This document shows positions 1-64,000 of a stretch of DNA of 64,000 nt, in pieces (the stretch's first letter is position 1; each line of letters begins with the position of its first letter). The translations under genes and the position numbers were made by a program. Below the pieces are notes generated by a model. It had not been told where the DNA came from. It made no database searches and saw only the letters and a list, made by a program, of their open reading frames with translations. The stretch comes from Comamonas terrae (GTDB lineage: Bacteria; Pseudomonadota; Gammaproteobacteria; Burkholderiales; Burkholderiaceae_C): assembly GCF_001544075.1 (NCBI RefSeq), contig NZ_BCNT01000003.1, forward strand, positions 1 to 64,000. The letters are read 5' to 3'.

Positions 1-110
1 TCACCTGCGAAGTGCATCTCGCTCAGTGAAGCCTTGCATTGTACACGGAATTCAATCCACACACTCAACTCAACATCACTTTGATCAGACTGCTCGCGCA
101 ACCCTCTCAA

Positions 111-138
111 TAAAAAAGACACCCTTGCGGGTGTCTTT
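111..138 (-). terminator. Rho-independent terminator of tRNA-Ser
   Basis: On the minus strand a stem with arms AAAGACACCC and GGGTGTCTTT and a short GCAA-type loop ends in a run of T. It lies directly after the encoded CCA end of the tRNA. Confidence 0.8.
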
Positions 139-143
139 CAATC

Positions 144-236
144 TGGCGGAAACGGAGGGATTCGAACCCTCGATGAGGCTCTACACCCCATACTCCCTTA
201 GCAGGGGAGCACCTTCGGCCACTCGGTCACGTTTCC
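144..236 (-). tRNA. tRNA-Ser (anticodon GCU)
   Basis: Read on the minus strand this is a class II tRNA. The acceptor arms GGAAACG and CGTTTCC pair, a discriminator G follows, and CCA is encoded. The anticodon loop CTGCTAA gives anticodon GCU, which reads AGC/AGU serine codons. The long variable arm expected of tRNA-Ser and the T-loop GGTTCGAATCC are both present. It lies just downstream of lysC with its own terminator. Confidence 0.95.
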
Positions 237-247
237 GGATTGACGCT

Positions 248-253
248 ATTGTA
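248..253 (-). promoter_or_regulatory. Candidate -10 box for tRNA-Ser
   Basis: The minus strand carries TACAAT about 12 nt before the mature tRNA 5' end, in the gap between lysC and the tRNA. A -35 match is weak (TTGCCG with a spacer of about 20 nt), so this is a tentative sigma70 promoter. Confidence 0.4.
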
Positions 254-289
254 ACGCGGTTTTTGACCGTTTCCGGCAAAACAACGATT

Positions 290-1555
290 TTATTCGCTTT
301 TGTCCAAACCGAAAGCGGTGTGCAGCGCGCGCACGGCCAGTTCCAGATACTTCTCGTCGATCACGACGGACGTCTTGATCTCGGAGGTGGAGATCATCTG
401 GATGTTCACGCTTTCCTTGCTCAGCGCGCGGAACATGGTGGAGGCCACGCCCACATGGCTGCGCATGCCGATGCCAACGATGCTGACCTTGGCGATGTTG
501 GGATTGCCCACCACGTCGGCGGCGCCCAGGGCGGGCACCACCTTCTCGCGCAGCAGTTCCATGGCACGCTGGTAGTCGCCCTGGCTCACGGTGAAGCTGA
601 AGTCAGTCTTGCCATCCTTGGAGATGTTCTGGATGATCACGTCCACTTCGATGTTGGCATCGGCCACGGGACCCAGGATGTCGGCGGCCACGCCGGGAGT
701 GTCGGGCACGCCCAGCACGGAGATCTTGGCTTCGCCGCGGTTGAAAGCGATGCCGGATACGACGGCCTTTTCCATTTTTTCGTCTTCCTCAAAAGTAATC
801 AGCGTGCCGGACTTGGCTTCTTCTTCCAGATCGATGTCCCAGGGCGTGAAGCTGGAGAGCACGCGCATGGGCACCTTGTACTTACCGGCGAACTCCACCG
901 AGCGGATCTGCAGCACCTTGGAGCCCAGGCTGGCCATTTCCAGCATCTCCTCGAAGCTGACGGTCCCCAGGCGCTTGGCAGCAGGCACCACGCGCGGATC
1001 GGTGGTGTAGACGCCGTCGACGTCGGTATAGATCAGGCATTCGGCCGCCTTGAGCGCAGCCGCCACGGCCACGGCCGAGGTGTCGGAGCCGCCGCGGCCC
1101 AGGGTGGTGATGTGGCCTTCGGGGTCGATGCCCTGAAAGCCGGTCACGATGACGACGCGCCCCGCCTCCAGATCGGCACGCACACGCTTGTCGTCAATGG
1201 ACTCGATGCGGGCCTTGGTGAAGCTGCTGTCGGTGCGCACCGGCACCTGCCAGCCCGCGTAGCTCACGGATTCCATGCCCTCGGCCTGCAGGGCGATGGC
1301 CAGCAGCGCAGATGATGCCTGCTCGCCGGTGGCGGCCAGCATGTCGAGCTCACGGTAGTACGAAGTCTTGGCATGGCTGGGAGCCAGCTCGCTGGCCAGG
1401 CCGAGCAAGCGGTTGGTTTCGCCACTCATGGCGCTGGGAACGACCACCATCTGGTGACCAGCCCGAGCCCACTTGGCCACACGCTTGGCGACGTTGCGGA
1501 TGCGCTCTGTCGAGCCCATCGAGGTGCCGCCGTATTTATGAACGATCAGTGCCAT
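290..1555 (-). CDS. lysC: Aspartate kinase
   Basis: Catalyses ATP-dependent phosphorylation of aspartate, the first step to lysine, threonine, methionine and diaminopimelate. The protein has 421 residues from the ATG at 1555. The kinase motif KYGGTS lies at residues 7-12, and two C-terminal ACT domains (about residues 265-420) carry the usual allosteric lysine/threonine site. An in-frame upstream start would add 16 residues unlike the family, so the MALIVHKYGG start is preferred. It stands alone between tilS and tRNA-Ser, with about 100 bp to tilS. dapA, a later enzyme of the same pathway, lies far away at 58.6 kb. Confidence 0.97.
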   Translation of the reverse strand: MALIVHKYGGTSMGSTERIRNVAKRVAKWARAGHQMVVVPSAMSGETNRLLGLASELAPSHAKTSYYRELDMLAATGEQASSALLAIALQAEGMESVSYAGWQVPVRTDSSFTKARIESIDDKRVRADLEAGRVVIVTGFQGIDPEGHITTLGRGGSDTSAVAVAAALKAAECLIYTDVDGVYTTDPRVVPAAKRLGTVSFEEMLEMASLGSKVLQIRSVEFAGKYKVPMRVLSSFTPWDIDLEEEAKSGTLITFEEDEKMEKAVVSGIAFNRGEAKISVLGVPDTPGVAADILGPVADANIEVDVIIQNISKDGKTDFSFTVSQGDYQRAMELLREKVVPALGAADVVGNPNIAKVSIVGIGMRSHVGVASTMFRALSKESVNIQMISTSEIKTSVVIDEKYLELAVRALHTAFGLDKSE

Positions 1556-1652
1556 TGGATACAAAGGGGTGACGAAACTGCCTGCCACGGCGCAGGTCGA
1601 CAAGGGTTTTGGCGCGCCGCCGGTTTTCGTACAAAAAATAAAAGACCAAAAC

Positions 1653-2705
1653 CTAGAAATTGTACCAATCGAGCACCAGCCCCCGGCGTTGGACGAAACC
1701 TCGCCCCACCTTGATGTGGATACTGTGCCCTCGCGTAGTGCAAACGCGGATCTGCGCCATCAGCTGGGAAAGCTGGGCCGCCGTGGGCGTGGTGCCATGC
1801 AGGCTGCGCAGCCAGTGACGCAGCACATTGGCCAGCCGCGCATCGCCCAGCTGCTGCAGCGCGGCGATGCGCGGCGGCAGGCCCACGGACTGCAGATCGG
1901 ATACAGCCACCTCCTCCAGCACCCCGGCCGCCTGGGCGCAGTGCGCACTGCTGCGCGCAAACGTGGCGCGGAACTGCGGAAATACCTGTTGCAGCACCGG
2001 CAGCAGCTGTGCGCGGATGCGGTTGCGCGTATAGCTCGGGTCGGCATTGGTGGGATCCTCCACCCAGTTCTGCCCACGCTGCAGCAGCCAGTCGCGCAGC
2101 GCCTGCCCGGGCACCGAGAGAAAGGGCCGGAACCATTGCAGCCCCGCACGCTGCCAATGGGCGGGCATGGCCGCCAGCCCGGCGATGCCGGCGCCACGCG
2201 ACAGGGCCAGCAGCAGTGTTTCCACCTGGTCATCCGCATGCTGGGCCAGGAGCACGGAGCGCACACCTTTCCCAAGAGGCAGCCCCGCCACGTCCACCCA
2301 GGGACTGTTCGCCGCAGCCGTCAGGGCTTCATAGCGCCCCTGGCGTGCCGCATCTTCGGGGCTTTGGCCCGGCGCCTTCCGCGCATCGATGGCGCAGATC
2401 TTGAGGGGGATGGCGCGGGCCTCGCATACGGCCTGACAATGCCGCGCAAAACCATCGGCCGCCGCCTGCAAGCCATGGTGCACATGAATGGCCCTGACCT
2501 GCCCTGGCCAGCGTTCCGCACAGGCCAGCAGCAGGGCCGTGGAGTCCGCGCCGCCGCTGAAAGCCACGGCCAGCGGCAAGGCAGGCGCCGCGGCGGCAAA
2601 GGCACGCAGCGCCGCATCCACGGCATCGGCGCTCTGTGGCAGGCGCGATTCCTGCGCCGGCAAGGCAGCGGCATCGCGCGGCGGCTCGGTTTCGGAAGAA
2701 TTCAT
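1653..2705 (-). CDS. tilS: tRNA(Ile)-lysidine synthase
   Basis: TilS attaches lysine to C34 of tRNA-Ile(CAU) so that it decodes AUA, an essential cytoplasmic reaction. The PP-loop ATPase motif SGGADS is at residues 50-55 of 350, preceded by a variable N-terminal tail. The rest shows the N-type ATP pyrophosphatase pattern (HHGLQ, ARQGRYEAL, QHADDQVETLLL). It is somewhat shorter than E. coli TilS (about 430 aa), consistent with a reduced C-terminal domain. accA lies upstream on the same strand, an accA-tilS association also seen in other proteobacteria, but 270 bp with a hairpin separates them. Confidence 0.93.
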   Translation of the reverse strand: MNSSETEPPRDAAALPAQESRLPQSADAVDAALRAFAAAAPALPLAVAFSGGADSTALLLACAERWPGQVRAIHVHHGLQAAADGFARHCQAVCEARAIPLKICAIDARKAPGQSPEDAARQGRYEALTAAANSPWVDVAGLPLGKGVRSVLLAQHADDQVETLLLALSRGAGIAGLAAMPAHWQRAGLQWFRPFLSVPGQALRDWLLQRGQNWVEDPTNADPSYTRNRIRAQLLPVLQQVFPQFRATFARSSAHCAQAAGVLEEVAVSDLQSVGLPPRIAALQQLGDARLANVLRHWLRSLHGTTPTAAQLSQLMAQIRVCTTRGHSIHIKVGRGFVQRRGLVLDWYNF

Positions 2706-2975
2706 GCAGGCAAAGGCCGGGCACCGGGGAATGGATCAAGGCTGGAATTCTGCCAGTGGCCGATGCAGCCGCCCATCGCTTTGAAAACAGGAGCTGCCTG
2801 CGCTTTCTGGCTCTGGTTTTGGGATTCCAATCAAGCTGAAATTCTTGCACGGACAGCGACAGCCGCTTTGAAATTGATAGAGGACAAAGCCAAACGGCTT
2901 TCCGGAAACCACCGGAAAGCCGTTTGCGCAGATTTGCCCGGCATGCCTGCGGGCACCGCAGCATGCCTCAGTCCA
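2706..2975 (-). other. accA-tilS intergenic region
   Basis: The 270 bp gap holds the accA terminator hairpin (2891-2926) and degenerate pieces resembling the window's intergenic repeat family (about 2766-2885, with GAGCTGCCTGCGCTTT-like and TTGATAG-like segments). I see no gene in it. Confidence 0.5.
2891..2926 (-). terminator. Strong hairpin after accA
   Basis: Perfect 15-bp arms CAAACGGCTTTCCGG and CCGGAAAGCCGTTTG enclose a 6-nt loop, 50 bp downstream of the accA stop. There is no long T tract, so termination may be only partial, but the stem is one of the strongest in the window. Confidence 0.65.
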
Positions 2976-3953
2976 TCAGCTGTTGTCGGCCTTGGTGTCG
3001 GCAAAGCGGCCGTAGCTCTGAAGGCGCTCGTAGCGGCGGTCCTGCAGGTCCTTGGGCTTGAGGTCGGCCAGCTGGCGGTAGGCGTCGCCCAGCGCACGCT
3101 TGAGGAAGGCGCCCATCTGCTTGTGGTCGCGGTGCGCGCCGCCCACGGGTTCGCTCACGATCTTGTCGACCAGGCCCAGGGCCTTGAGGCGATGGGCCGT
3201 GATGCCCATGGCGTCCGCAGCTTCCTGCGCCTTCTCGCCGGTCTTCCAGAGAATGGAGGCACAGCCTTCGGGGCTGATCACGGAGTACACCGAGTACTGC
3301 AGCATCAGCACCTGGTCGGCCACCGCGATCGCCAGCGCGCCGCCCGAACCGCCTTCGCCGATGATGGTGGTGATGATGGGGGTCTGCAGCTGGGCCATTT
3401 CGTAGATGTTGCGGCCGATGGCTTCGGACTGGCCGCGTTCCTCGGCGTCGATGCCGGGGAAGGCTCCGGGCGTGTCCACGAAGGTGAACACCGGCAGCTT
3501 GAACTTCTCGGCCGTCTTCATCAGGCGCAGGGCCTTGCGGTAGCCCTCGGGGCGCGTCATGCCGAAGTTGCGCAGCGTGCGCTCCTTGGTGTCGCGGCCC
3601 TTCTGGTGGCCGATGATCATGCAGGGCATGCCGTTGAAGCGCGCCAGGCCGCCGACGATGGACTGGTCGTCCGCGAAGTGGCGGTCGCCGTGCATCTCGA
3701 CGAAGTCGGTGAAGCACTCGCGCACGTAGTCCAGCGTATAGGGACGCTCGGTATGGCGCGCGATCTTGGTGATCTGCCAGGGGGTCAGATCGCTGTAGAT
3801 GTCCTTGGTCAGCTGCAGGCTTTTCTTGCTGAGCTGCTCGATCTCTTCCGAGATATCGACTGCGCTTTCAGTCTGCACATAGCGCAGTTCCTCGATTTTG
3901 GATTCCAGCTCGGCAATGGGCTGCTCAAAATCCAGAAAGTTCTTTTTCGCCAA
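2976..3953 (-). CDS. accA: Acetyl-CoA carboxylase carboxyltransferase subunit alpha
   Basis: AccA pairs with AccD to transfer carboxyl from biotin-BCCP to acetyl-CoA, making malonyl-CoA for fatty acid synthesis. The 325-residue length is typical, and the sequence shows the family N-terminus ([13 protein letters not shown]), the crotonase-fold core ([20 protein letters not shown]) and [11 protein letters not shown]. The start is a TTG codon at 3953: an AAGGAG Shine-Dalgarno sits about 8 nt before it, and no ATG lies near the conserved N-terminus. A non-ATG start may lower translation. Confidence 0.96.
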
Positions 3954-4013
3954 CGTATTTCTCCTTGTGCCAGCCTGCTGCAGTGCTTGCAGCGGGCCAG
4001 TGAACGGGTGTCA

Positions 4014-4865
4014 TCAAGCCACAGGCTGCGCTTCGAGCGAGCGCCAAATATACCAAGTTGCAACCGTGCACCACGGTTTCCAGGCCTCGGCCACTTCGCG
4101 GGCGTCACTGCGGCTCACAGGATCGCCCGAAAAATAATTCTGCGAGATGCCGTGGATCAATCCGGCATCGTCAAGCGGCAGCACATTGGGCCGCATCAGG
4201 TAGTAGATGAGGAACATCTCGGCCGTCCAGCGGCTGACGCCGCGAATGGCCATGAGCTCGGCGACGATGGCCTCGTCGGCCATGCCTTGCCACTCATCCA
4301 TGTGCAAACGGTTTTCCGTGAAGTGCAGCGCCAGGTCCACGAGATAGTCGATCTTGCGCGCCGAAAGCCCGGCAGCGCGCATGTCGTCCACCTTGAGCTT
4401 GAGCACCAGCTCGGGCTTCACTTCAGCCAGCAGCCGGGCGAACTTGTTCCACAGCGTCTTGGCCGACTTGGCCGAAATCTGCTGACCCACGATGGAGCGC
4501 GCCAGCGTGGCGAAGGCTTCGCCCTCGCCGCGCGGCAGCAGGGCCTGGCTGCTCAGTTGCGGGATCAGGCGCTTGAGCACGCGGTCGCGGCGCATGAGCT
4601 GGCGGCAGGCTTCGGCCCAGTAGGCCGGCGCCCCTTCAGGCAGGGCCAGATGGACCTTGGCCGCAGCCGGAGCCTTGGCCGCATGGCTGCCCGCTGCGGC
4701 CGCCTGTGCCGCCTTGCTTGCAGCGGCGCCACCCAGCTTCATCACGGGCAGCGGCGCTTCCGGGCCCATGGGCACGGGCAGATCGGCCACCAGCGGCAGT
4801 TGTTCGAATTCCATGGTGTCCAGCTGCCGGGCCGAGGTTGCACCCGTCATGCCGGCCTCCGCCAT
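4014..4865 (-). CDS. DNA-3-methyladenine glycosylase II (AlkA/HhH-GPD family)
   Basis: A base-excision-repair glycosylase removing alkylated purines. Of 283 residues, the first 75 or so are a poorly conserved Ala/Pro-rich tail. The HhH-GPD core follows, with the hairpin segment RGVSRWTAEM (208-217) and LPLDD (229-233), which carries the expected catalytic Asp. The start at 4865 is chosen because GAGGGTG lies just upstream and it begins 37 bp after the cysS stop; longer in-frame readings overlap cysS. It may be co-transcribed with cysS. Exact substrate range cannot be read from sequence. Confidence 0.88.
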   Translation of the reverse strand: MAEAGMTGATSARQLDTMEFEQLPLVADLPVPMGPEAPLPVMKLGGAAASKAAQAAAAGSHAAKAPAAAKVHLALPEGAPAYWAEACRQLMRRDRVLKRLIPQLSSQALLPRGEGEAFATLARSIVGQQISAKSAKTLWNKFARLLAEVKPELVLKLKVDDMRAAGLSARKIDYLVDLALHFTENRLHMDEWQGMADEAIVAELMAIRGVSRWTAEMFLIYYLMRPNVLPLDDAGLIHGISQNYFSGDPVSRSDAREVAEAWKPWCTVATWYIWRSLEAQPVA

Positions 4866-4902
4866 TTGTCCACCCTCAAGATTGCGCACATCATGGAACA
4901 GC

Positions 4903-6288
4903 TCAGCCCTTGGCGGCTGCCTCCCAGGTCGTGCCGGCGGCCGAATCCTTGAGCACAATGCCCTGCTCCAGCAGCTCCTTGCGGATGCGGTCGGCCTCGG
5001 CCCAGTTCTTGGCGGCTTTGGCCGCGGCACGGGCGGCAATCTGCGCTTCAATCGCGGCCGCATCCATGCCGGCTGCGCCGGCCTGCAAAAAGCGCTGCGG
5101 ATCGTCCTGCAGCAGGCCCAGGCAGGCGCCCAGCGCCTTGAGCAGGCCCGCGGCTTCGGGCGACTTGCCGCGGTTGACCTCGGCGGCGAGCTCGAACAGC
5201 ACGGCCACGGCCTCGGGCGTACCGAAATCCTCGTCCATGGCGGCCTTGAAGCGCGCCGCGTAGGCATTGCTCCAGTCGATCTTCACCTCGGCAGGCGCCA
5301 CCAGGCTCAACGCCGTGTACAAGCGCTTGAGCGCGCTGCGCGCATCGTCCAGATGCACATTCGAATAGTTGAGCGGGCTGCGGTAGTGGCTGCGCACCAC
5401 GAAAAAGCGCACGGTCTCGGCGTCATACTCCTTGAGCACGTCGCGGATGGTGAAGAAGTTGCCCAACGACTTGGACATCTTCTCGTTGTCCACGTTGATG
5501 AAGCCGTTGTGCATCCACGTCCTGGCGAACGGCTTGCCGGTGGCGCCTTCGCTTTGCGCGATCTCGTTCTCATGGTGCGGGAACTGCAGGTCCGCACCAC
5601 CGCCGTGGATGTCGAAGCTCTCGCCCAGCAGCGCGCAGCCCATGGCCGAGCATTCGATATGCCAGCCGGGGCGGCCTTCGCCGAAGGGACTCTGCCATTT
5701 CACATCGGCAGGCTCCTCGGGCTTGGAGGATTTCCACAGCACGAAGTCCAGCGGATCGTGCTTGCCGTCGGCCACGGCCACGCGCTCGCCGGCATTGAGC
5801 TCGTCCAGCGACTTGCCCGACAGCTTGCCGTAGCCGGGGAACTTGCGCACGGCGTAATTCACGTCGCCGTTGCCGGCCTGGTAGGCCAGGCCCTTGTCCT
5901 GCAGCGTGCCGATCATCGAAAGCATCTGCGGCACGTATTCGGTGGCGCGCGGCTCGTGCGTGGGGCGTTCGATGCCCAGGGCGTCGGCGTCCTGGTGCAA
6001 CGCATCGATCATGCGGTCAGTGAGGCTGCGGATGGTCTCGCCGTTTTCCACGGCGCGGCGGATGATCTTGTCGTCGATGTCCGTGATGTTGCGCACATAG
6101 GTCACGCGCAAGCCGCTGGCACGCAGCCAGCGCTGCACCACATCGAAAGCGACCATGGAACGCGCATGACCCAGATGGCAAAGGTCATATACGGTCATGC
6201 CGCACACATACATGCGCACATGGCCGGGTTCGATGGGCGAAAACGCTTCCAATGCACGCGACAGCGTGTTGTAGATACGCAAACTCAT
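4903..6288 (-). CDS. cysS: Cysteinyl-tRNA synthetase
   Basis: Charges tRNA-Cys with cysteine in the cytoplasm. The class I HIGH-type signature is HLGH at residues 38-41, with the zinc-site Cys29 nearby, and KMSKS is near residue 270. The length (461 aa) matches bacterial CysRS. It is divergent from the plus-strand TPR gene, with 219 bp between, and the AlkA-type gene follows it closely. Confidence 0.97.
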
Positions 6289-6507
6289 GAATGTCTATAT
6301 GGGGAGAAAACTGGCAGCTCACGGCGCCGAGGTCGCAACTGCGCCGCAAGCCGTTTAGAACGATCCGGTCGCAGCCTTGCCGAGAGCGGCCGGCATTGCC
6401 CTGCCAGCGGCACCGTCATGGCGCCTTGCACCCCTCAGCTACAATGCCCCGCAGTATAAGCCCGCGCCGCAGGTCCGATGTTGCGGCGCACCGAAAGCAC
6501 CTACTAC

Positions 6508-7122
6508 ATGCCTGTACGCAACCTGATGAGCTCTGCAGTGCGCCTGACGGCGCTGTCCGCTGCGATGGCTGCTGCGCTGATGTGCGGCAGCGCCCGCGCC
6601 GACGATTACACCGATATTGCACAGCTGCTCAAGAACGGCAAAACCGAGCAGGCACTGCAGCGCACCGACACCTCTCTGGCCGCCAATCCGCGCGATCCGC
6701 AGATGCGCTTTCTCAGGGCCGTTGCGCTGACCAATCTGAACCGCACCGAAGACGCCGTTGCCGCGCTGCGCCAGCTCACCGAGGACTATCCCGAGCTGCC
6801 CGAGCCCTACAACAACCTGGCCGTGATCTATGCCCGCCAGGGCGAGCTGGAAAAGGCCCGCGCCGCGCTGGAAAACGCCGTGCGCAACAACCCCGACTAT
6901 GCCGTGGCCCACGAGAATCTGGGCGACATCCACGTGCGGCTGGCCTACCAGTCCTATGCCCAGGCCCGTGCCAAGGGCGGCCGGGCGGCCAATCTGCAGC
7001 CCAAGATGAAGCTGCTCAAGGAAGTGCTGCAGTTGTCCAGCACGGCAGCGAAGCCCGCCCAGCCCGCCGCCAGTGCGCCGGTCGCAGCCGAAGCACCGGC
7101 ACGCGGAGCACCCAAGCCCTAA
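6508..7122 (+). CDS. Exported tetratricopeptide-repeat protein
   Basis: The 204-residue product starts with a clear Sec signal peptide ending ...MCGSARA before DDYTD, so it is probably periplasmic or secreted. The mature part contains about three TPR-like helix pairs (residues about 35-145) and a Pro/Ala tail. No enzymatic motif is seen; TPR proteins act as assembly or interaction scaffolds. An in-frame ATG at 6478 would add ten residues and weaken the signal peptide, so 6508 is preferred. The two cyclophilin genes downstream on the same strand suggest an envelope-folding context, but this is inference. Confidence 0.8.
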   Translation: MPVRNLMSSAVRLTALSAAMAAALMCGSARADDYTDIAQLLKNGKTEQALQRTDTSLAANPRDPQMRFLRAVALTNLNRTEDAVAALRQLTEDYPELPEPYNNLAVIYARQGELEKARAALENAVRNNPDYAVAHENLGDIHVRLAYQSYAQARAKGGRAANLQPKMKLLKEVLQLSSTAAKPAQPAASAPVAAEAPARGAPKP

Positions 7123-7272
7123 GCCGCAACCCGGGCCGGCCCGCCGGCCCATGCGGGGATGGCCGACCACAGGGCTCGCTCGACAGGCAGTCGTCCGCCG
7201 GCTCCAGCGGCCTTCACGCATCTTCGACACTCCTGCCTGCAGGCAGGCTTTACGTTTCCCCAGGAGCGCTTC

Positions 7273-7866
7273 ATGCCGAATTTCCGCCCCCTGACTTCTT
7301 TCCTCTCCCGCCGCCAGGCCGCACTGGCACTGACCAGCGCGCTGCTGACGGCGCCGGCCTGGGCCCAGGCCGAGCCCCAGGTGCTGCTCAAGACCAGCCT
7401 GGGCGACATCACGGTAGCGCTCAACGAGGCCAAGGCGCCCAAGACCGTGGCCAACTTCCTGCAGTATGTGCGCGACAAGCACTATGACGGTACGGTGTTC
7501 CACCGCGTGATCGACGGCTTCATGATCCAGGGCGGCGGCATGGACGCGGCCATGAAGGAAAAGCCCACGCGCGCGCCGATTGCGCTGGAAGCAGGCAACG
7601 GCCTGAAGAACGACCGCGGCACCATCGCCATGGCGCGCACGGGCGATCCCAACTCCGCCACCTCGCAGTTCTTCATCAATGTGGCGAACAACGACATGCT
7701 CAATGCGCCCAAGCCCGACGGCTACGGCTACGCCGTGTTCGGCAAGGTCGTCAAAGGCATGGACGTGGTGGACAAAATCCGCACCGTCGCCACGGGCAAC
7801 CGCGGCATGCACCAAAATGTGCCCACCACGCCGGTGACGATCCTGTCGGCCACCGAAATCAAGTAA
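7273..7866 (+). CDS. ppiA: Periplasmic peptidyl-prolyl cis-trans isomerase (cyclophilin, PpiA type)
   Basis: Catalyses proline isomerisation during folding of exported proteins. The start at 7273 follows AGGAGCG and gives a 197-aa protein with a signal peptide ending in APAWAQA. The cyclophilin core (about residues 35-197) shows [14 protein letters not shown], the [10 protein letters not shown] segment, and SATSQFFIN. It is followed after 73 bp by a cytoplasmic paralogue, so one gene of each compartment type lies in tandem. Confidence 0.93.
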
Positions 7867-7939
7867 CACCTCTGCGCTGCCTGCCCTCCTCTGAACCAGG
7901 ACGCGGCGGCAGCCTCCCATCCACCTCTGAAAGACAGAC

Positions 7940-8467
7940 ATGAGCAATCCCCAAGTCGAACTGCACGTCACCATCAATGTGGCCGAGACCGCCACGCCCG
8001 GCGTGATCACGCTGGAACTCGACGCCCAGAACGCGCCCAAGACCACCGAGAACTTCCTGAACTACGTGAACAAGGGCTTCTACGACGGCACCATCTTCCA
8101 CCGCGTGATCAAGAACTTCATGATCCAGGGCGGCGGCTTCACGACCGACATGAAGCAGAAGGAAACCGACGCGCCGATCGAGAACGAAGCCAAGAACGGC
8201 CTCAAGAACGACAAGTACACCATCGCCATGGCCCGCACCAACGACCCGCACAGCGCCACGGCCCAGTTCTTCATCAACGTGGTGGACAATGGCTTCCTGA
8301 ACCACACCGCACCCACCGGCCAGGGCTGGGGCTATGCCGTGTTCGGCAAGGTGGTCAAGGGCGAGGACGTGGTGGATGCGATCAAGAAGGTGCGCACCAC
8401 GCGCAAGGGTTTCCACGACGACGTGCCTTTCGACGCCGTGGTGATCGACAAGGCCGTGGCACTGTAA
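7940..8467 (+). CDS. ppiB: Cytoplasmic peptidyl-prolyl cis-trans isomerase B
   Basis: A 175-residue cyclophilin without signal peptide. It has [39 protein letters not shown] and a [19 protein letters not shown]-terminus. It folds proline-containing proteins in the cytosol. It resembles the preceding exported cyclophilin closely, suggesting an old duplication with one copy gaining or losing an export signal. A Comamonadaceae-type intergenic repeat follows directly. Confidence 0.95.
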
Positions 8468-8565
8468 CCCCCTGAAGCGCTGCGCGCCTTCCCCCAAGGG
8501 GGACGACGGCCTCGCCGCGGGGCGGCCCTTGCTCGCCGTCCCTCACGCGTGCCGCGCCGGTTTTC
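8466..8565 (+). repeat. Comamonadaceae-type intergenic repeat after ppiB
   Basis: The segment runs from CCCCCTGAAGCGCTGCGCGC through CCCCCAAGGGGGACGACGG to CGCCGTCCCTCACGC. It has an internal short hairpin and GC-rich composition. Sequences of this kind are, from memory, common between genes in Acidovorax/Delftia-type genomes. Whether it is a terminator, a REP-like element or both cannot be settled from one copy. Confidence 0.5.
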
Positions 8566-8653
8566 AAGACCGGTGGCAGCGCCAAAGATTGCTAGATATT
8601 CTTTTCTAGTGGCTACGGATCCCCGCACGACCGTGCCCCCGGTGGCGCAGCTC

Positions 8654-9400
8654 ATGGCTGCTCCCGGCTGGCGCACGGTCGATTTCATTTCCGACCTGCA
8701 TCTGCAGCCTTCGGAGCCGCAGACCGTTCAGGCCTGGCGCGACTACCTGGCGCGCACCACGGCCGATGCGGTGTTCATCCTGGGCGACCTGTTCGAGGTC
8801 TGGGTGGGCGACGATGCGCTGGACGAGCCGGGCAGCTTCGAGGCCGAATGCGCGGCCGTGCTCCGGGCGGCCGCACAGCAGCGCCCGCTGTTCTTCATGG
8901 TCGGCAACCGCGACTTCCTGGCGGGCGAGGAATTCCTGCGCCGCAGCGGCATGACCGGGCTGGCCGATCCCACGCTGCTGCAATGGGGCGCAACGCGCAT
9001 TCTGCTCAGCCATGGCGACGCGCTGTGCCTGGACGATGTGGAGTACCAGCAGTTCCGCGCGCTTTCACGCTCCGACGCATGGCGCCGGCAAGTGCTGTCC
9101 CAGCCGCTGGCCGCGCGCCGGGCGCTGGGCAAGTCGGCCCGCAGCGAGAGCGAGATGCGCAAGCAGTCCGGCGCGCCGTACGCCGATGCCGACGCAGCCA
9201 TGACCGCCACCTGGATGCAGGCGGCCGATGCGCGCTGGCTCATCCACGGCCATACGCACCGGCCTGCCGACCATGCACTGGGACAGGAACGCTGGCGCAT
9301 CGTGCTCAGCGACTGGCATATCGACGCGGATGCGCGCCGGGTCCAGGTGCTGCGCGTGACGCGCGAGGGCTGGCAGCGGATCGCACCCGAGCAGGCCTGA
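8654..9400 (+). CDS. lpxH: UDP-2,3-diacylglucosamine diphosphatase
   Basis: LpxH hydrolyses UDP-2,3-diacylglucosamine to lipid X in lipid A synthesis, at the inner membrane surface. The calcineurin-like metallophosphatase motifs are all present: FISDLHL, ILGDLFEVWVGDD, GNRDFL, LLSHGDALC and HGHTHRP. From the ATG at 8654 it has 248 aa, close to the E. coli protein (240). GTG codons at 8549 and 8609 would extend it, but I see no good Shine-Dalgarno for any of the three, so the start is uncertain. ppiB is upstream and dnaG downstream. Confidence 0.92.
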   Translation: MAAPGWRTVDFISDLHLQPSEPQTVQAWRDYLARTTADAVFILGDLFEVWVGDDALDEPGSFEAECAAVLRAAAQQRPLFFMVGNRDFLAGEEFLRRSGMTGLADPTLLQWGATRILLSHGDALCLDDVEYQQFRALSRSDAWRRQVLSQPLAARRALGKSARSESEMRKQSGAPYADADAAMTATWMQAADARWLIHGHTHRPADHALGQERWRIVLSDWHIDADARRVQVLRVTREGWQRIAPEQA

Positions 9401-9492
9401 CCCCTTCCGGGATGCGGCTTCGCTATCGGTAAAGGAGCATCCTGCGCCTTTCTTTCTTGGTTTTCACCATCGAAATAGCTTGACCTCATTCA

Positions 9493-9514
9493 CCTTCAAG
9501 CGCTGAACGCTATC
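9493..9514 (-). repeat. GATAGC-N3-CAGCGCTT intergenic repeat, copy 1
   Basis: On the minus strand GATAGC, three bases, then CAGCGCTT lie between lpxH and dnaG. Similar cores occur at 29323-29339, 32879-32895 and 62901-62917, always outside genes. Confidence 0.5.
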
Positions 9515-9668
9515 AAATCCACGAATCTCCACCCGAGAGCCAGCGCCCGCCGCCCTGCGCTGCGGGCGTTTCTCGTTGATGGGCCTGCCGCACATGGCCT
9601 GGGCCGATGCTGGCGCGCCTCATACCTTGGACGCCATCAGACATAGCAAGCCAAGGCAGAATACGCGG

Positions 9669-11690
9669 GTGGCCATTCCCCAATCGTTCATCCAAGAGTT
9701 GCTGTCCCGCGTCGACGTGGTCGACATCGTCGGGCGCTATGTGCAGCTCAAAAAGGGCGGCGCCAATTTCATGGGCCTGTGCCCTTTCCACAGCGAAAAA
9801 TCGCCCTCCTTCACCGTCAGCCCCAGCAAGCAGTTCTTCCACTGCTTCGGTTGCGGCAAGAACGGCAATGCCATCGGCTTCCTGATGGAGCATGCCGGCA
9901 TGGGCTTTGTCGAAGCAGTGCAGGAGCTTGCCAACCAATGCGGCCTGCAGGTGCCCCAGGACGACGTCAGTCCCGCCGAGCGCGAGCGCCAGGCTGCGCA
10001 AAAGCAGAAGCAGGCCAGCCTGAGCGACCTGCTCGAAAAAGCCGGCGAGGCCTATTGCAAGCAGCTCAGGACGGCGCCGCACGCCATCGAGTACCTGAAA
10101 AAGCGCGGCGTCTCGGGCGAGATTTCCAGGCGCTTCGGCCTGGGCTATGCGCCCGCGGGCTGGCACGGCCTGGCCAGCGTGTTCGCCGAATACGACAACC
10201 CGCAGCTGCAGGAATGCGGCCTGGTCATCGTGAGCGAGGAAGACGGCCGCCGCTACGACCGCTTCCGCGACCGGCTGATGTTCCCCATCCGCAACGTCAA
10301 GGGCGAATGCATAGGATTCGGCGGGCGGGTCTTCGGCGACGAAAAGCCCAAGTACCTGAACTCCCCGGAAACCCCGGTCTTCCACAAGGGCCGCGAACTC
10401 TACGGCCTGTTCGAGGCGCGGCAGGCCCTGCGCGACATGGGCTATGCGCTGGTCACCGAAGGCTATATGGACGTGGTGGCCCTGGCCCAGCTCGGCTTTG
10501 CCAACGCCGTGGCCACGCTGGGCACGGCCTGCACGCCCGACCATGTGCAAAAGCTGTTCCGCTTCACCGACGCCGTGGTCTTCAGCTTCGACGGCGACGG
10601 CGCGGGACGCCGCGCGGCCCGCAAGGCCCTGGATGCCGCCCTGCCGCTGGCCACCGACACGCGCTCGATCAAATTCCTGTTCCTGCCGGCCGAGCACGAC
10701 CCGGACAGCTTCATCCGCGAATTCGGCCCCGAAGCCTTCTCGCGCTACGTGGGCGACGCCACGCCGCTGAGCCGCTTCCTGATCGAATCGGCCAGCGAAG
10801 GCTGCGACCTGGGCCAAGCCGAAGGCCGTGCCCACATGGCCAGCAATGCCCGCCCGCTGTGGTCGGCGCTGCCCGACGGCGCGCTCAAGCGCCAGCTGCT
10901 GGGCGAGATCGCCGCGCTGGTGCAGCTCGACGCCCGCGACCTGGCCGACATCTGGGCCCAGGAGGCCGCACGCACGGCCCCGTTGCGCTCCAGCCAGGCG
11001 ACAGCCCGCCATGCGCCGGCGGCCGGCCCTGGTGCTCCCTGGGATGCAGTGCCCGCGCCCGACTGGGATCAGGGCTGGAGCCCCGCAGGCGCGGATGGCC
11101 ATGGCAGCGACCCGGGCTACGGCCATGCTCCGCAAGGCGGCCAGGGCAGCGGCTGGCGCGGCAAGCGCTTCGACGGCAGCCGCAAGCCCTGGAACAGGAA
11201 CAAGGCCGGCACCGCCGACTGGACGGCGCCGCCGCGCGGCCCGCGCACAGCGCCCGCAACCCGCATAGACCAGGCCGCCCGCCTGCTGATGGCGCACATG
11301 GAATTCATGGAGGAGCTCACGCACGAGGACTTCGACGCGCTGGCCCGCTGCAGCGAAGGCCATGGCGGTCTGTTCCACTGGCTGGAAGCGCAGTTCACCG
11401 AGTCGGGCCCGCGCCCCTGGGCCGTGCTGCGCGAGCAGATGCGCGGCCTGCCCTGCGAGATGCTGGCCGACAAGCTCATGAGCGGCCCCCACGCCCACCC
11501 CGAGGGCGAAATCGATGAGCTGCGCCGGGAGCTGCGCGGCGTGCTCAACCTGATCCTGGTGGACCACCTGAAGCGCCAGGAAGAACAAGCTCTCAAAGAT
11601 GTAGCAACCGACCCTACCGCAGCAAGGCGTTATCTGGAATTCCAGGCCAGAAGAAAAAATTTATCCGCAATTATTGGCTCAGCCTCTTGA
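9669..11690 (+). CDS. dnaG: DNA primase
   Basis: Makes RNA primers for the replication fork. The N-terminal zinc-binding CHC2 domain shows Cys38, His41, Cys59 and Cys62. The TOPRIM catalytic region contains VTEGYMDVVAL and FSFDGDGAGRRAA (about residues 265-320). The C-terminal helicase-binding part ends in RRKNLSAIIGSAS, with a Gly/Pro-rich linker before it. The GTG at 9669 gives VAIPQSFIQELL as N-terminus and 673 aa; an ATG at 9576 adds 31 residues atypical of DnaG. rpoD follows 277 bp later, but rpsU, often first in this operon, is not present here. Confidence 0.95.
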   Translation: MAIPQSFIQELLSRVDVVDIVGRYVQLKKGGANFMGLCPFHSEKSPSFTVSPSKQFFHCFGCGKNGNAIGFLMEHAGMGFVEAVQELANQCGLQVPQDDVSPAERERQAAQKQKQASLSDLLEKAGEAYCKQLRTAPHAIEYLKKRGVSGEISRRFGLGYAPAGWHGLASVFAEYDNPQLQECGLVIVSEEDGRRYDRFRDRLMFPIRNVKGECIGFGGRVFGDEKPKYLNSPETPVFHKGRELYGLFEARQALRDMGYALVTEGYMDVVALAQLGFANAVATLGTACTPDHVQKLFRFTDAVVFSFDGDGAGRRAARKALDAALPLATDTRSIKFLFLPAEHDPDSFIREFGPEAFSRYVGDATPLSRFLIESASEGCDLGQAEGRAHMASNARPLWSALPDGALKRQLLGEIAALVQLDARDLADIWAQEAARTAPLRSSQATARHAPAAGPGAPWDAVPAPDWDQGWSPAGADGHGSDPGYGHAPQGGQGSGWRGKRFDGSRKPWNRNKAGTADWTAPPRGPRTAPATRIDQAARLLMAHMEFMEELTHEDFDALARCSEGHGGLFHWLEAQFTESGPRPWAVLREQMRGLPCEMLADKLMSGPHAHPEGEIDELRRELRGVLNLILVDHLKRQEEQALKDVATDPTAARRYLEFQARRKNLSAIIGSAS

Positions 11691-11706
11691 TATTTTTCAC
11701 CAAAGG

Positions 11707-11712
11707 TATAAT
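11707..11712 (+). promoter_or_regulatory. Candidate -10 box upstream of rpoD
   Basis: A perfect TATAAT lies 16 bp past the dnaG stop, about 255 bp before the rpoD start. TTGATA stands upstream but only 14 bp away, shorter than a standard spacer, so the -35 is doubtful. It suggests that rpoD has its own promoter in an AT-rich pocket. Confidence 0.4.
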
Positions 11713-11967
11713 TGATAAGTTATTGGCAAGAGCGACAGCAGCACCTCCGGCCCGGGCCCCGTGAAGCAATCACGTGATGGCAGCAACTGCATGGCCCAAT
11801 ATTCCGCAAGGACTGCACACCAAATGATCGCCCGACATCTTGCCTTGGAGATATCGACTCCCGAGTGGGCCAGGCCTGCTCACGCGCCGGCCTAGGCGGC
11901 GTTTGTTTGCACGTACGTTTGCGTTTCCCTTTGTGTTTGTGTGTGTTCGCTACCGTGAAAGGTGTTC

Positions 11968-14388
<2,421 letters not shown>

Positions 14389-14408
14389 GACAGCCGTCTT
14401 TGCAGCCA

Positions 14409-14442
14409 AGCCCCGTACCGCAAGGTGCGGGGCTTTTTCTTT
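14409..14442 (+). terminator. rpoD terminator
   Basis: Arms AGCCCCGTACC and GGTGCGGGGCT pair around a GCAA tetraloop and are followed by TTTTT, about 20 bp after the rpoD stop. Confidence 0.88.
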
Positions 14443-14585
14443 GCGCCCCTGCAGCACAGCGCCAATTTGATACAGGTTGACACATCGACGGGCGGCTGAG
14501 GGACAATCCCCCGATCCGCAAGATCCAAAGCGCCCGCCTACCGCGCAGGCCCACAACGCGACAGCCCGAAGAGATGGAGGAACCC

Positions 14586-15629
14586 ATGCCCAGCCCTACC
14601 CGCCCCCAAGCCTTCCATACCGGCACGACCCGCTTTTCCCGCCGGCAGCTGTTGCTAGGCGGCATCGCTGCGCTGCTGGAGTTGCCCGGCCTGGCCGGCG
14701 CCGCCAATGCCGCCACGGCTGCGCCGGCCGCCGCTCGCCAGAAGATTGCCAGCCGGCTGCGCATCGTGATCCCGGCCAACGCCGGTGGCGGCTGGGACCA
14801 GACGGGCCGCGCGCTGGGCGAGGCCTTGCTGGCCAGTGGCGCTGCCGATGCCGTGGACTACGAGAACATGGGCGGCAAGGGCGGCACCATAGGTCTGGCC
14901 CACTACGTGCAGCAGTACGGCAACCAGCCCGACACCCTGCTCATCGGCGGCATGGTCATGGCCGGCGCCATTGCGCTGCAAAAGCCGGCGGTGAATCTGT
15001 CGGCCGTGCAGCCGCTGGCGCGCCTGACCAGCGACTACATCGTGGTGGCCGTGCCCAAGGATTCGCCCATTCGCAGCGCCAAGGACCTGACCGCGGCGCT
15101 GCGCAGCGACCCGCGCTCCCTCACCATGGCCGGCGGCTCGGCCGGCAGCGTGGACCATATGTTCGCCGGCCTGCTGATCCGGGCGGCCAAGGCGGCCCCG
15201 GACCAGTTGTCCTACCTGCCGTTTGCAGGCGGCAAGGACGTGGTCAATGCCCTGCTCCAGGGCAAGGCCCAGCTGGGCCTGTCGGGCTACAGCGAATTCA
15301 GCGAGGCCCTGCGCTCGGGCCAGCTGCGCGCCATCGGCATTTCCTCGCGCCGCAGCGTGTTCGGACTGCCCACCTTCAAGGAGCAGGGCGTGGATGCCGA
15401 CATGGCCAACTGGCGCGCCGTGTTCACGGGCAAGGGCGTGAGCGCCGCGCGGGCGCAAGAGCTGCTGCAGGCCGTGGAGCAAGCCACGCTGCAGGAAAGC
15501 TGGCTGCGCGCCCTGCGCAGCAACCGCTGGGACAGCGCCCTGCAGTCGGGCAAGGACCTGCGCGAATTCCTCGAGCTCGAGCAGACCACAGCCAGCGTGA
15601 TGACCTATCTGCTCAAGCTCAAGAGCTGA
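14586..15629 (+). CDS. Bug/TctC-family periplasmic solute-binding protein
   Basis: A 347-aa binding protein of the tripartite tricarboxylate transporter family, which is greatly expanded in beta-proteobacteria. GGAGG precedes the ATG at 14586. The N-terminus carries paired arginines before a hydrophobic stretch (FSRRQLLLGG), so Tat export is possible. The family features VIPANAGGGWDQTGRALGEAL and the ENMGGKGGTIG loop are visible. No TctA/TctB membrane genes are nearby, so it is an orphan binding protein or works with distant partners. The ligand, probably a carboxylate, is unknown. Confidence 0.82.
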   Translation: MPSPTRPQAFHTGTTRFSRRQLLLGGIAALLELPGLAGAANAATAAPAAARQKIASRLRIVIPANAGGGWDQTGRALGEALLASGAADAVDYENMGGKGGTIGLAHYVQQYGNQPDTLLIGGMVMAGAIALQKPAVNLSAVQPLARLTSDYIVVAVPKDSPIRSAKDLTAALRSDPRSLTMAGGSAGSVDHMFAGLLIRAAKAAPDQLSYLPFAGGKDVVNALLQGKAQLGLSGYSEFSEALRSGQLRAIGISSRRSVFGLPTFKEQGVDADMANWRAVFTGKGVSAARAQELLQAVEQATLQESWLRALRSNRWDSALQSGKDLREFLELEQTTASVMTYLLKLKS

Positions 15630-15755
15630 TTCCGGCACCGGCGCGGGCTGCTCCAAAACCCTGATGGCGCACGTGGCAAGTCCACAACACTTCGCGCGGC
15701 TTTGTTGGCTTTACGACTTCAGGACGTTGCAATTATTGATTTTGAGCTACTAAAC

Positions 15756-15784
15756 TTGTAGCAAAATAAATTACACGCTATAGT
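15756..15784 (+). promoter_or_regulatory. Probable sigma70 promoter of the HxlR gene with overlapping inverted repeat
   Basis: TTGTAG (15756-15761), a 17-bp spacer and TATAGT (15779-15784) stand about 75 bp before the HxlR start in an AT-rich stretch. An inverted repeat GCTAC-N7-GTAGC (15746-15762) covers the -35, and could be an operator, possibly autoregulatory. Confidence 0.5.
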
Positions 15785-15859
15785 CGATCAGGACTTGGCG
15801 CCAGGCCCACCCCGGTGTGCCCACGCTCAAATAACACCACTGCGCAAGGAGAAGCGTCC

Positions 15860-16165
15860 ATGAGCTCCAAGGAAAACGCCGCCATCAACCAGTTGTTCGA
15901 GAAACTCGAATGCCGCTATGCGTTGCGTGTGTTGTGGGCCCTGCGGGACGGACATCCCCAGACGTTCCGTCTGCTGCAAGACAGCGTGGGCGGCATCACT
16001 CCCAACACGCTCAATACCCGCATCAAGGAACTGCGCGAATGCGGCCTGCTGGAGCACGGCAACGACGGCTACACCGTCACCCTGGCCGGGCAGGACCTGC
16101 TCAAGCGCCTGTCGGACGTGCAGGCCTTCGCCAACCGCTGGGTTGCCGCCCGCGCCAAGAAATAA
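15860..16165 (+). CDS. HxlR-family winged-helix transcriptional regulator
   Basis: A 101-residue DNA-binding protein. The HxlR pattern is clear: CRYALRVLWALRDG, FRLLQDSVGGITPNTLNTRIKEL and a GLLEHGNDGYTVT wing. The conserved Cys near residue 18 is the type of residue used for thiol or aldehyde sensing in some family members, which is inference here. AAGGAGAAGC precedes the ATG at 15860. An FKBP gene follows on the same strand after 143 bp. Confidence 0.85.
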   Translation: MSSKENAAINQLFEKLECRYALRVLWALRDGHPQTFRLLQDSVGGITPNTLNTRIKELRECGLLEHGNDGYTVTLAGQDLLKRLSDVQAFANRWVAARAKK

Positions 16166-16308
16166 GCAAACTTTCCGTCACTGCGCTGCCCGGTGTTGCG
16201 CAGTACATTGAAAACTGCCTTCCTCCAAGGGCCCAAGCTTTGCTTGCCGGCCCTTTTCCATCGCTTTTTTTCCCGCTTTTCCAGCGACCGCGCTGAAAGG
16301 AACTCATC

Positions 16309-16662
16309 ATGGCTTTCAACACCACCGCCTCCGGCCTGCAATATGAAGACACTGTTGTGGGCGAAGGCGCCGAAGCACGTGCCGGCCAGACCGTGACCGT
16401 GCACTACACCGGCTGGCTCTACAACAACGGCGTGCAGGGCGCCAAGTTCGACTCCAGCAAGGACCGCAACGACCCCTTCGTCTTTCCCCTGGGCGCCGGC
16501 ATGGTGATCAAGGGCTGGGACGAAGGCGTGCAAGGCATGAAGGTCGGCGGCCAGCGTACCCTGCTGATCCCCGCCGAACTCGGCTACGGCGCACGCGGCG
16601 CCGGCGGCGTGATCCCGCCCAATGCCACGCTCAAGTTCGACGTGGAACTGCTGGCCGTCTGA
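16309..16662 (+). CDS. FKBP-type peptidyl-prolyl cis-trans isomerase
   Basis: A single-domain FKBP of 117 residues without signal peptide, so a cytoplasmic prolyl isomerase. Visible are VHYTGWLYNN, the active-site region KFDSSKDRNDPFVFPLGAGMVIKG, and GYGARGAGGVIPPNATLKFDVELL. A good AAAGGAAC site precedes the start. A bidirectional terminator closes the gene against the convergent unknown gene. Confidence 0.94.
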   Translation: MAFNTTASGLQYEDTVVGEGAEARAGQTVTVHYTGWLYNNGVQGAKFDSSKDRNDPFVFPLGAGMVIKGWDEGVQGMKVGGQRTLLIPAELGYGARGAGGVIPPNATLKFDVELLAV

Positions 16663-16678
16663 AGCCGGCCCTGCCCAT

Positions 16679-16710
16679 GAAAAAAGCGGCCCCCGGGCCG
16701 CTTTTTTCAT
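16679..16710. terminator. Bidirectional terminator
   Basis: AAAAAAGCGGCC and GGCCGCTTTTTT form a stem around a CCCG-type loop, so either strand reads a hairpin followed by T. It serves the FKBP gene (plus) and the unknown gene ending at 16738 (minus). Confidence 0.9.
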
Positions 16711-16737
16711 GCCTGTCCCGGAGTCCGGAGGAACCGG

Positions 16738-17220
16738 TCAGGGCTGCTGGGCAAACAGCGCCTTGTGCAGCGGTGCATAGGCCGCTTCGCCGACGGCCTC
16801 GCGGATGCGCGGCGCCAGTGCCGCCAGCTGCTCGTAGCCCATGGCGGCCTCCACGGCAAGGTTGAGCCTGAAACCCTTGAGCCCGAGCTTGCCCGTCAGC
16901 GCCACGGCCAGCGGATAGGCCTGCCGGTAGCGCTGCCTCCTGCCCTCGCCCGCGTCGCCGGGTTCTGCGGGTTCGGGCGCCGCAGCCGCCTGCGCCGAAG
17001 CCACCTCCGGCGGCCGGGACTCGCGCGGCGCCAGCCATTGGCGGTCGACCAGCTTCATGATGTCGTCGCGGGTCACGCCCATGGCCGATGTGGCCTCCAG
17101 CACCTGGGCCAGGCTGCGCTGGCCGTCGAACAGCAGGAATGCGGAGCGCAGCCGCTGCGGCAGATCCGCATGGCGTTCCTTGAAAGCCTGCTGGCCGGCG
17201 AGTGTTTTGACGAAATGCAT
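16738..17220 (-). CDS. Hypothetical protein (160 aa)
   Basis: I do not recognise this protein. From the ATG at 17220 (GGGGAGG about 12 nt upstream) it has 160 residues in two parts. The N-terminal helical segment (about 1-65) resembles a short winged-helix fold: LFDGQRSLAQVLEATSAMG, then TRDDIMKLVDRQWL. A Pro/Ala/Glu-rich linker (about 70-97) leads to a C-terminal helical part (YRQAYPLAVALTGKLGLKG). There is no signal peptide or membrane segment. It is transcribed alone, convergent with the FKBP gene. The N-terminal part is like small sensory winged-helix domains, a guess only. Confidence 0.7.
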   Translation of the reverse strand: MHFVKTLAGQQAFKERHADLPQRLRSAFLLFDGQRSLAQVLEATSAMGVTRDDIMKLVDRQWLAPRESRPPEVASAQAAAAPEPAEPGDAGEGRRQRYRQAYPLAVALTGKLGLKGFRLNLAVEAAMGYEQLAALAPRIREAVGEAAYAPLHKALFAQQP

Positions 17221-17425
17221 GAAGCCCGCACCCTCCCCTGTGTTCTCTGCATGCAGGGTGTCATAGTGGTAAGCAATTGCAAGGCGGGTTTTCCTGAAAA
17301 CCGCCCGCATCTTGCGTTTGCTCAGAAAAAGAAAGCTGTCAGCGCTTGGTCTTCAACACTTTCCATATGAAATCTATGGATAAACCAGAGCTGGCAAGCG
17401 TTGGCAGCTCGCAATGAAAGAGCAT

Positions 17426-19528
17426 TCAGGCAGCGCCGCGCCTGCGGCGCCAGCCATCCCAGCGACTGACCAGCCAGGTCACGGCGAAGCCCGCCGGCAC
17501 GCCGAACACGCCGGCCGAAATCGGCTGTATGCCCCACCAGAGTTCGTCGCTGCGCAGCATGGACGGCAGCACGCCCTGCAGGCCGGGCACATGGGCCAGC
17601 ATGTAGTACACCGCCACCGCCAGCCCCAGCAACATGCCGGCCACGGCGCCGCGCCGCGTGGCGCCGCGCCAGAAGATGCCCAGCACCATGGCTGGCACGA
17701 AGGCCGAGGCCGCCAGCGAGAACGAGGCCGAAACCATGGGCAGGATGTCCGACGAGCGCCGCGCGGCCACGAAGGCGGCCGACAGCGCGACCACCAGCAG
17801 CGTGAACTTGGACAGGATGACGCGCTGCTCGGGCGAGATGCGCCGCGCCCCCGGGGGCAGCTGCCGCTTCTGCCAGCGCTCCTGGAAGTACAGGTCGCGC
17901 ACCAGGGCATTGCTGATGGTCAGCAGCAGGCCGTCGGCCGTGGACAGCGCTGCCGCCAGGCCGCCCGCCGCCACCAGGCCCGAGACCACGTAAGGCATGC
18001 CGCCCAGCTCGGGCGTGGCCAGCATGATGAGGTCGGCACCCATGTGGATCTCGGCGAACTGCAGCATGCCGTCGCCATTGATGTCCTCCACCGACAGCAG
18101 CGAGCCATCCACATGCGACCACTGCGCGATCCAGTTCGGCAGCTCGTCAAAGCGCGTGCCCACCAGGTTGTGCAGGACTTCGTACTTGACCAGCACTGCC
18201 AGGGCGGGAGCGCTCAAATACAGCAAGCCGATGAAGAACAGGCTCCACGCCACCGAGCGCCGGGCGCCAGACACCGAGGGCGCCGTGTAGTAGCGCGTGA
18301 GCAGGTGCGGCAGCCCGGCCGTTCCCACCATGAGGCAGAACATGAGGGCCAGGAAATTGCGGCGGCTGTTCTCGTACTCGGCCTGCTGCTGCGGCGTGCC
18401 ATGCGGGTCGCCCGCAAAAGGCTGGCTGTGCAGCGCAATGCCGCCCATGGGCTTGGCCCGCTCATGGGTTTCGTGCAGCTCGCGCGTCCAGCGCTCGCGC
18501 GCCGTGGCTTCATCGCGCGGCATGGCGGCCAGTTCGCGGCTGGCAGCCATGATGGCGCCGATATTGCCGCTGCTGTTGCGCAGCTCGCGGATGTGCTCGC
18601 TCAGCGCCTGGCGCTCGGCCGCCAGCACGCTGGGTACGTCGCGCAGCTTGGCTTCGAGCACCCGGGCGCGCAGCTGATAGGCCTCCACGGCGGATTTCTC
18701 GGCTTCGGAGGCCAGCAGCCCGTGCTCCAGCTGCGCGATCTTGCCCAGTTGCTGGGTGTAGCTGACCGGAGCCCAGTACGAGCCCAGCTGCTTGTAGGCC
18801 AGCCACGACACGGGAATCATGAAGGCCAGCAGCATCACCACATACTGGGCCACCTGGGTCCAGGTGATGGCCCGCATGCCGCCCAGGAAGGAGCACAGCA
18901 GCACGCCGCCCAGGCCCAGCATGATGCCGATCTCGAACTGCACGCCGGTCAGGCGCGAGGCGATCAGCCCCACGCCGTATATCTGCGCCACCACGTAGGT
19001 GAACGAGCACATCACCGCGGCCAGCGCGGCAATGATGCGCGGCCAGCGCCCGCCATAGCGCACCTGGAAGAAATCCGGCACGGTATAGAGCTTCATGGCC
19101 CGCAGATAGGGGGCGATCAGCATGCCCACCAGGCAAAAGCCGCCCGTCCAGCCCAGCACATAGGCCAGGCCGCCCACCTGTCCCGGCGCGCCGGCAAAGC
19201 CCTGCAGGTACAGCGCGCCCGACAGGCTGATGAAGGAGGCCGCGCTCATCCAGTCCGCCGCAGCGGCCATGCCGTTGTACAGCGGCGGAATGCGCCGCCC
19301 CGCGACGTAGTACTCCTCGGGGTTGCTGGTGCGCGAATAGACGCCGATCCCCGCATACACCATGACGGTGCAGAACAGGAAGATCGGCCCTATCCAGTGG
19401 CGCGACAGCCCGCGCCCCTCGGCCCAAAGCATGGCCAGCACAAACCCGGCCACGCCCAGCACGTACAGGAACAGGATACGGTGCAGCCGCCAGTAGTAGG
19501 CCCTGGACAGCGCCAGCTGCTCAGGCAT
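17426..19528 (-). CDS. Sodium:solute symporter large subunit (SSS family)
   Basis: An inner-membrane sodium-coupled transporter of 700 aa with about 13 hydrophobic segments. SNPEEYYVAGRRIPPLYNGM, AAADWMSAASFISLSG and a TVPDFFQVRYG loop are SSS signatures. An unusually long hydrophilic loop (about residues 240-320) is rich in charged helices. It overlaps the upstream small subunit by 8 nt, so the two are translationally coupled, and both follow ppsA. The substrate is probably a short-chain carboxylate (acetate, propionate or similar), inferred from family and PEP synthase context. Confidence 0.88.
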   Translation of the reverse strand: MPEQLALSRAYYWRLHRILFLYVLGVAGFVLAMLWAEGRGLSRHWIGPIFLFCTVMVYAGIGVYSRTSNPEEYYVAGRRIPPLYNGMAAAADWMSAASFISLSGALYLQGFAGAPGQVGGLAYVLGWTGGFCLVGMLIAPYLRAMKLYTVPDFFQVRYGGRWPRIIAALAAVMCSFTYVVAQIYGVGLIASRLTGVQFEIGIMLGLGGVLLCSFLGGMRAITWTQVAQYVVMLLAFMIPVSWLAYKQLGSYWAPVSYTQQLGKIAQLEHGLLASEAEKSAVEAYQLRARVLEAKLRDVPSVLAAERQALSEHIRELRNSSGNIGAIMAASRELAAMPRDEATARERWTRELHETHERAKPMGGIALHSQPFAGDPHGTPQQQAEYENSRRNFLALMFCLMVGTAGLPHLLTRYYTAPSVSGARRSVAWSLFFIGLLYLSAPALAVLVKYEVLHNLVGTRFDELPNWIAQWSHVDGSLLSVEDINGDGMLQFAEIHMGADLIMLATPELGGMPYVVSGLVAAGGLAAALSTADGLLLTISNALVRDLYFQERWQKRQLPPGARRISPEQRVILSKFTLLVVALSAAFVAARRSSDILPMVSASFSLAASAFVPAMVLGIFWRGATRRGAVAGMLLGLAVAVYYMLAHVPGLQGVLPSMLRSDELWWGIQPISAGVFGVPAGFAVTWLVSRWDGWRRRRGAA

Positions 19529-19922
19529 GGGGCATCGAGGTGCTGGAAGGCGGGTGCGGCGATGCCGCCGCGTCCTCGCGGGCAGGCGCACCGCCGGCAG
19601 GAGGCTGGCGTTCGAAATAATCCATGGCCACACAATAGACCACGATGAGGGCCAGGAACATCAGGACAGCCCCTTGGGCCGCCATCCAGTACGCGATGGG
19701 CCAGCCCGGCACCAGGGCCTGCAGGTCGCGGGCGAAATAGCAGGTGCCAAACGAGGCCGCCCCCCAGATCGTCAGCAGCAGGGCCTTGAGCCTGAGGTGG
19801 TGGGAGCCGTGCAGGTCGGGCGGAAAGACCGCCCCCGCCGGTACGCCGAAGCCGTCGACGGCATCGGCCGTTTCGGCGTCAGAGCCATGCGAACCATGCA
19901 AAGGCGCACGCAGCATCTGCAT
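19521..19922 (-). CDS. Sodium:solute symporter small subunit (DUF4212)
   Basis: A 133-aa small membrane protein with two hydrophobic segments (about LKALLLTIWGAASFGTCYFA and WPIAYWMAAQGAVLMFLALI) and the pattern VYCVAMDYFERQ, typical of DUF4212 small subunits. The N-terminal 40 residues and Pro-rich tail are variable. An internal ATG at 19916 is an equally possible start. It begins 18 bp after the ppsA stop and its end overlaps the large subunit gene, so one transcript is likely. Confidence 0.82.
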   Translation of the reverse strand: MQMLRAPLHGSHGSDAETADAVDGFGVPAGAVFPPDLHGSHHLRLKALLLTIWGAASFGTCYFARDLQALVPGWPIAYWMAAQGAVLMFLALIVVYCVAMDYFERQPPAGGAPAREDAAASPHPPSSTSMPHA

Positions 19923-19940
19923 GGCTCGGCTCGGGCGGGC

Positions 19941-22331
19941 TTAGTTCGCCAGGCGCTGCCAGGTGGAGACCACGCTGTCAGGGTTGAGCGAGATGGACGA
20001 AATGCCCTCGTCCGACAGCCACTGGGCGAAGTCGGGATGGTCCGAGGGACCCTGGCCGCAGATGCCCACGTACTTGTTCTGGTCGCGGCAGGCCTTGATG
20101 GCGCGCGACAGCATCTTCTTGACGGCGGGATCGCGCTCGTCGAAGTCGGCCGCCAGCAGCTCCAGGCCGGAGTCGCGGTCCAGGCCCAGCGTGAGCTGGG
20201 TCAGGTCGTTGGAGCCCACGGAGAAGCCGTCGAAATACTCGAGGAACTCGTCGGCCAGGATGGCGTTGGACGGAACCTCGCACATCATGATCAGCTCCAG
20301 GCCGTTCTCGCCGCGCTGGAGGCCGTTCTCGGCCAGCAGCTCGGTCACGCGCTTGGCCTGGCCCAGCGTGCGCACGAACGGGATCATGATCTTGACGTTG
20401 GTCAGGCCCATGTCCTCGCGCACGCGGCGCAGCGCCTCGCACTCCATCTTGAAGGCTTCGCCGAAGTCGGCCGAGATGTAGCGCGCCGCACCGCGGAAGC
20501 CCAGCATGGGGTTCTCTTCCTCGGGCTCGTAGCGGCTGCCGCCGATGAGCTTGCGGTACTCGTTGGACTTGAAGTCCGACATGCGCACGATCACCGGCTT
20601 GGGCCAGAAGGCCGCGGCAATCGTGGCCACGCCTTCGGCCACCTTGTCCACGTAGAAGGCGCGCGGCGAGGCATGGCCGCGGGCCACGGACTCGACGGCC
20701 TTCTTCAGGTCGGCATCCACGGCGGGATAGTCCAGGATGGCCTTGGGGTGCACGCCGATGTTGTTGTTGATGATGAACTCCAGGCGGGCCAGGCCCACGC
20801 CCTCGTTGGGCAGCTGGGCGAAGTCGAATGCCAGCTGGGGATTGCCCACGTTCATCATGATCTTGGTCTTGATGGCCGGCATCTCGCCGCGCTTGACCTC
20901 GGTCACCTCGGTCTCGAGCAGGCCGTCATAGATCTTGCCGGTATCGCCTTCGGCGCAGGAAACGGTCACCAGCGTGCCGTCCTTGAGCAGCTCGGTGGCA
21001 TTGCCGCAGCCCACGACGGCGGGAATGCCCAGCTCGCGCGCGATGATGGCCGCGTGGCAGGTACGGCCGCCGCGGTTGGTGACGATGGCCGAGGCCTTCT
21101 TCATCACCGGCTCCCAGTTGGGGTCGGTCATGTCGGTCACCAGCACGTCGCCGGCCTGGACCTGGTCCATCTGCGAGATGTCGGACACCAGGCGCACGGG
21201 GCCGGTGCCGATCTTCTGGCCGATGGCGCGGCCTTCGGCCAGCACGGTGCCCGTGCCCTTGAGCTTGTAGCGCTGCTCGGCCTGGCCCTTGGACTGGCTC
21301 TTCACCGTCTCGGGGCGTGCCTGCAGGATGTAGAGCTGGCCGTCGGTGCCGTCCTTGCCCCACTCGATGTCCATGGGGCGGCCGTAGTGCTGCTCGATCA
21401 CCAGCGCATAGTGGGCCAGTTGCTGCACTTCCTCGTCGGTCAGCGAATAGCGGTTGCGCAGCTCGTGGGCCACGTCGGTGGTCTTGACCAGCTTGCCGGA
21501 TTCGGCCTTTTCCTCGGGCGTGGCGAACACCATCTGGATCAGCTTGGAGCCCAGGTTGCGGCGGATCAGCGCCTTCTTGCCGGCCTTGAGCATGGGCTTG
21601 TGCACATAGAACTCGTCGGGGTTCACGGCGCCCTGCACCACGGTTTCGCCCAGGCCGTAGCTGGAGGTGATGAAGACCACCTCCTCGAAGCCGGACTCGG
21701 TATCGATGGTGAACATCACGCCGGCGGCGCCCAGGTCGGAGCGCACCATGCGCTGCACGCCGGCCGACAGGGCCACCACGTCATGGGCAAAGCCCTTGTG
21801 CACGCGGTAGGAGATGGCACGGTCGTTGTACAGCGAGGCGAACACTTCCTTCATCTTGTGCAGCACCTGCTCGATGCCCACCACGTTGAGGAAGGTTTCC
21901 TGCTGGCCGGCGAACGAGGCGTCGGGCAGGTCTTCCGCGGTGGCGGAGGAGCGCACGGCGAACGATGCCTCGGCATTGCCGCCCTGCAGGCGGGCAAATT
22001 CGTCGCGGATGGCCTTTTCCAGGTCGGCCGGGAAGGGCTGGCTTTCGACCATGGCGCGGATTTCGGCGCCCACGGCGGCCAGGGCGCGCACGTCGTCCAC
22101 GTCCAGGGCTGCCAGCTTGGCCGAGATCTTGTCGGCCAGGCCTTCGAAGGCCAGGAATTCGCGGAAGGCGTGGGCCGTGGTGGCAAAGCCGGTGGGCACG
22201 CGCACGCCCTGCGGCAGCTGCGAGATCATTTCGCCGAGCGAGGCGTTCTTGCCGCCTACGGACTCGACATCGGTCATCCTCAGTTTTTCAAAGGGAACGA
22301 CCAGGGCGGTCGCCTCGAACAGTTGAGACAT
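19941..22331 (-). CDS. ppsA: Phosphoenolpyruvate synthase
   Basis: Converts pyruvate plus ATP to PEP, AMP and phosphate, the entry to gluconeogenesis. The 796-aa protein shows the N-terminal nucleotide-binding domain ([30 protein letters not shown]), the phospho-His swivelling domain with [15 protein letters not shown], and the C-terminal PEP/pyruvate barrel ending with [21 protein letters not shown] precedes the ATG. Divergent ppsR encodes the protein that switches PpsA by phosphorylation of a threonine near the catalytic His. Downstream genes encode a sodium symporter. Confidence 0.97.
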
Positions 22332-22577
22332 GGGAAAGCTCCAAAGTTAAAAAACCGGTGCCGGCGCGATCCCCGGGCTGAATGGCCGGGGCGCGCAAAC
22401 CCACGCTGCATCGATGCAGTGCTTTGCTGTTCTGGGTGTCGACCGTCAACGAGCATGGGCTGGAAATTGGGAATAATGGGCGCCATTGTAGGCTCAGCCG
22501 CCTGTCCCCGCGCAGCTGGCAAAAATTAACAAGCCGGCCCCGGATGCCCTGTCCGCCCGGCCACCTCACCGCGCACC

Positions 22578-23399
22578 ATGCATACCCATACGATTTTTGT
22601 CATCTCCGACGGCACCGGCATCACGGCCGAGACCTTTGGCACGGCCATCATGGCCCAGTTCGACACCAAGCCGCGGCTGGTGCGCCTGCCTTTCGTGGAT
22701 TCCATGGACAAGGCCCACCAGGCCGTGCGCCAGATCAACCACGTGGCCGAGGTGGAGAACCACAAGCCCATCGTCTTCACCACGCTGGTCAACCAGGAGC
22801 ACCTGGAAATGATCGAGGCCAACTGCAAGGGCAAGGTCTTCGACATGTTCGGCACCTTCGTGCGCCCGCTGGAGCAGGAGCTGGGCCAGAAGTCTCTGCA
22901 CCGCGTGGGGCGCTTCTCCGACATCAGCGAGAGCAAGGAATACCTGGAGCGCATGGAGGCCATCAACTACACGCTGGCCCATGACGACGGCCAGACCAAC
23001 CACGACCTCACGGGTGCCGACGTGATCCTGGTCGGCGTGAGCCGCTCGGGCAAGACGCCGACCAGCCTGTACCTGGCCATGCAGTTCGGCCTGAAGGTCG
23101 CCAACTATCCGCTGATTCCCGAGGATTTCGAGCGCAAGCAGCTGCCGCCGGCGCTGGAGCCCTACCGCAAGAAGCTGTTCGGCCTGACCATCGATCCGCA
23201 GCGCCTGTCCAGCATCCGCAACGAGCGCCGCCCGGACTCCAGGTACGCCAGCCTGGCCAACTGCCGCTACGAGGTGGCCGAGGCCGAGGCCATGATGCGC
23301 CGCAGCGGCATCCGCTGGCTCTCGAGCACGACCAAGTCCATCGAGGAAATCGCCACCACCATCCTGCAGGAAGTGCTGCCCTCGCACCTGGGCTACTGA
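22578..23399 (+). CDS. ppsR: PEP synthase regulatory protein (kinase/pyrophosphorylase)
   Basis: A bifunctional ADP-dependent kinase and Pi-dependent pyrophosphorylase that inactivates and reactivates PpsA. The 273-aa DUF299 protein begins with [16 protein letters not shown] and has the P-loop GVSRSGKT at 153-160, followed by TPTSLYLA. It is divergent from ppsA, with 246 bp between, a widely conserved arrangement. The intergenic DNA probably holds both promoters; no clear operator is visible. Confidence 0.95.
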
Positions 23400-23414
23400 T
23401 ACTGATCCGCAGCC

Positions 23415-24365
23415 CTACCCCGCCCGGCCCGGCAACCGCTCCAGCGACGGATGGCCGGGCAGCACCTCGAGCAGGTAGTCGACAAAGGCGCGCACCTTGG
23501 CCGGCACGTACTGCCGGTCGCGGAAGCAGGCAAAGAAGTCCAGCGTGCCGTCCTCGAATTGCAGCTGGCCCTTGCGTCCGGCCTTGAGCGCCAGCGGCAC
23601 CAGCCGCCCCTCCTGCACATAGCGGTGGGCGATGAAGCTGCCGGCCCAGACAATGCCGCCGCCGGCCACGGCAAATTCGGTCATCGCATCGATGTCGGAA
23701 CCTATGGCCGCCATGCGCAGCGGCGGATCCGTGCGCCGGCCGTCGCGCACGAACGGCCAGCGCATCAGGCGCCCGTCGCGCTCGCGCCGGTACAGCAGGC
23801 AGGCATGCTGCAACAAGTCCTCGGCCACCTGCGGGCGGCCATGCCTTTCCAGGTAGGAGGGCGCGGCGCACAGAATGCGCGGCACGGCCGCCAGCGGCCG
23901 CACCGACATGCCGGGCTCCAGCACGTCGCGGTAGCGGATGCTGACGTCCACATCCTCCTTGAGCACATCCACGTCGCGGTCCGTCACCAGCAGCTCCAGC
24001 GCCAGCCGCGGATGGCGCTGCGTGAAGGCCGGCAGCAGCGGCGCCAGCACATGGCGGCCGAAGGCGGCCATGCAGGCCACGCGCAGCCGCCCGTGCAGCT
24101 CGCCATGGACCAGGGACACGTCGGACTGGGCTTTTTCCAGCTCGTCGAGCACGGGCGCCACGCGGGCCAGATAGCGTTCGCCGGCCGCCGTCAGCGCCAT
24201 GGAACGCGTGGTGCGCGTGATCAGCCGCGTGCCCAGCTCGCGCTCCAGGCGCGCGATGTTCTGGCTGGCGGCCGCCGGGGAGATGCCCAGCTGGCGCGCG
24301 GCCGAGGCGATGGAGCCCCCCTCCAGGGCTTTGACAAAGGTTTCGATGGCACGCAGATTCGGCAT
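23415..24365 (-). CDS. LysR-family transcriptional regulator
   Basis: A 316-aa LTTR of the CrgA-like subgroup. The N-terminal helix-turn-helix reads GGSIASAARQLGISPAAASQNIARLERELG (in pieces), and the C-terminal effector domain starts near residue 90. The start is the ATG at 24365, not the upstream TTG. It is divergent from a DUF2798 membrane protein gene with 158 bp between, the usual layout for an LTTR controlling its neighbour. The ligand is unknown. Confidence 0.85.
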   Translation of the reverse strand: MPNLRAIETFVKALEGGSIASAARQLGISPAAASQNIARLERELGTRLITRTTRSMALTAAGERYLARVAPVLDELEKAQSDVSLVHGELHGRLRVACMAAFGRHVLAPLLPAFTQRHPRLALELLVTDRDVDVLKEDVDVSIRYRDVLEPGMSVRPLAAVPRILCAAPSYLERHGRPQVAEDLLQHACLLYRRERDGRLMRWPFVRDGRRTDPPLRMAAIGSDIDAMTEFAVAGGGIVWAGSFIAHRYVQEGRLVPLALKAGRKGQLQFEDGTLDFFACFRDRQYVPAKVRAFVDYLLEVLPGHPSLERLPGRAG

Positions 24366-24523
24366 GAATGCCAATGTATCGCCAAATGCATTCGCAATTT
24401 CAGCTTACGAGTCATGCAAGCCGGGCCCACCTACCGCGGCGGCGGCGGGCTGCGTACAGTGCGGGCCTGGTTCGGGATCTTTCCTTTCCGGCCCCGGTTC
24501 GCTTCCTTCACCCAAACCACGGC

Positions 24524-24799
24524 ATGACACCCACACAGAACATCGCCAGCAACGGCGCCCTCCCGCGCCGCAAGCTGCATCCCCGCTACACACCCATCGT
24601 CTTTGCCTTCTACATGGCCGGCATCATGGCCTTTCTCATGTGCTGCACCATCGTGGCGGCCAACAGCGGGCTGGGCGCAGGCTATCTGCAGCGCGTGCTG
24701 CAGGCCTATGCCCTGGCCATGCCCGTGGCATTTTGCTGCGTGATCCTGGTGCGCCCCGTGGTGGCACGGCTGGTGGCGATGACGGTGCATTCCGGCTGA
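24524..24799 (+). CDS. DUF2798 small membrane protein
   Basis: A 91-residue protein with two predicted membrane helices (YTPIVFAFYMAGIMAFLMCC and YALAMPVAFCCVILVRPVV) and the conserved RPVVARLV end of DUF2798 proteins. Function is not established. It lies divergent from the LysR gene, which may control it. Longer upstream readings cross the LysR promoter and lack hydrophobic character, so the ATG at 24524 is preferred. Confidence 0.78.
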   Translation: MTPTQNIASNGALPRRKLHPRYTPIVFAFYMAGIMAFLMCCTIVAANSGLGAGYLQRVLQAYALAMPVAFCCVILVRPVVARLVAMTVHSG

Positions 24800-24867
24800 T
24801 CCGCTACTGGATCAATAGCTTCTGACGCCTTCCAGCCATTGTTCTCCAGCCGATTTATCCACAAAAT

Positions 24868-25683
24868 CTAGGCAGCCAGAGCGCCAGCCGCTACAAAAAT
24901 ATATTGCAGCGTGCCGTCGCTGCCGCGCACGGGGTCGCAGCGCATGCCCCAGATGCGCTCGGCCAGCGCCGGCTGCAGCACCTTTTCGGCAGCCCCGTGG
25001 AACACGCCGGCCGCGCCGCCCAGCACCAGCACATCGTCGGCGTAGCGCAGCGCCAGGTTCAGGTCGTGGATCACGGCCACCACGCCCACGCCCTGCTCGC
25101 GGGCCCAGCCGCGCAGCAGCTGCATGGCATGGTGCTGGTGCGCCAGGTCCAGCGCGGCCGTGGGCTCGTCCAGCAGCAGCCAGCGCGCGCGGCCGTCGCC
25201 GGGCGCTTCCCAGATCTGTGCCAGGGCCCGCGCCAGATGTACGCGCGCCCGTTCGCCGCCCGAGAGCGTGTTGATATTGCGCTGCGCCAGGGGGGCCACG
25301 CCGGTCAGCGCCAGCGCCTCGGCCACGATGGCTTCCTCGCGCGGGCTGGGCTGGCCGCGGTGCGGGTAACGGCCCAGCTCCACCACCTCCTGCACCGTGA
25401 AATCGAAGGCCACGGCGCAGTCCTGGGGCATGAAGGCACGGCGGCGCGCCAGGCCCTCCATGCCCAGGGCGGCCAGGTTGCACCCGTCCAGCAGTACCGC
25501 GCCCTGCTGCGGCGCGCGCTCGCCGACCAGCATGGACATCAGCGTGGACTTGCCCGCGCCGTTGGGCCCCAGGATCGCGGTGAAGCGCCCGGCCCGCAGC
25601 GCAGCCTGCACCGTAGCCAGGCGCGGCCCGCGCGCCACGCCCACGCCCAGGCCGCGGCATTCCATGACGGAAACGGCACTCAT
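24868..25683 (-). CDS. hmuV: Heme ABC transporter ATP-binding protein
   Basis: The ATPase powering heme import across the inner membrane. Of 271 residues, Walker A GPNGAGKST is at 39-47, the ABC signature LSGGERARV near 140, Walker B LLLDEPTAALD, and the switch His is in VAVIHDLNLAL. Its ATG overlaps the hmuU stop by 4 nt (ATGA). It is last in the heme operon. Confidence 0.94.
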   Translation of the reverse strand: MSAVSVMECRGLGVGVARGPRLATVQAALRAGRFTAILGPNGAGKSTLMSMLVGERAPQQGAVLLDGCNLAALGMEGLARRRAFMPQDCAVAFDFTVQEVVELGRYPHRGQPSPREEAIVAEALALTGVAPLAQRNINTLSGGERARVHLARALAQIWEAPGDGRARWLLLDEPTAALDLAHQHHAMQLLRGWAREQGVGVVAVIHDLNLALRYADDVLVLGGAAGVFHGAAEKVLQPALAERIWGMRCDPVRGSDGTLQYIFVAAGALAA

Positions 25684-26840
25684 ACCTTGCTCCTGAACTG
25701 GCGCAGCATGGCCAGGAACAGCGGCACGCCGATGAAGGCCGTGAGCACGCCCAAGGGCAGCTCGGCCGGCTTGACCACGGTGCGCGCCACCGCATCGGCG
25801 CCTACCACCAGCGCCGCCCCCAGCAGGGCCGAGCCCGGTAGCACGATGCGGTGATCAGGCCCGGCTGCCAGCCGCACCCAGTGCGGTGCCACCAGGCCGA
25901 TGAAGCCGATCACGCCGGTCGTCGCCGTCACGGCGCCCACGGCCAGGGCCGCGACCAGCACCGCGCGGCGCTTGGTGCGCTCCACCGCCACGCCCAGCAG
26001 GCCGGCCTGGGCCTCGCCCAGCGCAATCGCGTTCAGGGGCCGCGCCAGCGCCAGGCCCGCGGCCAGGCTGGCCGCCACGGCCGCGCCGACCAGGGCCACG
26101 GCGCTCCAGCGCGCGGCGCCCAGGCTGCCCAGCAGCCACATCTGCAGGTTGCGCAACTGCTCGTCGGTGGAGATGAAGCTCAGAAAACCCAGGCCGGCGC
26201 CGGCCAGCGCATTCACGGCCACGCCGGCCAGCAGCATCAGGCCCATGCGCGTACCGCCCTGGGACTGGCCCAGCGCATAGATCAGCGCCGTCACCAGCAG
26301 GCCGCCGCCGAATGCCATGGCGATCAGCGCCCAGCTGCCCAGCGTATGCGGCAGCCAGGGCAGATACATGCTGCCCAGCACAATGGTGAGAGCCGCCGCC
26401 AGGGCCGAGCCGCTGCTCACGCCGATCAGGCCGGGATCGGCCAGCGGGTTGCGGAACAGCCCCTGCATCAAGGCGCCCGCCAGCCCCAGGCCGGCGCCCG
26501 CGGCCACGCCCATGAGCAGGCGCGGCAGGCGGATATTGAAGAACACCAGTTGCTCCGGCCCCGCCGGTGAATGCCCCGTGACCGCATTGGCGATGACGGA
26601 CAGCAGCTGCGCCGGAGCGATCGCATAGGCGCCGCTGGCGCTGCCCAGCACCACGGCCGCCAGCACCAGCATCAGGCCCAGCAGCAGCGTGGCCCGGCGG
26701 CTCAGGCGGCCGCTGGCCGTGCGCCAGCGGGATGCGGCCGCAGATGGCGGGGCCTTGCCGGCAGCCGGGCAGCGCAGCGACGGCTGGGATTGCGCTCTCT
26801 TTCTCTCGGCGCCGGCGGCCGTCTGCGGCAGGCTACCCAT
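25680..26840 (-). CDS. hmuU: Heme ABC transporter permease
   Basis: A FecCD/BtuC-type permease of 386 aa, working as a dimer with HmuV and receiving heme from HmuT. Ten hydrophobic helices and the family patterns RLPRLLMGVAAGAGLGLAGA, RNPLADPGLIG and GFIGLVAPHWVR are visible. An N-terminal hydrophilic stretch of about 50 residues is longer than usual. Its ATG overlaps the hmuT stop by one base (TGATG), so the start at 26840 is well supported. Confidence 0.93.
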   Translation of the reverse strand: MGSLPQTAAGAERKRAQSQPSLRCPAAGKAPPSAAASRWRTASGRLSRRATLLLGLMLVLAAVVLGSASGAYAIAPAQLLSVIANAVTGHSPAGPEQLVFFNIRLPRLLMGVAAGAGLGLAGALMQGLFRNPLADPGLIGVSSGSALAAALTIVLGSMYLPWLPHTLGSWALIAMAFGGGLLVTALIYALGQSQGGTRMGLMLLAGVAVNALAGAGLGFLSFISTDEQLRNLQMWLLGSLGAARWSAVALVGAAVAASLAAGLALARPLNAIALGEAQAGLLGVAVERTKRRAVLVAALAVGAVTATTGVIGFIGLVAPHWVRLAAGPDHRIVLPGSALLGAALVVGADAVARTVVKPAELPLGVLTAFIGVPLFLAMLRQFRSKV

Positions 26841-27721
26841 CAGGCCACCCACTGCAAGGTACGCAGGTGCAGGGCCTGCACGGCGCCGGGCAGGCGCGGG
26901 CCGAAGCCCAGCAGGTGGCTGGCTTCCAGCGCCACCAACGCCTTCTTCGCATAGGCCGGCGTCAGCGCCAGCTCGGGCCGCTGCCAGAAGGCCGTCTCGC
27001 CGCCCAGGGCTTCGATGCCCTGGGTGGTGCTGATGATGACTTCGGGCGCCGCGCTGGCCAGGGCCTCGGCGGTCAGCGGGCGGTAGCCTTCGAACTGGTC
27101 GATCACGTTCGCCGCACCCGCATAGGCCATCAGCGCCTGGGCCGCCGTGCCGCGCCCGGCCACCATGGGACTGCCCGAATGCGCGAGGATGAACAGCACG
27201 CGCGGCTTGCGCGTGGCCTGCGCCACCTGGGCCTGCACGCCGGCCCACTGGGCATCGAGCTGCGCCATCAAGGCCGTGGCCTGCTGCGCCCTGCCGGTCT
27301 CGCGGCCCACCACGGCGACTTTCTCCTGCACCTCGGCCCAGTTGTGGCGCGACGGCACCAGCGCCACGCGCACGCCGGCCTGGCGGATCTGCTCCAGCAC
27401 CACGGGCGGTCCCGCCTCGCTGGTGCCGATCACGGTATCGGGCCTGAGCGACAGCAGCCCTTCGGCCGAGAGCTGGCGCACATAGCCGACCTTGGCGGTC
27501 CTGCGCACGGCTTCGGGGTAGAGGCTGGTGGTGTCGGTGCCCACGAGCTGGTCCTGCGCCTGCAGCAGGTAGACCACCTCGGTCAGCGCGCCGCTGAGCG
27601 AGACCAGCCGGCGCCCCTTGGCCTGCGCTCGCACCGCGCCGGGCAAGGCCGCGGCCAGCGCCACGCCCGCCAGGCATTTCAGGCCGCGGCGGCGGCCGGC
27701 CAGGGCCATTCCGGCCGTCAT
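26840..27721 (-). CDS. hmuT: Periplasmic heme-binding protein
   Basis: The 293-aa substrate-binding component of the heme ABC transporter. A signal peptide ends near ALPGAVRAQA. The TroA/BtuF-like fold is indicated by RLVSLSGALTEVVYLL, VGTDTTSLYPEAV and LRPDTVIGTSEAGPPVVLEQ; the Tyr in TTSLYP is at the position of a heme-ligand Tyr in HmuT/ShuT relatives. Its start overlaps the hmuS stop by 4 nt. Confidence 0.92.
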   Translation of the reverse strand: MTAGMALAGRRRGLKCLAGVALAAALPGAVRAQAKGRRLVSLSGALTEVVYLLQAQDQLVGTDTTSLYPEAVRRTAKVGYVRQLSAEGLLSLRPDTVIGTSEAGPPVVLEQIRQAGVRVALVPSRHNWAEVQEKVAVVGRETGRAQQATALMAQLDAQWAGVQAQVAQATRKPRVLFILAHSGSPMVAGRGTAAQALMAYAGAANVIDQFEGYRPLTAEALASAAPEVIISTTQGIEALGGETAFWQRPELALTPAYAKKALVALEASHLLGFGPRLPGAVQALHLRTLQWVA

Positions 27722-28848
27722 GCCGCCACCTCGGCCCGGCAGTCCAGGCGCGGCAGTCCGGCCACCAGTTCGCGCCATGCCGGCAGCTCGGCCTGGCCGG
27801 GCTTGCGCTCGCCAAAGAACATGGCCATCAGCTCGCCCGCGGCGTCGAAGACTTCCACGGCCGTGACGATGCCGTCCGCCGTGGGCTTGCGCACCACCCA
27901 GGCCGTGTCGATCAGGTCGGTGCGCAGGTGCAGGTTGAAGCCCCTGTCGAGCACATTGATCCAGCGCGCGCCGCCGGGCGTGTCCATGGGCTGGATGTTG
28001 TTCACGGGGCCGGTGTGGATCTGGATGCAGCCCTTGCTGCCCACGAACACCATGATGGACACGCCGTCCACGGCCGCGTCGCCCAGCAGCCGGACCACGG
28101 CCGCGGGCTCCAGGCGTTCGCAGAACTGCGGCACCAGGCGCAAGGCCTGCTGGCGCTCCACACCGAATGTGCGCAGCATCTCGAAGAAGTCGTGCGTGTC
28201 CTGGAGTTCGCTCCAGGCCCGCGCCAGCCCGGCCACGTCGATTTCCGTGTCGGCCCGGGGCGCAGACCTGGGCATGGAGGGACGGAACACATGGCCGGCG
28301 GAAGGCTCGGCAAAGCGCTCGACCAATGCATCCCAGGCCGCCATGTCCGTGGCTTCGCGCGCGAAGACCTTGTGCACGGCGCAGCCGCTGGCATCGAAGA
28401 ACTGCAGGCTGCGCGCGGCCGGGCGGTTGCCATTGGCGCCATCGGCCACGGCAAATCCCGCATGCCAGTGCATGAAGAACAGGCGCAGGTCGATCTCGCG
28501 GCTCAGCGCCAGCCCGACCGGCCCGGTGGCGGAAACGTTCCGGTAGACACCGGTCTTTTCGTGGACCGTGGATTCGTTGCGCGTGAGCGCCATGACTTCG
28601 CCGCAGGCCTCCAGGCCCTGCAGGATGGCCAGCCATTCGGCGCGCAGCGGCGTGGCCTTGAGCGCGTACCCGTGCGCGCCGCCATGGGCGGCCACCACGG
28701 CGCCCTCGCTCAGTTGCAAGGCCTCGGCGGCATCCCGGGCGCGCAGGCCGGACTGGCGCTTTTCGGCAAAGCGCTGGCGGATGGCGGCCGCATCGCCGCC
28801 CAGGGACGGCGCGCGAACGGTTGCATGATTCATCGTGGTAGGGGTCAT
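27718..28848 (-). CDS. hmuS: Heme-degrading/trafficking factor HmuS (HemS/ChuS family)
   Basis: A 376-aa cytoplasmic heme protein thought to accept imported heme and release iron or deliver it to degradation. Two internally related halves are visible: NESTVHEKTGVY in the first half, VFVGSKGCIQIHTGPV and LHLRTDLIDTAWVVRKPT in the second. The GGAGA site lies about 10 nt before the ATG at 28848, which overlaps the previous gene stop (ATGA). Another in-frame ATG 15 nt later is possible. Confidence 0.92.
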   Translation of the reverse strand: MTPTTMNHATVRAPSLGGDAAAIRQRFAEKRQSGLRARDAAEALQLSEGAVVAAHGGAHGYALKATPLRAEWLAILQGLEACGEVMALTRNESTVHEKTGVYRNVSATGPVGLALSREIDLRLFFMHWHAGFAVADGANGNRPAARSLQFFDASGCAVHKVFAREATDMAAWDALVERFAEPSAGHVFRPSMPRSAPRADTEIDVAGLARAWSELQDTHDFFEMLRTFGVERQQALRLVPQFCERLEPAAVVRLLGDAAVDGVSIMVFVGSKGCIQIHTGPVNNIQPMDTPGGARWINVLDRGFNLHLRTDLIDTAWVVRKPTADGIVTAVEVFDAAGELMAMFFGERKPGQAELPAWRELVAGLPRLDCRAEVAA

Positions 28849-29270
28849 TGAAGAGTCTCCAGTGGCTCGTGCCAGAGCACGGAAAAGGGAAGAGAAGCAG
28901 GGCCCGAGGTACCTGCCAGCGCCTGGATGGCGGCGGCGCGGCTGGCCGCAGCCTGTTCCTGCGCCGCCTGCTGCCAGCGCTGGCACAGGCGCAGCAGAAA
29001 GGCGCGCATGTCGGGAGAGCGGTCCGCACCCCCGGCCGGCCGGGCCAGAAGCGCCAGCTGTTCGGCCACCCTGGAGGCCATGGCAGCCTTGTGCGCCGTG
29101 CAGCAGCCGTGGCCGAAGCCGGTCATCAGCGCCAGCGTGGCCGCCAGCAGCGCCTCGCCCTCGGTCAGCAGGTATTCCTCGTCCCGGGAACCTGGCGTGC
29201 CGCGCTCGTGGCGGGCTTCGGTTTCCTGGGCGGCCTGGGCCTGGCCAGGCTTGTCGGCGAATCTGTGCAT
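28845..29270 (-). CDS. Unknown 141-aa protein in the heme operon
   Basis: I do not recognise this family. It lies between the heme receptor and hmuS, and overlaps hmuS by 4 nt (ATGA), so it is surely co-translated with the heme operon. The ATG at 29270 is chosen because GGGAG is six bases upstream; another ATG at 29276 is too close to it. The N-terminal 35 residues are polar. Helical segments follow, containing GHGCCTAHK (His54, Cys56, Cys57, His60), a possible metal or heme ligand cluster, then an Ala-rich helical C-terminus. There is no signal peptide. A cytoplasmic heme-handling or redox accessory role is inference from context. Confidence 0.8.
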   Translation of the reverse strand: MHRFADKPGQAQAAQETEARHERGTPGSRDEEYLLTEGEALLAATLALMTGFGHGCCTAHKAAMASRVAEQLALLARPAGGADRSPDMRAFLLRLCQRWQQAAQEQAAASRAAAIQALAGTSGPASLPFSVLWHEPLETLQ

Positions 29271-29300
29271 ACCCATCTCCCATTGAAAAACATGGAAAAA

Positions 29301-29339
29301 CCAGCGCTATCGCTTGCACATCAAGCGCTGGTAGCTATC
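29301..29339 (-). repeat. GATAGC-N3-CAGCGCTT intergenic repeat, copy 2
   Basis: Between the heme receptor stop and the 141-aa gene. The minus strand holds GATAGC-TAC-CAGCGCTT. An inverted repeat CCAGCGCT (29301-29308) and AGCGCTGG (29324-29331) allows a hairpin with a 15-nt loop. Confidence 0.55.
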
Positions 29340-29356
29340 AATTCAGAAGAACCGGC

Positions 29357-31603
29357 TCAAAAATCCTGCACCAGCGAGACGCGCAAGTTGCGGCCCGGCT
29401 GGGTGTAGGCATCGACATAGGCGGGGTTGCCCGTGAGGCCGCGCACATCGCTCCAGCGCCAGTACTTCTTGTCGGTCAGGTTGTAGAGGCCCACGTTCAG
29501 GCGCGTGCCGGGGCGGATGCGCCACTGCGCGCTCAGGTCCAGCACCGTGGCCGCGGGGCTGAGCCAGGCGCCTTCGGCGGCATCCCCGGCCTTCTTGCCG
29601 GCCCAGTGCGAGGCGGTGAACTGCACGCCCACCCGGGCTGCGTCATAGCGCACGCCCATCACCAGCTGCCGGGGCGAGATGGTGTCCAGCGGCGTATCGG
29701 TATTGGTTTGCCGCCCCCTGGTGTAGCCGTAGGCCGCGTGGGTGCGCCAGTTGCCGCCCGCATGGCGGCCCCAGTCGTAATCGGCCTTGAGCTCGAAGCC
29801 GCTGATGCGCACGCGGTCCAGGTTGACCGACTGGTAGATGCCGGGGTTGTTGCGGTTGCCGGGCTGGCCCGAGACCAGCTGCTGGTCCTGGATGAAGTCC
29901 TTGTAGCGCCCCGTGAAGACCGCCGCATCCACCTTCAGGCGCTCGAGGCGGCCGCGCAGGCCCAGCTCGAAGGTATTGCTCTTTTCGGGCTTGAGGTCGG
30001 GGTTGGGAATGTTCCTGTAGTAGTAGAACGGGTTCTCGAAATAGGCGTTGATCTGGCCCGCATTGGGCGCCCGGAAGCCCGCGGCGTAATTGCCGTAGAC
30101 CGACCAGGCATCGCTGGCCTGGAACATCACGCCGAGCTTGGGCGAGACGGCGGAAGCCGAGTTGCTGGCCACGGCGGGCAGAAAGCCGGCCTGCCTGGGC
30201 CGGATGCTGTAGTGCTCGGCGCGCACGCCGGGCGTGACCGTCCACAGGCCGTAGTTGAGCTCGGCCTGGGCGAACAGGGCCGTCGATGTCTCCGTGGTGT
30301 CGGGGAAGCGCTTGAGCGGGAAGCTCTCGCCCGCGGCCGGCGTCACCCCGTTCTGCTCGTTGACCACCTTGTTGCGGCTGTAATCCACGCCGTAGGTGAG
30401 CTTGCCGCTGACCGAGGCGCCCCAGCGCAGCAGCTTGCTGGCCTGGGCATGCAGCTGCAGCGCATCCTCGTCATAGGTGACGTCGCGCTCCCGGTAAGGC
30501 AGGTTGAGCCGGGTCTCGTTCACCCATTCGCGCGAATCGGCGCTCTGATAGCTGGCCATGAGGCGCAGCTCGTCGGCCCAGGCGGCACCCAGCTGCTGCC
30601 ACTGGCCCTGCCAGCTCGCGCGCCAGCGCTGCATGCGGGTGCGGGCCTGGGAATCCAGCGTGGTGCCGGTCAGCCCCGCACCCCGGGCGCTGAGCAGGTC
30701 GTAGTCGGCGCGCTTGTCCACGTTTTCCAGCGTGAACACATGCTTTTGCACGGCCGACGGGGTGTAGACCAGACGGCCCAGCAGCGAGTGGCTTTGGTCG
30801 CTTTCGGGATTGGGTGCGGTGCGGCTGCTGCCCACGCCATGGTTGACGCCCATGTTCTCCAGCGCATGCGCGCGGCCGATGCCGGCCGACAGCAGCCAGC
30901 TCCACTCCCCGCTGGCGCGGCCGGTCAGCGTGGCGCCCACGCGCTTGCCATTGTCCGAGCCGTCGTAGCTGGCCGATACGCGCCCGCCGATGGCCTTGCC
31001 GTCCTGGAGCAGGTCGCCGGGCTCCATGGTGATGAAGTTCACCAGGCCACCCATGCCGTCCGAGCCATAGAGCGCGGGCACCGCGCCGCGCAGGATTTCC
31101 ACGCGCTGCACCAGCCCCAGGTCCAGGTAATCGCGGCCGAAGGCGTTGGCACTGAACGAATAGCTGCGCGGCAGGCGCACGCCGTCCACCAGCATCAGCA
31201 CGCGGTTGCCTTCCAGGCCGCGGATGTTGAAGCCGCTGTTCTGGTCGCGCCCCGCCGACGAGCCTGCCAGCGTGAAGCGCGCAGGCGCACGCGGCACGGT
31301 CACATTGGGCAGGCGCCCGGCCAGTTCGCGGATGTCGCCGATCTGCGCCTCCTCCATCTGACGGGCATTGATCACGTCCACGCTCATGGGCAGGGCATCG
31401 GGGTCCTGCTCGTCGCGCGAGGCGCTGACCACGACGTCGCGCATCACCGGCGCATGGCGGCCCGCCGCTGCGGCAGCCACGGTGGCCTGTCCGGCCTCGG
31501 GTTCCGCCGCCCAGGCACTGCCGGCACAGGCCAGCGCACAAGCCCAGGCCAGCGGATGGAGCGCAATGCAGGCGCGCGAATGCAAAACGGTGGCTGAGGC
31601 CAT
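29357..31603 (-). CDS. hmuR: TonB-dependent outer-membrane heme/hemoglobin receptor
   Basis: Imports heme across the outer membrane using TonB energy. The 748-aa protein has a signal peptide ending CAGSAWA, a plug domain starting with MRDVVVSASRDEQDPDALPMSVDVIN (in pieces), and a 22-strand-type barrel ending in aromatic Phe (VSLVQDF). The heme-receptor boxes FRAP and NPDLKPE are present, but the stretch between them has no His; it is rich in Tyr (FYYYR). It is the first gene of the hmu operon, behind a Fur-box-like site. Confidence 0.92.
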   Translation of the reverse strand: MASATVLHSRACIALHPLAWACALACAGSAWAAEPEAGQATVAAAAAGRHAPVMRDVVVSASRDEQDPDALPMSVDVINARQMEEAQIGDIRELAGRLPNVTVPRAPARFTLAGSSAGRDQNSGFNIRGLEGNRVLMLVDGVRLPRSYSFSANAFGRDYLDLGLVQRVEILRGAVPALYGSDGMGGLVNFITMEPGDLLQDGKAIGGRVSASYDGSDNGKRVGATLTGRASGEWSWLLSAGIGRAHALENMGVNHGVGSSRTAPNPESDQSHSLLGRLVYTPSAVQKHVFTLENVDKRADYDLLSARGAGLTGTTLDSQARTRMQRWRASWQGQWQQLGAAWADELRLMASYQSADSREWVNETRLNLPYRERDVTYDEDALQLHAQASKLLRWGASVSGKLTYGVDYSRNKVVNEQNGVTPAAGESFPLKRFPDTTETSTALFAQAELNYGLWTVTPGVRAEHYSIRPRQAGFLPAVASNSASAVSPKLGVMFQASDAWSVYGNYAAGFRAPNAGQINAYFENPFYYYRNIPNPDLKPEKSNTFELGLRGRLERLKVDAAVFTGRYKDFIQDQQLVSGQPGNRNNPGIYQSVNLDRVRISGFELKADYDWGRHAGGNWRTHAAYGYTRGRQTNTDTPLDTISPRQLVMGVRYDAARVGVQFTASHWAGKKAGDAAEGAWLSPAATVLDLSAQWRIRPGTRLNVGLYNLTDKKYWRWSDVRGLTGNPAYVDAYTQPGRNLRVSLVQDF

Positions 31604-31711
31604 ACCAGAAACCCTCTCTGTATTTGGAATGAAAACAAGAGCTGGCTTCTGGAAGCGGCCGCAGGCTTCAGGCCTGCAGCCCGCACCGCATGTGCTGGCT
31701 GGGATGCACCT

Positions 31712-31735
31712 AGTATATGCGAATCATTCTCATTA
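31712..31735 (-). promoter_or_regulatory. Fur-box-like operator and -10 of the heme operon
   Basis: The plus-strand sequence GCGAATCATTCTCATTA (31719-31735) matches the GATAATGATAATCATTATC-type Fur site well. On the minus strand TATACT (31712-31717) is a candidate -10 for hmuR. Iron-repressed transcription of the operon is expected. The -35 is poorly defined. Confidence 0.7.
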
Positions 31736-31809
31736 ATTCATGAAACCCATGCGCGCATTCCGCGAAAGCGCAAACCTGCCGCGGCCCTCCCGGTCGTGCC
31801 GCCCAACGC

Positions 31810-31837
31810 AAGAAGGACTGCCGCGGCAGTCCTTCTT
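31810..31837 (-). terminator. Perfect 28-bp palindrome downstream of the alpha/beta hydrolase
   Basis: AAGAAGGACTGCC meets GGCAGTCCTTCTT with no loop bases beyond the central GC. It lies 46 bp past the hydrolase stop and acts most plausibly as its terminator. The stem core matches the terminator at 32849. Confidence 0.65.
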
Positions 31838-31883
31838 GCAGGGTGTTCCCCGCCCGCCCGGGGCCGTGGCGAACGATGCGATG

Positions 31884-32675
31884 TCAAGGCACGGGTTGCT
31901 GGATCCACTGCGCAATGTCGGCCACCGCTTCTGCCTCCATGCCGGCATAGCCATGCCAGTGCATGGCATGGCAGGGGTCGCCGGACGGATTCCCGCCGCC
32001 CTCCACCAGCATGATTTTTTTCACCGGTGCCTGGGTGAGGCTTTGCAGCACCCCGGGCAGGGCGCCCGGAGGGCAGATGCGGCAGGCATCCCTGGCATGG
32101 TGGAACAGCAGGACTGGCACGCGGATATGGCCCAGGTCCAGGCTTTGCATGGAGCCGGGCTCCCTGGCATCCACAATGCTGGAACTGAGCACCACGCCGG
32201 CAATCACGCCATCGGGCAGCTGGCTGGCGGCGGCGGCCGCCGAGGTCGTGCCACGGCTGGTGCCCACCAGCCACAGGGGTGCTGAACTGCGCTGCCTGAC
32301 GGCATCAACCACCTTGCGCACGTCCTCCATGTGTTCGGGCGACATGCGCTCCCGGGGGGTGATCTCCTGCCCGTTGGCGCGGCCGAAGATGGCCACATTC
32401 AGGCCATGGGCCACGAAATCCTGCTCGGTGCGCACCAGAAAATTGTTGCTGCTCGGCCTGCCCTGCTCCATCTTGCCAAAACCGCCCAGCCCGCCGGGAA
32501 ACAGCAGCACGGTTGCCGTGGCCCGGGGCGCCGGATGCCAGAACACCGTGGTCTCCACCCCCGTCCGGGTGGGCAGTTTCAGCACCGATCCCTGCTCCTG
32601 CCCGAGGGCCGCAGGCATGAGCGCGGCCAGGCACAGGCCGGCGCATAGCGAACGAATGGCGGAAATGGCTGGCAT
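31884..32675 (-). CDS. Exported alpha/beta hydrolase-fold protein
   Basis: 263 aa with a signal peptide ending AALMPAALGQ. The fold is suggested by LFPGGLGGFG (oxyanion region), the nucleophile elbow LVGTSRGTTSA with Ser in GTSRG, and a late conserved His. A GGNPSGDPCHAMHWHGY segment near residues 230-245 holds several His. The ATG at 32675 follows GGGAGAGC. It is monocistronic, flanked by two related hairpins, and its substrate is unknown. Confidence 0.78.
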   Translation of the reverse strand: MPAISAIRSLCAGLCLAALMPAALGQEQGSVLKLPTRTGVETTVFWHPAPRATATVLLFPGGLGGFGKMEQGRPSSNNFLVRTEQDFVAHGLNVAIFGRANGQEITPRERMSPEHMEDVRKVVDAVRQRSSAPLWLVGTSRGTTSAAAAASQLPDGVIAGVVLSSSIVDAREPGSMQSLDLGHIRVPVLLFHHARDACRICPPGALPGVLQSLTQAPVKKIMLVEGGGNPSGDPCHAMHWHGYAGMEAEAVADIAQWIQQPVP

Positions 32676-32848
32676 GGTGCTCTCCCATAAGGCCCGGTAC
32701 TGGCAGCGATGTGATGGAAAGCTGCGGGCCAGCCGCAATGACGTGGCCTGCAGTGCCGCAAAGCATAGCCCTGCGCCCGGCTGCGGTCCACTCCGGCCGC
32801 CCCGGCTTGCCAGGCTGGCCCGGCAGGAGCAAGCCCCACCGGCAGCGC

Positions 32849-32878
32849 AAAAAAGGACTGCCTGGGCAGTCCTTTTTT
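32849..32878 (-). terminator. ahpF terminator
   Basis: AAAAAAGGACTGCC and GGCAGTCCTTTTTT form a stem with a short loop, 49 bp past the ahpF stop, with T tract on both strands. Confidence 0.85.
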
Positions 32879-32909
32879 CATAGCTATCAGCGCTTTTGCA
32901 TCAAGCGCT
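32879..32909 (+). repeat. CATAGC-N3-CAGCGCTT intergenic repeat, copy 3
   Basis: CATAGC-TAT-CAGCGCTT directly after the ahpF terminator, with AGCGCTT and AAGCGCT arms able to pair over a 7-nt loop. Confidence 0.5.
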
Positions 32910-32926
32910 TCAGTCCATTTTCATGC

Positions 32927-34483
32927 TCAATGGCGAATCATGAAGTCAAAGGCCGACAGCGCTGCCGTGGCTCCCGCGCCGGCGGCGATGATGATCTGCT
33001 TGAACGGCACGTTGGTGCAGTCGCCGGCGGCAAACACGCCGGGCAGATTGGTCTCGCTCTTGGCATTGATCTCGATCTCGCCAAAGCGCGTCAGGTTGAC
33101 CGTGCCCTTGAGCCATTCGGTGTTGGGCAGCAGGCCGATCTGCACGAAGATGCCTTCCAGCGCCACGGTCCTGACCTCGTCCGTGGTGCGGTCCTTGTAG
33201 GTCAGGCCCGTCACCTTCTTGCCGTCGCCGTTCACCTCGGTGGTCTGGGCGTTGAGGATCACGGTCACGTTGGGCAGGGTGGCCAGCTTCTTTTGCAGCA
33301 CGGCATCGGCCTTGAGCTCGCCGGCAAACTCCAGCACGGTCACGTGCCGGACCAGGCCGGCCAGGTCGATGGCCGCCTCGATGCCCGAGTTGCCGCCGCC
33401 GATCACGGCCACGTCCTTGCCCTTGAACAGCGGGCCGTCGCAGTGCGGGCAATAGGTCACGCCCTTGGTGCGGTACTGCTCCTCGCCCGGCACGTTCATG
33501 TTGCGCCAGCGCGCCCCGGTGGACAGGATCACGGTCTTGGCCTTGAGCGATGCGCCGGATTCGGTCTGCACCTCGATCAGCCCGCCCTCCTCGGCCGCCG
33601 GAATCAGCTTGGCCGCGCGCTGCTGGCCCATGATGTCCACTTCATAGTCGCGGATGTGGTTTTCCATCGCGGCGGACAGCTTGGGGCCTTCGGTCTTGCT
33701 GACCGAGATGTAGTTCTCGATGTCCACGGTGTCCAGCATCTGGCCGCCGATGCGGTCGGCCGCGATGCCGGTGCGGATGCCCTTGCGGGCCGCATAGATG
33801 GCCGCGGCCGCGCCGGCGGGGCCGCCGCCGACGATGAGCACGTCGAAGGCGCCCTTGGCCGAGATCTTCTCGGCTTCGCGCGCCGCGGCACCGGTATCGA
33901 CCTTGGCCACGATCTCGGCCAGCTCCATGCGGCCCTGGCCGAAGCGCTCGCCGTTGACGAAGACGGTGGGCACGCCCATGACTTCGCGGTCCTGCACTTC
34001 CTGCTGGAACAGGCCGCCGTCGATCGCGGTATGCGTGATCTTGGGATTGAGCACCGACATCAGGTTCAGCGCCTGCACCACGTCGGGGCAGTTGTGGCAG
34101 GACAGCGAGTAGTAGGTCTCGAAATGCAGCGGCGTGTCGATGTTCCTGACCTGCTCGAGCAGGTCGGCCGATTCCTTGGAGGGATGGCCGCCGACCTGCA
34201 GCAGCGCCAGCACCAGCGAGGTGAATTCATGGCCCAGGGGCACGCCGGCAAAGCGCACGCCGGTGTCCACGCCGGGATTGGTGATCAGGAACGAAGGCTT
34301 GCGCACGGGCAGGTCGTTGTTCTCGACGACGGTGATCTTGTCGCTGAGTTCCTTGATCTCCTGCAGCAGTTCCTTGAGCTCGGCAGCACCCTTGCTGTCA
34401 TCCAGCGAAGCCACCAGCTCCACCGGACGCTGCAGGCGCTCCAGATAGGCTTTCAGTTGGGCTTTCAGGTTGTTGTCAAGCAT
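32927..34483 (-). CDS. ahpF: Alkyl hydroperoxide reductase subunit F
   Basis: The flavin disulfide reductase that regenerates AhpC using NAD(P)H. From the ATG at 34483 (after AAGGAG) it has 518 aa. The N-terminal tandem thioredoxin-fold domain holds Cys129-His-Asn-Cys132. The FAD domain has [17 protein letters not shown], the catalytic CPHC motif lies near residue 344, and the NAD domain has [16 protein letters not shown]. It follows ahpC, separated by an attenuator-like hairpin. Confidence 0.97.
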
Positions 34484-34515
34484 TGGGAACTCCTTGTATC
34501 TTGCAAAAATTCGGG

Positions 34516-34546
34516 AAAAAAAAGCCCGGGCGCCAGGCACCCGGGC
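34516..34546 (-). terminator. Hairpin between ahpC and ahpF
   Basis: On the minus strand GCCCGGG and CCCGGGC enclose nine bases and are followed by eight T. It would stop or reduce readthrough from ahpC to ahpF, giving more AhpC than AhpF. Confidence 0.8.
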
Positions 34547-34586
34547 GTCTTCAACAGTTCAACTGTGAATGTTCAGCTTGCGCCGA

Positions 34587-35150
34587 TCAGATCTTGCCGA
34601 CCAGGTCCAGCGAAGGAGCCAGCGTCTTTTCGCCTTCCTTCCACTTGGCGGGGCAGACTTCACCGGGGTGCGAAGCCACGTACTGGGCAGCCTTGACCTT
34701 GCGCAGCAGGTCGGCAGCGTCGCGGCCGATGCCTTCGGCGGTGATTTCCATGGCCTGGATCACGCCCTGGGGATCGACGATGAAGGTGGCGCGGTCGGCC
34801 AGGCCCTGGCCTTCGCGCAGGCAGTCGAAGTTCTGGCTGATCTGCCATGTGGGGTCGCCCAGCATGGTGTACTTGATCTTGGCGATGGTGTCGGAGGTGT
34901 CGTGCCAGGCCTTGTGCACGAAATGGGTGTCGGTGGACACGGAGTACACCTCGACGCCCAGCTTCTGCAGTTCGTCATAGTGGTCAGCCACGTCGCCCAG
35001 CTCGGTGGGGCACACGAAAGTGAAGTCAGCGGGATAGAAGAAGAACACGGCCCACTTGCCCAGGACGTCCTTCTCGGTCACTTCGATGAACTTGCCGTTC
35101 TTGAAGGCTTGCGTCTTGAAAGGCTTGATGGTGGTGTTGAGTACGGACAT
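34587..35150 (-). CDS. ahpC: Alkyl hydroperoxide reductase subunit C (2-Cys peroxiredoxin)
   Basis: Reduces hydrogen peroxide and organic hydroperoxides. The 187-aa protein has peroxidatic Cys47 in FTFVCPTE and resolving Cys166 in EVCPAKW, both as in E. coli. AAAAGGAAAC precedes the start. An inverted repeat at 35216-35243 lies about 65 bp upstream. ahpF, on the same strand, is beyond a hairpin. Cytoplasmic. Confidence 0.98.
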
Positions 35151-35568
35151 TGCTGTTTCCTTTTGGTGAGTGATTGAACACAGGAGAAAGTGTAGGCCTC
35201 ATTGAGCAATCAATCCAATCAATTGACTTGATATTATTGATTGCAAAAAACTATCTATCTTTCTTCTTCTTTGCAGGGCATGGCGGGCGCGGTGCGCCTG
35301 CAGAAAGGCCCTGCTCCCTATTTTGGACTGCAATTCGGGCATTTCAAGCCAAAGCCCGGCATGGCTGCCATGACATGACTTCTTGTCACAAGTCCGTCAG
35401 GCTGGCGGCTTCCTGCGGGACGCCGCTGCATGCACCGGGCGTAACGAGAACGCACCTCATATGCAGCCAATGCGCAAGGACGCGGGTTTAGTTGATCTAT
35501 CGCATAAACCCTGGACAATCGAAGCCTGACAAAAGCCCCCCCGGACAATCAACAAGGAAGGATTCCCC
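35151..35568. other. ahpC-bfr divergent intergenic region
   Basis: 418 bp without a gene. The ahpC-proximal part is AT-rich and carries the inverted repeat below; the bfr-proximal part (35270-35568) is GC-rich with no clear element except the AAGGAAGGA ribosome site of bfr. Confidence 0.6.
35216..35243 (-). promoter_or_regulatory. Candidate peroxide-responsive operator of ahpC
   Basis: Perfect 8-bp arms CAATCAAT and ATTGATTG, 12 bp apart, in an AT-rich island upstream of ahpC. Symmetry and spacing suit a LysR-type activator such as OxyR, which commonly controls ahpC, but the exact OxyR consensus is not matched clearly. Confidence 0.4.
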
Positions 35569-36045
35569 ATGAAAGGCGACGCGCAAGCAATTTCCTGGCT
35601 GCAAGCCCAGCTCAAGAACGAGCTCACCGCCATCAACCAGTACTTTCTGCACTACCGCATGCTCAAGCACTGGGGCTTCGACAAGCTGGCCAAGAAGGAA
35701 TACGAGGAATCCATCGGCGAGATGAAGCACGCCGACTGGCTGATGGACCGCATCTTCATGCTCGACGGCCTGCCCAACCTGCAGGACCTGGGCAAGCTGC
35801 AGATCGGCGAGGACGTGCCGGAACTGCTGGCCTGCGACCTGCGCCTGGAGCAGGCCGCCCAGCAGACCATCAAGGAAGGCATGGCCCACTGCGAATCCGT
35901 GCGCGACTACGTCTCGCGCGACCTGCTGCAGAAGATCCTGGACGATACCGAGGAGCACATCGACTTCCTCGAAACCCAGCTGGACCTGATCGAGAAGGTC
36001 GGCGTGCAGAACTATCTGCAGTCGCAGATGGGCGAGGTCGAGTGA
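35569..36045 (+). CDS. bfr: Bacterioferritin
   Basis: A 24-mer iron-storage ferritin with heme at dimer interfaces. The 158-aa protein has the heme ligand Met52 and ferroxidase-type residues Glu18, Glu51 and His54, as in E. coli Bfr. A C-terminal acidic helix ends in GEVE. AAGGAAGGA precedes the start. Neighbouring ahpCF and the heme operon give an iron/peroxide homeostasis context. Confidence 0.96.
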   Translation: MKGDAQAISWLQAQLKNELTAINQYFLHYRMLKHWGFDKLAKKEYEESIGEMKHADWLMDRIFMLDGLPNLQDLGKLQIGEDVPELLACDLRLEQAAQQTIKEGMAHCESVRDYVSRDLLQKILDDTEEHIDFLETQLDLIEKVGVQNYLQSQMGEVE

Positions 36046-36081
36046 GCGCGACGGCAGGAAAAGCCGCCGGGCGGCCATGAC

Positions 36082-36109
36082 AAAGCGGACCCCGGAGGTC
36101 CGCTTTTTT
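36082..36109. terminator. Terminator between bfr and the FdhF-like gene
   Basis: GCGGACC (36085-36091) and GGTCCGC (36097-36103) pair over a 5-nt loop and are followed by TTTTTT for the plus strand. The AAA before the stem gives a shorter T stretch on the minus strand, where the oxidoreductase gene stops at 36117. Confidence 0.85.
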
Positions 36110-36116
36110 CATGCCG

Positions 36117-38414
<2,298 letters not shown>

Positions 38415-38557
38415 GGGTGGCCTTTGTTGGGTCTGGCGGGACTGGGTGAATGCGGGATCTGCCAGGGCGGATCCCACCTGTCCCATCCTCCGCAGCATGC
38501 CAAAGCCCGGCTACGGAGGCCAATCGTTTGTTCTGATCTGGTGATAAGCCACGCTTA

Positions 38558-39469
38558 TCACGGCGCAGGGGACGAAGGCAGTTCGAGGGCGGCCTCCAGG
38601 TCAAGGCCTGCGGCGATCTGCCAGACCGCCTGCGACAGCGGCGGCTGGGTGTCGCGCCGCAGCCGGACCAGGCACACCTGCTCGCGGTGCTCCGGCAATA
38701 TGGCGTGGGCTCTCAGGCCCGAACCTCCATGGCCCAGCGGCACGGCGCTGAGCGGCAGGATGGTGAAGGCCCTGCCGCTCTGGCATTCGGCCAGCAGCAC
38801 GCGCATGTCGTTGCTCTCCAGCACCACGCGCGGCACGGCCTCGGCGGCCTCGAACCGCTCTCCCAGCGTACGGCGGTTCTGCATGTCCCGGCTCAGCAGA
38901 CACAGCGGCAGCTCGGCCACCTCGGCCCAGCCCAGCTGGTGCGGCAGCGAGGCCTGCTCGCTGGCCACCAGCACGTAATGCTCGGTGAACAGCGGCAGCA
39001 CGTCATAGTCCTCGCCCGCGATCGAGCGGTCGTACAGCAGGCCCAGCAGGATCTGCTGCGACTTCAGGCGCTGCAGGATCTCCGGCGTGCTCAGGGAGGC
39101 GACCTCCAGCGTCAGCTGCGGCAGGATCTCGCGGTACTGGGCGCTCAGCAGCGTGGCCGCATGGCCGGCCGTGGGAATCACGCCGATGGCCAGGTGGCCG
39201 CCGGGCACGCTGCGGATCAGGTCGGCCTCCTGCTTCAGTCCATCGAGCGAGGCCAGTGTCTGGCGCACCCACTGGATCACGCGCTCGCCTTCGGGCGTGA
39301 TGCCCTGGAAGCTGCGGTTGCGCCGGATGATGGTGATGCCCAGCTCGCGCTCCAGCTCCCGTATGCCGCTGGACAGCGCTGGCTGCGAGACATGGCAGCT
39401 TTCGGCCGCCCGGCCGAAGTGCCGGTATTTGTCCAGGGCGATCAGGTAGTGGAGCTGGCGTATGAACAT
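38558..39469 (-). CDS. LysR-family transcriptional regulator
   Basis: A 303-aa LTTR with N-terminal HTH (FGRAAESCHVSQPALSSGIREL) and effector domain (GHLAIGVIPTAGHAATLL). It is 143 bp upstream of the FdhF-like gene on the same strand and probably regulates it. No clear T-N11-A site can be singled out in the gap. Confidence 0.86.
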   Translation of the reverse strand: MFIRQLHYLIALDKYRHFGRAAESCHVSQPALSSGIRELERELGITIIRRNRSFQGITPEGERVIQWVRQTLASLDGLKQEADLIRSVPGGHLAIGVIPTAGHAATLLSAQYREILPQLTLEVASLSTPEILQRLKSQQILLGLLYDRSIAGEDYDVLPLFTEHYVLVASEQASLPHQLGWAEVAELPLCLLSRDMQNRRTLGERFEAAEAVPRVVLESNDMRVLLAECQSGRAFTILPLSAVPLGHGGSGLRAHAILPEHREQVCLVRLRRDTQPPLSQAVWQIAAGLDLEAALELPSSPAP

Positions 39470-39568
39470 GCAGGGTTTGCGCGCAAGGCTGCGGGTGGCG
39501 CCGCCAGCCTTGCGGATCTGAAGAAGCCGCCCAGTTTAAAGGCCGCTTCTGCGGCGGAGCGCCGCCCG

Positions 39569-40525
39569 CTAGGTCGGCAGCAGGAAATCGCGGCTGATGC
39601 CGTAGCCCAGATCGTTGATGCGGTCCAGGAACTGCGTCAGATAGGCATGCAGGCCCGTGGTCAGTATCTCGTCGATGCGGCCGTATTGCAGGTCCGCCAG
39701 CAGGCGGCCGGCCTTGCGCTCGGTCTCGCGCGAATGCGCATTCTTCACTCGCGCCAGGTTCTTCACCACCTCGTTCATGCAGGCGGCCAGCGATCGCGGC
39801 ATGTCGGCGCGCAGCATGAGCAGCTCGGCCACGCGCTCCGGCGTGATCACGTCGCGGTACACCTTGCGGTAGACCTCGAAGGCCGAGACGCTGCGCAGCA
39901 GGGCGCTCCAATGGTAGAAGTCGAAGTTCACGGCGCCGCGCCCGCGCTGGGCGCCATGGTAGTCGCGCTCTATGGCGTGGAACTTCACGTCGAGCAGGCG
40001 CGCCGTGTTGTCGGCCCGCTCCACGAAAGTGCCCAGGCGCACGAAGTACAGCGCCTCGTCCTTGAGCATGGTGCCTATGGTCACGCCATGCCACAGGTGG
40101 GAGCGGTACTTGACCCATTCGAAGAACTGGGCCGGGTCCTGCCGCCAGCCGCCATGGGCGAACTGTCGCTGCAGCTCCAGCCAGGTCTGGTTCTGCGTCT
40201 CCCAGGACTCGGTGGTCAGGGCTCCGCGCACGGCGCGCGCATTCTCGCGCGCAGCCTTGAGGCAGGAGAAGATCGACGAGGGATTGAGCTCGTCGCACAC
40301 CATGAACTCCAGCACGGAATCACGGTCCACCATGCTGTACTGGCTCATGAAGGCCGGAATCAGCTCGCTGATGGACAGCACGCTGTGCCAGCCCCGGCGT
40401 GCATCGTGCATGGCGCTGGGCAGCATGGCCGTGTCATAGGCCACGCTGAGCATGCGCGCGGTGTTCTCCGCCCGCTCCGTATAGCGGGACATCCAGTACA
40501 GATGGTCTGCGGTGCGGCTCAGCAT
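39569..40525 (-). CDS. Alpha-E domain protein
   Basis: A 318-aa all-helical alpha-E protein, beginning LSRTADHLYWMSRYTERAEN and containing the family signature with a second similar stretch, FVERADNTARLLDVKFH. Family members sit beside circularly permuted ATP-grasp proteins and are predicted to help in amide-bond synthesis or peptide tagging. GGAGG precedes the ATG. Next to it (minus-strand upstream) is a degenerate duplicate of its own 5' end. No transglutaminase or Anbu-type protease gene, often in such clusters, is present here. Confidence 0.88.
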   Translation of the reverse strand: MLSRTADHLYWMSRYTERAENTARMLSVAYDTAMLPSAMHDARRGWHSVLSISELIPAFMSQYSMVDRDSVLEFMVCDELNPSSIFSCLKAARENARAVRGALTTESWETQNQTWLELQRQFAHGGWRQDPAQFFEWVKYRSHLWHGVTIGTMLKDEALYFVRLGTFVERADNTARLLDVKFHAIERDYHGAQRGRGAVNFDFYHWSALLRSVSAFEVYRKVYRDVITPERVAELLMLRADMPRSLAACMNEVVKNLARVKNAHSRETERKAGRLLADLQYGRIDEILTTGLHAYLTQFLDRINDLGYGISRDFLLPT

Positions 40526-40668
40526 AGGCCCTCCTTGGGCAGGGAACCCCGCACGCGCTGCGCGCCCGGGCGGTTTTCCGGCGACAAAATAACTGCGGTA
40601 TTTTTTCCTGCCCACTCCCTATGGCGGGACATCCGGTGCAGATGGTCTTCAACGCGGCTTTGCATCAT
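40519..40668 (-). CDS. 49-codon ORF: degenerate tandem copy of the alpha-E N-terminus
   Basis: A small ORF starts inside the ATP-grasp stop (ATG-ATGC overlap) and ends in TGA overlapping the alpha-E start (ATGCTGA). Its product begins MMQSRVEDHLHRMSRHREWA and aligns with the alpha-E protein start MLSRTADHLYWMSRYTERA. The DNA copies (40471-40525 and 40611-40665) align without gaps over 55 bp at about 80% identity. It may be a decayed duplication, yet its overlaps at both ends could couple translation of the neighbours. Expression is not shown. Confidence 0.6.
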   Translation of the reverse strand: MMQSRVEDHLHRMSRHREWAGKNTAVILSPENRPGAQRVRGSLPKEGLC

Positions 40669-42119
40669 TGCTCTCCCTCTTCCAGCACCCAGGTGTCCTT
40701 GGTGCCGCCGCCCTGCGACGAGTTGACCACCAGCGACCCCTGCTTGAGCGCCACGCGCGTCAGGCCGCCGGCCACCATCTGCACCCGGGTGCCGCTGAGC
40801 ACGAAGGGCCGCAGGTCGATATGGCGCGGCGCGATGCCGCTGTCCACCATGGTCGGGCAGGTCGAAAGGCTCAGTGTGGGCTGGGCGATGTAGCCGGCCG
40901 GATTGGCCAGCAGCGCCCGGCGGAAATCCTCGATCTCGGCCTTGCTGGCCGCCGGGCCGATCAGCATGCCGTAGCCGCCCGCACCATGGACTTCCTTGAC
41001 CACCAGCTCGGGCAGGTGGTCCAGCACATAGCGCAGGTCGTCCTGCTTGCGGCACATCCAGGTCGGCACGTTCTGCAGGATGGGCTCCTCGCCCAAATAG
41101 AAGCGGATCATCTCGGGCACATAGGGGTAGACCGATTTGTCGTCGGCCAGGCCCGTGCCCACGGCATTGCAGATATTGACATTGCCTGCGCGGTAGGCCC
41201 GCATCAGGCCCGGACAGCCCAGCGTGGAGCCGGGCCGGAACACCTCGGGGTCCAGGAAGTCGTCGTCCACGCGGCGATAGATCACGTCCACGCGCTGCAG
41301 GCCCTGCGTGGTGCGCATGTAGACCATGTCCTTCTCGACCACCAGGTCCTGGCCTTCGACCAGCTCCACACCCATCTGCTGGGCCAGGAAGGCATGCTCG
41401 AAATAGGCGCTGTTGTACATGCCGGGCGTGAGCACCACCACCGTGGGCTCCTGCACGCCGGGCGGCGCGCTGGCATGCAGGGTGTCGAGCAGCATGTCGG
41501 GATAATGGGCCACGGGCGCCACCGCATGCGAGCCGAACAGCTCGGGAAACAGGCGCATCATCATGCGGCGGTTCTCCAGCATGTAGGACACGCCCGAGGG
41601 CACGCGCAGATTGTCTTCGAGCACATGGTAGATGCCTTCGCCACTGGCATCGGGCACGCGCACGATGTCGATGCCCGCGATGTTGGCATAGACGTTGTTC
41701 GGCACCTTGATGCCTTCCATCTCGGGCCGGTACTGGCTGTTTCCGCCCACCAGCGCATCCGGAACAATGCCCGCGCGCACGATGTCCTGGCCATGATAGG
41801 CATCCTCGATGAACCGGTTGAGCGCCGTCACGCGCTGCACCAGCCCGGCCTGCATGCGGGTCCACTCGCGGGCCGGAATGATGCGCGGAATCAGGTCGAA
41901 GGGGATCAGCCGCTCGGTGCCCGCGCCACTGCCGTCCTTGTCGCCATAGACGGCAAAGGTGATGCCCACGCGGCGGAACACGATCTCGGCCTCGGCACTG
42001 CGCGCGCGCAGGTAGTCCTGCGACTGCCGGCCCAGCCACTGTCCGTAATCCCGGTAATGGCTTCTCAGCCCGGCGTCCGGAGCCGACGGGTCCAGATACA
42101 TTTCGTCCAATAGCTGCAT
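40665..42119 (-). CDS. Circularly permuted ATP-grasp type 2 family protein
   Basis: A 484-aa ATP-grasp protein of the circularly permuted type. Visible are GITFAVYGDKDG, DLIPRIIPAREW, EDAYHGQDIVR, EDNLRVPSGVSYMLENR and a C-terminal LVVNSSQGGGTKDTWVLE. Family members ligate amine and carboxylate groups and pair with alpha-E proteins, as here. The start at 42119 (MQLLDEMYLDPS) is conserved-looking; longer readings run into comEC. The substrate is unknown. Confidence 0.9.
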   Translation of the reverse strand: MQLLDEMYLDPSAPDAGLRSHYRDYGQWLGRQSQDYLRARSAEAEIVFRRVGITFAVYGDKDGSGAGTERLIPFDLIPRIIPAREWTRMQAGLVQRVTALNRFIEDAYHGQDIVRAGIVPDALVGGNSQYRPEMEGIKVPNNVYANIAGIDIVRVPDASGEGIYHVLEDNLRVPSGVSYMLENRRMMMRLFPELFGSHAVAPVAHYPDMLLDTLHASAPPGVQEPTVVVLTPGMYNSAYFEHAFLAQQMGVELVEGQDLVVEKDMVYMRTTQGLQRVDVIYRRVDDDFLDPEVFRPGSTLGCPGLMRAYRAGNVNICNAVGTGLADDKSVYPYVPEMIRFYLGEEPILQNVPTWMCRKQDDLRYVLDHLPELVVKEVHGAGGYGMLIGPAASKAEIEDFRRALLANPAGYIAQPTLSLSTCPTMVDSGIAPRHIDLRPFVLSGTRVQMVAGGLTRVALKQGSLVVNSSQGGGTKDTWVLEEGEQ

Positions 42120-42172
42120 TTTTTTCCTCTCGCTTTCCAGTCCTGCTGCAAGCCCTGTGCCAATCCGGAAGC

Positions 42173-44776
42173 TCAATCCTTCTGCGGATCGAGCGGCGCG
42201 GCATGCACATCCCAATAATGCGCCCGAATCAGGCGTTCGCAGTGCAAAGCCCCGGGCTGCGCCGACCGCCACAGTGCGGCGCCGCAGCGGTCCTGCTGCA
42301 CCACCGTGCTGCCTGCACGCTCGTAGCGCTGCACCACGGCCGGCACGGGGTGGCCGAAGCGGTTGCGGTAGCCGGCCTGCACCATGGCCCAGCGCGGCGC
42401 CAGTGCGTCTATCCATGGCGGCGAGGACGATGTCTTGCTGCCGTGGTGAGGCACCAGCAGCCAGTCCACCGGCCCCGCCAGTCCCTGGGCCACCAGCCGC
42501 CGCTCCTGCGCAGCCTCGATGTCGCCGGCCAGCAGGGCCACACGCCCCGAGGCCGAGCGCAGCCGCAGCACGCAGCTGCCGGCATTGGACGAAGTCCTGG
42601 CCGAAGGGAGGGCATCCTGCACCGGTTCGGTGCCCGGTGCCCCGGATTGGGGCATGAGCGGATGCAGGATGTCGAACGCCACACCATCCCACTGCCAGCG
42701 CTCGCCCGCCGTGCAGCGCCGGACCGGCGCCAGGTCCGCGAGCGCAGGATCCCGGATCACCGAATCCGAGCCCCAGACCGTGACGGCCGGCCCGGCACTC
42801 GTGAGCGAGCGGTGCAGGCTCAGGGCTCCGCCGGTGTGGTCGGTATCGCGGTGGCTGAGCATCATGGCATCGGGCCGCAGGCCCAGCGCCTGCAGCAGCG
42901 GCAGCAGCACGCGCTCGCCCGCATCGCTGTGCTGGCTGTACTGCGGGCCGGCGTCGTACAGCAGGCTGTGGCTGCGGGTGCGCAGCAGCACCGCGTTGCC
43001 CTGCCCGATGTCGACGGCCAGCACCTCGAACTCGCCCCAGGCCGGCCGCGGCAGCGGCCACCACAGCGCCGGCACGCAGCACATGGCGGCCACCACGCGC
43101 ACGCGCCACGGCAGCGGCGCCACCAGCAGCAGGCCGGCCCCGATGGCAACGGCCGCGGCCCACCATGCCGGCTGCGGCAAGGCGAGCACGGCCACCGGCG
43201 CCCCGGCCAGCCAGCGCAGCAGGGCCATGAGCGGCTCCAGCGCCACGGCGGCCAGCGCGGCAGCCTGCGGCAGCAGGGCGCTGGCCAGAGCCAGGGGCGT
43301 GACCAGCAGCGTTATCCAGGGAATGGCGGCCAGATTGGCCACCAGGCCGATCACGGAAACCTGGCCGAACAGCAACAGGCTCAAGGGAGCCAGCGCCAGC
43401 GAAATCAGCCATTGCTCGCGCCACAGGCCCGCCGCCTTGCCCCAGGCCCCGCCTGCCGCGGTGGCGGCCTCGCCACCCGGCTGCGAACGCCGGTCCGTGG
43501 CCAGCAGCACGCCCACGGCGACAAAGCTGAGCCAGAAACCGGCCTGCCACAGCGCCCACGGATCGGCCACCAGCACCACGGCCAGCGCCAGCAGCCAGAC
43601 CTGGGGCCAGGGCCAGCGCAGGCCCCACCATTGCAAGGCCCCCACCACGGCCAGCATGCACACCGTGCGCTGCGCCGGCACGCCCCAGCCGCTGAACAGG
43701 GCATAGACCCCGGCCAGCACGGCCCCGGCCAGGAGGGCGGCGCGCGGTGCCGGCAGCCATTGGCAGGCCCGCGCGCTCAGGCGCCACAGCCGCCCCGTCG
43801 CCCAGGCGGCCAGCCAGGCAAACATCGTTATGTGGAGGCCGGAAATGCTCATGAGGTGGGACACGCCGGTCTGCCTGAACAACGTCCAGTCCTGCCGGTC
43901 CACGGCCTGCTGATCGCCCACGGCCAGCGCCGCCACCACGCCGATGGCCGATTCGCGCTCGGATGCCCCGAGCCCCGGCCACCAGCGCTGCAGGACTGCG
44001 GCCTGGGCGCGGATGCGGTCGCGCAGCCACTGGCGCCAGCGCTGCATGCGGTAGCCGGCATCCCCCTGCAGCCGCTGCGGCGAGGGGCTTTCGCGCACAT
44101 AGCCGGCGGCCTGCACGCCCTGCTCCCATTGCTGCAGTTCGAAATCGAAGCCATGCGGATTGCGCGCGCCATGGGGGCGCTTGAGGCGCACCGTCATGCG
44201 CCAGCGCTGGCCGGGCTCCAGCGGCTCGCCACGGGCCCAGGCCGGCCCCTCGGCATCCGGCGCCGCCTGGCTGCCCCAGGGCATGTACCAGGCCAGCTCG
44301 ATCATGGATGGGAACAGGCGCTCGGGCTGCTCTGCATCCACGCGCCAGGCCTGTTCCACCTCGAAGCGCCAGCGCTGGCCCTGCGCGGTGTTCTGCAGCA
44401 TGGAGGCCATCGTGCCCTGCACCACCAGATCCTGGCCCTCGAGTTCGCCGGGCAAGGCCTGCCCCAGGTACGCATGGGCGCGCCAGCCCGTGACGGCGGC
44501 CGTCATCCCGGCTGCGCACAGCAGCACCAGCAGGCGGGACGGCCAGGTCTTTGGGCGCCGGGCGAAGCGGCGGCCGACAGCCCCGCATGCCGCAGCGACG
44601 AAACCCGCGCCCAGCAATGCCTGATAGGCCCCCAGCGGCCACAGCTGCGGCTGGGTCACCTGCCAGGCCACCCCCAGCACACAGCCCCACAAGGCCCACG
44701 ACCAGGAGGCAGGCCCGGCTTGGCGCAACGGCAAGGCGGGAACTGAAGCAGTGCGAAATTGCAACATGGCTTGCAT
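42173..44776 (-). CDS. comEC: DNA internalization-related competence protein ComEC/Rec2
   Basis: Inner-membrane channel for uptake of single-stranded DNA. The 867-aa protein has an N-terminal OB-like domain, many transmembrane helices in the competence domain (SHLMSISGLHITMFAWLA), and a C-terminal metallo-beta-lactamase domain with SHRDTDHTGG and HHGSKTSSSP. A GTG at 44824 or a downstream ATG at 44767 are alternative starts. It is followed closely (53 bp) by the ATP-grasp gene. Confidence 0.93.
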   Translation of the reverse strand: MQAMLQFRTASVPALPLRQAGPASWSWALWGCVLGVAWQVTQPQLWPLGAYQALLGAGFVAAACGAVGRRFARRPKTWPSRLLVLLCAAGMTAAVTGWRAHAYLGQALPGELEGQDLVVQGTMASMLQNTAQGQRWRFEVEQAWRVDAEQPERLFPSMIELAWYMPWGSQAAPDAEGPAWARGEPLEPGQRWRMTVRLKRPHGARNPHGFDFELQQWEQGVQAAGYVRESPSPQRLQGDAGYRMQRWRQWLRDRIRAQAAVLQRWWPGLGASERESAIGVVAALAVGDQQAVDRQDWTLFRQTGVSHLMSISGLHITMFAWLAAWATGRLWRLSARACQWLPAPRAALLAGAVLAGVYALFSGWGVPAQRTVCMLAVVGALQWWGLRWPWPQVWLLALAVVLVADPWALWQAGFWLSFVAVGVLLATDRRSQPGGEAATAAGGAWGKAAGLWREQWLISLALAPLSLLLFGQVSVIGLVANLAAIPWITLLVTPLALASALLPQAAALAAVALEPLMALLRWLAGAPVAVLALPQPAWWAAAVAIGAGLLLVAPLPWRVRVVAAMCCVPALWWPLPRPAWGEFEVLAVDIGQGNAVLLRTRSHSLLYDAGPQYSQHSDAGERVLLPLLQALGLRPDAMMLSHRDTDHTGGALSLHRSLTSAGPAVTVWGSDSVIRDPALADLAPVRRCTAGERWQWDGVAFDILHPLMPQSGAPGTEPVQDALPSARTSSNAGSCVLRLRSASGRVALLAGDIEAAQERRLVAQGLAGPVDWLLVPHHGSKTSSSPPWIDALAPRWAMVQAGYRNRFGHPVPAVVQRYERAGSTVVQQDRCGAALWRSAQPGALHCERLIRAHYWDVHAAPLDPQKD

Positions 44777-44918
44777 GCTAGCGCGGATGCTTTCATGCCC
44801 GCTTGTCGCCTGTGCCTCAGGCACCGTTACCCGGCCTCGGCCCGTTCAATCTAAAATAATTGGTTACAAAAGGGAGTTCCATTCCGAACGCGCTGGGTTT
44901 GCCGGACCAACTGAACGA

Positions 44919-46079
44919 ATGCCTAATCTCGACCTCCCGACGATCGTTGCCTATGCCGGAGGCATGGCCTGCGTCATAGGTCTCATATTGGCGGTGCTGG
45001 GCAGGAGCTTTCCGGCATCCATCCGGGGATGGGGCTATTGGGCGGGAGGCGCGATCGTGGCCGGCGGCCTGGGCATGCTGGCCCGGGGCTGGCTGCGCAG
45101 CGTGGTGTCCGAAGACGTGGCCGTCGCGGCGCAGAACATCTGCCTGATCATGACGGCAGGCCTGTTCCTCGCGGGTACCTGCGCCTTGTTCGAATGGCGG
45201 CTGCCGCGGCATTTCCTGCCGCTGCTGCTGGGCGTGGCGGTGGTTGCCTCGTGCATCTTCTTCGGCTACGAGTCCGCCCCCATCCACCGCCGCATCTTCG
45301 CGCGCGGCCTGCTGGCGGCGCTCTATGGATGCCACGCATGGGTGGTGCTGCGCCAGCCACGCACGCTTGCCACACGGGTCACCGCCGGCATCCTGGTGAC
45401 GCTGGTCGCGCTTCTCTTGCTGCGCGCCGTGAGCGGCTATCTCGCTCCCGGCACGGATGGCATCCACTCCGTCGCCTGGCTGCAGCAGGCCTATGCCGTG
45501 GGCTTTTCGTCGACGGATGTGCTGCTCCCCCTGTGCGCCATCCTCATGATGTCGGAAAAACTGCGCGGCGCGCTGGAGCACGAAACCATGCACGACAGCC
45601 TGACCGGCCTGCCCAACCGCCGCGCGGTGCTGGCCGAGCTGGACCGGCTGTTCGCGCTGGCAAGGCGGACCCGGATGTTCGTGCTGGTGGTCTTCATCGA
45701 CCTGGACGGCTTCAAGAAGATCAACGACACCTACGGCCATGAGGTCGGCGACCAGTTCCTCGCGGAGGTCGGCCGGCGCATATCGGCCGGCCTGCGCTCG
45801 GGCGACATGCTGGGGCGGATGAGCGGCGACGAATTTGTGGTGCTCGGCTTGATCCCGCCGCCCTTTTCCGATACCGCCATCAACGCCATCCGCGCCCGGC
45901 TGACGCCACGGCTGAGGGGCCGGTTTGCGTTTGCCGGCGGCAGCTTCGACTATGCCGGCGCCAGCTTCGGCCTGGTCGCGGCGGACCCGGCGGCCAGCTC
46001 GCCCGAGGCCACGCTCCGCGCGGCGGACCAGCGCATGTATGCGGAAAAACGGGCCAAGCGCATGCTTGAGGCGGCGTAA
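44919..46079 (+). CDS. Membrane-anchored diguanylate cyclase (GGDEF domain)
   Basis: Predicted to make cyclic di-GMP. Six to seven hydrophobic segments occupy residues 5-210. The GGDEF domain follows with DSLTGLPNRRAVL and active-site SGDEF at 302-306, the first Gly replaced by Ser. The inhibitory I-site RSGD (293-296) is five residues upstream, in the correct spacing. SGDEF variants are often active. It is divergent from comEC. Confidence 0.87.
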   Translation: MPNLDLPTIVAYAGGMACVIGLILAVLGRSFPASIRGWGYWAGGAIVAGGLGMLARGWLRSVVSEDVAVAAQNICLIMTAGLFLAGTCALFEWRLPRHFLPLLLGVAVVASCIFFGYESAPIHRRIFARGLLAALYGCHAWVVLRQPRTLATRVTAGILVTLVALLLLRAVSGYLAPGTDGIHSVAWLQQAYAVGFSSTDVLLPLCAILMMSEKLRGALEHETMHDSLTGLPNRRAVLAELDRLFALARRTRMFVLVVFIDLDGFKKINDTYGHEVGDQFLAEVGRRISAGLRSGDMLGRMSGDEFVVLGLIPPPFSDTAINAIRARLTPRLRGRFAFAGGSFDYAGASFGLVAADPAASSPEATLRAADQRMYAEKRAKRMLEAA

Positions 46080-46258
46080 GGCCCGGAGCCGCCTTTTCGC
46101 AGCCAGGCACCGGCCCGAGCCGCCCAGGCCATGGAGCAGCGCCGGTCTGCACCGGCCCGCAATGGCCGGCTCCGGGATTTCCGGAACCCGCTTGGCATCG
46201 GCGGCCGACCGGCTGTGTCACACTTGGCCGCCTTGTTTTCCTCTCAGATGGAGCTGCC

Positions 46259-46717
46259 ATGAGCGTTTACGACAAACTCAAAGAACTCAACATCACCCTG
46301 CCCGAAGTGGCCCTGCCGGCCGCCGCCTACCTGCCCTATATGCAGACCGGCAACCTGGTGTTCCTCAGCGGCCATGTCGCCAAGAAGAACGGCCAGCCCT
46401 GGGTGGGCAAGCTGGGCGAGAACATGAGCACCGAGGAGGGCAAGCAGGCCGCGCGCGCCGTGGCCGTGGACCTCATGGGCACGCTGCAGCATGCCTGCGG
46501 CGGCGACCTGAACCGCGTCAAGCGCATCGTCAAGGTCATGAGCCTGGTCAATTCCTCCACCAGCTACACCGAGCAGCACCTGGTGACCAACGGCTGCAGC
46601 GAACTGCTCGGCGAGGTCTTCGGCGAAGCCGGCAAGCACGCGCGCAGCGCCTTCGGCGTGGCCCAGATTCCCCTGGGCTGCTGCGTGGAGATCGAGCTGA
46701 TGGCGGAGCTGGCCTGA
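46259..46717 (+). CDS. RidA-family protein
   Basis: A 152-aa member of the RidA/YjgF family, whose archetype hydrolyses reactive enamine/imine intermediates. It has NLVFLSGHVAKKNGQPW, the late NSSTSYTEQHLVTNGCSELL and the C-terminal VEIELMAEL. The canonical catalytic Arg near the C-terminus is not obvious, so it may belong to a non-deaminase subgroup. A GGAG site precedes the start. The spacer to pdxY has a long hairpin. Confidence 0.85.
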   Translation: MSVYDKLKELNITLPEVALPAAAYLPYMQTGNLVFLSGHVAKKNGQPWVGKLGENMSTEEGKQAARAVAVDLMGTLQHACGGDLNRVKRIVKVMSLVNSSTSYTEQHLVTNGCSELLGEVFGEAGKHARSAFGVAQIPLGCCVEIELMAELA

Positions 46718-46736
46718 GGCTACGCCAGCAGCGTGC

Positions 46737-46833
46737 ATGAAAAGTGAGCTGCAATCGCGCTCTATTCATAGAATTCAGATAGAAAACCATCCCGGTTTGT
46801 TTTCTGACCTGCGATAGCAGCTCTCTTTTTCAT
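46737..46833 (+). repeat. 97-nt imperfect hairpin element
   Basis: The outer arms (46737-46758 and 46811-46833) match at about 19 positions over 22-23 nt. An inner pair (about 46774-46789 and 46796-46812) extends the structure. It contains GATAGC, linking it loosely to the repeat family. It sits between ridA and pdxY and could act as a small palindromic repeat or RNA stability element. Confidence 0.55.
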
Positions 46834-46856
46834 AGTACGCGCCGCCCCCCTGTTGA

Positions 46857-47780
46857 ATGAAGACGGAAACATACATGCCTGATCTGCCCCCCTTCGAGGA
46901 ACCGCCGCGGGTCCTGAGCATCCAGTCGCACGTAGCCTACGGCCACGTGGGCAACGACGCGGCCATGCTGCCGCTGCAGATGCTGGGCATCGAGCCCGTG
47001 GCCGTGCACACCGTGCAGTTCTCCAACCACACGGGCTACGGCGAATTCAAGGGCCAGGTCTTCACCGCCGCCCATGTGCAGGACGTTCTCGACGGGCTGC
47101 GCGCCCGCGGCGTGCTCGAGCGCTGCACGGCCGTGCTCTCGGGCTATCTGGGCGATGCCGGCGTGGGCGAGGCCATCGTCTCGGCCGTGCAGGAAGTGCG
47201 CGGCGCCCGCCCTCGCGCCCTGTACCTGTGCGACCCCGTCATGGGCGACGTGGGGCGCGGCCTGTTCGTGCGGCCCGGCATACCGGAATTCCTGCGCCGG
47301 CGCGCGCTGTCCCAGGCCAGCGTCATCACGCCCAACCACTACGAATTCGAGCTGCTGCACGGCGGCGGGCCGCTGGCCACGGTAGACGCCACCATTGCCG
47401 CCGCGCGCAGCCTGCTGGGCCAGATGCACGACGCGGCCAGCGCCCTCATCGTCATCACCAGCCTGCGCACCGACGACCTGCCGCAGGACCAGCTGGCCAC
47501 GCTGGCGGTCAACGCGGACAGCGCCTGGATGATGCAGACGCCCTTCGTGGACCTGCAGCCCCTGCCCAACGGCATGGGCGATGTGTTCTCGGCCGTGCTG
47601 CTGGGCCGGCTGATACGGGGCGAGGCCGTGCCGGACGCGCTGTCCAGCGCCGTCAGCACGCTCTATGCCCTGGTATCGCGCACCCGGCCCGGCCAGCGCG
47701 ACCTGCCTCTGGTCGCCTGCCGTGAACAGCTCACGCACCCCGGGCAGCGCTTTGCGGCCCGGCTATGGCAGGTGGGCTGA
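46857..47780 (+). CDS. pdxY: Pyridoxal kinase
   Basis: Phosphorylates pyridoxal to PLP in the salvage pathway. The 307-aa ribokinase-fold protein has VLSIQSHVAYGHVGNDAAM, YLCDPVMGDVGRGLFV, ITPNHYEFELL and the catalytic NGMGDVFSAVLLG. Start choice between 46857 and the ATG at 46875 is open, because neither has a strong ribosome site. A convergent terminator separates it from parC. Confidence 0.93.
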   Translation: MKTETYMPDLPPFEEPPRVLSIQSHVAYGHVGNDAAMLPLQMLGIEPVAVHTVQFSNHTGYGEFKGQVFTAAHVQDVLDGLRARGVLERCTAVLSGYLGDAGVGEAIVSAVQEVRGARPRALYLCDPVMGDVGRGLFVRPGIPEFLRRRALSQASVITPNHYEFELLHGGGPLATVDATIAAARSLLGQMHDAASALIVITSLRTDDLPQDQLATLAVNADSAWMMQTPFVDLQPLPNGMGDVFSAVLLGRLIRGEAVPDALSSAVSTLYALVSRTRPGQRDLPLVACREQLTHPGQRFAARLWQVG

Positions 47781-47826
47781 AAAAGCAGCGCGGGCGCCGG
47801 AAAACATTTTCTGGCGCCCGCGCTTT
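47781..47826. terminator. Convergent terminator of pdxY and parC
   Basis: Perfect 11-bp arms GCGCGGGCGCC (47788-47798) and GGCGCCCGCGC (47813-47823) with 14 nt between, flanked by AAAGC and CTTTG. Confidence 0.75.
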
Positions 47827-47870
47827 GCCGGTCCATGCACCGCAGCCGTTGCGCGGTGCAGCGGCCATCG

Positions 47871-50261
<2,391 letters not shown>

Positions 50262-50306
50262 GAATTCGTTGTGGTTTTGCAAAATTCGCCGGGTCCGGCG
50301 CCCTGC

Positions 50307-51114
50307 TCAGGGAAGCGTCGCATCCGAGACCGTGGGAGCCGGCAGCGTCATGCGGATGCGCGGCGCATTCCTGCCGGCGGCAGCGCCCGCTGCGGATGCC
50401 ATGCGCGTGCCCGCCGCCATGGGGCGTGCCGCCTGCAGCTGCTCGTAGATGCCCATGACCGCCTTGACGTAGTTGCGGGTTTCCTTGAAAGCCGGAATGG
50501 CCTGGCCCGCGCGCTGCACCGCCCCCTCGCCCGCGTTGTACGCGGCCAGCACCAGATCCAGGCGCCCCGGAAACAGCCCCATCAGGTAGTTGAGGTAGCG
50601 TGCGCCGGCCGGCACGTTGACGGCCGGGTCGGCCAGCTGCTGCTCGATGCTGCGCTTCTTGCTGGCCGCCACGCCGAAGCGCTGGGCCGTGGCCGGCATC
50701 AGCTGCATCAGGCCCACCGCGCCCTTGGGCGAGACGGCGCCGGCATCGAAGCCCGACTCCACCGCGATCACGGCCTTGAGCAGGTCGTAGTCCACGCCCG
50801 TGGTGTCGGCCGCCTTGCGCAGGTGGCCGCGCACGCTCTTGAAGCCCGGCGAGACTTCGAGGAAGCCCTGGATGCGGGGATCGGGTGTGGCCGCACCGCG
50901 CGGCATGTGCAGGCCCTGCCGATCCTGCTGGGTGCTGTCGTAGACATTGCCCTTGAAATACAGCTTGTAGCGCTCGTCCAGCGCCTCTGCGGCGAAATGG
51001 GTCACGCCCAGTTCGTCCACATAGGCCCACAGATCGGCATGCGCGGCCGGCATGTAGCCGGCCAGCGCAGCGCCGCCCGCCAGGGCAAGGCGGGCCAGGC
51101 GCCCGGGGGCCGTC

Positions 51115-51143
<29 letters not shown>
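50307..51143 (-). CDS. Lytic transglycosylase, SLT domain
   Basis: A 278-aa exported murein transglycosylase. The signal peptide ends ALAGYMPAAHA. A DUF4124-like segment precedes the SLT domain, with the catalytic Glu in AVIAVESGFDAGAVSPKGAVGLMQLMP (in pieces) and AAYNAGEGAVQRAG. Its start overlaps the parE stop by 29 nt; an ATG at 51137 is an alternative. It sits between parE and parC, so the three genes may be one transcript. Confidence 0.9.
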
Positions 51144-53097
<1,954 letters not shown>

Positions 53098-53349
53098 GGG
53101 GGCGGATTGTAGTGGCCTTGTCAGATGGAGGCTGGATAAATTCACAGTTGTTTGACTCCCAATACTCTCGCACAAACCCTAGCCCCCTGTCTTGTGCATT
53201 GGTTTGGCCGCGCGTTTGGGCAAGCCAGCCTGCCGCGCATGCGACGTCCTGCCCACGCCGAAAACCCGCAATTTCGCTACAGTCATGTATTCGACCCCAC
53301 CGCGGCCTGCGCCGATGCGCGGGCTCCAGCACCCCATTGCGGACCAGGC

Positions 53350-54579
53350 ATGACCAAGACAGCCACACCTCCCATGTCCATGGCACAGATTCTTCTGTGC
53401 GGCGGCGCCATCGTCACCCTGTCCATGGGCATACGCCACGGCTTCGGCCTGTGGCTGCAGCCCATCACCCAGCAGATGGGCTGGACGCGCGAGAGCTTTT
53501 CGCTGGCCATCGCGGTGCAGAACATCTCCTGGGGCATTCTGGGCATTTTCGTGGGCATGCTGGCCGACCGGCTCGGCGCCTTCAAGGTGCTGATCGGCGG
53601 CGCCGTGCTGTACGCGCTCGGCCTGGTCGGCATGGCCTTGTCGCCCACCACGCTGGTGTTCACGCTGACGGCCGGCGTGCTCATCGGCGCAGCCCAGGCC
53701 GGCACCACCTATGCCGTGATCTATGGCGTGCTGGGCCGCCAGATTCCGCTGGCGCGGCGCAGCTGGGCCATGGGCGTCACGGCGGCGGCGGGCTCGTTCG
53801 GGCAGTTCTTCATGGTGCCCGTGGAAGGCGCGCTGATCTCCTGGCTCAACTGGTCCAACGCGCTGCTGGTGCTGGCGCTGCTCGCGCTGCTGATCGTCCT
53901 GCTGGCCTTCGGACTGCGCGAGCCGGGCTTCGGCTCGGGCGCCGCCCTGCAGCGCGAGCAGACCGTGGCCCAGGCCCTCCGGGAGGCCTGGAGCACGCCC
54001 AGCTTCGTGCTGCTGACGGCCGGCTACTTCGTCTGCGGCTTCCAGGTCATGTTCATCGGCGTGCACATGCCCAGCTACCTCAAGGACTTCGGCATGGCGC
54101 CGCAGGTGGCCAGCTATTCGCTGGCCCTGGTGGGCCTGTTCAACATCTTCGGCACCTACCTGGCCGGCAACCTGGGGCAAAAGCTCCCCAAGCGCTATCT
54201 GCTGTCGGGCATCTACAGCCTGCGCTCGCTGGTGACGGTGCTGTTCCTGCTGGCCCCGCTGTCGCCCTGGTCGGTCTACATCTTCTCGGCGACCATGGGC
54301 TTTCTGTGGCTGTCCACCGTACCGCTGACCAATGCCACCATCGCCCAGCTCTTCGGCGTGCAGCACCTGTCCATGCTGGGCGGCTTCGTGTTCTTCAGCC
54401 ACCAGATCGGCAGCTTCCTCGGCGTGTGGCTGGGCGGCTATCTGTACGACCTGAGCGGCAACTACGACATGGTCTGGTATCTGTCGATTGCCCTGGGCAT
54501 TTTTGCGGCCCTGGTCAACCTGCCCGTGCGCGAGGCAGCCGTTGTGCGCAGCAACGCCGCCCCGGCCCAGACGGCCTGA
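53350..54579 (+). CDS. MFS transporter
   Basis: A 12-helix major facilitator of 409 aa of the monocarboxylate/OFA-like kind, with GMLADRLGAFKVLIGG as the loop 2-3 motif and a second half-copy. The substrate is unknown. The start at 53350 follows a short leader. It is followed four bases later by a 43-codon ORF. Confidence 0.86.
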   Translation: MTKTATPPMSMAQILLCGGAIVTLSMGIRHGFGLWLQPITQQMGWTRESFSLAIAVQNISWGILGIFVGMLADRLGAFKVLIGGAVLYALGLVGMALSPTTLVFTLTAGVLIGAAQAGTTYAVIYGVLGRQIPLARRSWAMGVTAAAGSFGQFFMVPVEGALISWLNWSNALLVLALLALLIVLLAFGLREPGFGSGAALQREQTVAQALREAWSTPSFVLLTAGYFVCGFQVMFIGVHMPSYLKDFGMAPQVASYSLALVGLFNIFGTYLAGNLGQKLPKRYLLSGIYSLRSLVTVLFLLAPLSPWSVYIFSATMGFLWLSTVPLTNATIAQLFGVQHLSMLGGFVFFSHQIGSFLGVWLGGYLYDLSGNYDMVWYLSIALGIFAALVNLPVREAAVVRSNAAPAQTA

Positions 54580-54583
54580 GGCC

Positions 54584-54715
54584 ATGCAGCTCAAGCCCTG
54601 GCAACGCATTTCCATCTGGACCGCCGTGCTGGCGGTGCTGCTGGCCGTGTTTGCCCTGTACCTGCAGCCGGAATTCATGGTCACACTGGCTGACCATGTC
54701 TGGGCCTGCTTCTAA
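54584..54715 (+). CDS. Small membrane peptide downstream of the MFS gene
   Basis: A 43-aa ORF begins four bases after the MFS stop. It has a hydrophobic stretch of about 20 residues (ISIWTAVLAVLLAVFALYL) flanked by basic N-terminal residues and ends HVWACF. Placement suggests translational coupling to the transporter. It could be a small partner of the MFS protein or a spurious ORF; the coding impression is fair because the hydrophobic segment is coherent. Confidence 0.55.
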   Translation: MQLKPWQRISIWTAVLAVLLAVFALYLQPEFMVTLADHVWACF

Positions 54716-54757
54716 GCCCTGGAGCATCCGGCCCAGGCGGCACGGCCGGGAGTTTCC

Positions 54758-55570
54758 ATGCCCCGTATCGTCATCACCGGTGCCTCCGATGGCATTGGCG
54801 CAGAAATGGCGCGCCAGCTGGCGCACACCCATGAAGACCGGCTGCAGCTGACGCTGGCCGCGCGCCACCAGTCCAGGCTCGAAGACGTGGCCGCGCAATG
54901 CCGGTTGCAGGGCGCGCAGGTGCTGGTGCTGCCCACCGATGTGGCCGAGCAGGCCCAGTGCCGCACGCTGATTGCCGGCGCCGTGCAGCAGTTCGGCGGG
55001 CTCGACGCCTTGGTCAACAATGCCGGCGTCTCGGCCCATGCGCTGTTCGAGGAAGTCAGCGCGCAGGATCTGGGCTGGTACGAGCGGCTGATGCACATCA
55101 ATTTCTGGGGCAGCGTCTGGTGCACGCATGCCGCACTGCCGCACCTCAAGGCCGGCAAGGGCCGCATCGTGGCCGTCGCCTCGCTGGCAGGCCTGGTCGG
55201 CGTACCGGGGCGCACGGCCTACAGCGCCAGCAAATTTGCCATGGCCGGCTTCTTCGAAGCCCTGCGCACGGAACTCAAGCCTGCCGGCGTGAGCGTGACC
55301 ACGGCCTATCCAGGCGTGGTGGACACGCGCATCCGCTACCACGGCTATAACGCCAGGGGCGAGCCCGCCGGGGTCAGCGGCCTCAAGGAGGACGGCGCCA
55401 TGAGCGTGCACGAATGCGCCAGGCTCATACTTGCCGGCATGGACCGCCGCCAGCGCGAAGTCGTGATGACGGGCAAGGGCAAGCTGGGCCGCTTCATGAA
55501 GCTGATCGCGCCCGGCCTGGTGGAAGACATGGCGCTGGCCGCGCTCAAGGACGACGTGAAGCCGCATTGA
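54758..55570 (+). CDS. Short-chain dehydrogenase/reductase
   Basis: A 270-aa classical SDR. The NAD(P) glycine motif TGASDGIG is at 7-14, NNAG at 87-90, catalytic Ser142, Tyr155 and Lys159 (YSASK). GGGAG precedes the start. The substrate is unknown; the family is mainly oxidoreductases of alcohols and ketones. The next gene starts about 107 bp later and probably has its own promoter. Confidence 0.9.
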   Translation: MPRIVITGASDGIGAEMARQLAHTHEDRLQLTLAARHQSRLEDVAAQCRLQGAQVLVLPTDVAEQAQCRTLIAGAVQQFGGLDALVNNAGVSAHALFEEVSAQDLGWYERLMHINFWGSVWCTHAALPHLKAGKGRIVAVASLAGLVGVPGRTAYSASKFAMAGFFEALRTELKPAGVSVTTAYPGVVDTRIRYHGYNARGEPAGVSGLKEDGAMSVHECARLILAGMDRRQREVVMTGKGKLGRFMKLIAPGLVEDMALAALKDDVKPH

Positions 55571-55677
55571 GGCATCGCCCCCTGGTGCCCCGCAACGCCG
55601 GTAGCGAAGGTCTGGATACCGGCCTACACGGCCGGCCCGAAGAGCACAGCCGGCGCGCTGCTATAGTTTTCGGCAAG

Positions 55678-56262
55678 ATGACCTGCCCCCAGACCGCAGA
55701 GGCGCACAGGCTGCCTCCTTCCCATGGCGCCCAAGCGCCTTCCGCATGGATTGCCCGCTTCGCCCATCTGGTGCGCCCTGGCGGAACCGTGCTGGACATT
55801 GCCTGCGGCCTTGGCCGCCACATGCGCCTGTTCCATGCACAAAAACATGCCGTCACCGGCATAGACAAGGCGCCGGATGCTATCGAAGCCGCAGCCAGCA
55901 TGGGCGAAGCCATCCAGGCCGATATCGAAAGCCATCCCTGGCCGTTGGCCGGACGCAGTTTCGACGGCGTGGTCGTGACCAATTACCTCTGGCGCCCGCT
56001 GTGGCTGCAGATCCTGGCCAGCGTCCGGCCCGGCGGCGTGCTGCTCTATGAAACCTTTGCCCAGGGCAACGAGGCCTATGGCAAGCCCTCGCGCCCCGAC
56101 TTCCTGCTTGCGCCCGGCGAGCTGCTGCAGGTCTGCGCGGGCTGGAACATCGCGGCCTACGAGCACGGCCTGCTGCGCGGTCCCGAGCGCGTGGTGCAGC
56201 GCATCGCCGCCATCCGGCCCGATGGCGCAGCGCCTTGCGTGCCCGCCCCGCTGCAAGGCTGA
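55678..56262 (+). CDS. SAM-dependent methyltransferase
   Basis: A 194-aa class I methyltransferase. Motif I is VLDIACGLGRHMRLF, preceded by FAHLVRPGGTV; motif III-like RPGGVLLYETF is present. It resembles tellurite-resistance/TehB-like methyltransferases in this motif order, but no specific substrate is claimed. A TATAGT -10 (55662-55667) stands close before the ATG. Confidence 0.8.
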   Translation: MTCPQTAEAHRLPPSHGAQAPSAWIARFAHLVRPGGTVLDIACGLGRHMRLFHAQKHAVTGIDKAPDAIEAAASMGEAIQADIESHPWPLAGRSFDGVVVTNYLWRPLWLQILASVRPGGVLLYETFAQGNEAYGKPSRPDFLLAPGELLQVCAGWNIAAYEHGLLRGPERVVQRIAAIRPDGAAPCVPAPLQG

Positions 56263-56327
56263 AGCCGCCGGGCCCTGCCCTGCGCCTTCTCGCATCCCTC
56301 TGTCTTCCGCCTCCACGGATACGCTCC

Positions 56328-58466
56328 ATGCCGAACTACGCCCTGCTGCTCGCCCACGACGAACATCCCGGCCCGACCACCGAGTGGCCTGCCGAGCCCG
56401 GCGGTCCCTGCGACGGCTGGGCCGAGTGGTTCAGCACCACGCCCCTGCTGTTCAGTTTTCTCATGGGCGACGCCCGCCACCTGCCCGAACCCGTGCCCTG
56501 CAGCGCCTACCAGGACAATGAAAGCCTGGCCAGCCTGGCGGCCCCCATGGATCAGGTCAAGGCGCGCTGGCAATGGCTCAAGGCGCAGATGGAGCCGCTG
56601 CCCGCCCACTGGCCGGACTCGGTCAGGAAAAACTGGCAGCAGATCGACACCATCATCAGCCAAAGCCGGCGCCACTGGCTGCTGCTGGACTGCGCGACCT
56701 TGATTCCGCACGAGCTGGACTCGTCCGAGTACGCGGCAGATCTCCAGACCCTGCGCGAACGCTGCCTGCAATGGGACTGCGGCGCGGACGGCCTGCCCGA
56801 AGCGCTGCAGGTTTTGGAGCAGCATCCGCAGCTCCACTTTGGGTGGTGGAGCCACTCGGTGCTTGCCCGCACCGAAGTGATAGAGCGGGACAACGACGAC
56901 GACTGGCCTGCCTGGCTCAAGGACAACTATGTGGAGCGCTACCACAGCGCCTGGGACGAAGGCACCGATGCCTATTGCGTGATGCCCCTGAAGCATCCTC
57001 GCACAGGCGAGAAACTGCCCGGCGAAAACGAGCGCGGCAACTGGCCTGTGGGTCTGGTCACGCCCTATGGCCGCTGGCTGGTCAAGCCTGTCGAAGGCGC
57101 TTGCGGTGCCTACACATCAGGCGGCCACATCAATGTCCGCTACCCTGAAGCCAGGGAAGGCGAAGGCGAGAAATCCGGCATCAAGGACTTGAACGGCAAC
57201 TGGCTGGTACCGCCATCCGCGGGCTACCTCAATGCCTATGCCATCACGCCGCGGGTCATGGCCTGCCAATCGGCACTGGGCCAGGGCGAAGACCTGCGCA
57301 GCCTGCCGGGCCTGGAGCTGTTGCACGAGGGCGTCTACAACATCCTCCACAACGAGGAGCAGGACGCCTTCATCCGCGCGCTCGCCGGCCCGCAGGAGGC
57401 GCCGCGCATGCTGCTGCTGGACCTCCACGGCAAGCCCGTCTTCGACAGCAGCCGCTACGAGCACGTGAGCGACTTCAACGCCAAGACCGGCCTGGCCGTG
57501 GCCCGCATCCGCGTGCCCTGCACCGACGACAACGGAGAGGGCAGCTGCCGCATCCATGAAGGCGTGGTCCACATCAGCGGCAAGGAAATCATTCCCTGCG
57601 AATACGAGCTGATCGAGCGCGGCTTCTCGGACTCTCCGCCCAGGGTGCTGCCCGGCGGCAAGCTGCTGGCCTTCACCCACCAGGGCCAGCCCCGCGTCTA
57701 CAGCACCCGGGGCAAACTGCTGGCCGCACCCGACATCTGGTGCCCGCCGCTGCACCGCGACCTCAGGAAGAACGAACTGCTGTGCTTCATGGGCGAAGGC
57801 GACGAGGCCGAAATGGGCATGTTCTCCATCAAGGACTTCGACTTCGTGCGCACGGGCGAGACCTGGCAGGACTACCGCGCTGCCCTGAAGGGCATGTTCA
57901 GAGGCCTGGACGGCCAGGCCGTGGAAACCCGCAGCATGACCCGCAAGGAACTGCTGGAGGCCGAGGACCATGACTGGATGCAGGACCTGGCCCGCATGCT
58001 GTGCCTGGACAACGCGGACGAGGCCGCCGAGCTGTTGCAGCAGTGGCGCGACTGCGTGGCCGACCCCGATCCTGCCGAACTGGGCTGGGATGAGAATGCG
58101 GAGGAATTCGACCCCGAGCTGATGCAGATCAGCGGCGACGAGAACGCGCTCACGCTGTACTGGGTGCACCTGCTGGCCGTTGCCACGCAATTCGCGCGCT
58201 TCGACTGGAAGGATGCCGACGGCATGGCCGACACCCGCTGGCTGCCCGGCACCGACGACTGGCACTGGGACACGCCGGCCGACGGCATGGAAGCGGGCCT
58301 GGAGCACATGGCCGAACACCTGGCCGCGCGCGGCCTGGCCCTGGTCAGGCTGGCCACCGATGACGACAGCCTGCGCATCACCGTGGTGCGCGCAGGCGAC
58401 GCCGAGGCCTTCATCGAGCGCCTGGCCCAGGCCGGCATCCGTGCCTGGAGCCATGCCTGCGCCTGA
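56328..58466 (+). CDS. Large unknown protein with WG-like repeats (712 aa)
   Basis: I do not recognise a named function. Residues 1-260 are helical and acidic with many Trp. From about 260 to 540 there are several repeats of the WG type: DLNGNWLVPPSAGYL, LLDLHGKPVFDSSRYEHVSD, RIHEGVVHISGKEIIPCEYEL and YSTRGKLLAAPDIW. The C-terminal part (about 570-712) is acidic and Trp-rich. There is no signal peptide or transmembrane segment. The start at 56328 is the first consistent ATG. WG-repeat proteins often sit near effectors or immunity-like systems, but no toxin gene is seen here. Confidence 0.75.
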   Translation: MPNYALLLAHDEHPGPTTEWPAEPGGPCDGWAEWFSTTPLLFSFLMGDARHLPEPVPCSAYQDNESLASLAAPMDQVKARWQWLKAQMEPLPAHWPDSVRKNWQQIDTIISQSRRHWLLLDCATLIPHELDSSEYAADLQTLRERCLQWDCGADGLPEALQVLEQHPQLHFGWWSHSVLARTEVIERDNDDDWPAWLKDNYVERYHSAWDEGTDAYCVMPLKHPRTGEKLPGENERGNWPVGLVTPYGRWLVKPVEGACGAYTSGGHINVRYPEAREGEGEKSGIKDLNGNWLVPPSAGYLNAYAITPRVMACQSALGQGEDLRSLPGLELLHEGVYNILHNEEQDAFIRALAGPQEAPRMLLLDLHGKPVFDSSRYEHVSDFNAKTGLAVARIRVPCTDDNGEGSCRIHEGVVHISGKEIIPCEYELIERGFSDSPPRVLPGGKLLAFTHQGQPRVYSTRGKLLAAPDIWCPPLHRDLRKNELLCFMGEGDEAEMGMFSIKDFDFVRTGETWQDYRAALKGMFRGLDGQAVETRSMTRKELLEAEDHDWMQDLARMLCLDNADEAAELLQQWRDCVADPDPAELGWDENAEEFDPELMQISGDENALTLYWVHLLAVATQFARFDWKDADGMADTRWLPGTDDWHWDTPADGMEAGLEHMAEHLAARGLALVRLATDDDSLRITVVRAGDAEAFIERLAQAGIRAWSHACA

Positions 58467-58653
58467 CGAACGTCGTCTTCCACATCACAACAATATGACG
58501 CAATAACATTTAGAATTCATACATATCGTCATTTATTAACAACATATCGGCGAAAAATCATATTTGCTCTCAGCATGCACCGGCAAACCACACAAGCCGG
58601 TGCAAGCCTGTTTGTAGAATGGCTTTTTCCTGTTTCAGCCTCAGATTGCGGAC
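58467..58653 (+). promoter_or_regulatory. AT-rich spacer and hairpin upstream of dapA
   Basis: Positions 58485-58570 are strikingly AT-rich within a GC-rich chromosome. A perfect inverted repeat GCACCGGC (58577-58584) and GCCGGTGC (58596-58603) follows, then TAGAAT (58615-58620), a possible -10. The hairpin may be an operator or part of the dapA leader. Confidence 0.4.
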
Positions 58654-59550
58654 ATGACATCTTCCTCCGTCGCCCTCACTGGCAGCATTGTTGCCCTCAT
58701 CACGCCCATGCACGAGGACGGTAGCGTCGACTACCCGAGTCTGCGCAAACTGATCGACTGGCACGTTGCCGAGGGCACCGACTGCATCGGCGTGGTGGGC
58801 ACCACCGGCGAATCGCCCACGGTCAACGTGGAAGAGCACTGCGAGATCATCCGCGTGGCGGTGGAGCAGGCTGCCGGCCGCGTCTCCATCATGGCCGGAT
58901 GCGGCGCCAACAGCACGCACGAAGCCATCGAGCTGGCCCGCTACGCCAAGAAAGTCGGCGCCGACAGCCAGCTGCAGGTTGTGCCCTACTACAACAAGCC
59001 CACGCAGGAAGGCCAGTACCAGCACTTCAAGGCCATTGCCGAAGCCACCGGCGATCTGCCCGTGGTCCTGTACAACGTGCCCGGCCGTTCCGTGGCGGAC
59101 ATGCAGCACGACACTGTGCTGCGCCTGGCCCGGGTTCCCGGCATCGTGGGCATCAAGGAGGCCACGGGCAACATCGAGCGCGCGCAGTGGCTGATCCGCG
59201 AAGTTCCCGAGGGTTTCGGCGTCTACTCGGGCGACGACCCGACCGCCGTGGCCCTGATGCTGTGCGGCGGCCACGGCAACATCAGCGTGACAGCCAACGT
59301 GGCGCCGCGGCTGATGAGCGAGCTGTGCAAGGCGGCACTGGCCGGCGACGTCAAGCGCGCCATGGAAATCCAGTTCAGGCTCATGCCGGTGCACAAGAGC
59401 CTGTTCGTCGAAGCCAATCCCATTCCCGTGAAGTGGGCAGCGGCGCGCATGGGCCTCAGTGGCCCTACCATGCGCCTGCCCATGACGCCCTTGAGCCAAA
59501 ATCTTGAGCCTGTCGTTGAGGGTGCTCTACGCGAAGCCGGGCTGCTGTAA
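58654..59550 (+). CDS. dapA: 4-hydroxy-tetrahydrodipicolinate synthase
   Basis: Condenses pyruvate and aspartate semialdehyde in lysine/diaminopimelate synthesis. The 298-aa TIM barrel has GTTGESPTV, Tyr140 in LYNVPGR and the Schiff-base Lys168 in [11 protein letters not shown]. bamC follows directly, a common dapA-bamC order. lysC is distant in the same window. Confidence 0.97.
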
Positions 59551-59613
59551 TCAGCTTGAGATAAGCTAGCGGCTTTTCGCTCACTGCATGAACGCTACCC
59601 AAGGACAATCCGC

Positions 59614-60732
59614 GTGAAACAACACACTGCACGTTTAGGCCTGCTCAGCATCGCCCTGGGCCTTTCGGCTTGTACGACGACGTTTCAAGAAACCAAGATC
59701 GACTACAAGAGCGCTGGCAAGTCGCAGACTCCCAGCCTGGAAGTGCCACCGGACCTGACCCAGCTGTCCCAGGACTCCCGCTACACCGTCCCCGGCGGTG
59801 TGGTTTCCGCAGCAGCCATGCAGGCCAATGCCCAGGCCGCCAAGCCCACCAGCAGCAACACGGCCACCAATGCCATTGGCGATGTCCGCATCCAGCGCGA
59901 CGGCAACCAGCACTGGCTGGTGGTCAGCCGGCCTGCCGACAAGCTATGGGAGCCCGTGCGCGATTTCTGGCTGGAAAACGGCTTCATCTTCGTGAGCGAA
60001 GATCGCCAGCTGGGCATCCTGGAGACGGACTGGGCCGAAAACCGCGCCAAGCTGCCGCAGGACATCATCCGCAAGACCCTGGGCAAGGTGTTCGACTCCC
60101 TGTACTCCACCAGCGAGCGCGACAAGTTCCGCACCCGCCTGGAGCGCGAATCCGACGGCACGACCCATATCTATGTGACCCACCGCGGCATGGAGGAGGT
60201 CTACACCAGCAGCCAGAAGGACAACACCATCTGGCAGCCCCGGGCGCGCGATCCCGAGCTGGAAACAGAATTCCTGCGCCGCATGATGGTCAAGCTCGGC
60301 GTGAGCGAAGAGCAGGCAGCTGCCGTGGCCAAGGCCGACCGTGCTGCTGCCGTGACGGCCGTCAACGGCGGCGTGCGCATGGATACGGTCAACGGCCAGC
60401 CCGTGCTGCAGATCGACGAAGACTTCGACCGCGCCTGGCGCCGCGTGGGCGTGGCTCTGGACCGCACCGGATTCACCGTGGAAGACCGCGACCGCAGCCG
60501 CGGCATCTACTTCGTGCGCTACGTGGATCCCAACGCCAAGGTCGAAGCCAAGGGTTTCTTCAGCAAGATCTTCAGCCGCGGTGCCGAAGCTGCGGCTCCG
60601 GTCAAGTACCAGGTGCAGGTCAAGGGCGAAGGCAGCAAGTCCAGCGTCACGGTGCTCAACACGCAAGGCCAGCCCGAGACATCGGCCAATGCCCAGCGCA
60701 TCATCCGCGTGATCACCGACGACCTCAAGTAA
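59614..60732 (+). CDS. bamC: Outer-membrane assembly lipoprotein BamC (NlpB)
   Basis: Lipoprotein partner of the BAM complex that inserts outer-membrane proteins. The start is a GTG at 59614 after AAGGACAATC. The lipobox LSAC puts the lipidated Cys at 20. The two helix-grip domains match NlpB (residues about 85-230 and 250-370). It is the standard neighbour of dapA. A strong terminator follows. Confidence 0.92.
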   Translation: MKQHTARLGLLSIALGLSACTTTFQETKIDYKSAGKSQTPSLEVPPDLTQLSQDSRYTVPGGVVSAAAMQANAQAAKPTSSNTATNAIGDVRIQRDGNQHWLVVSRPADKLWEPVRDFWLENGFIFVSEDRQLGILETDWAENRAKLPQDIIRKTLGKVFDSLYSTSERDKFRTRLERESDGTTHIYVTHRGMEEVYTSSQKDNTIWQPRARDPELETEFLRRMMVKLGVSEEQAAAVAKADRAAAVTAVNGGVRMDTVNGQPVLQIDEDFDRAWRRVGVALDRTGFTVEDRDRSRGIYFVRYVDPNAKVEAKGFFSKIFSRGAEAAAPVKYQVQVKGEGSKSSVTVLNTQGQPETSANAQRIIRVITDDLK

Positions 60733-60756
60733 GCGGCCCGCATCGCTTCATAGAGC

Positions 60757-60786
60757 AAAGCCACCTGCCTGCGCAGGTGGCTTTTT
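60757..60786 (+). terminator. bamC terminator
   Basis: AAAGCCACCTGC and GCAGGTGGCTTTTT form a 12-bp stem with loop CTGC, 25 bp after the bamC stop. Confidence 0.9.
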
Positions 60787-60925
60787 GCTTTCCCGATCCA
60801 GGTTGCGAAAGCCGGCACCGGCACGCAACGTCACGTCCTTGAAACCTGAAACACAGACCCATTCCAGTCCGCAGCGCCGTCAATTGCCATGACGCAAGCC
60901 CCTGCGATGAAGAGCCGCCAAAAAC

Positions 60926-60955
60926 AAAAAACCGCACCAGGGTGCGGTTTTTTTT
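60926..60955 (-). terminator. Terminator after the Ala/Pro-rich lipoprotein gene
   Basis: The arms AAACCGCACC and GGTGCGGTTT give a hairpin with T tract on the minus strand, 31 bp past the lipoprotein stop. Confidence 0.8.
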
Positions 60956-60985
60956 GCTGGGCCTGAGCCCGCTGCAAGCAATGGA

Positions 60986-61258
60986 TTACTTGGCGGTAGC
61001 TTGGCCGGCAGCGGCGTCAGCGTTGGCCTTGGCAGCGTCGGCATCAGCAGCGGGGGCAGCGGGAGTTTCGGCAGCGGGAGCGGCAGGTGCTTCGGCAGCG
61101 GGAGCGGCAGGAGCTTCGGCAGCAGGAGCGGCGGGAGCAGCAGGTGCGGGAGCTTCAGCAGCAGGTGCGGGTGCGGGAGCAGGTGCTTCTTCCTTCTTGC
61201 CGCAAGCGGCCAGAGCTGCAGCAGCGATCACGGTAGCCAGAATGAGAGAGTTCTTCAT
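60986..61258 (-). CDS. Small Ala/Pro-rich lipoprotein
   Basis: A 90-aa lipoprotein: signal sequence with lipobox LAAC and Cys19, then GKKEEAP and a run of APAAE/APAAP repeats to residue 70, ending ADADAAKANADAAAGQATAK. GAGGAAATTG precedes the ATG at 61258. The low-complexity extended chain resembles a flexible periplasmic spacer or wall-spanning linker. Function is unknown. Its GC-rich repeats could slip and change length. Confidence 0.78.
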   Translation of the reverse strand: MKNSLILATVIAAAALAACGKKEEAPAPAPAPAAEAPAPAAPAAPAAEAPAAPAAEAPAAPAAETPAAPAADADAAKANADAAAGQATAK

Positions 61259-61631
61259 CACAATTTCCTCAAGTAGGTTCAGCAGACAGTATTTGCATCG
61301 CCATTACGGTCAGCCTGTTGCAGCTATTGATCGCTTTGGCAGATCACGTCAAACAGTAAATTCGACTCGGAACGCATTATAGGGAAGTTTTGTCAATGCT
61401 GACTAATACTGACAGCATCTGAACAATTCCGCACAAATCGGTCCTGCTCCGATTCACCGGGACAGGCGGGGCCTGTCTTGGGTAACACTGTGAACCACAA
61501 ATAGTTTTCTGTCAATTTACTGACGGACAGTACGCAATTCTTTACACAATCTTTGCGTACTCCAGCATGTCAGCAAAAATCATGACGCCAGCGGATATGC
61601 GAACTTAGCATTCGCGCCCGCTTGATGTCTG
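61259..61631 (-). other. Lipoprotein-roxA intergenic region
   Basis: 373 bp without a gene, moderately AT-rich, with several short CTGACAG/CTGTCAG-type words. The word GACAGCATCTG occurs at about 61411 and again at the roxA 3' end (about 61637). The lipoprotein promoter must lie here, but no good -35/-10 pair is evident. Confidence 0.5.
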
Positions 61632-62762
61632 TCAGACAGCATCTGCTGAGCGCACCCAGCCGGCATCGAACCACGATGACAGCAGCTCCAGGGCATCGTC
61701 GCTGGCCCGCGCCAGATCGGTGCGCGAAAGACGGCGCGTGTCGGCCAGCTTGCGCATCAGCGTGGCATCCCTGCCTGCGGCCAGGTAGCTCTCGCCATTG
61801 ATAAAGATGTGTTTGGCGTCATACATCATGCGCGTGCGGCGGTCGAGCACCACGCTTTCGAACATGCCGTTTTCCTCGCCATGCTCGAACCAGACATTGG
61901 ATTTGGGTTCTGTCAGGTATTCGCCCAGCGCACGCTCCAGCGCCAGCGGCTCGGCCAGCGCACGCTCCAGCGCAGACCGCGCGAAATCGTGCAGGGCCCG
62001 GGGGATCTCGCCGGGCGTTTCCACGGCGGGCTGGTCCGCATCGCGATAGACCACGGGGGCTTCCGGTTCATCGGGCTCGTCGGACAGGCGCAGCAGCAGC
62101 TCGCGCGCCAGCTCTTCGCGGGCCGGCGAGCGAAAGCCGATGGAGTAGGTCATGCACTCGCCTTCGGCCACGCCGTCGTGCGCCCACTTGGGCGGCAGAT
62201 ACAGCATGTCGCCAGGTTCGAGCACGAACTCTTCTTCGGGCTCGAAGTGCGAAAGTATCTTGAGCGGGACATCGGGCTGCAGCGACAGATCCTTTTGCCT
62301 GCCGATGCGCCAGCGGCGCTTGCCGTGGGTCTGCAGCAGGAAAACGTCGTAGCTGTCGAAGTGCGGGCCGACACCGCCCTGGTCGGTGGCGAAGCTGATC
62401 ATCAGGTCGTCCAGGCGCGCTTCGGGGACGAAGCGGAACTGCTGCAGCAGCTGGTGGACTTTGTCGTCGTGCAGGTCCACGCCCTGCACCAGCACCGTCC
62501 AGCCCGGCGTGTCCAGCGAAGGCAGGCCGCGGCGCGACAGCGGGCCGTGCTTCATCCTCCAGCTGCCGTCGTCCTGGTGCTGGATCAGGCGCGATTCCAC
62601 GCCGTCCTCGCCGGCCATGGCCAGCAGCCTGGCGCGTGGTATCAGGGGTTTCATGCCCGGGATGGCCTGGCGCACCAGCAGCGGTTTTTTGTGCCAGTGG
62701 CGGCGCATGAATTGGGAAGCTGTCAGCCCGCCCAGCAGGGGCAGCGGTTGGTTGATGTCCAT
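61632..62762 (-). CDS. roxA: Ribosomal oxygenase, cupin/JmjC type (L16 arginine hydroxylase-like)
   Basis: A 2-oxoglutarate/Fe(II) oxygenase of 376 aa, similar in length to E. coli YcfD/RoxA (373), which hydroxylates an arginine of ribosomal protein L16. The iron triad is His134-x-Asp136 (GPHFDSYD) and His195 (PPKWAHDG). The C-terminal dimerisation and winged-helix part follows. The ATG at 62762 (MDINQPL) is preferred over longer readings. Confidence 0.88.
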   Translation of the reverse strand: MDINQPLPLLGGLTASQFMRRHWHKKPLLVRQAIPGMKPLIPRARLLAMAGEDGVESRLIQHQDDGSWRMKHGPLSRRGLPSLDTPGWTVLVQGVDLHDDKVHQLLQQFRFVPEARLDDLMISFATDQGGVGPHFDSYDVFLLQTHGKRRWRIGRQKDLSLQPDVPLKILSHFEPEEEFVLEPGDMLYLPPKWAHDGVAEGECMTYSIGFRSPAREELARELLLRLSDEPDEPEAPVVYRDADQPAVETPGEIPRALHDFARSALERALAEPLALERALGEYLTEPKSNVWFEHGEENGMFESVVLDRRTRMMYDAKHIFINGESYLAAGRDATLMRKLADTRRLSRTDLARASDDALELLSSWFDAGWVRSADAV

Positions 62763-62900
62763 GGGAAAGGCAGTCCGCTCGTCAAGAGCAATAAAAAGCG
62801 ATGGGGCGCATTGTCCTATGAGTGCCCGCGCCCGGCAGCGGCGGCGGGCAAGGCCAGGTGGCAAGGCCAGGTGGCAACGCCAGCCAGCCGCTTTCATTTC

Positions 62901-62917
62901 GATAGCCTTCAGCGCTT
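62901..62917 (+). repeat. GATAGC-N3-CAGCGCTT intergenic repeat, copy 4
   Basis: GATAGC-CTT-CAGCGCTT between roxA and the araC-type gene, followed by a short CCCC-ATCAA-GGGG hairpin. Confidence 0.5.
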
Positions 62918-62948
62918 CCCCATCAAGGGGAAAAGGCATATTCAAGGC

Positions 62949-63923
62949 TCAGTTGAGCGAGGTCATCCCGGCCGCACTCTGCGCAGCGCGGAACTGCGCC
63001 GGCGTCAGGCCCGTGTGCTGCTTGAACAGACGGCTCAGGTGCGCGCCGCTGGCAAAGCCGCAGGCCAGCGCCAGCTCCGTCAGCGTGCAATGCTGCAGCC
63101 CGGGCTGCAGCAGCTCGCGCTGGAACAGGGCCACGCGCTCGGCCCAGATGAACTGGCCGATGGAATGCGGCTCGTCGGCAAACGCGTTGTAGAGATGGCG
63201 CTTGCTGCAGTTGAGCGCTGCGGCGATGCCCTCCACGCTCAGGCCGGGGTCTCGCAGATGCTGGCGCACATAGGCCTTGATGCGGCTGCGCAGCAACTGC
63301 GCGGGCGTGAGCATGGCGGCCCGGCCGCAGGCATCGAGCAGCGACAGCTGGATGAGCTGCACCAGCGTGTCCGCCACATGCAGGGCCAGGCCCTCGCCCA
63401 TGGTCCGGCATTCGGCAAAGGTGCCGCGCATCACGTCCAGCGCAATGCGCGAGACCCCCTCGCTGCCGCCCACATAGCTGCCGACCAGGGCGTCGACGGC
63501 GCGGCCGTGGTCCTGGAAACGGCTCTTGGGCAGGGTGATGATGAGGTGCTCGCTCCACTCGGGGTTGAGCACCTCGTATTCCTGCGTGGTGTCGTAGATC
63601 AGCCACTGGCCGCTGCGCGCGCGGGCCTCGCGGCCGTTCTGGCGCACGGTGGCGCAGCCCTGCCAGGGCGCCACGATCTTGAGGAAGTCCGTGCGGCGGC
63701 TGGCCATGGCGTCCGAAGTGCGGCGCACGCGATGGCGGCCGGCCTCGATCTTGGTCATGCCCACGCGCCCTAGCGCCAAAGTGCCCAGCCGCGCGCAGAA
63801 ATGCGCATCGCCATAGGCGTCGCTCTCCAGTCCGTAAAGCGTGGACATCCATTGCTGCCACGCGCCAATGGCCCGGGCGCCCTGCATCTCGGTCATCTGG
63901 TAGGCGGGTGAGGCGTGAGGCAT
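62949..63923 (-). CDS. AraC-family transcriptional regulator
   Basis: A 324-aa regulator with an AraC-type N-terminal cupin-like domain (about 1-200) and two helix-turn-helix motifs at the C-terminus: SVEGIAAALNCSKRHLYNAF, and LTELALACGFASGAHLSRLFKQHTG (in pieces). AGGAGAAGCC precedes the ATG at 63923, which decides the start over upstream ATGs. The target is unknown. Confidence 0.87.
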   Translation of the reverse strand: MPHASPAYQMTEMQGARAIGAWQQWMSTLYGLESDAYGDAHFCARLGTLALGRVGMTKIEAGRHRVRRTSDAMASRRTDFLKIVAPWQGCATVRQNGREARARSGQWLIYDTTQEYEVLNPEWSEHLIITLPKSRFQDHGRAVDALVGSYVGGSEGVSRIALDVMRGTFAECRTMGEGLALHVADTLVQLIQLSLLDACGRAAMLTPAQLLRSRIKAYVRQHLRDPGLSVEGIAAALNCSKRHLYNAFADEPHSIGQFIWAERVALFQRELLQPGLQHCTLTELALACGFASGAHLSRLFKQHTGLTPAQFRAAQSAAGMTSLN

Positions 63924-64000
63924 GGCTTCTCCTGAAGCGGCAACAGGATGCTTCATTATCCATAGCACCTGCCATGCTGGCGCAGCAGAGACCGGCGGCA

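Follow-up and report, generated by a model that had tools for sequence, protein, structure and literature searches.

A scattered bacterial leader that opens with a copy of its downstream gene's start precedes two unrelated kinds of gene and probably serves as a control device instead of reflecting random decay

We analysed a window of 64,000 nucleotides from Comamonas terrae (contig NZ_BCNT01000003.1, positions 1 to 64,000). Its minus strand carries, in order, an ATP-grasp gene, a 49-codon ORF and the alpha-E gene (Table 1), and Pfam confirmed the identities that had been proposed for the two neighbours from the letters of the DNA (PF14403/PF04174 and PF04168). The small ORF has no match in a Pfam search. 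Its product, MMQSRVEDHLHRMSRHREWAGKNTAVILSPENRPGAQRVRGSLPKEGLC, comprises 49 codons when counted from the first ATG (40668) and 48 from the ATG at 40665, which is the counterpart of alpha-E's own ATG; after about codon 20 the frame enters a tail of about 80 nt, followed by AAGGAGG and the alpha-E ATG. The original prediction described this ORF as a duplicate of the alpha-E start that overlaps both neighbouring genes, and both observations hold: in an ungapped alignment, 44 of 55 bases agree between positions 40471-40525 and 40611-40665, and the ORF covers the ATP-grasp stop (40665-40667) on one side and terminates on the other at 40519, within ATGCTGA, the alpha-E start. The duplicate does not reflect chance, since a BLAST search of the junction against its own genome recovered the second copy at E 1.1e-7; an alpha-E query against the same genome gave a single match. 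Absent from that prediction were the hairpin tail of about 80 nt, its 11-nt antisense arm and the same build in relatives. The tail scores 89.8 bits at 40517-40614 with R1, a covariance model of the tail of which this sequence is itself a part, and R2, a covariance model of the tail's core, matches one place in the C. terrae genome at E 0.05. The arm pairs here at 10 of 11 positions with the gene when wobbles are included (9 Watson-Crick) and at 9 of 11 with the copy.

Table 1. Features of the ATP-grasp/alpha-E junction in the C. terrae window
Feature	Position	Strand	Evidence and remarks
Circularly permuted ATP-grasp gene, 3' part	40665..42116	(-)	PF14403 E 8.8e-165, PF04174; stop TGA 40665-40667
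Leader mini-ORF	40519..40668	(-)	Open; overlaps ATP-grasp stop and alpha-E start, own stop inside ATGCTGA
Copy of first 20 alpha-E codons	40606..40665	(-)	Diverged: S 4, N 10 over codons 2-20
Structured core of the tail, two hairpins	40544..40608	(-)	R2 E 3.6e-11 (sequence among R2's builders); covariation
Hairpin P2	40584..40606	(-)	7/8 model pairs, by eye from alignment row
Hairpin P3, loop GCA	40545..40577	(-)	Tail alignment and core pair scheme
11-nt arm GTTCCCTGCCC	40537..40547	(-)	Antisense of gene codons 18-22 in most carriers
Copy's counterpart of arm target, GGGCAGGAAAA	40603..40613	(-)	7 bp with arm; partner preferred by predicted folding in C. terrae
Arm target in intact alpha-E, GGGCGGAGAAC, codons 18-22	40463..40473	(-)	Sequence comparison
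AAGGAGG, presumed ribosome-binding site of alpha-E	40530..40536	(-)	Sequence; similar in tail alignment
alpha-E gene	39569..40525	(-)	PF04168 E 1.9e-97; ATG at 40525

The C. terrae junction is one example of a unit that consists of a copy of the first ~20 codons, a tail, a ribosome-binding site and the alpha-E start. A tblastn search of 61 genomes found extra short alpha-E matches (residues 1-31 or fewer) at a fixed distance upstream of the gene in several members of the genus, and when the junctions of 43 Comamonas alpha-E loci (from 53 genus genomes) were read, the unit was present in 11. It measures 140 bp at seven of these, including C. terrae and C. testosteroni, and 134 bp at four, including C. 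aquatica. The 11 carriers contain 15 units, and in every one of them the mini-ORF is open, with its end at +7 of the ATG that follows. C. testosteroni JL40 (L006/L079) has four near-identical 140-bp units before the gene, that is, five alpha-E starts in a row, and is a candidate variable-number locus. Two extra copies are found in C. aquatica NBRC 14918. At L018, of the C. aquatica type, a further ATG-to-ATGCTGA ORF of ~33 codons, hardly alpha-E-like by eye, lies upstream of two units and is possibly an older decayed unit; in another genus member, L071, the ATP-grasp/alpha-E gap of 144 nt holds hairpin-like stretches and AAGGAG with no recognisable start copy, maybe a remnant of the unit.

Beyond the genus, a pattern scan of GTDB contigs, biased towards copies that keep GGATG, returned at least 60 stretches, with a start copy in 54 of the 60 listed. 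The titles of these carriers name Acidovorax, Paracidovorax, Diaphorobacter, Extensimonas, Giesbergeria, Ottowia, Curvibacter, Ramlibacter, Limnohabitans, Polaromonas and Comamonas; the remainder bear wider labels (for L075, L085 and L116, nothing narrower than beta-/Gammaproteobacteria or Pseudomonadota). The six matches without a start copy (L099, L100, L109, L119, L122, L131) come from Opitutales/Opitutia, Spartobacteria and Chitinophagales. In a family search with the alpha-E start, 348 of 397 genomes gave a match, and one to three copies were found at 15 of 100 loci, taken from the best-scoring places listed and spread over genera; copies sharing fewer than 9-10 of 19 residues would go unseen at this detection limit. 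All samples together contain at least 69 distinct carrier loci with 1-4 units each. The Polaromonas loci of the scan carry the leader too, in longer units: tails of units of 177-183 bp (L076, L087, L091, L093, L098, L108, L111-L113, L115, L126) are mostly from this genus, and their first hairpin, GGCATTCGCGGGGATGAC, presumably resembles a dispersed palindromic repeat, as if one hairpin had been swapped for another. L159 has a 206-bp unit in which extra hairpin-like sequence precedes an otherwise normal core, with the mini-ORF still open, and genome G314 has, besides the L187 gene, a second alpha-E gene (L265) with two 149-bp units of its own.

The compact tails, 46 of the 69 loci, share a two-hairpin fold with much covariation; 22 loci of other unit lengths, Polaromonas among them, were kept out of the tail alignments. 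In the 46-tail alignment, under a first model that included a stem P1, 92.6% of cells were paired, and 98 cells had changed on both sides, compared with 26.3 after shuffling. The core alone (P2 and P3), aligned over 35 chosen sequences of both gene kinds described below, had 89.0% of cells paired versus 74.1 in shuffled alignments and 99 double-change cells versus 30.4, and sliding the partners by 1-3 columns left at most 55.8% paired. The number of pairs with any double change was unexceptional in this core alignment (12 versus 9.7, 46 of 500 shuffles). The case for the structure rests on covariation, since single folds are mostly unremarkable: of six sequences folded individually two stand out (z -2.7 and -1.8) and four do not (C. 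terrae, 0.66). Compensation within palindromes could also stem in part from templated mutation. Rfam 15 gave no family match for C. terrae 40300-40900 and seven carrier loci (best E 0.54 and 0.31, far below gathering scores). P1, a helix between the arm and GGGCNGA of the copy that would close a three-way junction, is no longer taken as the main pairing, since the arm agrees better with the intact gene and predicted folding on average favours arm and gene.

R1 matched 39 of 397 family genomes at E 0.01 or better, including places away from alpha-E, several of which turned out to be biotin carboxylase genes whose starts are built in the same way: the opening ~12 codons in copy (MFKKILIANRGE, MKKVLIANRGE), then two hairpins, an arm and the gene. 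R2 at E<=0.05 matched 77 of 397 genomes, with 1-3 matches each and five in one genome; the weak end of these matches (E 0.05) is chance-like. Among 20 R2 places fetched away from alpha-E (E 2e-10 to 0.0012), 19 were biotin carboxylase starts with a start copy; G134:C29, G454:C153 and weaker matches lie outside this set of 20. R1 or R2 places without a start copy were L267, L272, L273 and L306, and among 200 genomes from the rest of the order R2 gave no convincing match (best E 0.0018). Three of the biotin carboxylase genes were confirmed through Biotin_carb_N (Pfam/NCBIfam), and at the two loci checked the upstream region encodes a carboxyltransferase domain, PF01039 and CT_A_B PF02626 (PxpC-like), respectively. 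ATP-grasp and alpha-E are presumably working partners, as are carboxyltransferase and biotin carboxylase. L266 has three units before biotin carboxylase; in L300 and L301, perhaps close relatives, the copy is identical at 32 of 32 positions and the duplication includes the ribosome-binding site. We also scanned 182 sequences for start copies before other hosts (948 kb with overlaps, 5635 candidate starts; the C. terrae stretch is included and the set is enriched around alpha-E and biotin carboxylase loci). Of 191 pairs flagged, the 85 not labelled as either gene were, on inspection, internal alpha-E methionines or opposite-strand artefacts. Since alpha-E and biotin carboxylase leaders supplied both models, R1 and R2 would overlook a leader whose core is different.

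The last 11 nt of the structure are, in most carriers, antisense to codons 18-22 of the intact alpha-E gene (GGGCNGARAAC), and in biotin carboxylase to the R-G-E-I codons (GCGGCGARATY); the target spans the point where copy and gene diverge. With the arm placed by the family consensus, blind to its own gene, pairing at 10 or more of 11 positions was found with the gene in 56 of 82 alpha-E units and with the copy in 12, and in 13 versus 3 of 22 biotin carboxylase units. Pairing with the own gene exceeded all 5000 permutations in both gene kinds, and pairing with the copy did so in alpha-E and was reached by 121 of 5000 in biotin carboxylase, in permutations that leave kinship in place. The third base is Watson-Crick paired with the arm at codon 20 in 79 of 82 alpha-E units and at codon 19 in 78. 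On the gene tree we counted 9 changes of the codon-20 third base in the gene, 11 in the arm and 12 jointly, and for codon 19 the corresponding values are 7, 7 and 9. Independent pairs on supported branches number 4 and 5 and are few, so that tracking is not proven by a sign test (same direction in 3.8 and 3.6, opposite in none, p 0.125); the arm thus tends to follow the gene's silent changes, a pattern consistent with tracking. At the loci whose copy and gene disagree at codon 19, the arm matches the gene 9 times and the copy 3 times. Placing the arm by its best fit to the gene gives 65/82 versus 12/82 in alpha-E, changes of 9/10/11 and 7/5/7, and codon-19 conflicts resolved for the gene in 11 cases and for the copy in one, which is C. 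terrae. In loci kept for their arm-gene fit, the predicted pairing probability is 0.64 with the gene and 0.04 with the copy (64 alpha-E), and 0.88 and 0.00 (16 biotin carboxylase). C. terrae is reversed in predicted folding, with 0.90 for arm and copy and 0.05 for arm and gene.

Comparing each copy with its own gene over codons 2-20 in 82 units, we found 312 synonymous (S) and 145 nonsynonymous (N) differences, with 48.5 of the latter at codon 20, where the hairpin begins. Expectations for a neutral copy were simulated from one pair per locus over codons 2-19 (alpha-E), with 60 draws each and a gene omega of 0.07, estimated from alpha-E pairs and applied to biotin carboxylase as well. The 58 alpha-E pairs from outside Comamonas have S 201.5 and N 39.5, where a neutral copy predicts N 148; the deficit recurs in 22 biotin carboxylase pairs (S 75, N 16, predicted 54) and in 15 pairs of the family sample (S 37, N 5, predicted 25). 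The 11 Comamonas loci show N 42 against 52.5 predicted. Neutral draws were as low as observed in 0 of 60 outside Comamonas and in 1 of 60 within it, and for the C. terrae pair (S 3, N 9, codons 2-19) neutrality is not rejected (57 of 60 draws). By these counts the copied codons look strongly constrained outside Comamonas, with a copy omega near 0.05, weakly so in Comamonas and not in C. terrae, and the constraint outside Comamonas supports translation of the mini-ORF. The same excess of S over N would arise without a functional leader if the leader start were the recipient's native start, the rest had come from a donor and the silent differences were species divergence. We find this hardly credible: among 60 cases, the start of the closest non-carrier is nearer to the copy in 21 and nearer to the gene start in 26, with 13 ties.

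Presence of the leader is patchy (17 changes of carrier state among 142 rows with 24 carriers), and core distance correlates with gene-body distance (Mantel r 0.55, 63 loci). The element is therefore old, largely inherited or moved with the gene and often lost or regained; the counts of carrier state cannot separate gain and loss. The clean loci L010 and L011, whose gene bodies diverge by 3-4% from carriers, appear by eye to be chimeras with the 5' part of the copy and the 3' part of the gene, and recombination of copy with gene would account for the appearance of such clean relatives within the C. testosteroni group. These chimeras, as deletion between repeats would leave them, could have come from an old tandem duplication with a hairpin spacer that undergoes concerted evolution and recombinational loss and has no function. 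Copy numbers of 1-4, the near-identical units of C. testosteroni JL40, the smaller mean distance of a copy to its own gene start (0.094) than among the copies of neighbouring carriers (0.127) and the seemingly neutral evolution of the C. terrae copy point the same way. We nevertheless judge a functionless duplication improbable: an excess of S over N, as found outside Comamonas, is not expected from gene conversion, because conversion resets S and N alike, and neither the tracking of the gene by the arm nor the retention of structure under divergence fits it.

A second alternative makes the leader ORF a by-product. A mobile or homing element of Burkholderiaceae, with a two-hairpin core of ~65-80 nt and a fixed site after an R-A-E or R-G-E triplet near the gene start, would keep the gene intact by duplicating the DNA from its ribosome-binding site up to the point of insertion, and would carry an 11-nt guide complementary to the uninterrupted target. 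The same core at an analogous site in two unrelated gene kinds, an arm complementary across the insertion point that fits the intact target better than the copy, and a target duplication from the gene start to codon 12 or 20 (with the ribosome-binding site in L300 and L301, the two genomes with identical copies) agree with such an element, as do the tandem arrays and the patchy presence. However, by-product copies should not show an omega near 0.05, core distance follows gene distance, and no dispersed copies were seen: the off-locus places fetched were biotin carboxylase starts in all but one case and L306 has no start copy, in searches that would miss a core of other sequence. We regard the mobile element as possible, though rather unlikely. 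Still less do we lean towards a combination of both roles, quite improbable in our view, in which a guided, site-specific homing element inside gene starts, rebuilding a complete start, was domesticated as a translated leader that tunes neighbouring subunits, its guide keeping pace with silent changes to recognise the target.

The end of the mini-ORF bears on a coupling role. Its stop falls within -20 to +11 of the start codon in all 30 representative tails, compared with 16.8 expected for this range, which was chosen post hoc, and overlaps the start codon region in 20 of 30 (14.4 expected, P 0.003). Frame 0 is open in 29 of the 30 tails and the other two frames in 22 and 27. Frame goes with the stop-giving third codon in 47 of 49 versus 1 of 20 cases, on 2-4 independent pairs, a link that seems striking but is phylogenetically thin. 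A plain model in which the element masks the ribosome site found no clear support: shuffling the arm had no effect on predicted accessibility (0.39 versus 0.38, 40 loci), and covering the element increased it clearly only for alpha-E (by 0.17, 50/64) and by only 0.04 for biotin carboxylase (9/16). A minus-one frameshift into alpha-E, suggested by an A-rich stretch and unit lengths of 2 mod 3, was also dropped, because the frame is closed after the A-rich stretch in L012 and unit lengths vary in frame.

We are nearly certain that the element is real and conserved. As read from its sequence, it is a mini-ORF that opens with a copy of the gene's first ~12 (biotin carboxylase) or ~20 (alpha-E) codons and continues through a two-hairpin tail. 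Whether it acts as a translated coupling leader between two cistrons is, in our estimate, evenly balanced. Ribosomes that finish the upstream cistron would begin again on the mini-ORF, traverse the structure and pass to the gene where stop and start overlap or adjoin; translation of the downstream gene would then depend on whether the leader is translated and how the RNA is folded, and the repeated start would stand in for initiation at the gene itself and for its nascent N-terminus. Between the decaying duplication and the leader peptide that the original prediction had offered, the leader ORF is favoured, and decay fits only the peptide part in C. terrae. Decay of the unit as a whole is contradicted by its age and recurrence, by the structure kept in C. 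terrae, by codon constraint outside Comamonas and by the upstream tblastn matches, which end by residue 31 and never run through the tail. Relatives lacking the duplicate and expressing alpha-E normally had been named as the counter-case, which applies in part: as far as presence and frame go, 32 of 43 genus loci have no recognisable copy and an uninterrupted alpha-E frame. Judged on these comparisons, the C. terrae element is at the relaxed end, with an apparently unconstrained peptide and an arm that favours the copy, and with ORF, structure and stop/start overlap kept. Because the peptide appears unconstrained while these three remain, the element may act in C. terrae as an RNA or coupling element, or may be on its way out.

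Overall, this is probably a scattered bacterial leader before two unrelated gene kinds, and a control device rather than random decay. If so, it would represent a class of leader in which the beginning of a gene serves again upstream, for sensing or for handover, and an RNA arm is linked to the codons of that gene; the operons concerned are those of biotin carboxylase, a central enzyme, and of the poorly understood pair of ATP-grasp and alpha-E. Such a leader is easy to miss, because it appears only as an ORF of 40-50 codons between genes. It would also be an instance of apparent joint change between an RNA arm and silent codon positions, and possibly the footprint of an unknown insertion mechanism.

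No such element was described, by title or abstract opening, in the open-licence literature searched. In intercistronic leader ORFs and uORFs of Salmonella and M. tuberculosis, the ORF ends close to the following start codon, as it does here. An intergenic small ORF promotes translation of a Mg2+ transporter in Salmonella (PMC8092293), and uORF translation is associated with B12 riboswitches in M. tuberculosis (PMC11260477); both likewise join a short ORF to structured RNA. Unlike in those systems, the ORF here repeats the first codons of the regulated gene itself, the structure ends in an antisense of the gene's early codons, and two unrelated gene kinds are involved. REP/BIME-type palindromic elements and MITEs share with this element two hairpins of ~65-80 nt, patchy presence and tandem units; unlike them, it was not seen dispersed, being seen only at alpha-E and biotin carboxylase starts, and it bears a gene-specific arm and a duplicated gene start. 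In the guide pairing of group I and group II introns (IGS, EBS/IBS), a stretch borne by the element is complementary to the host on both sides of the insertion, as is the arm described here; in contrast to these introns, no intron core was recognised by Rfam, and the host gene stays whole by means of its own second start.
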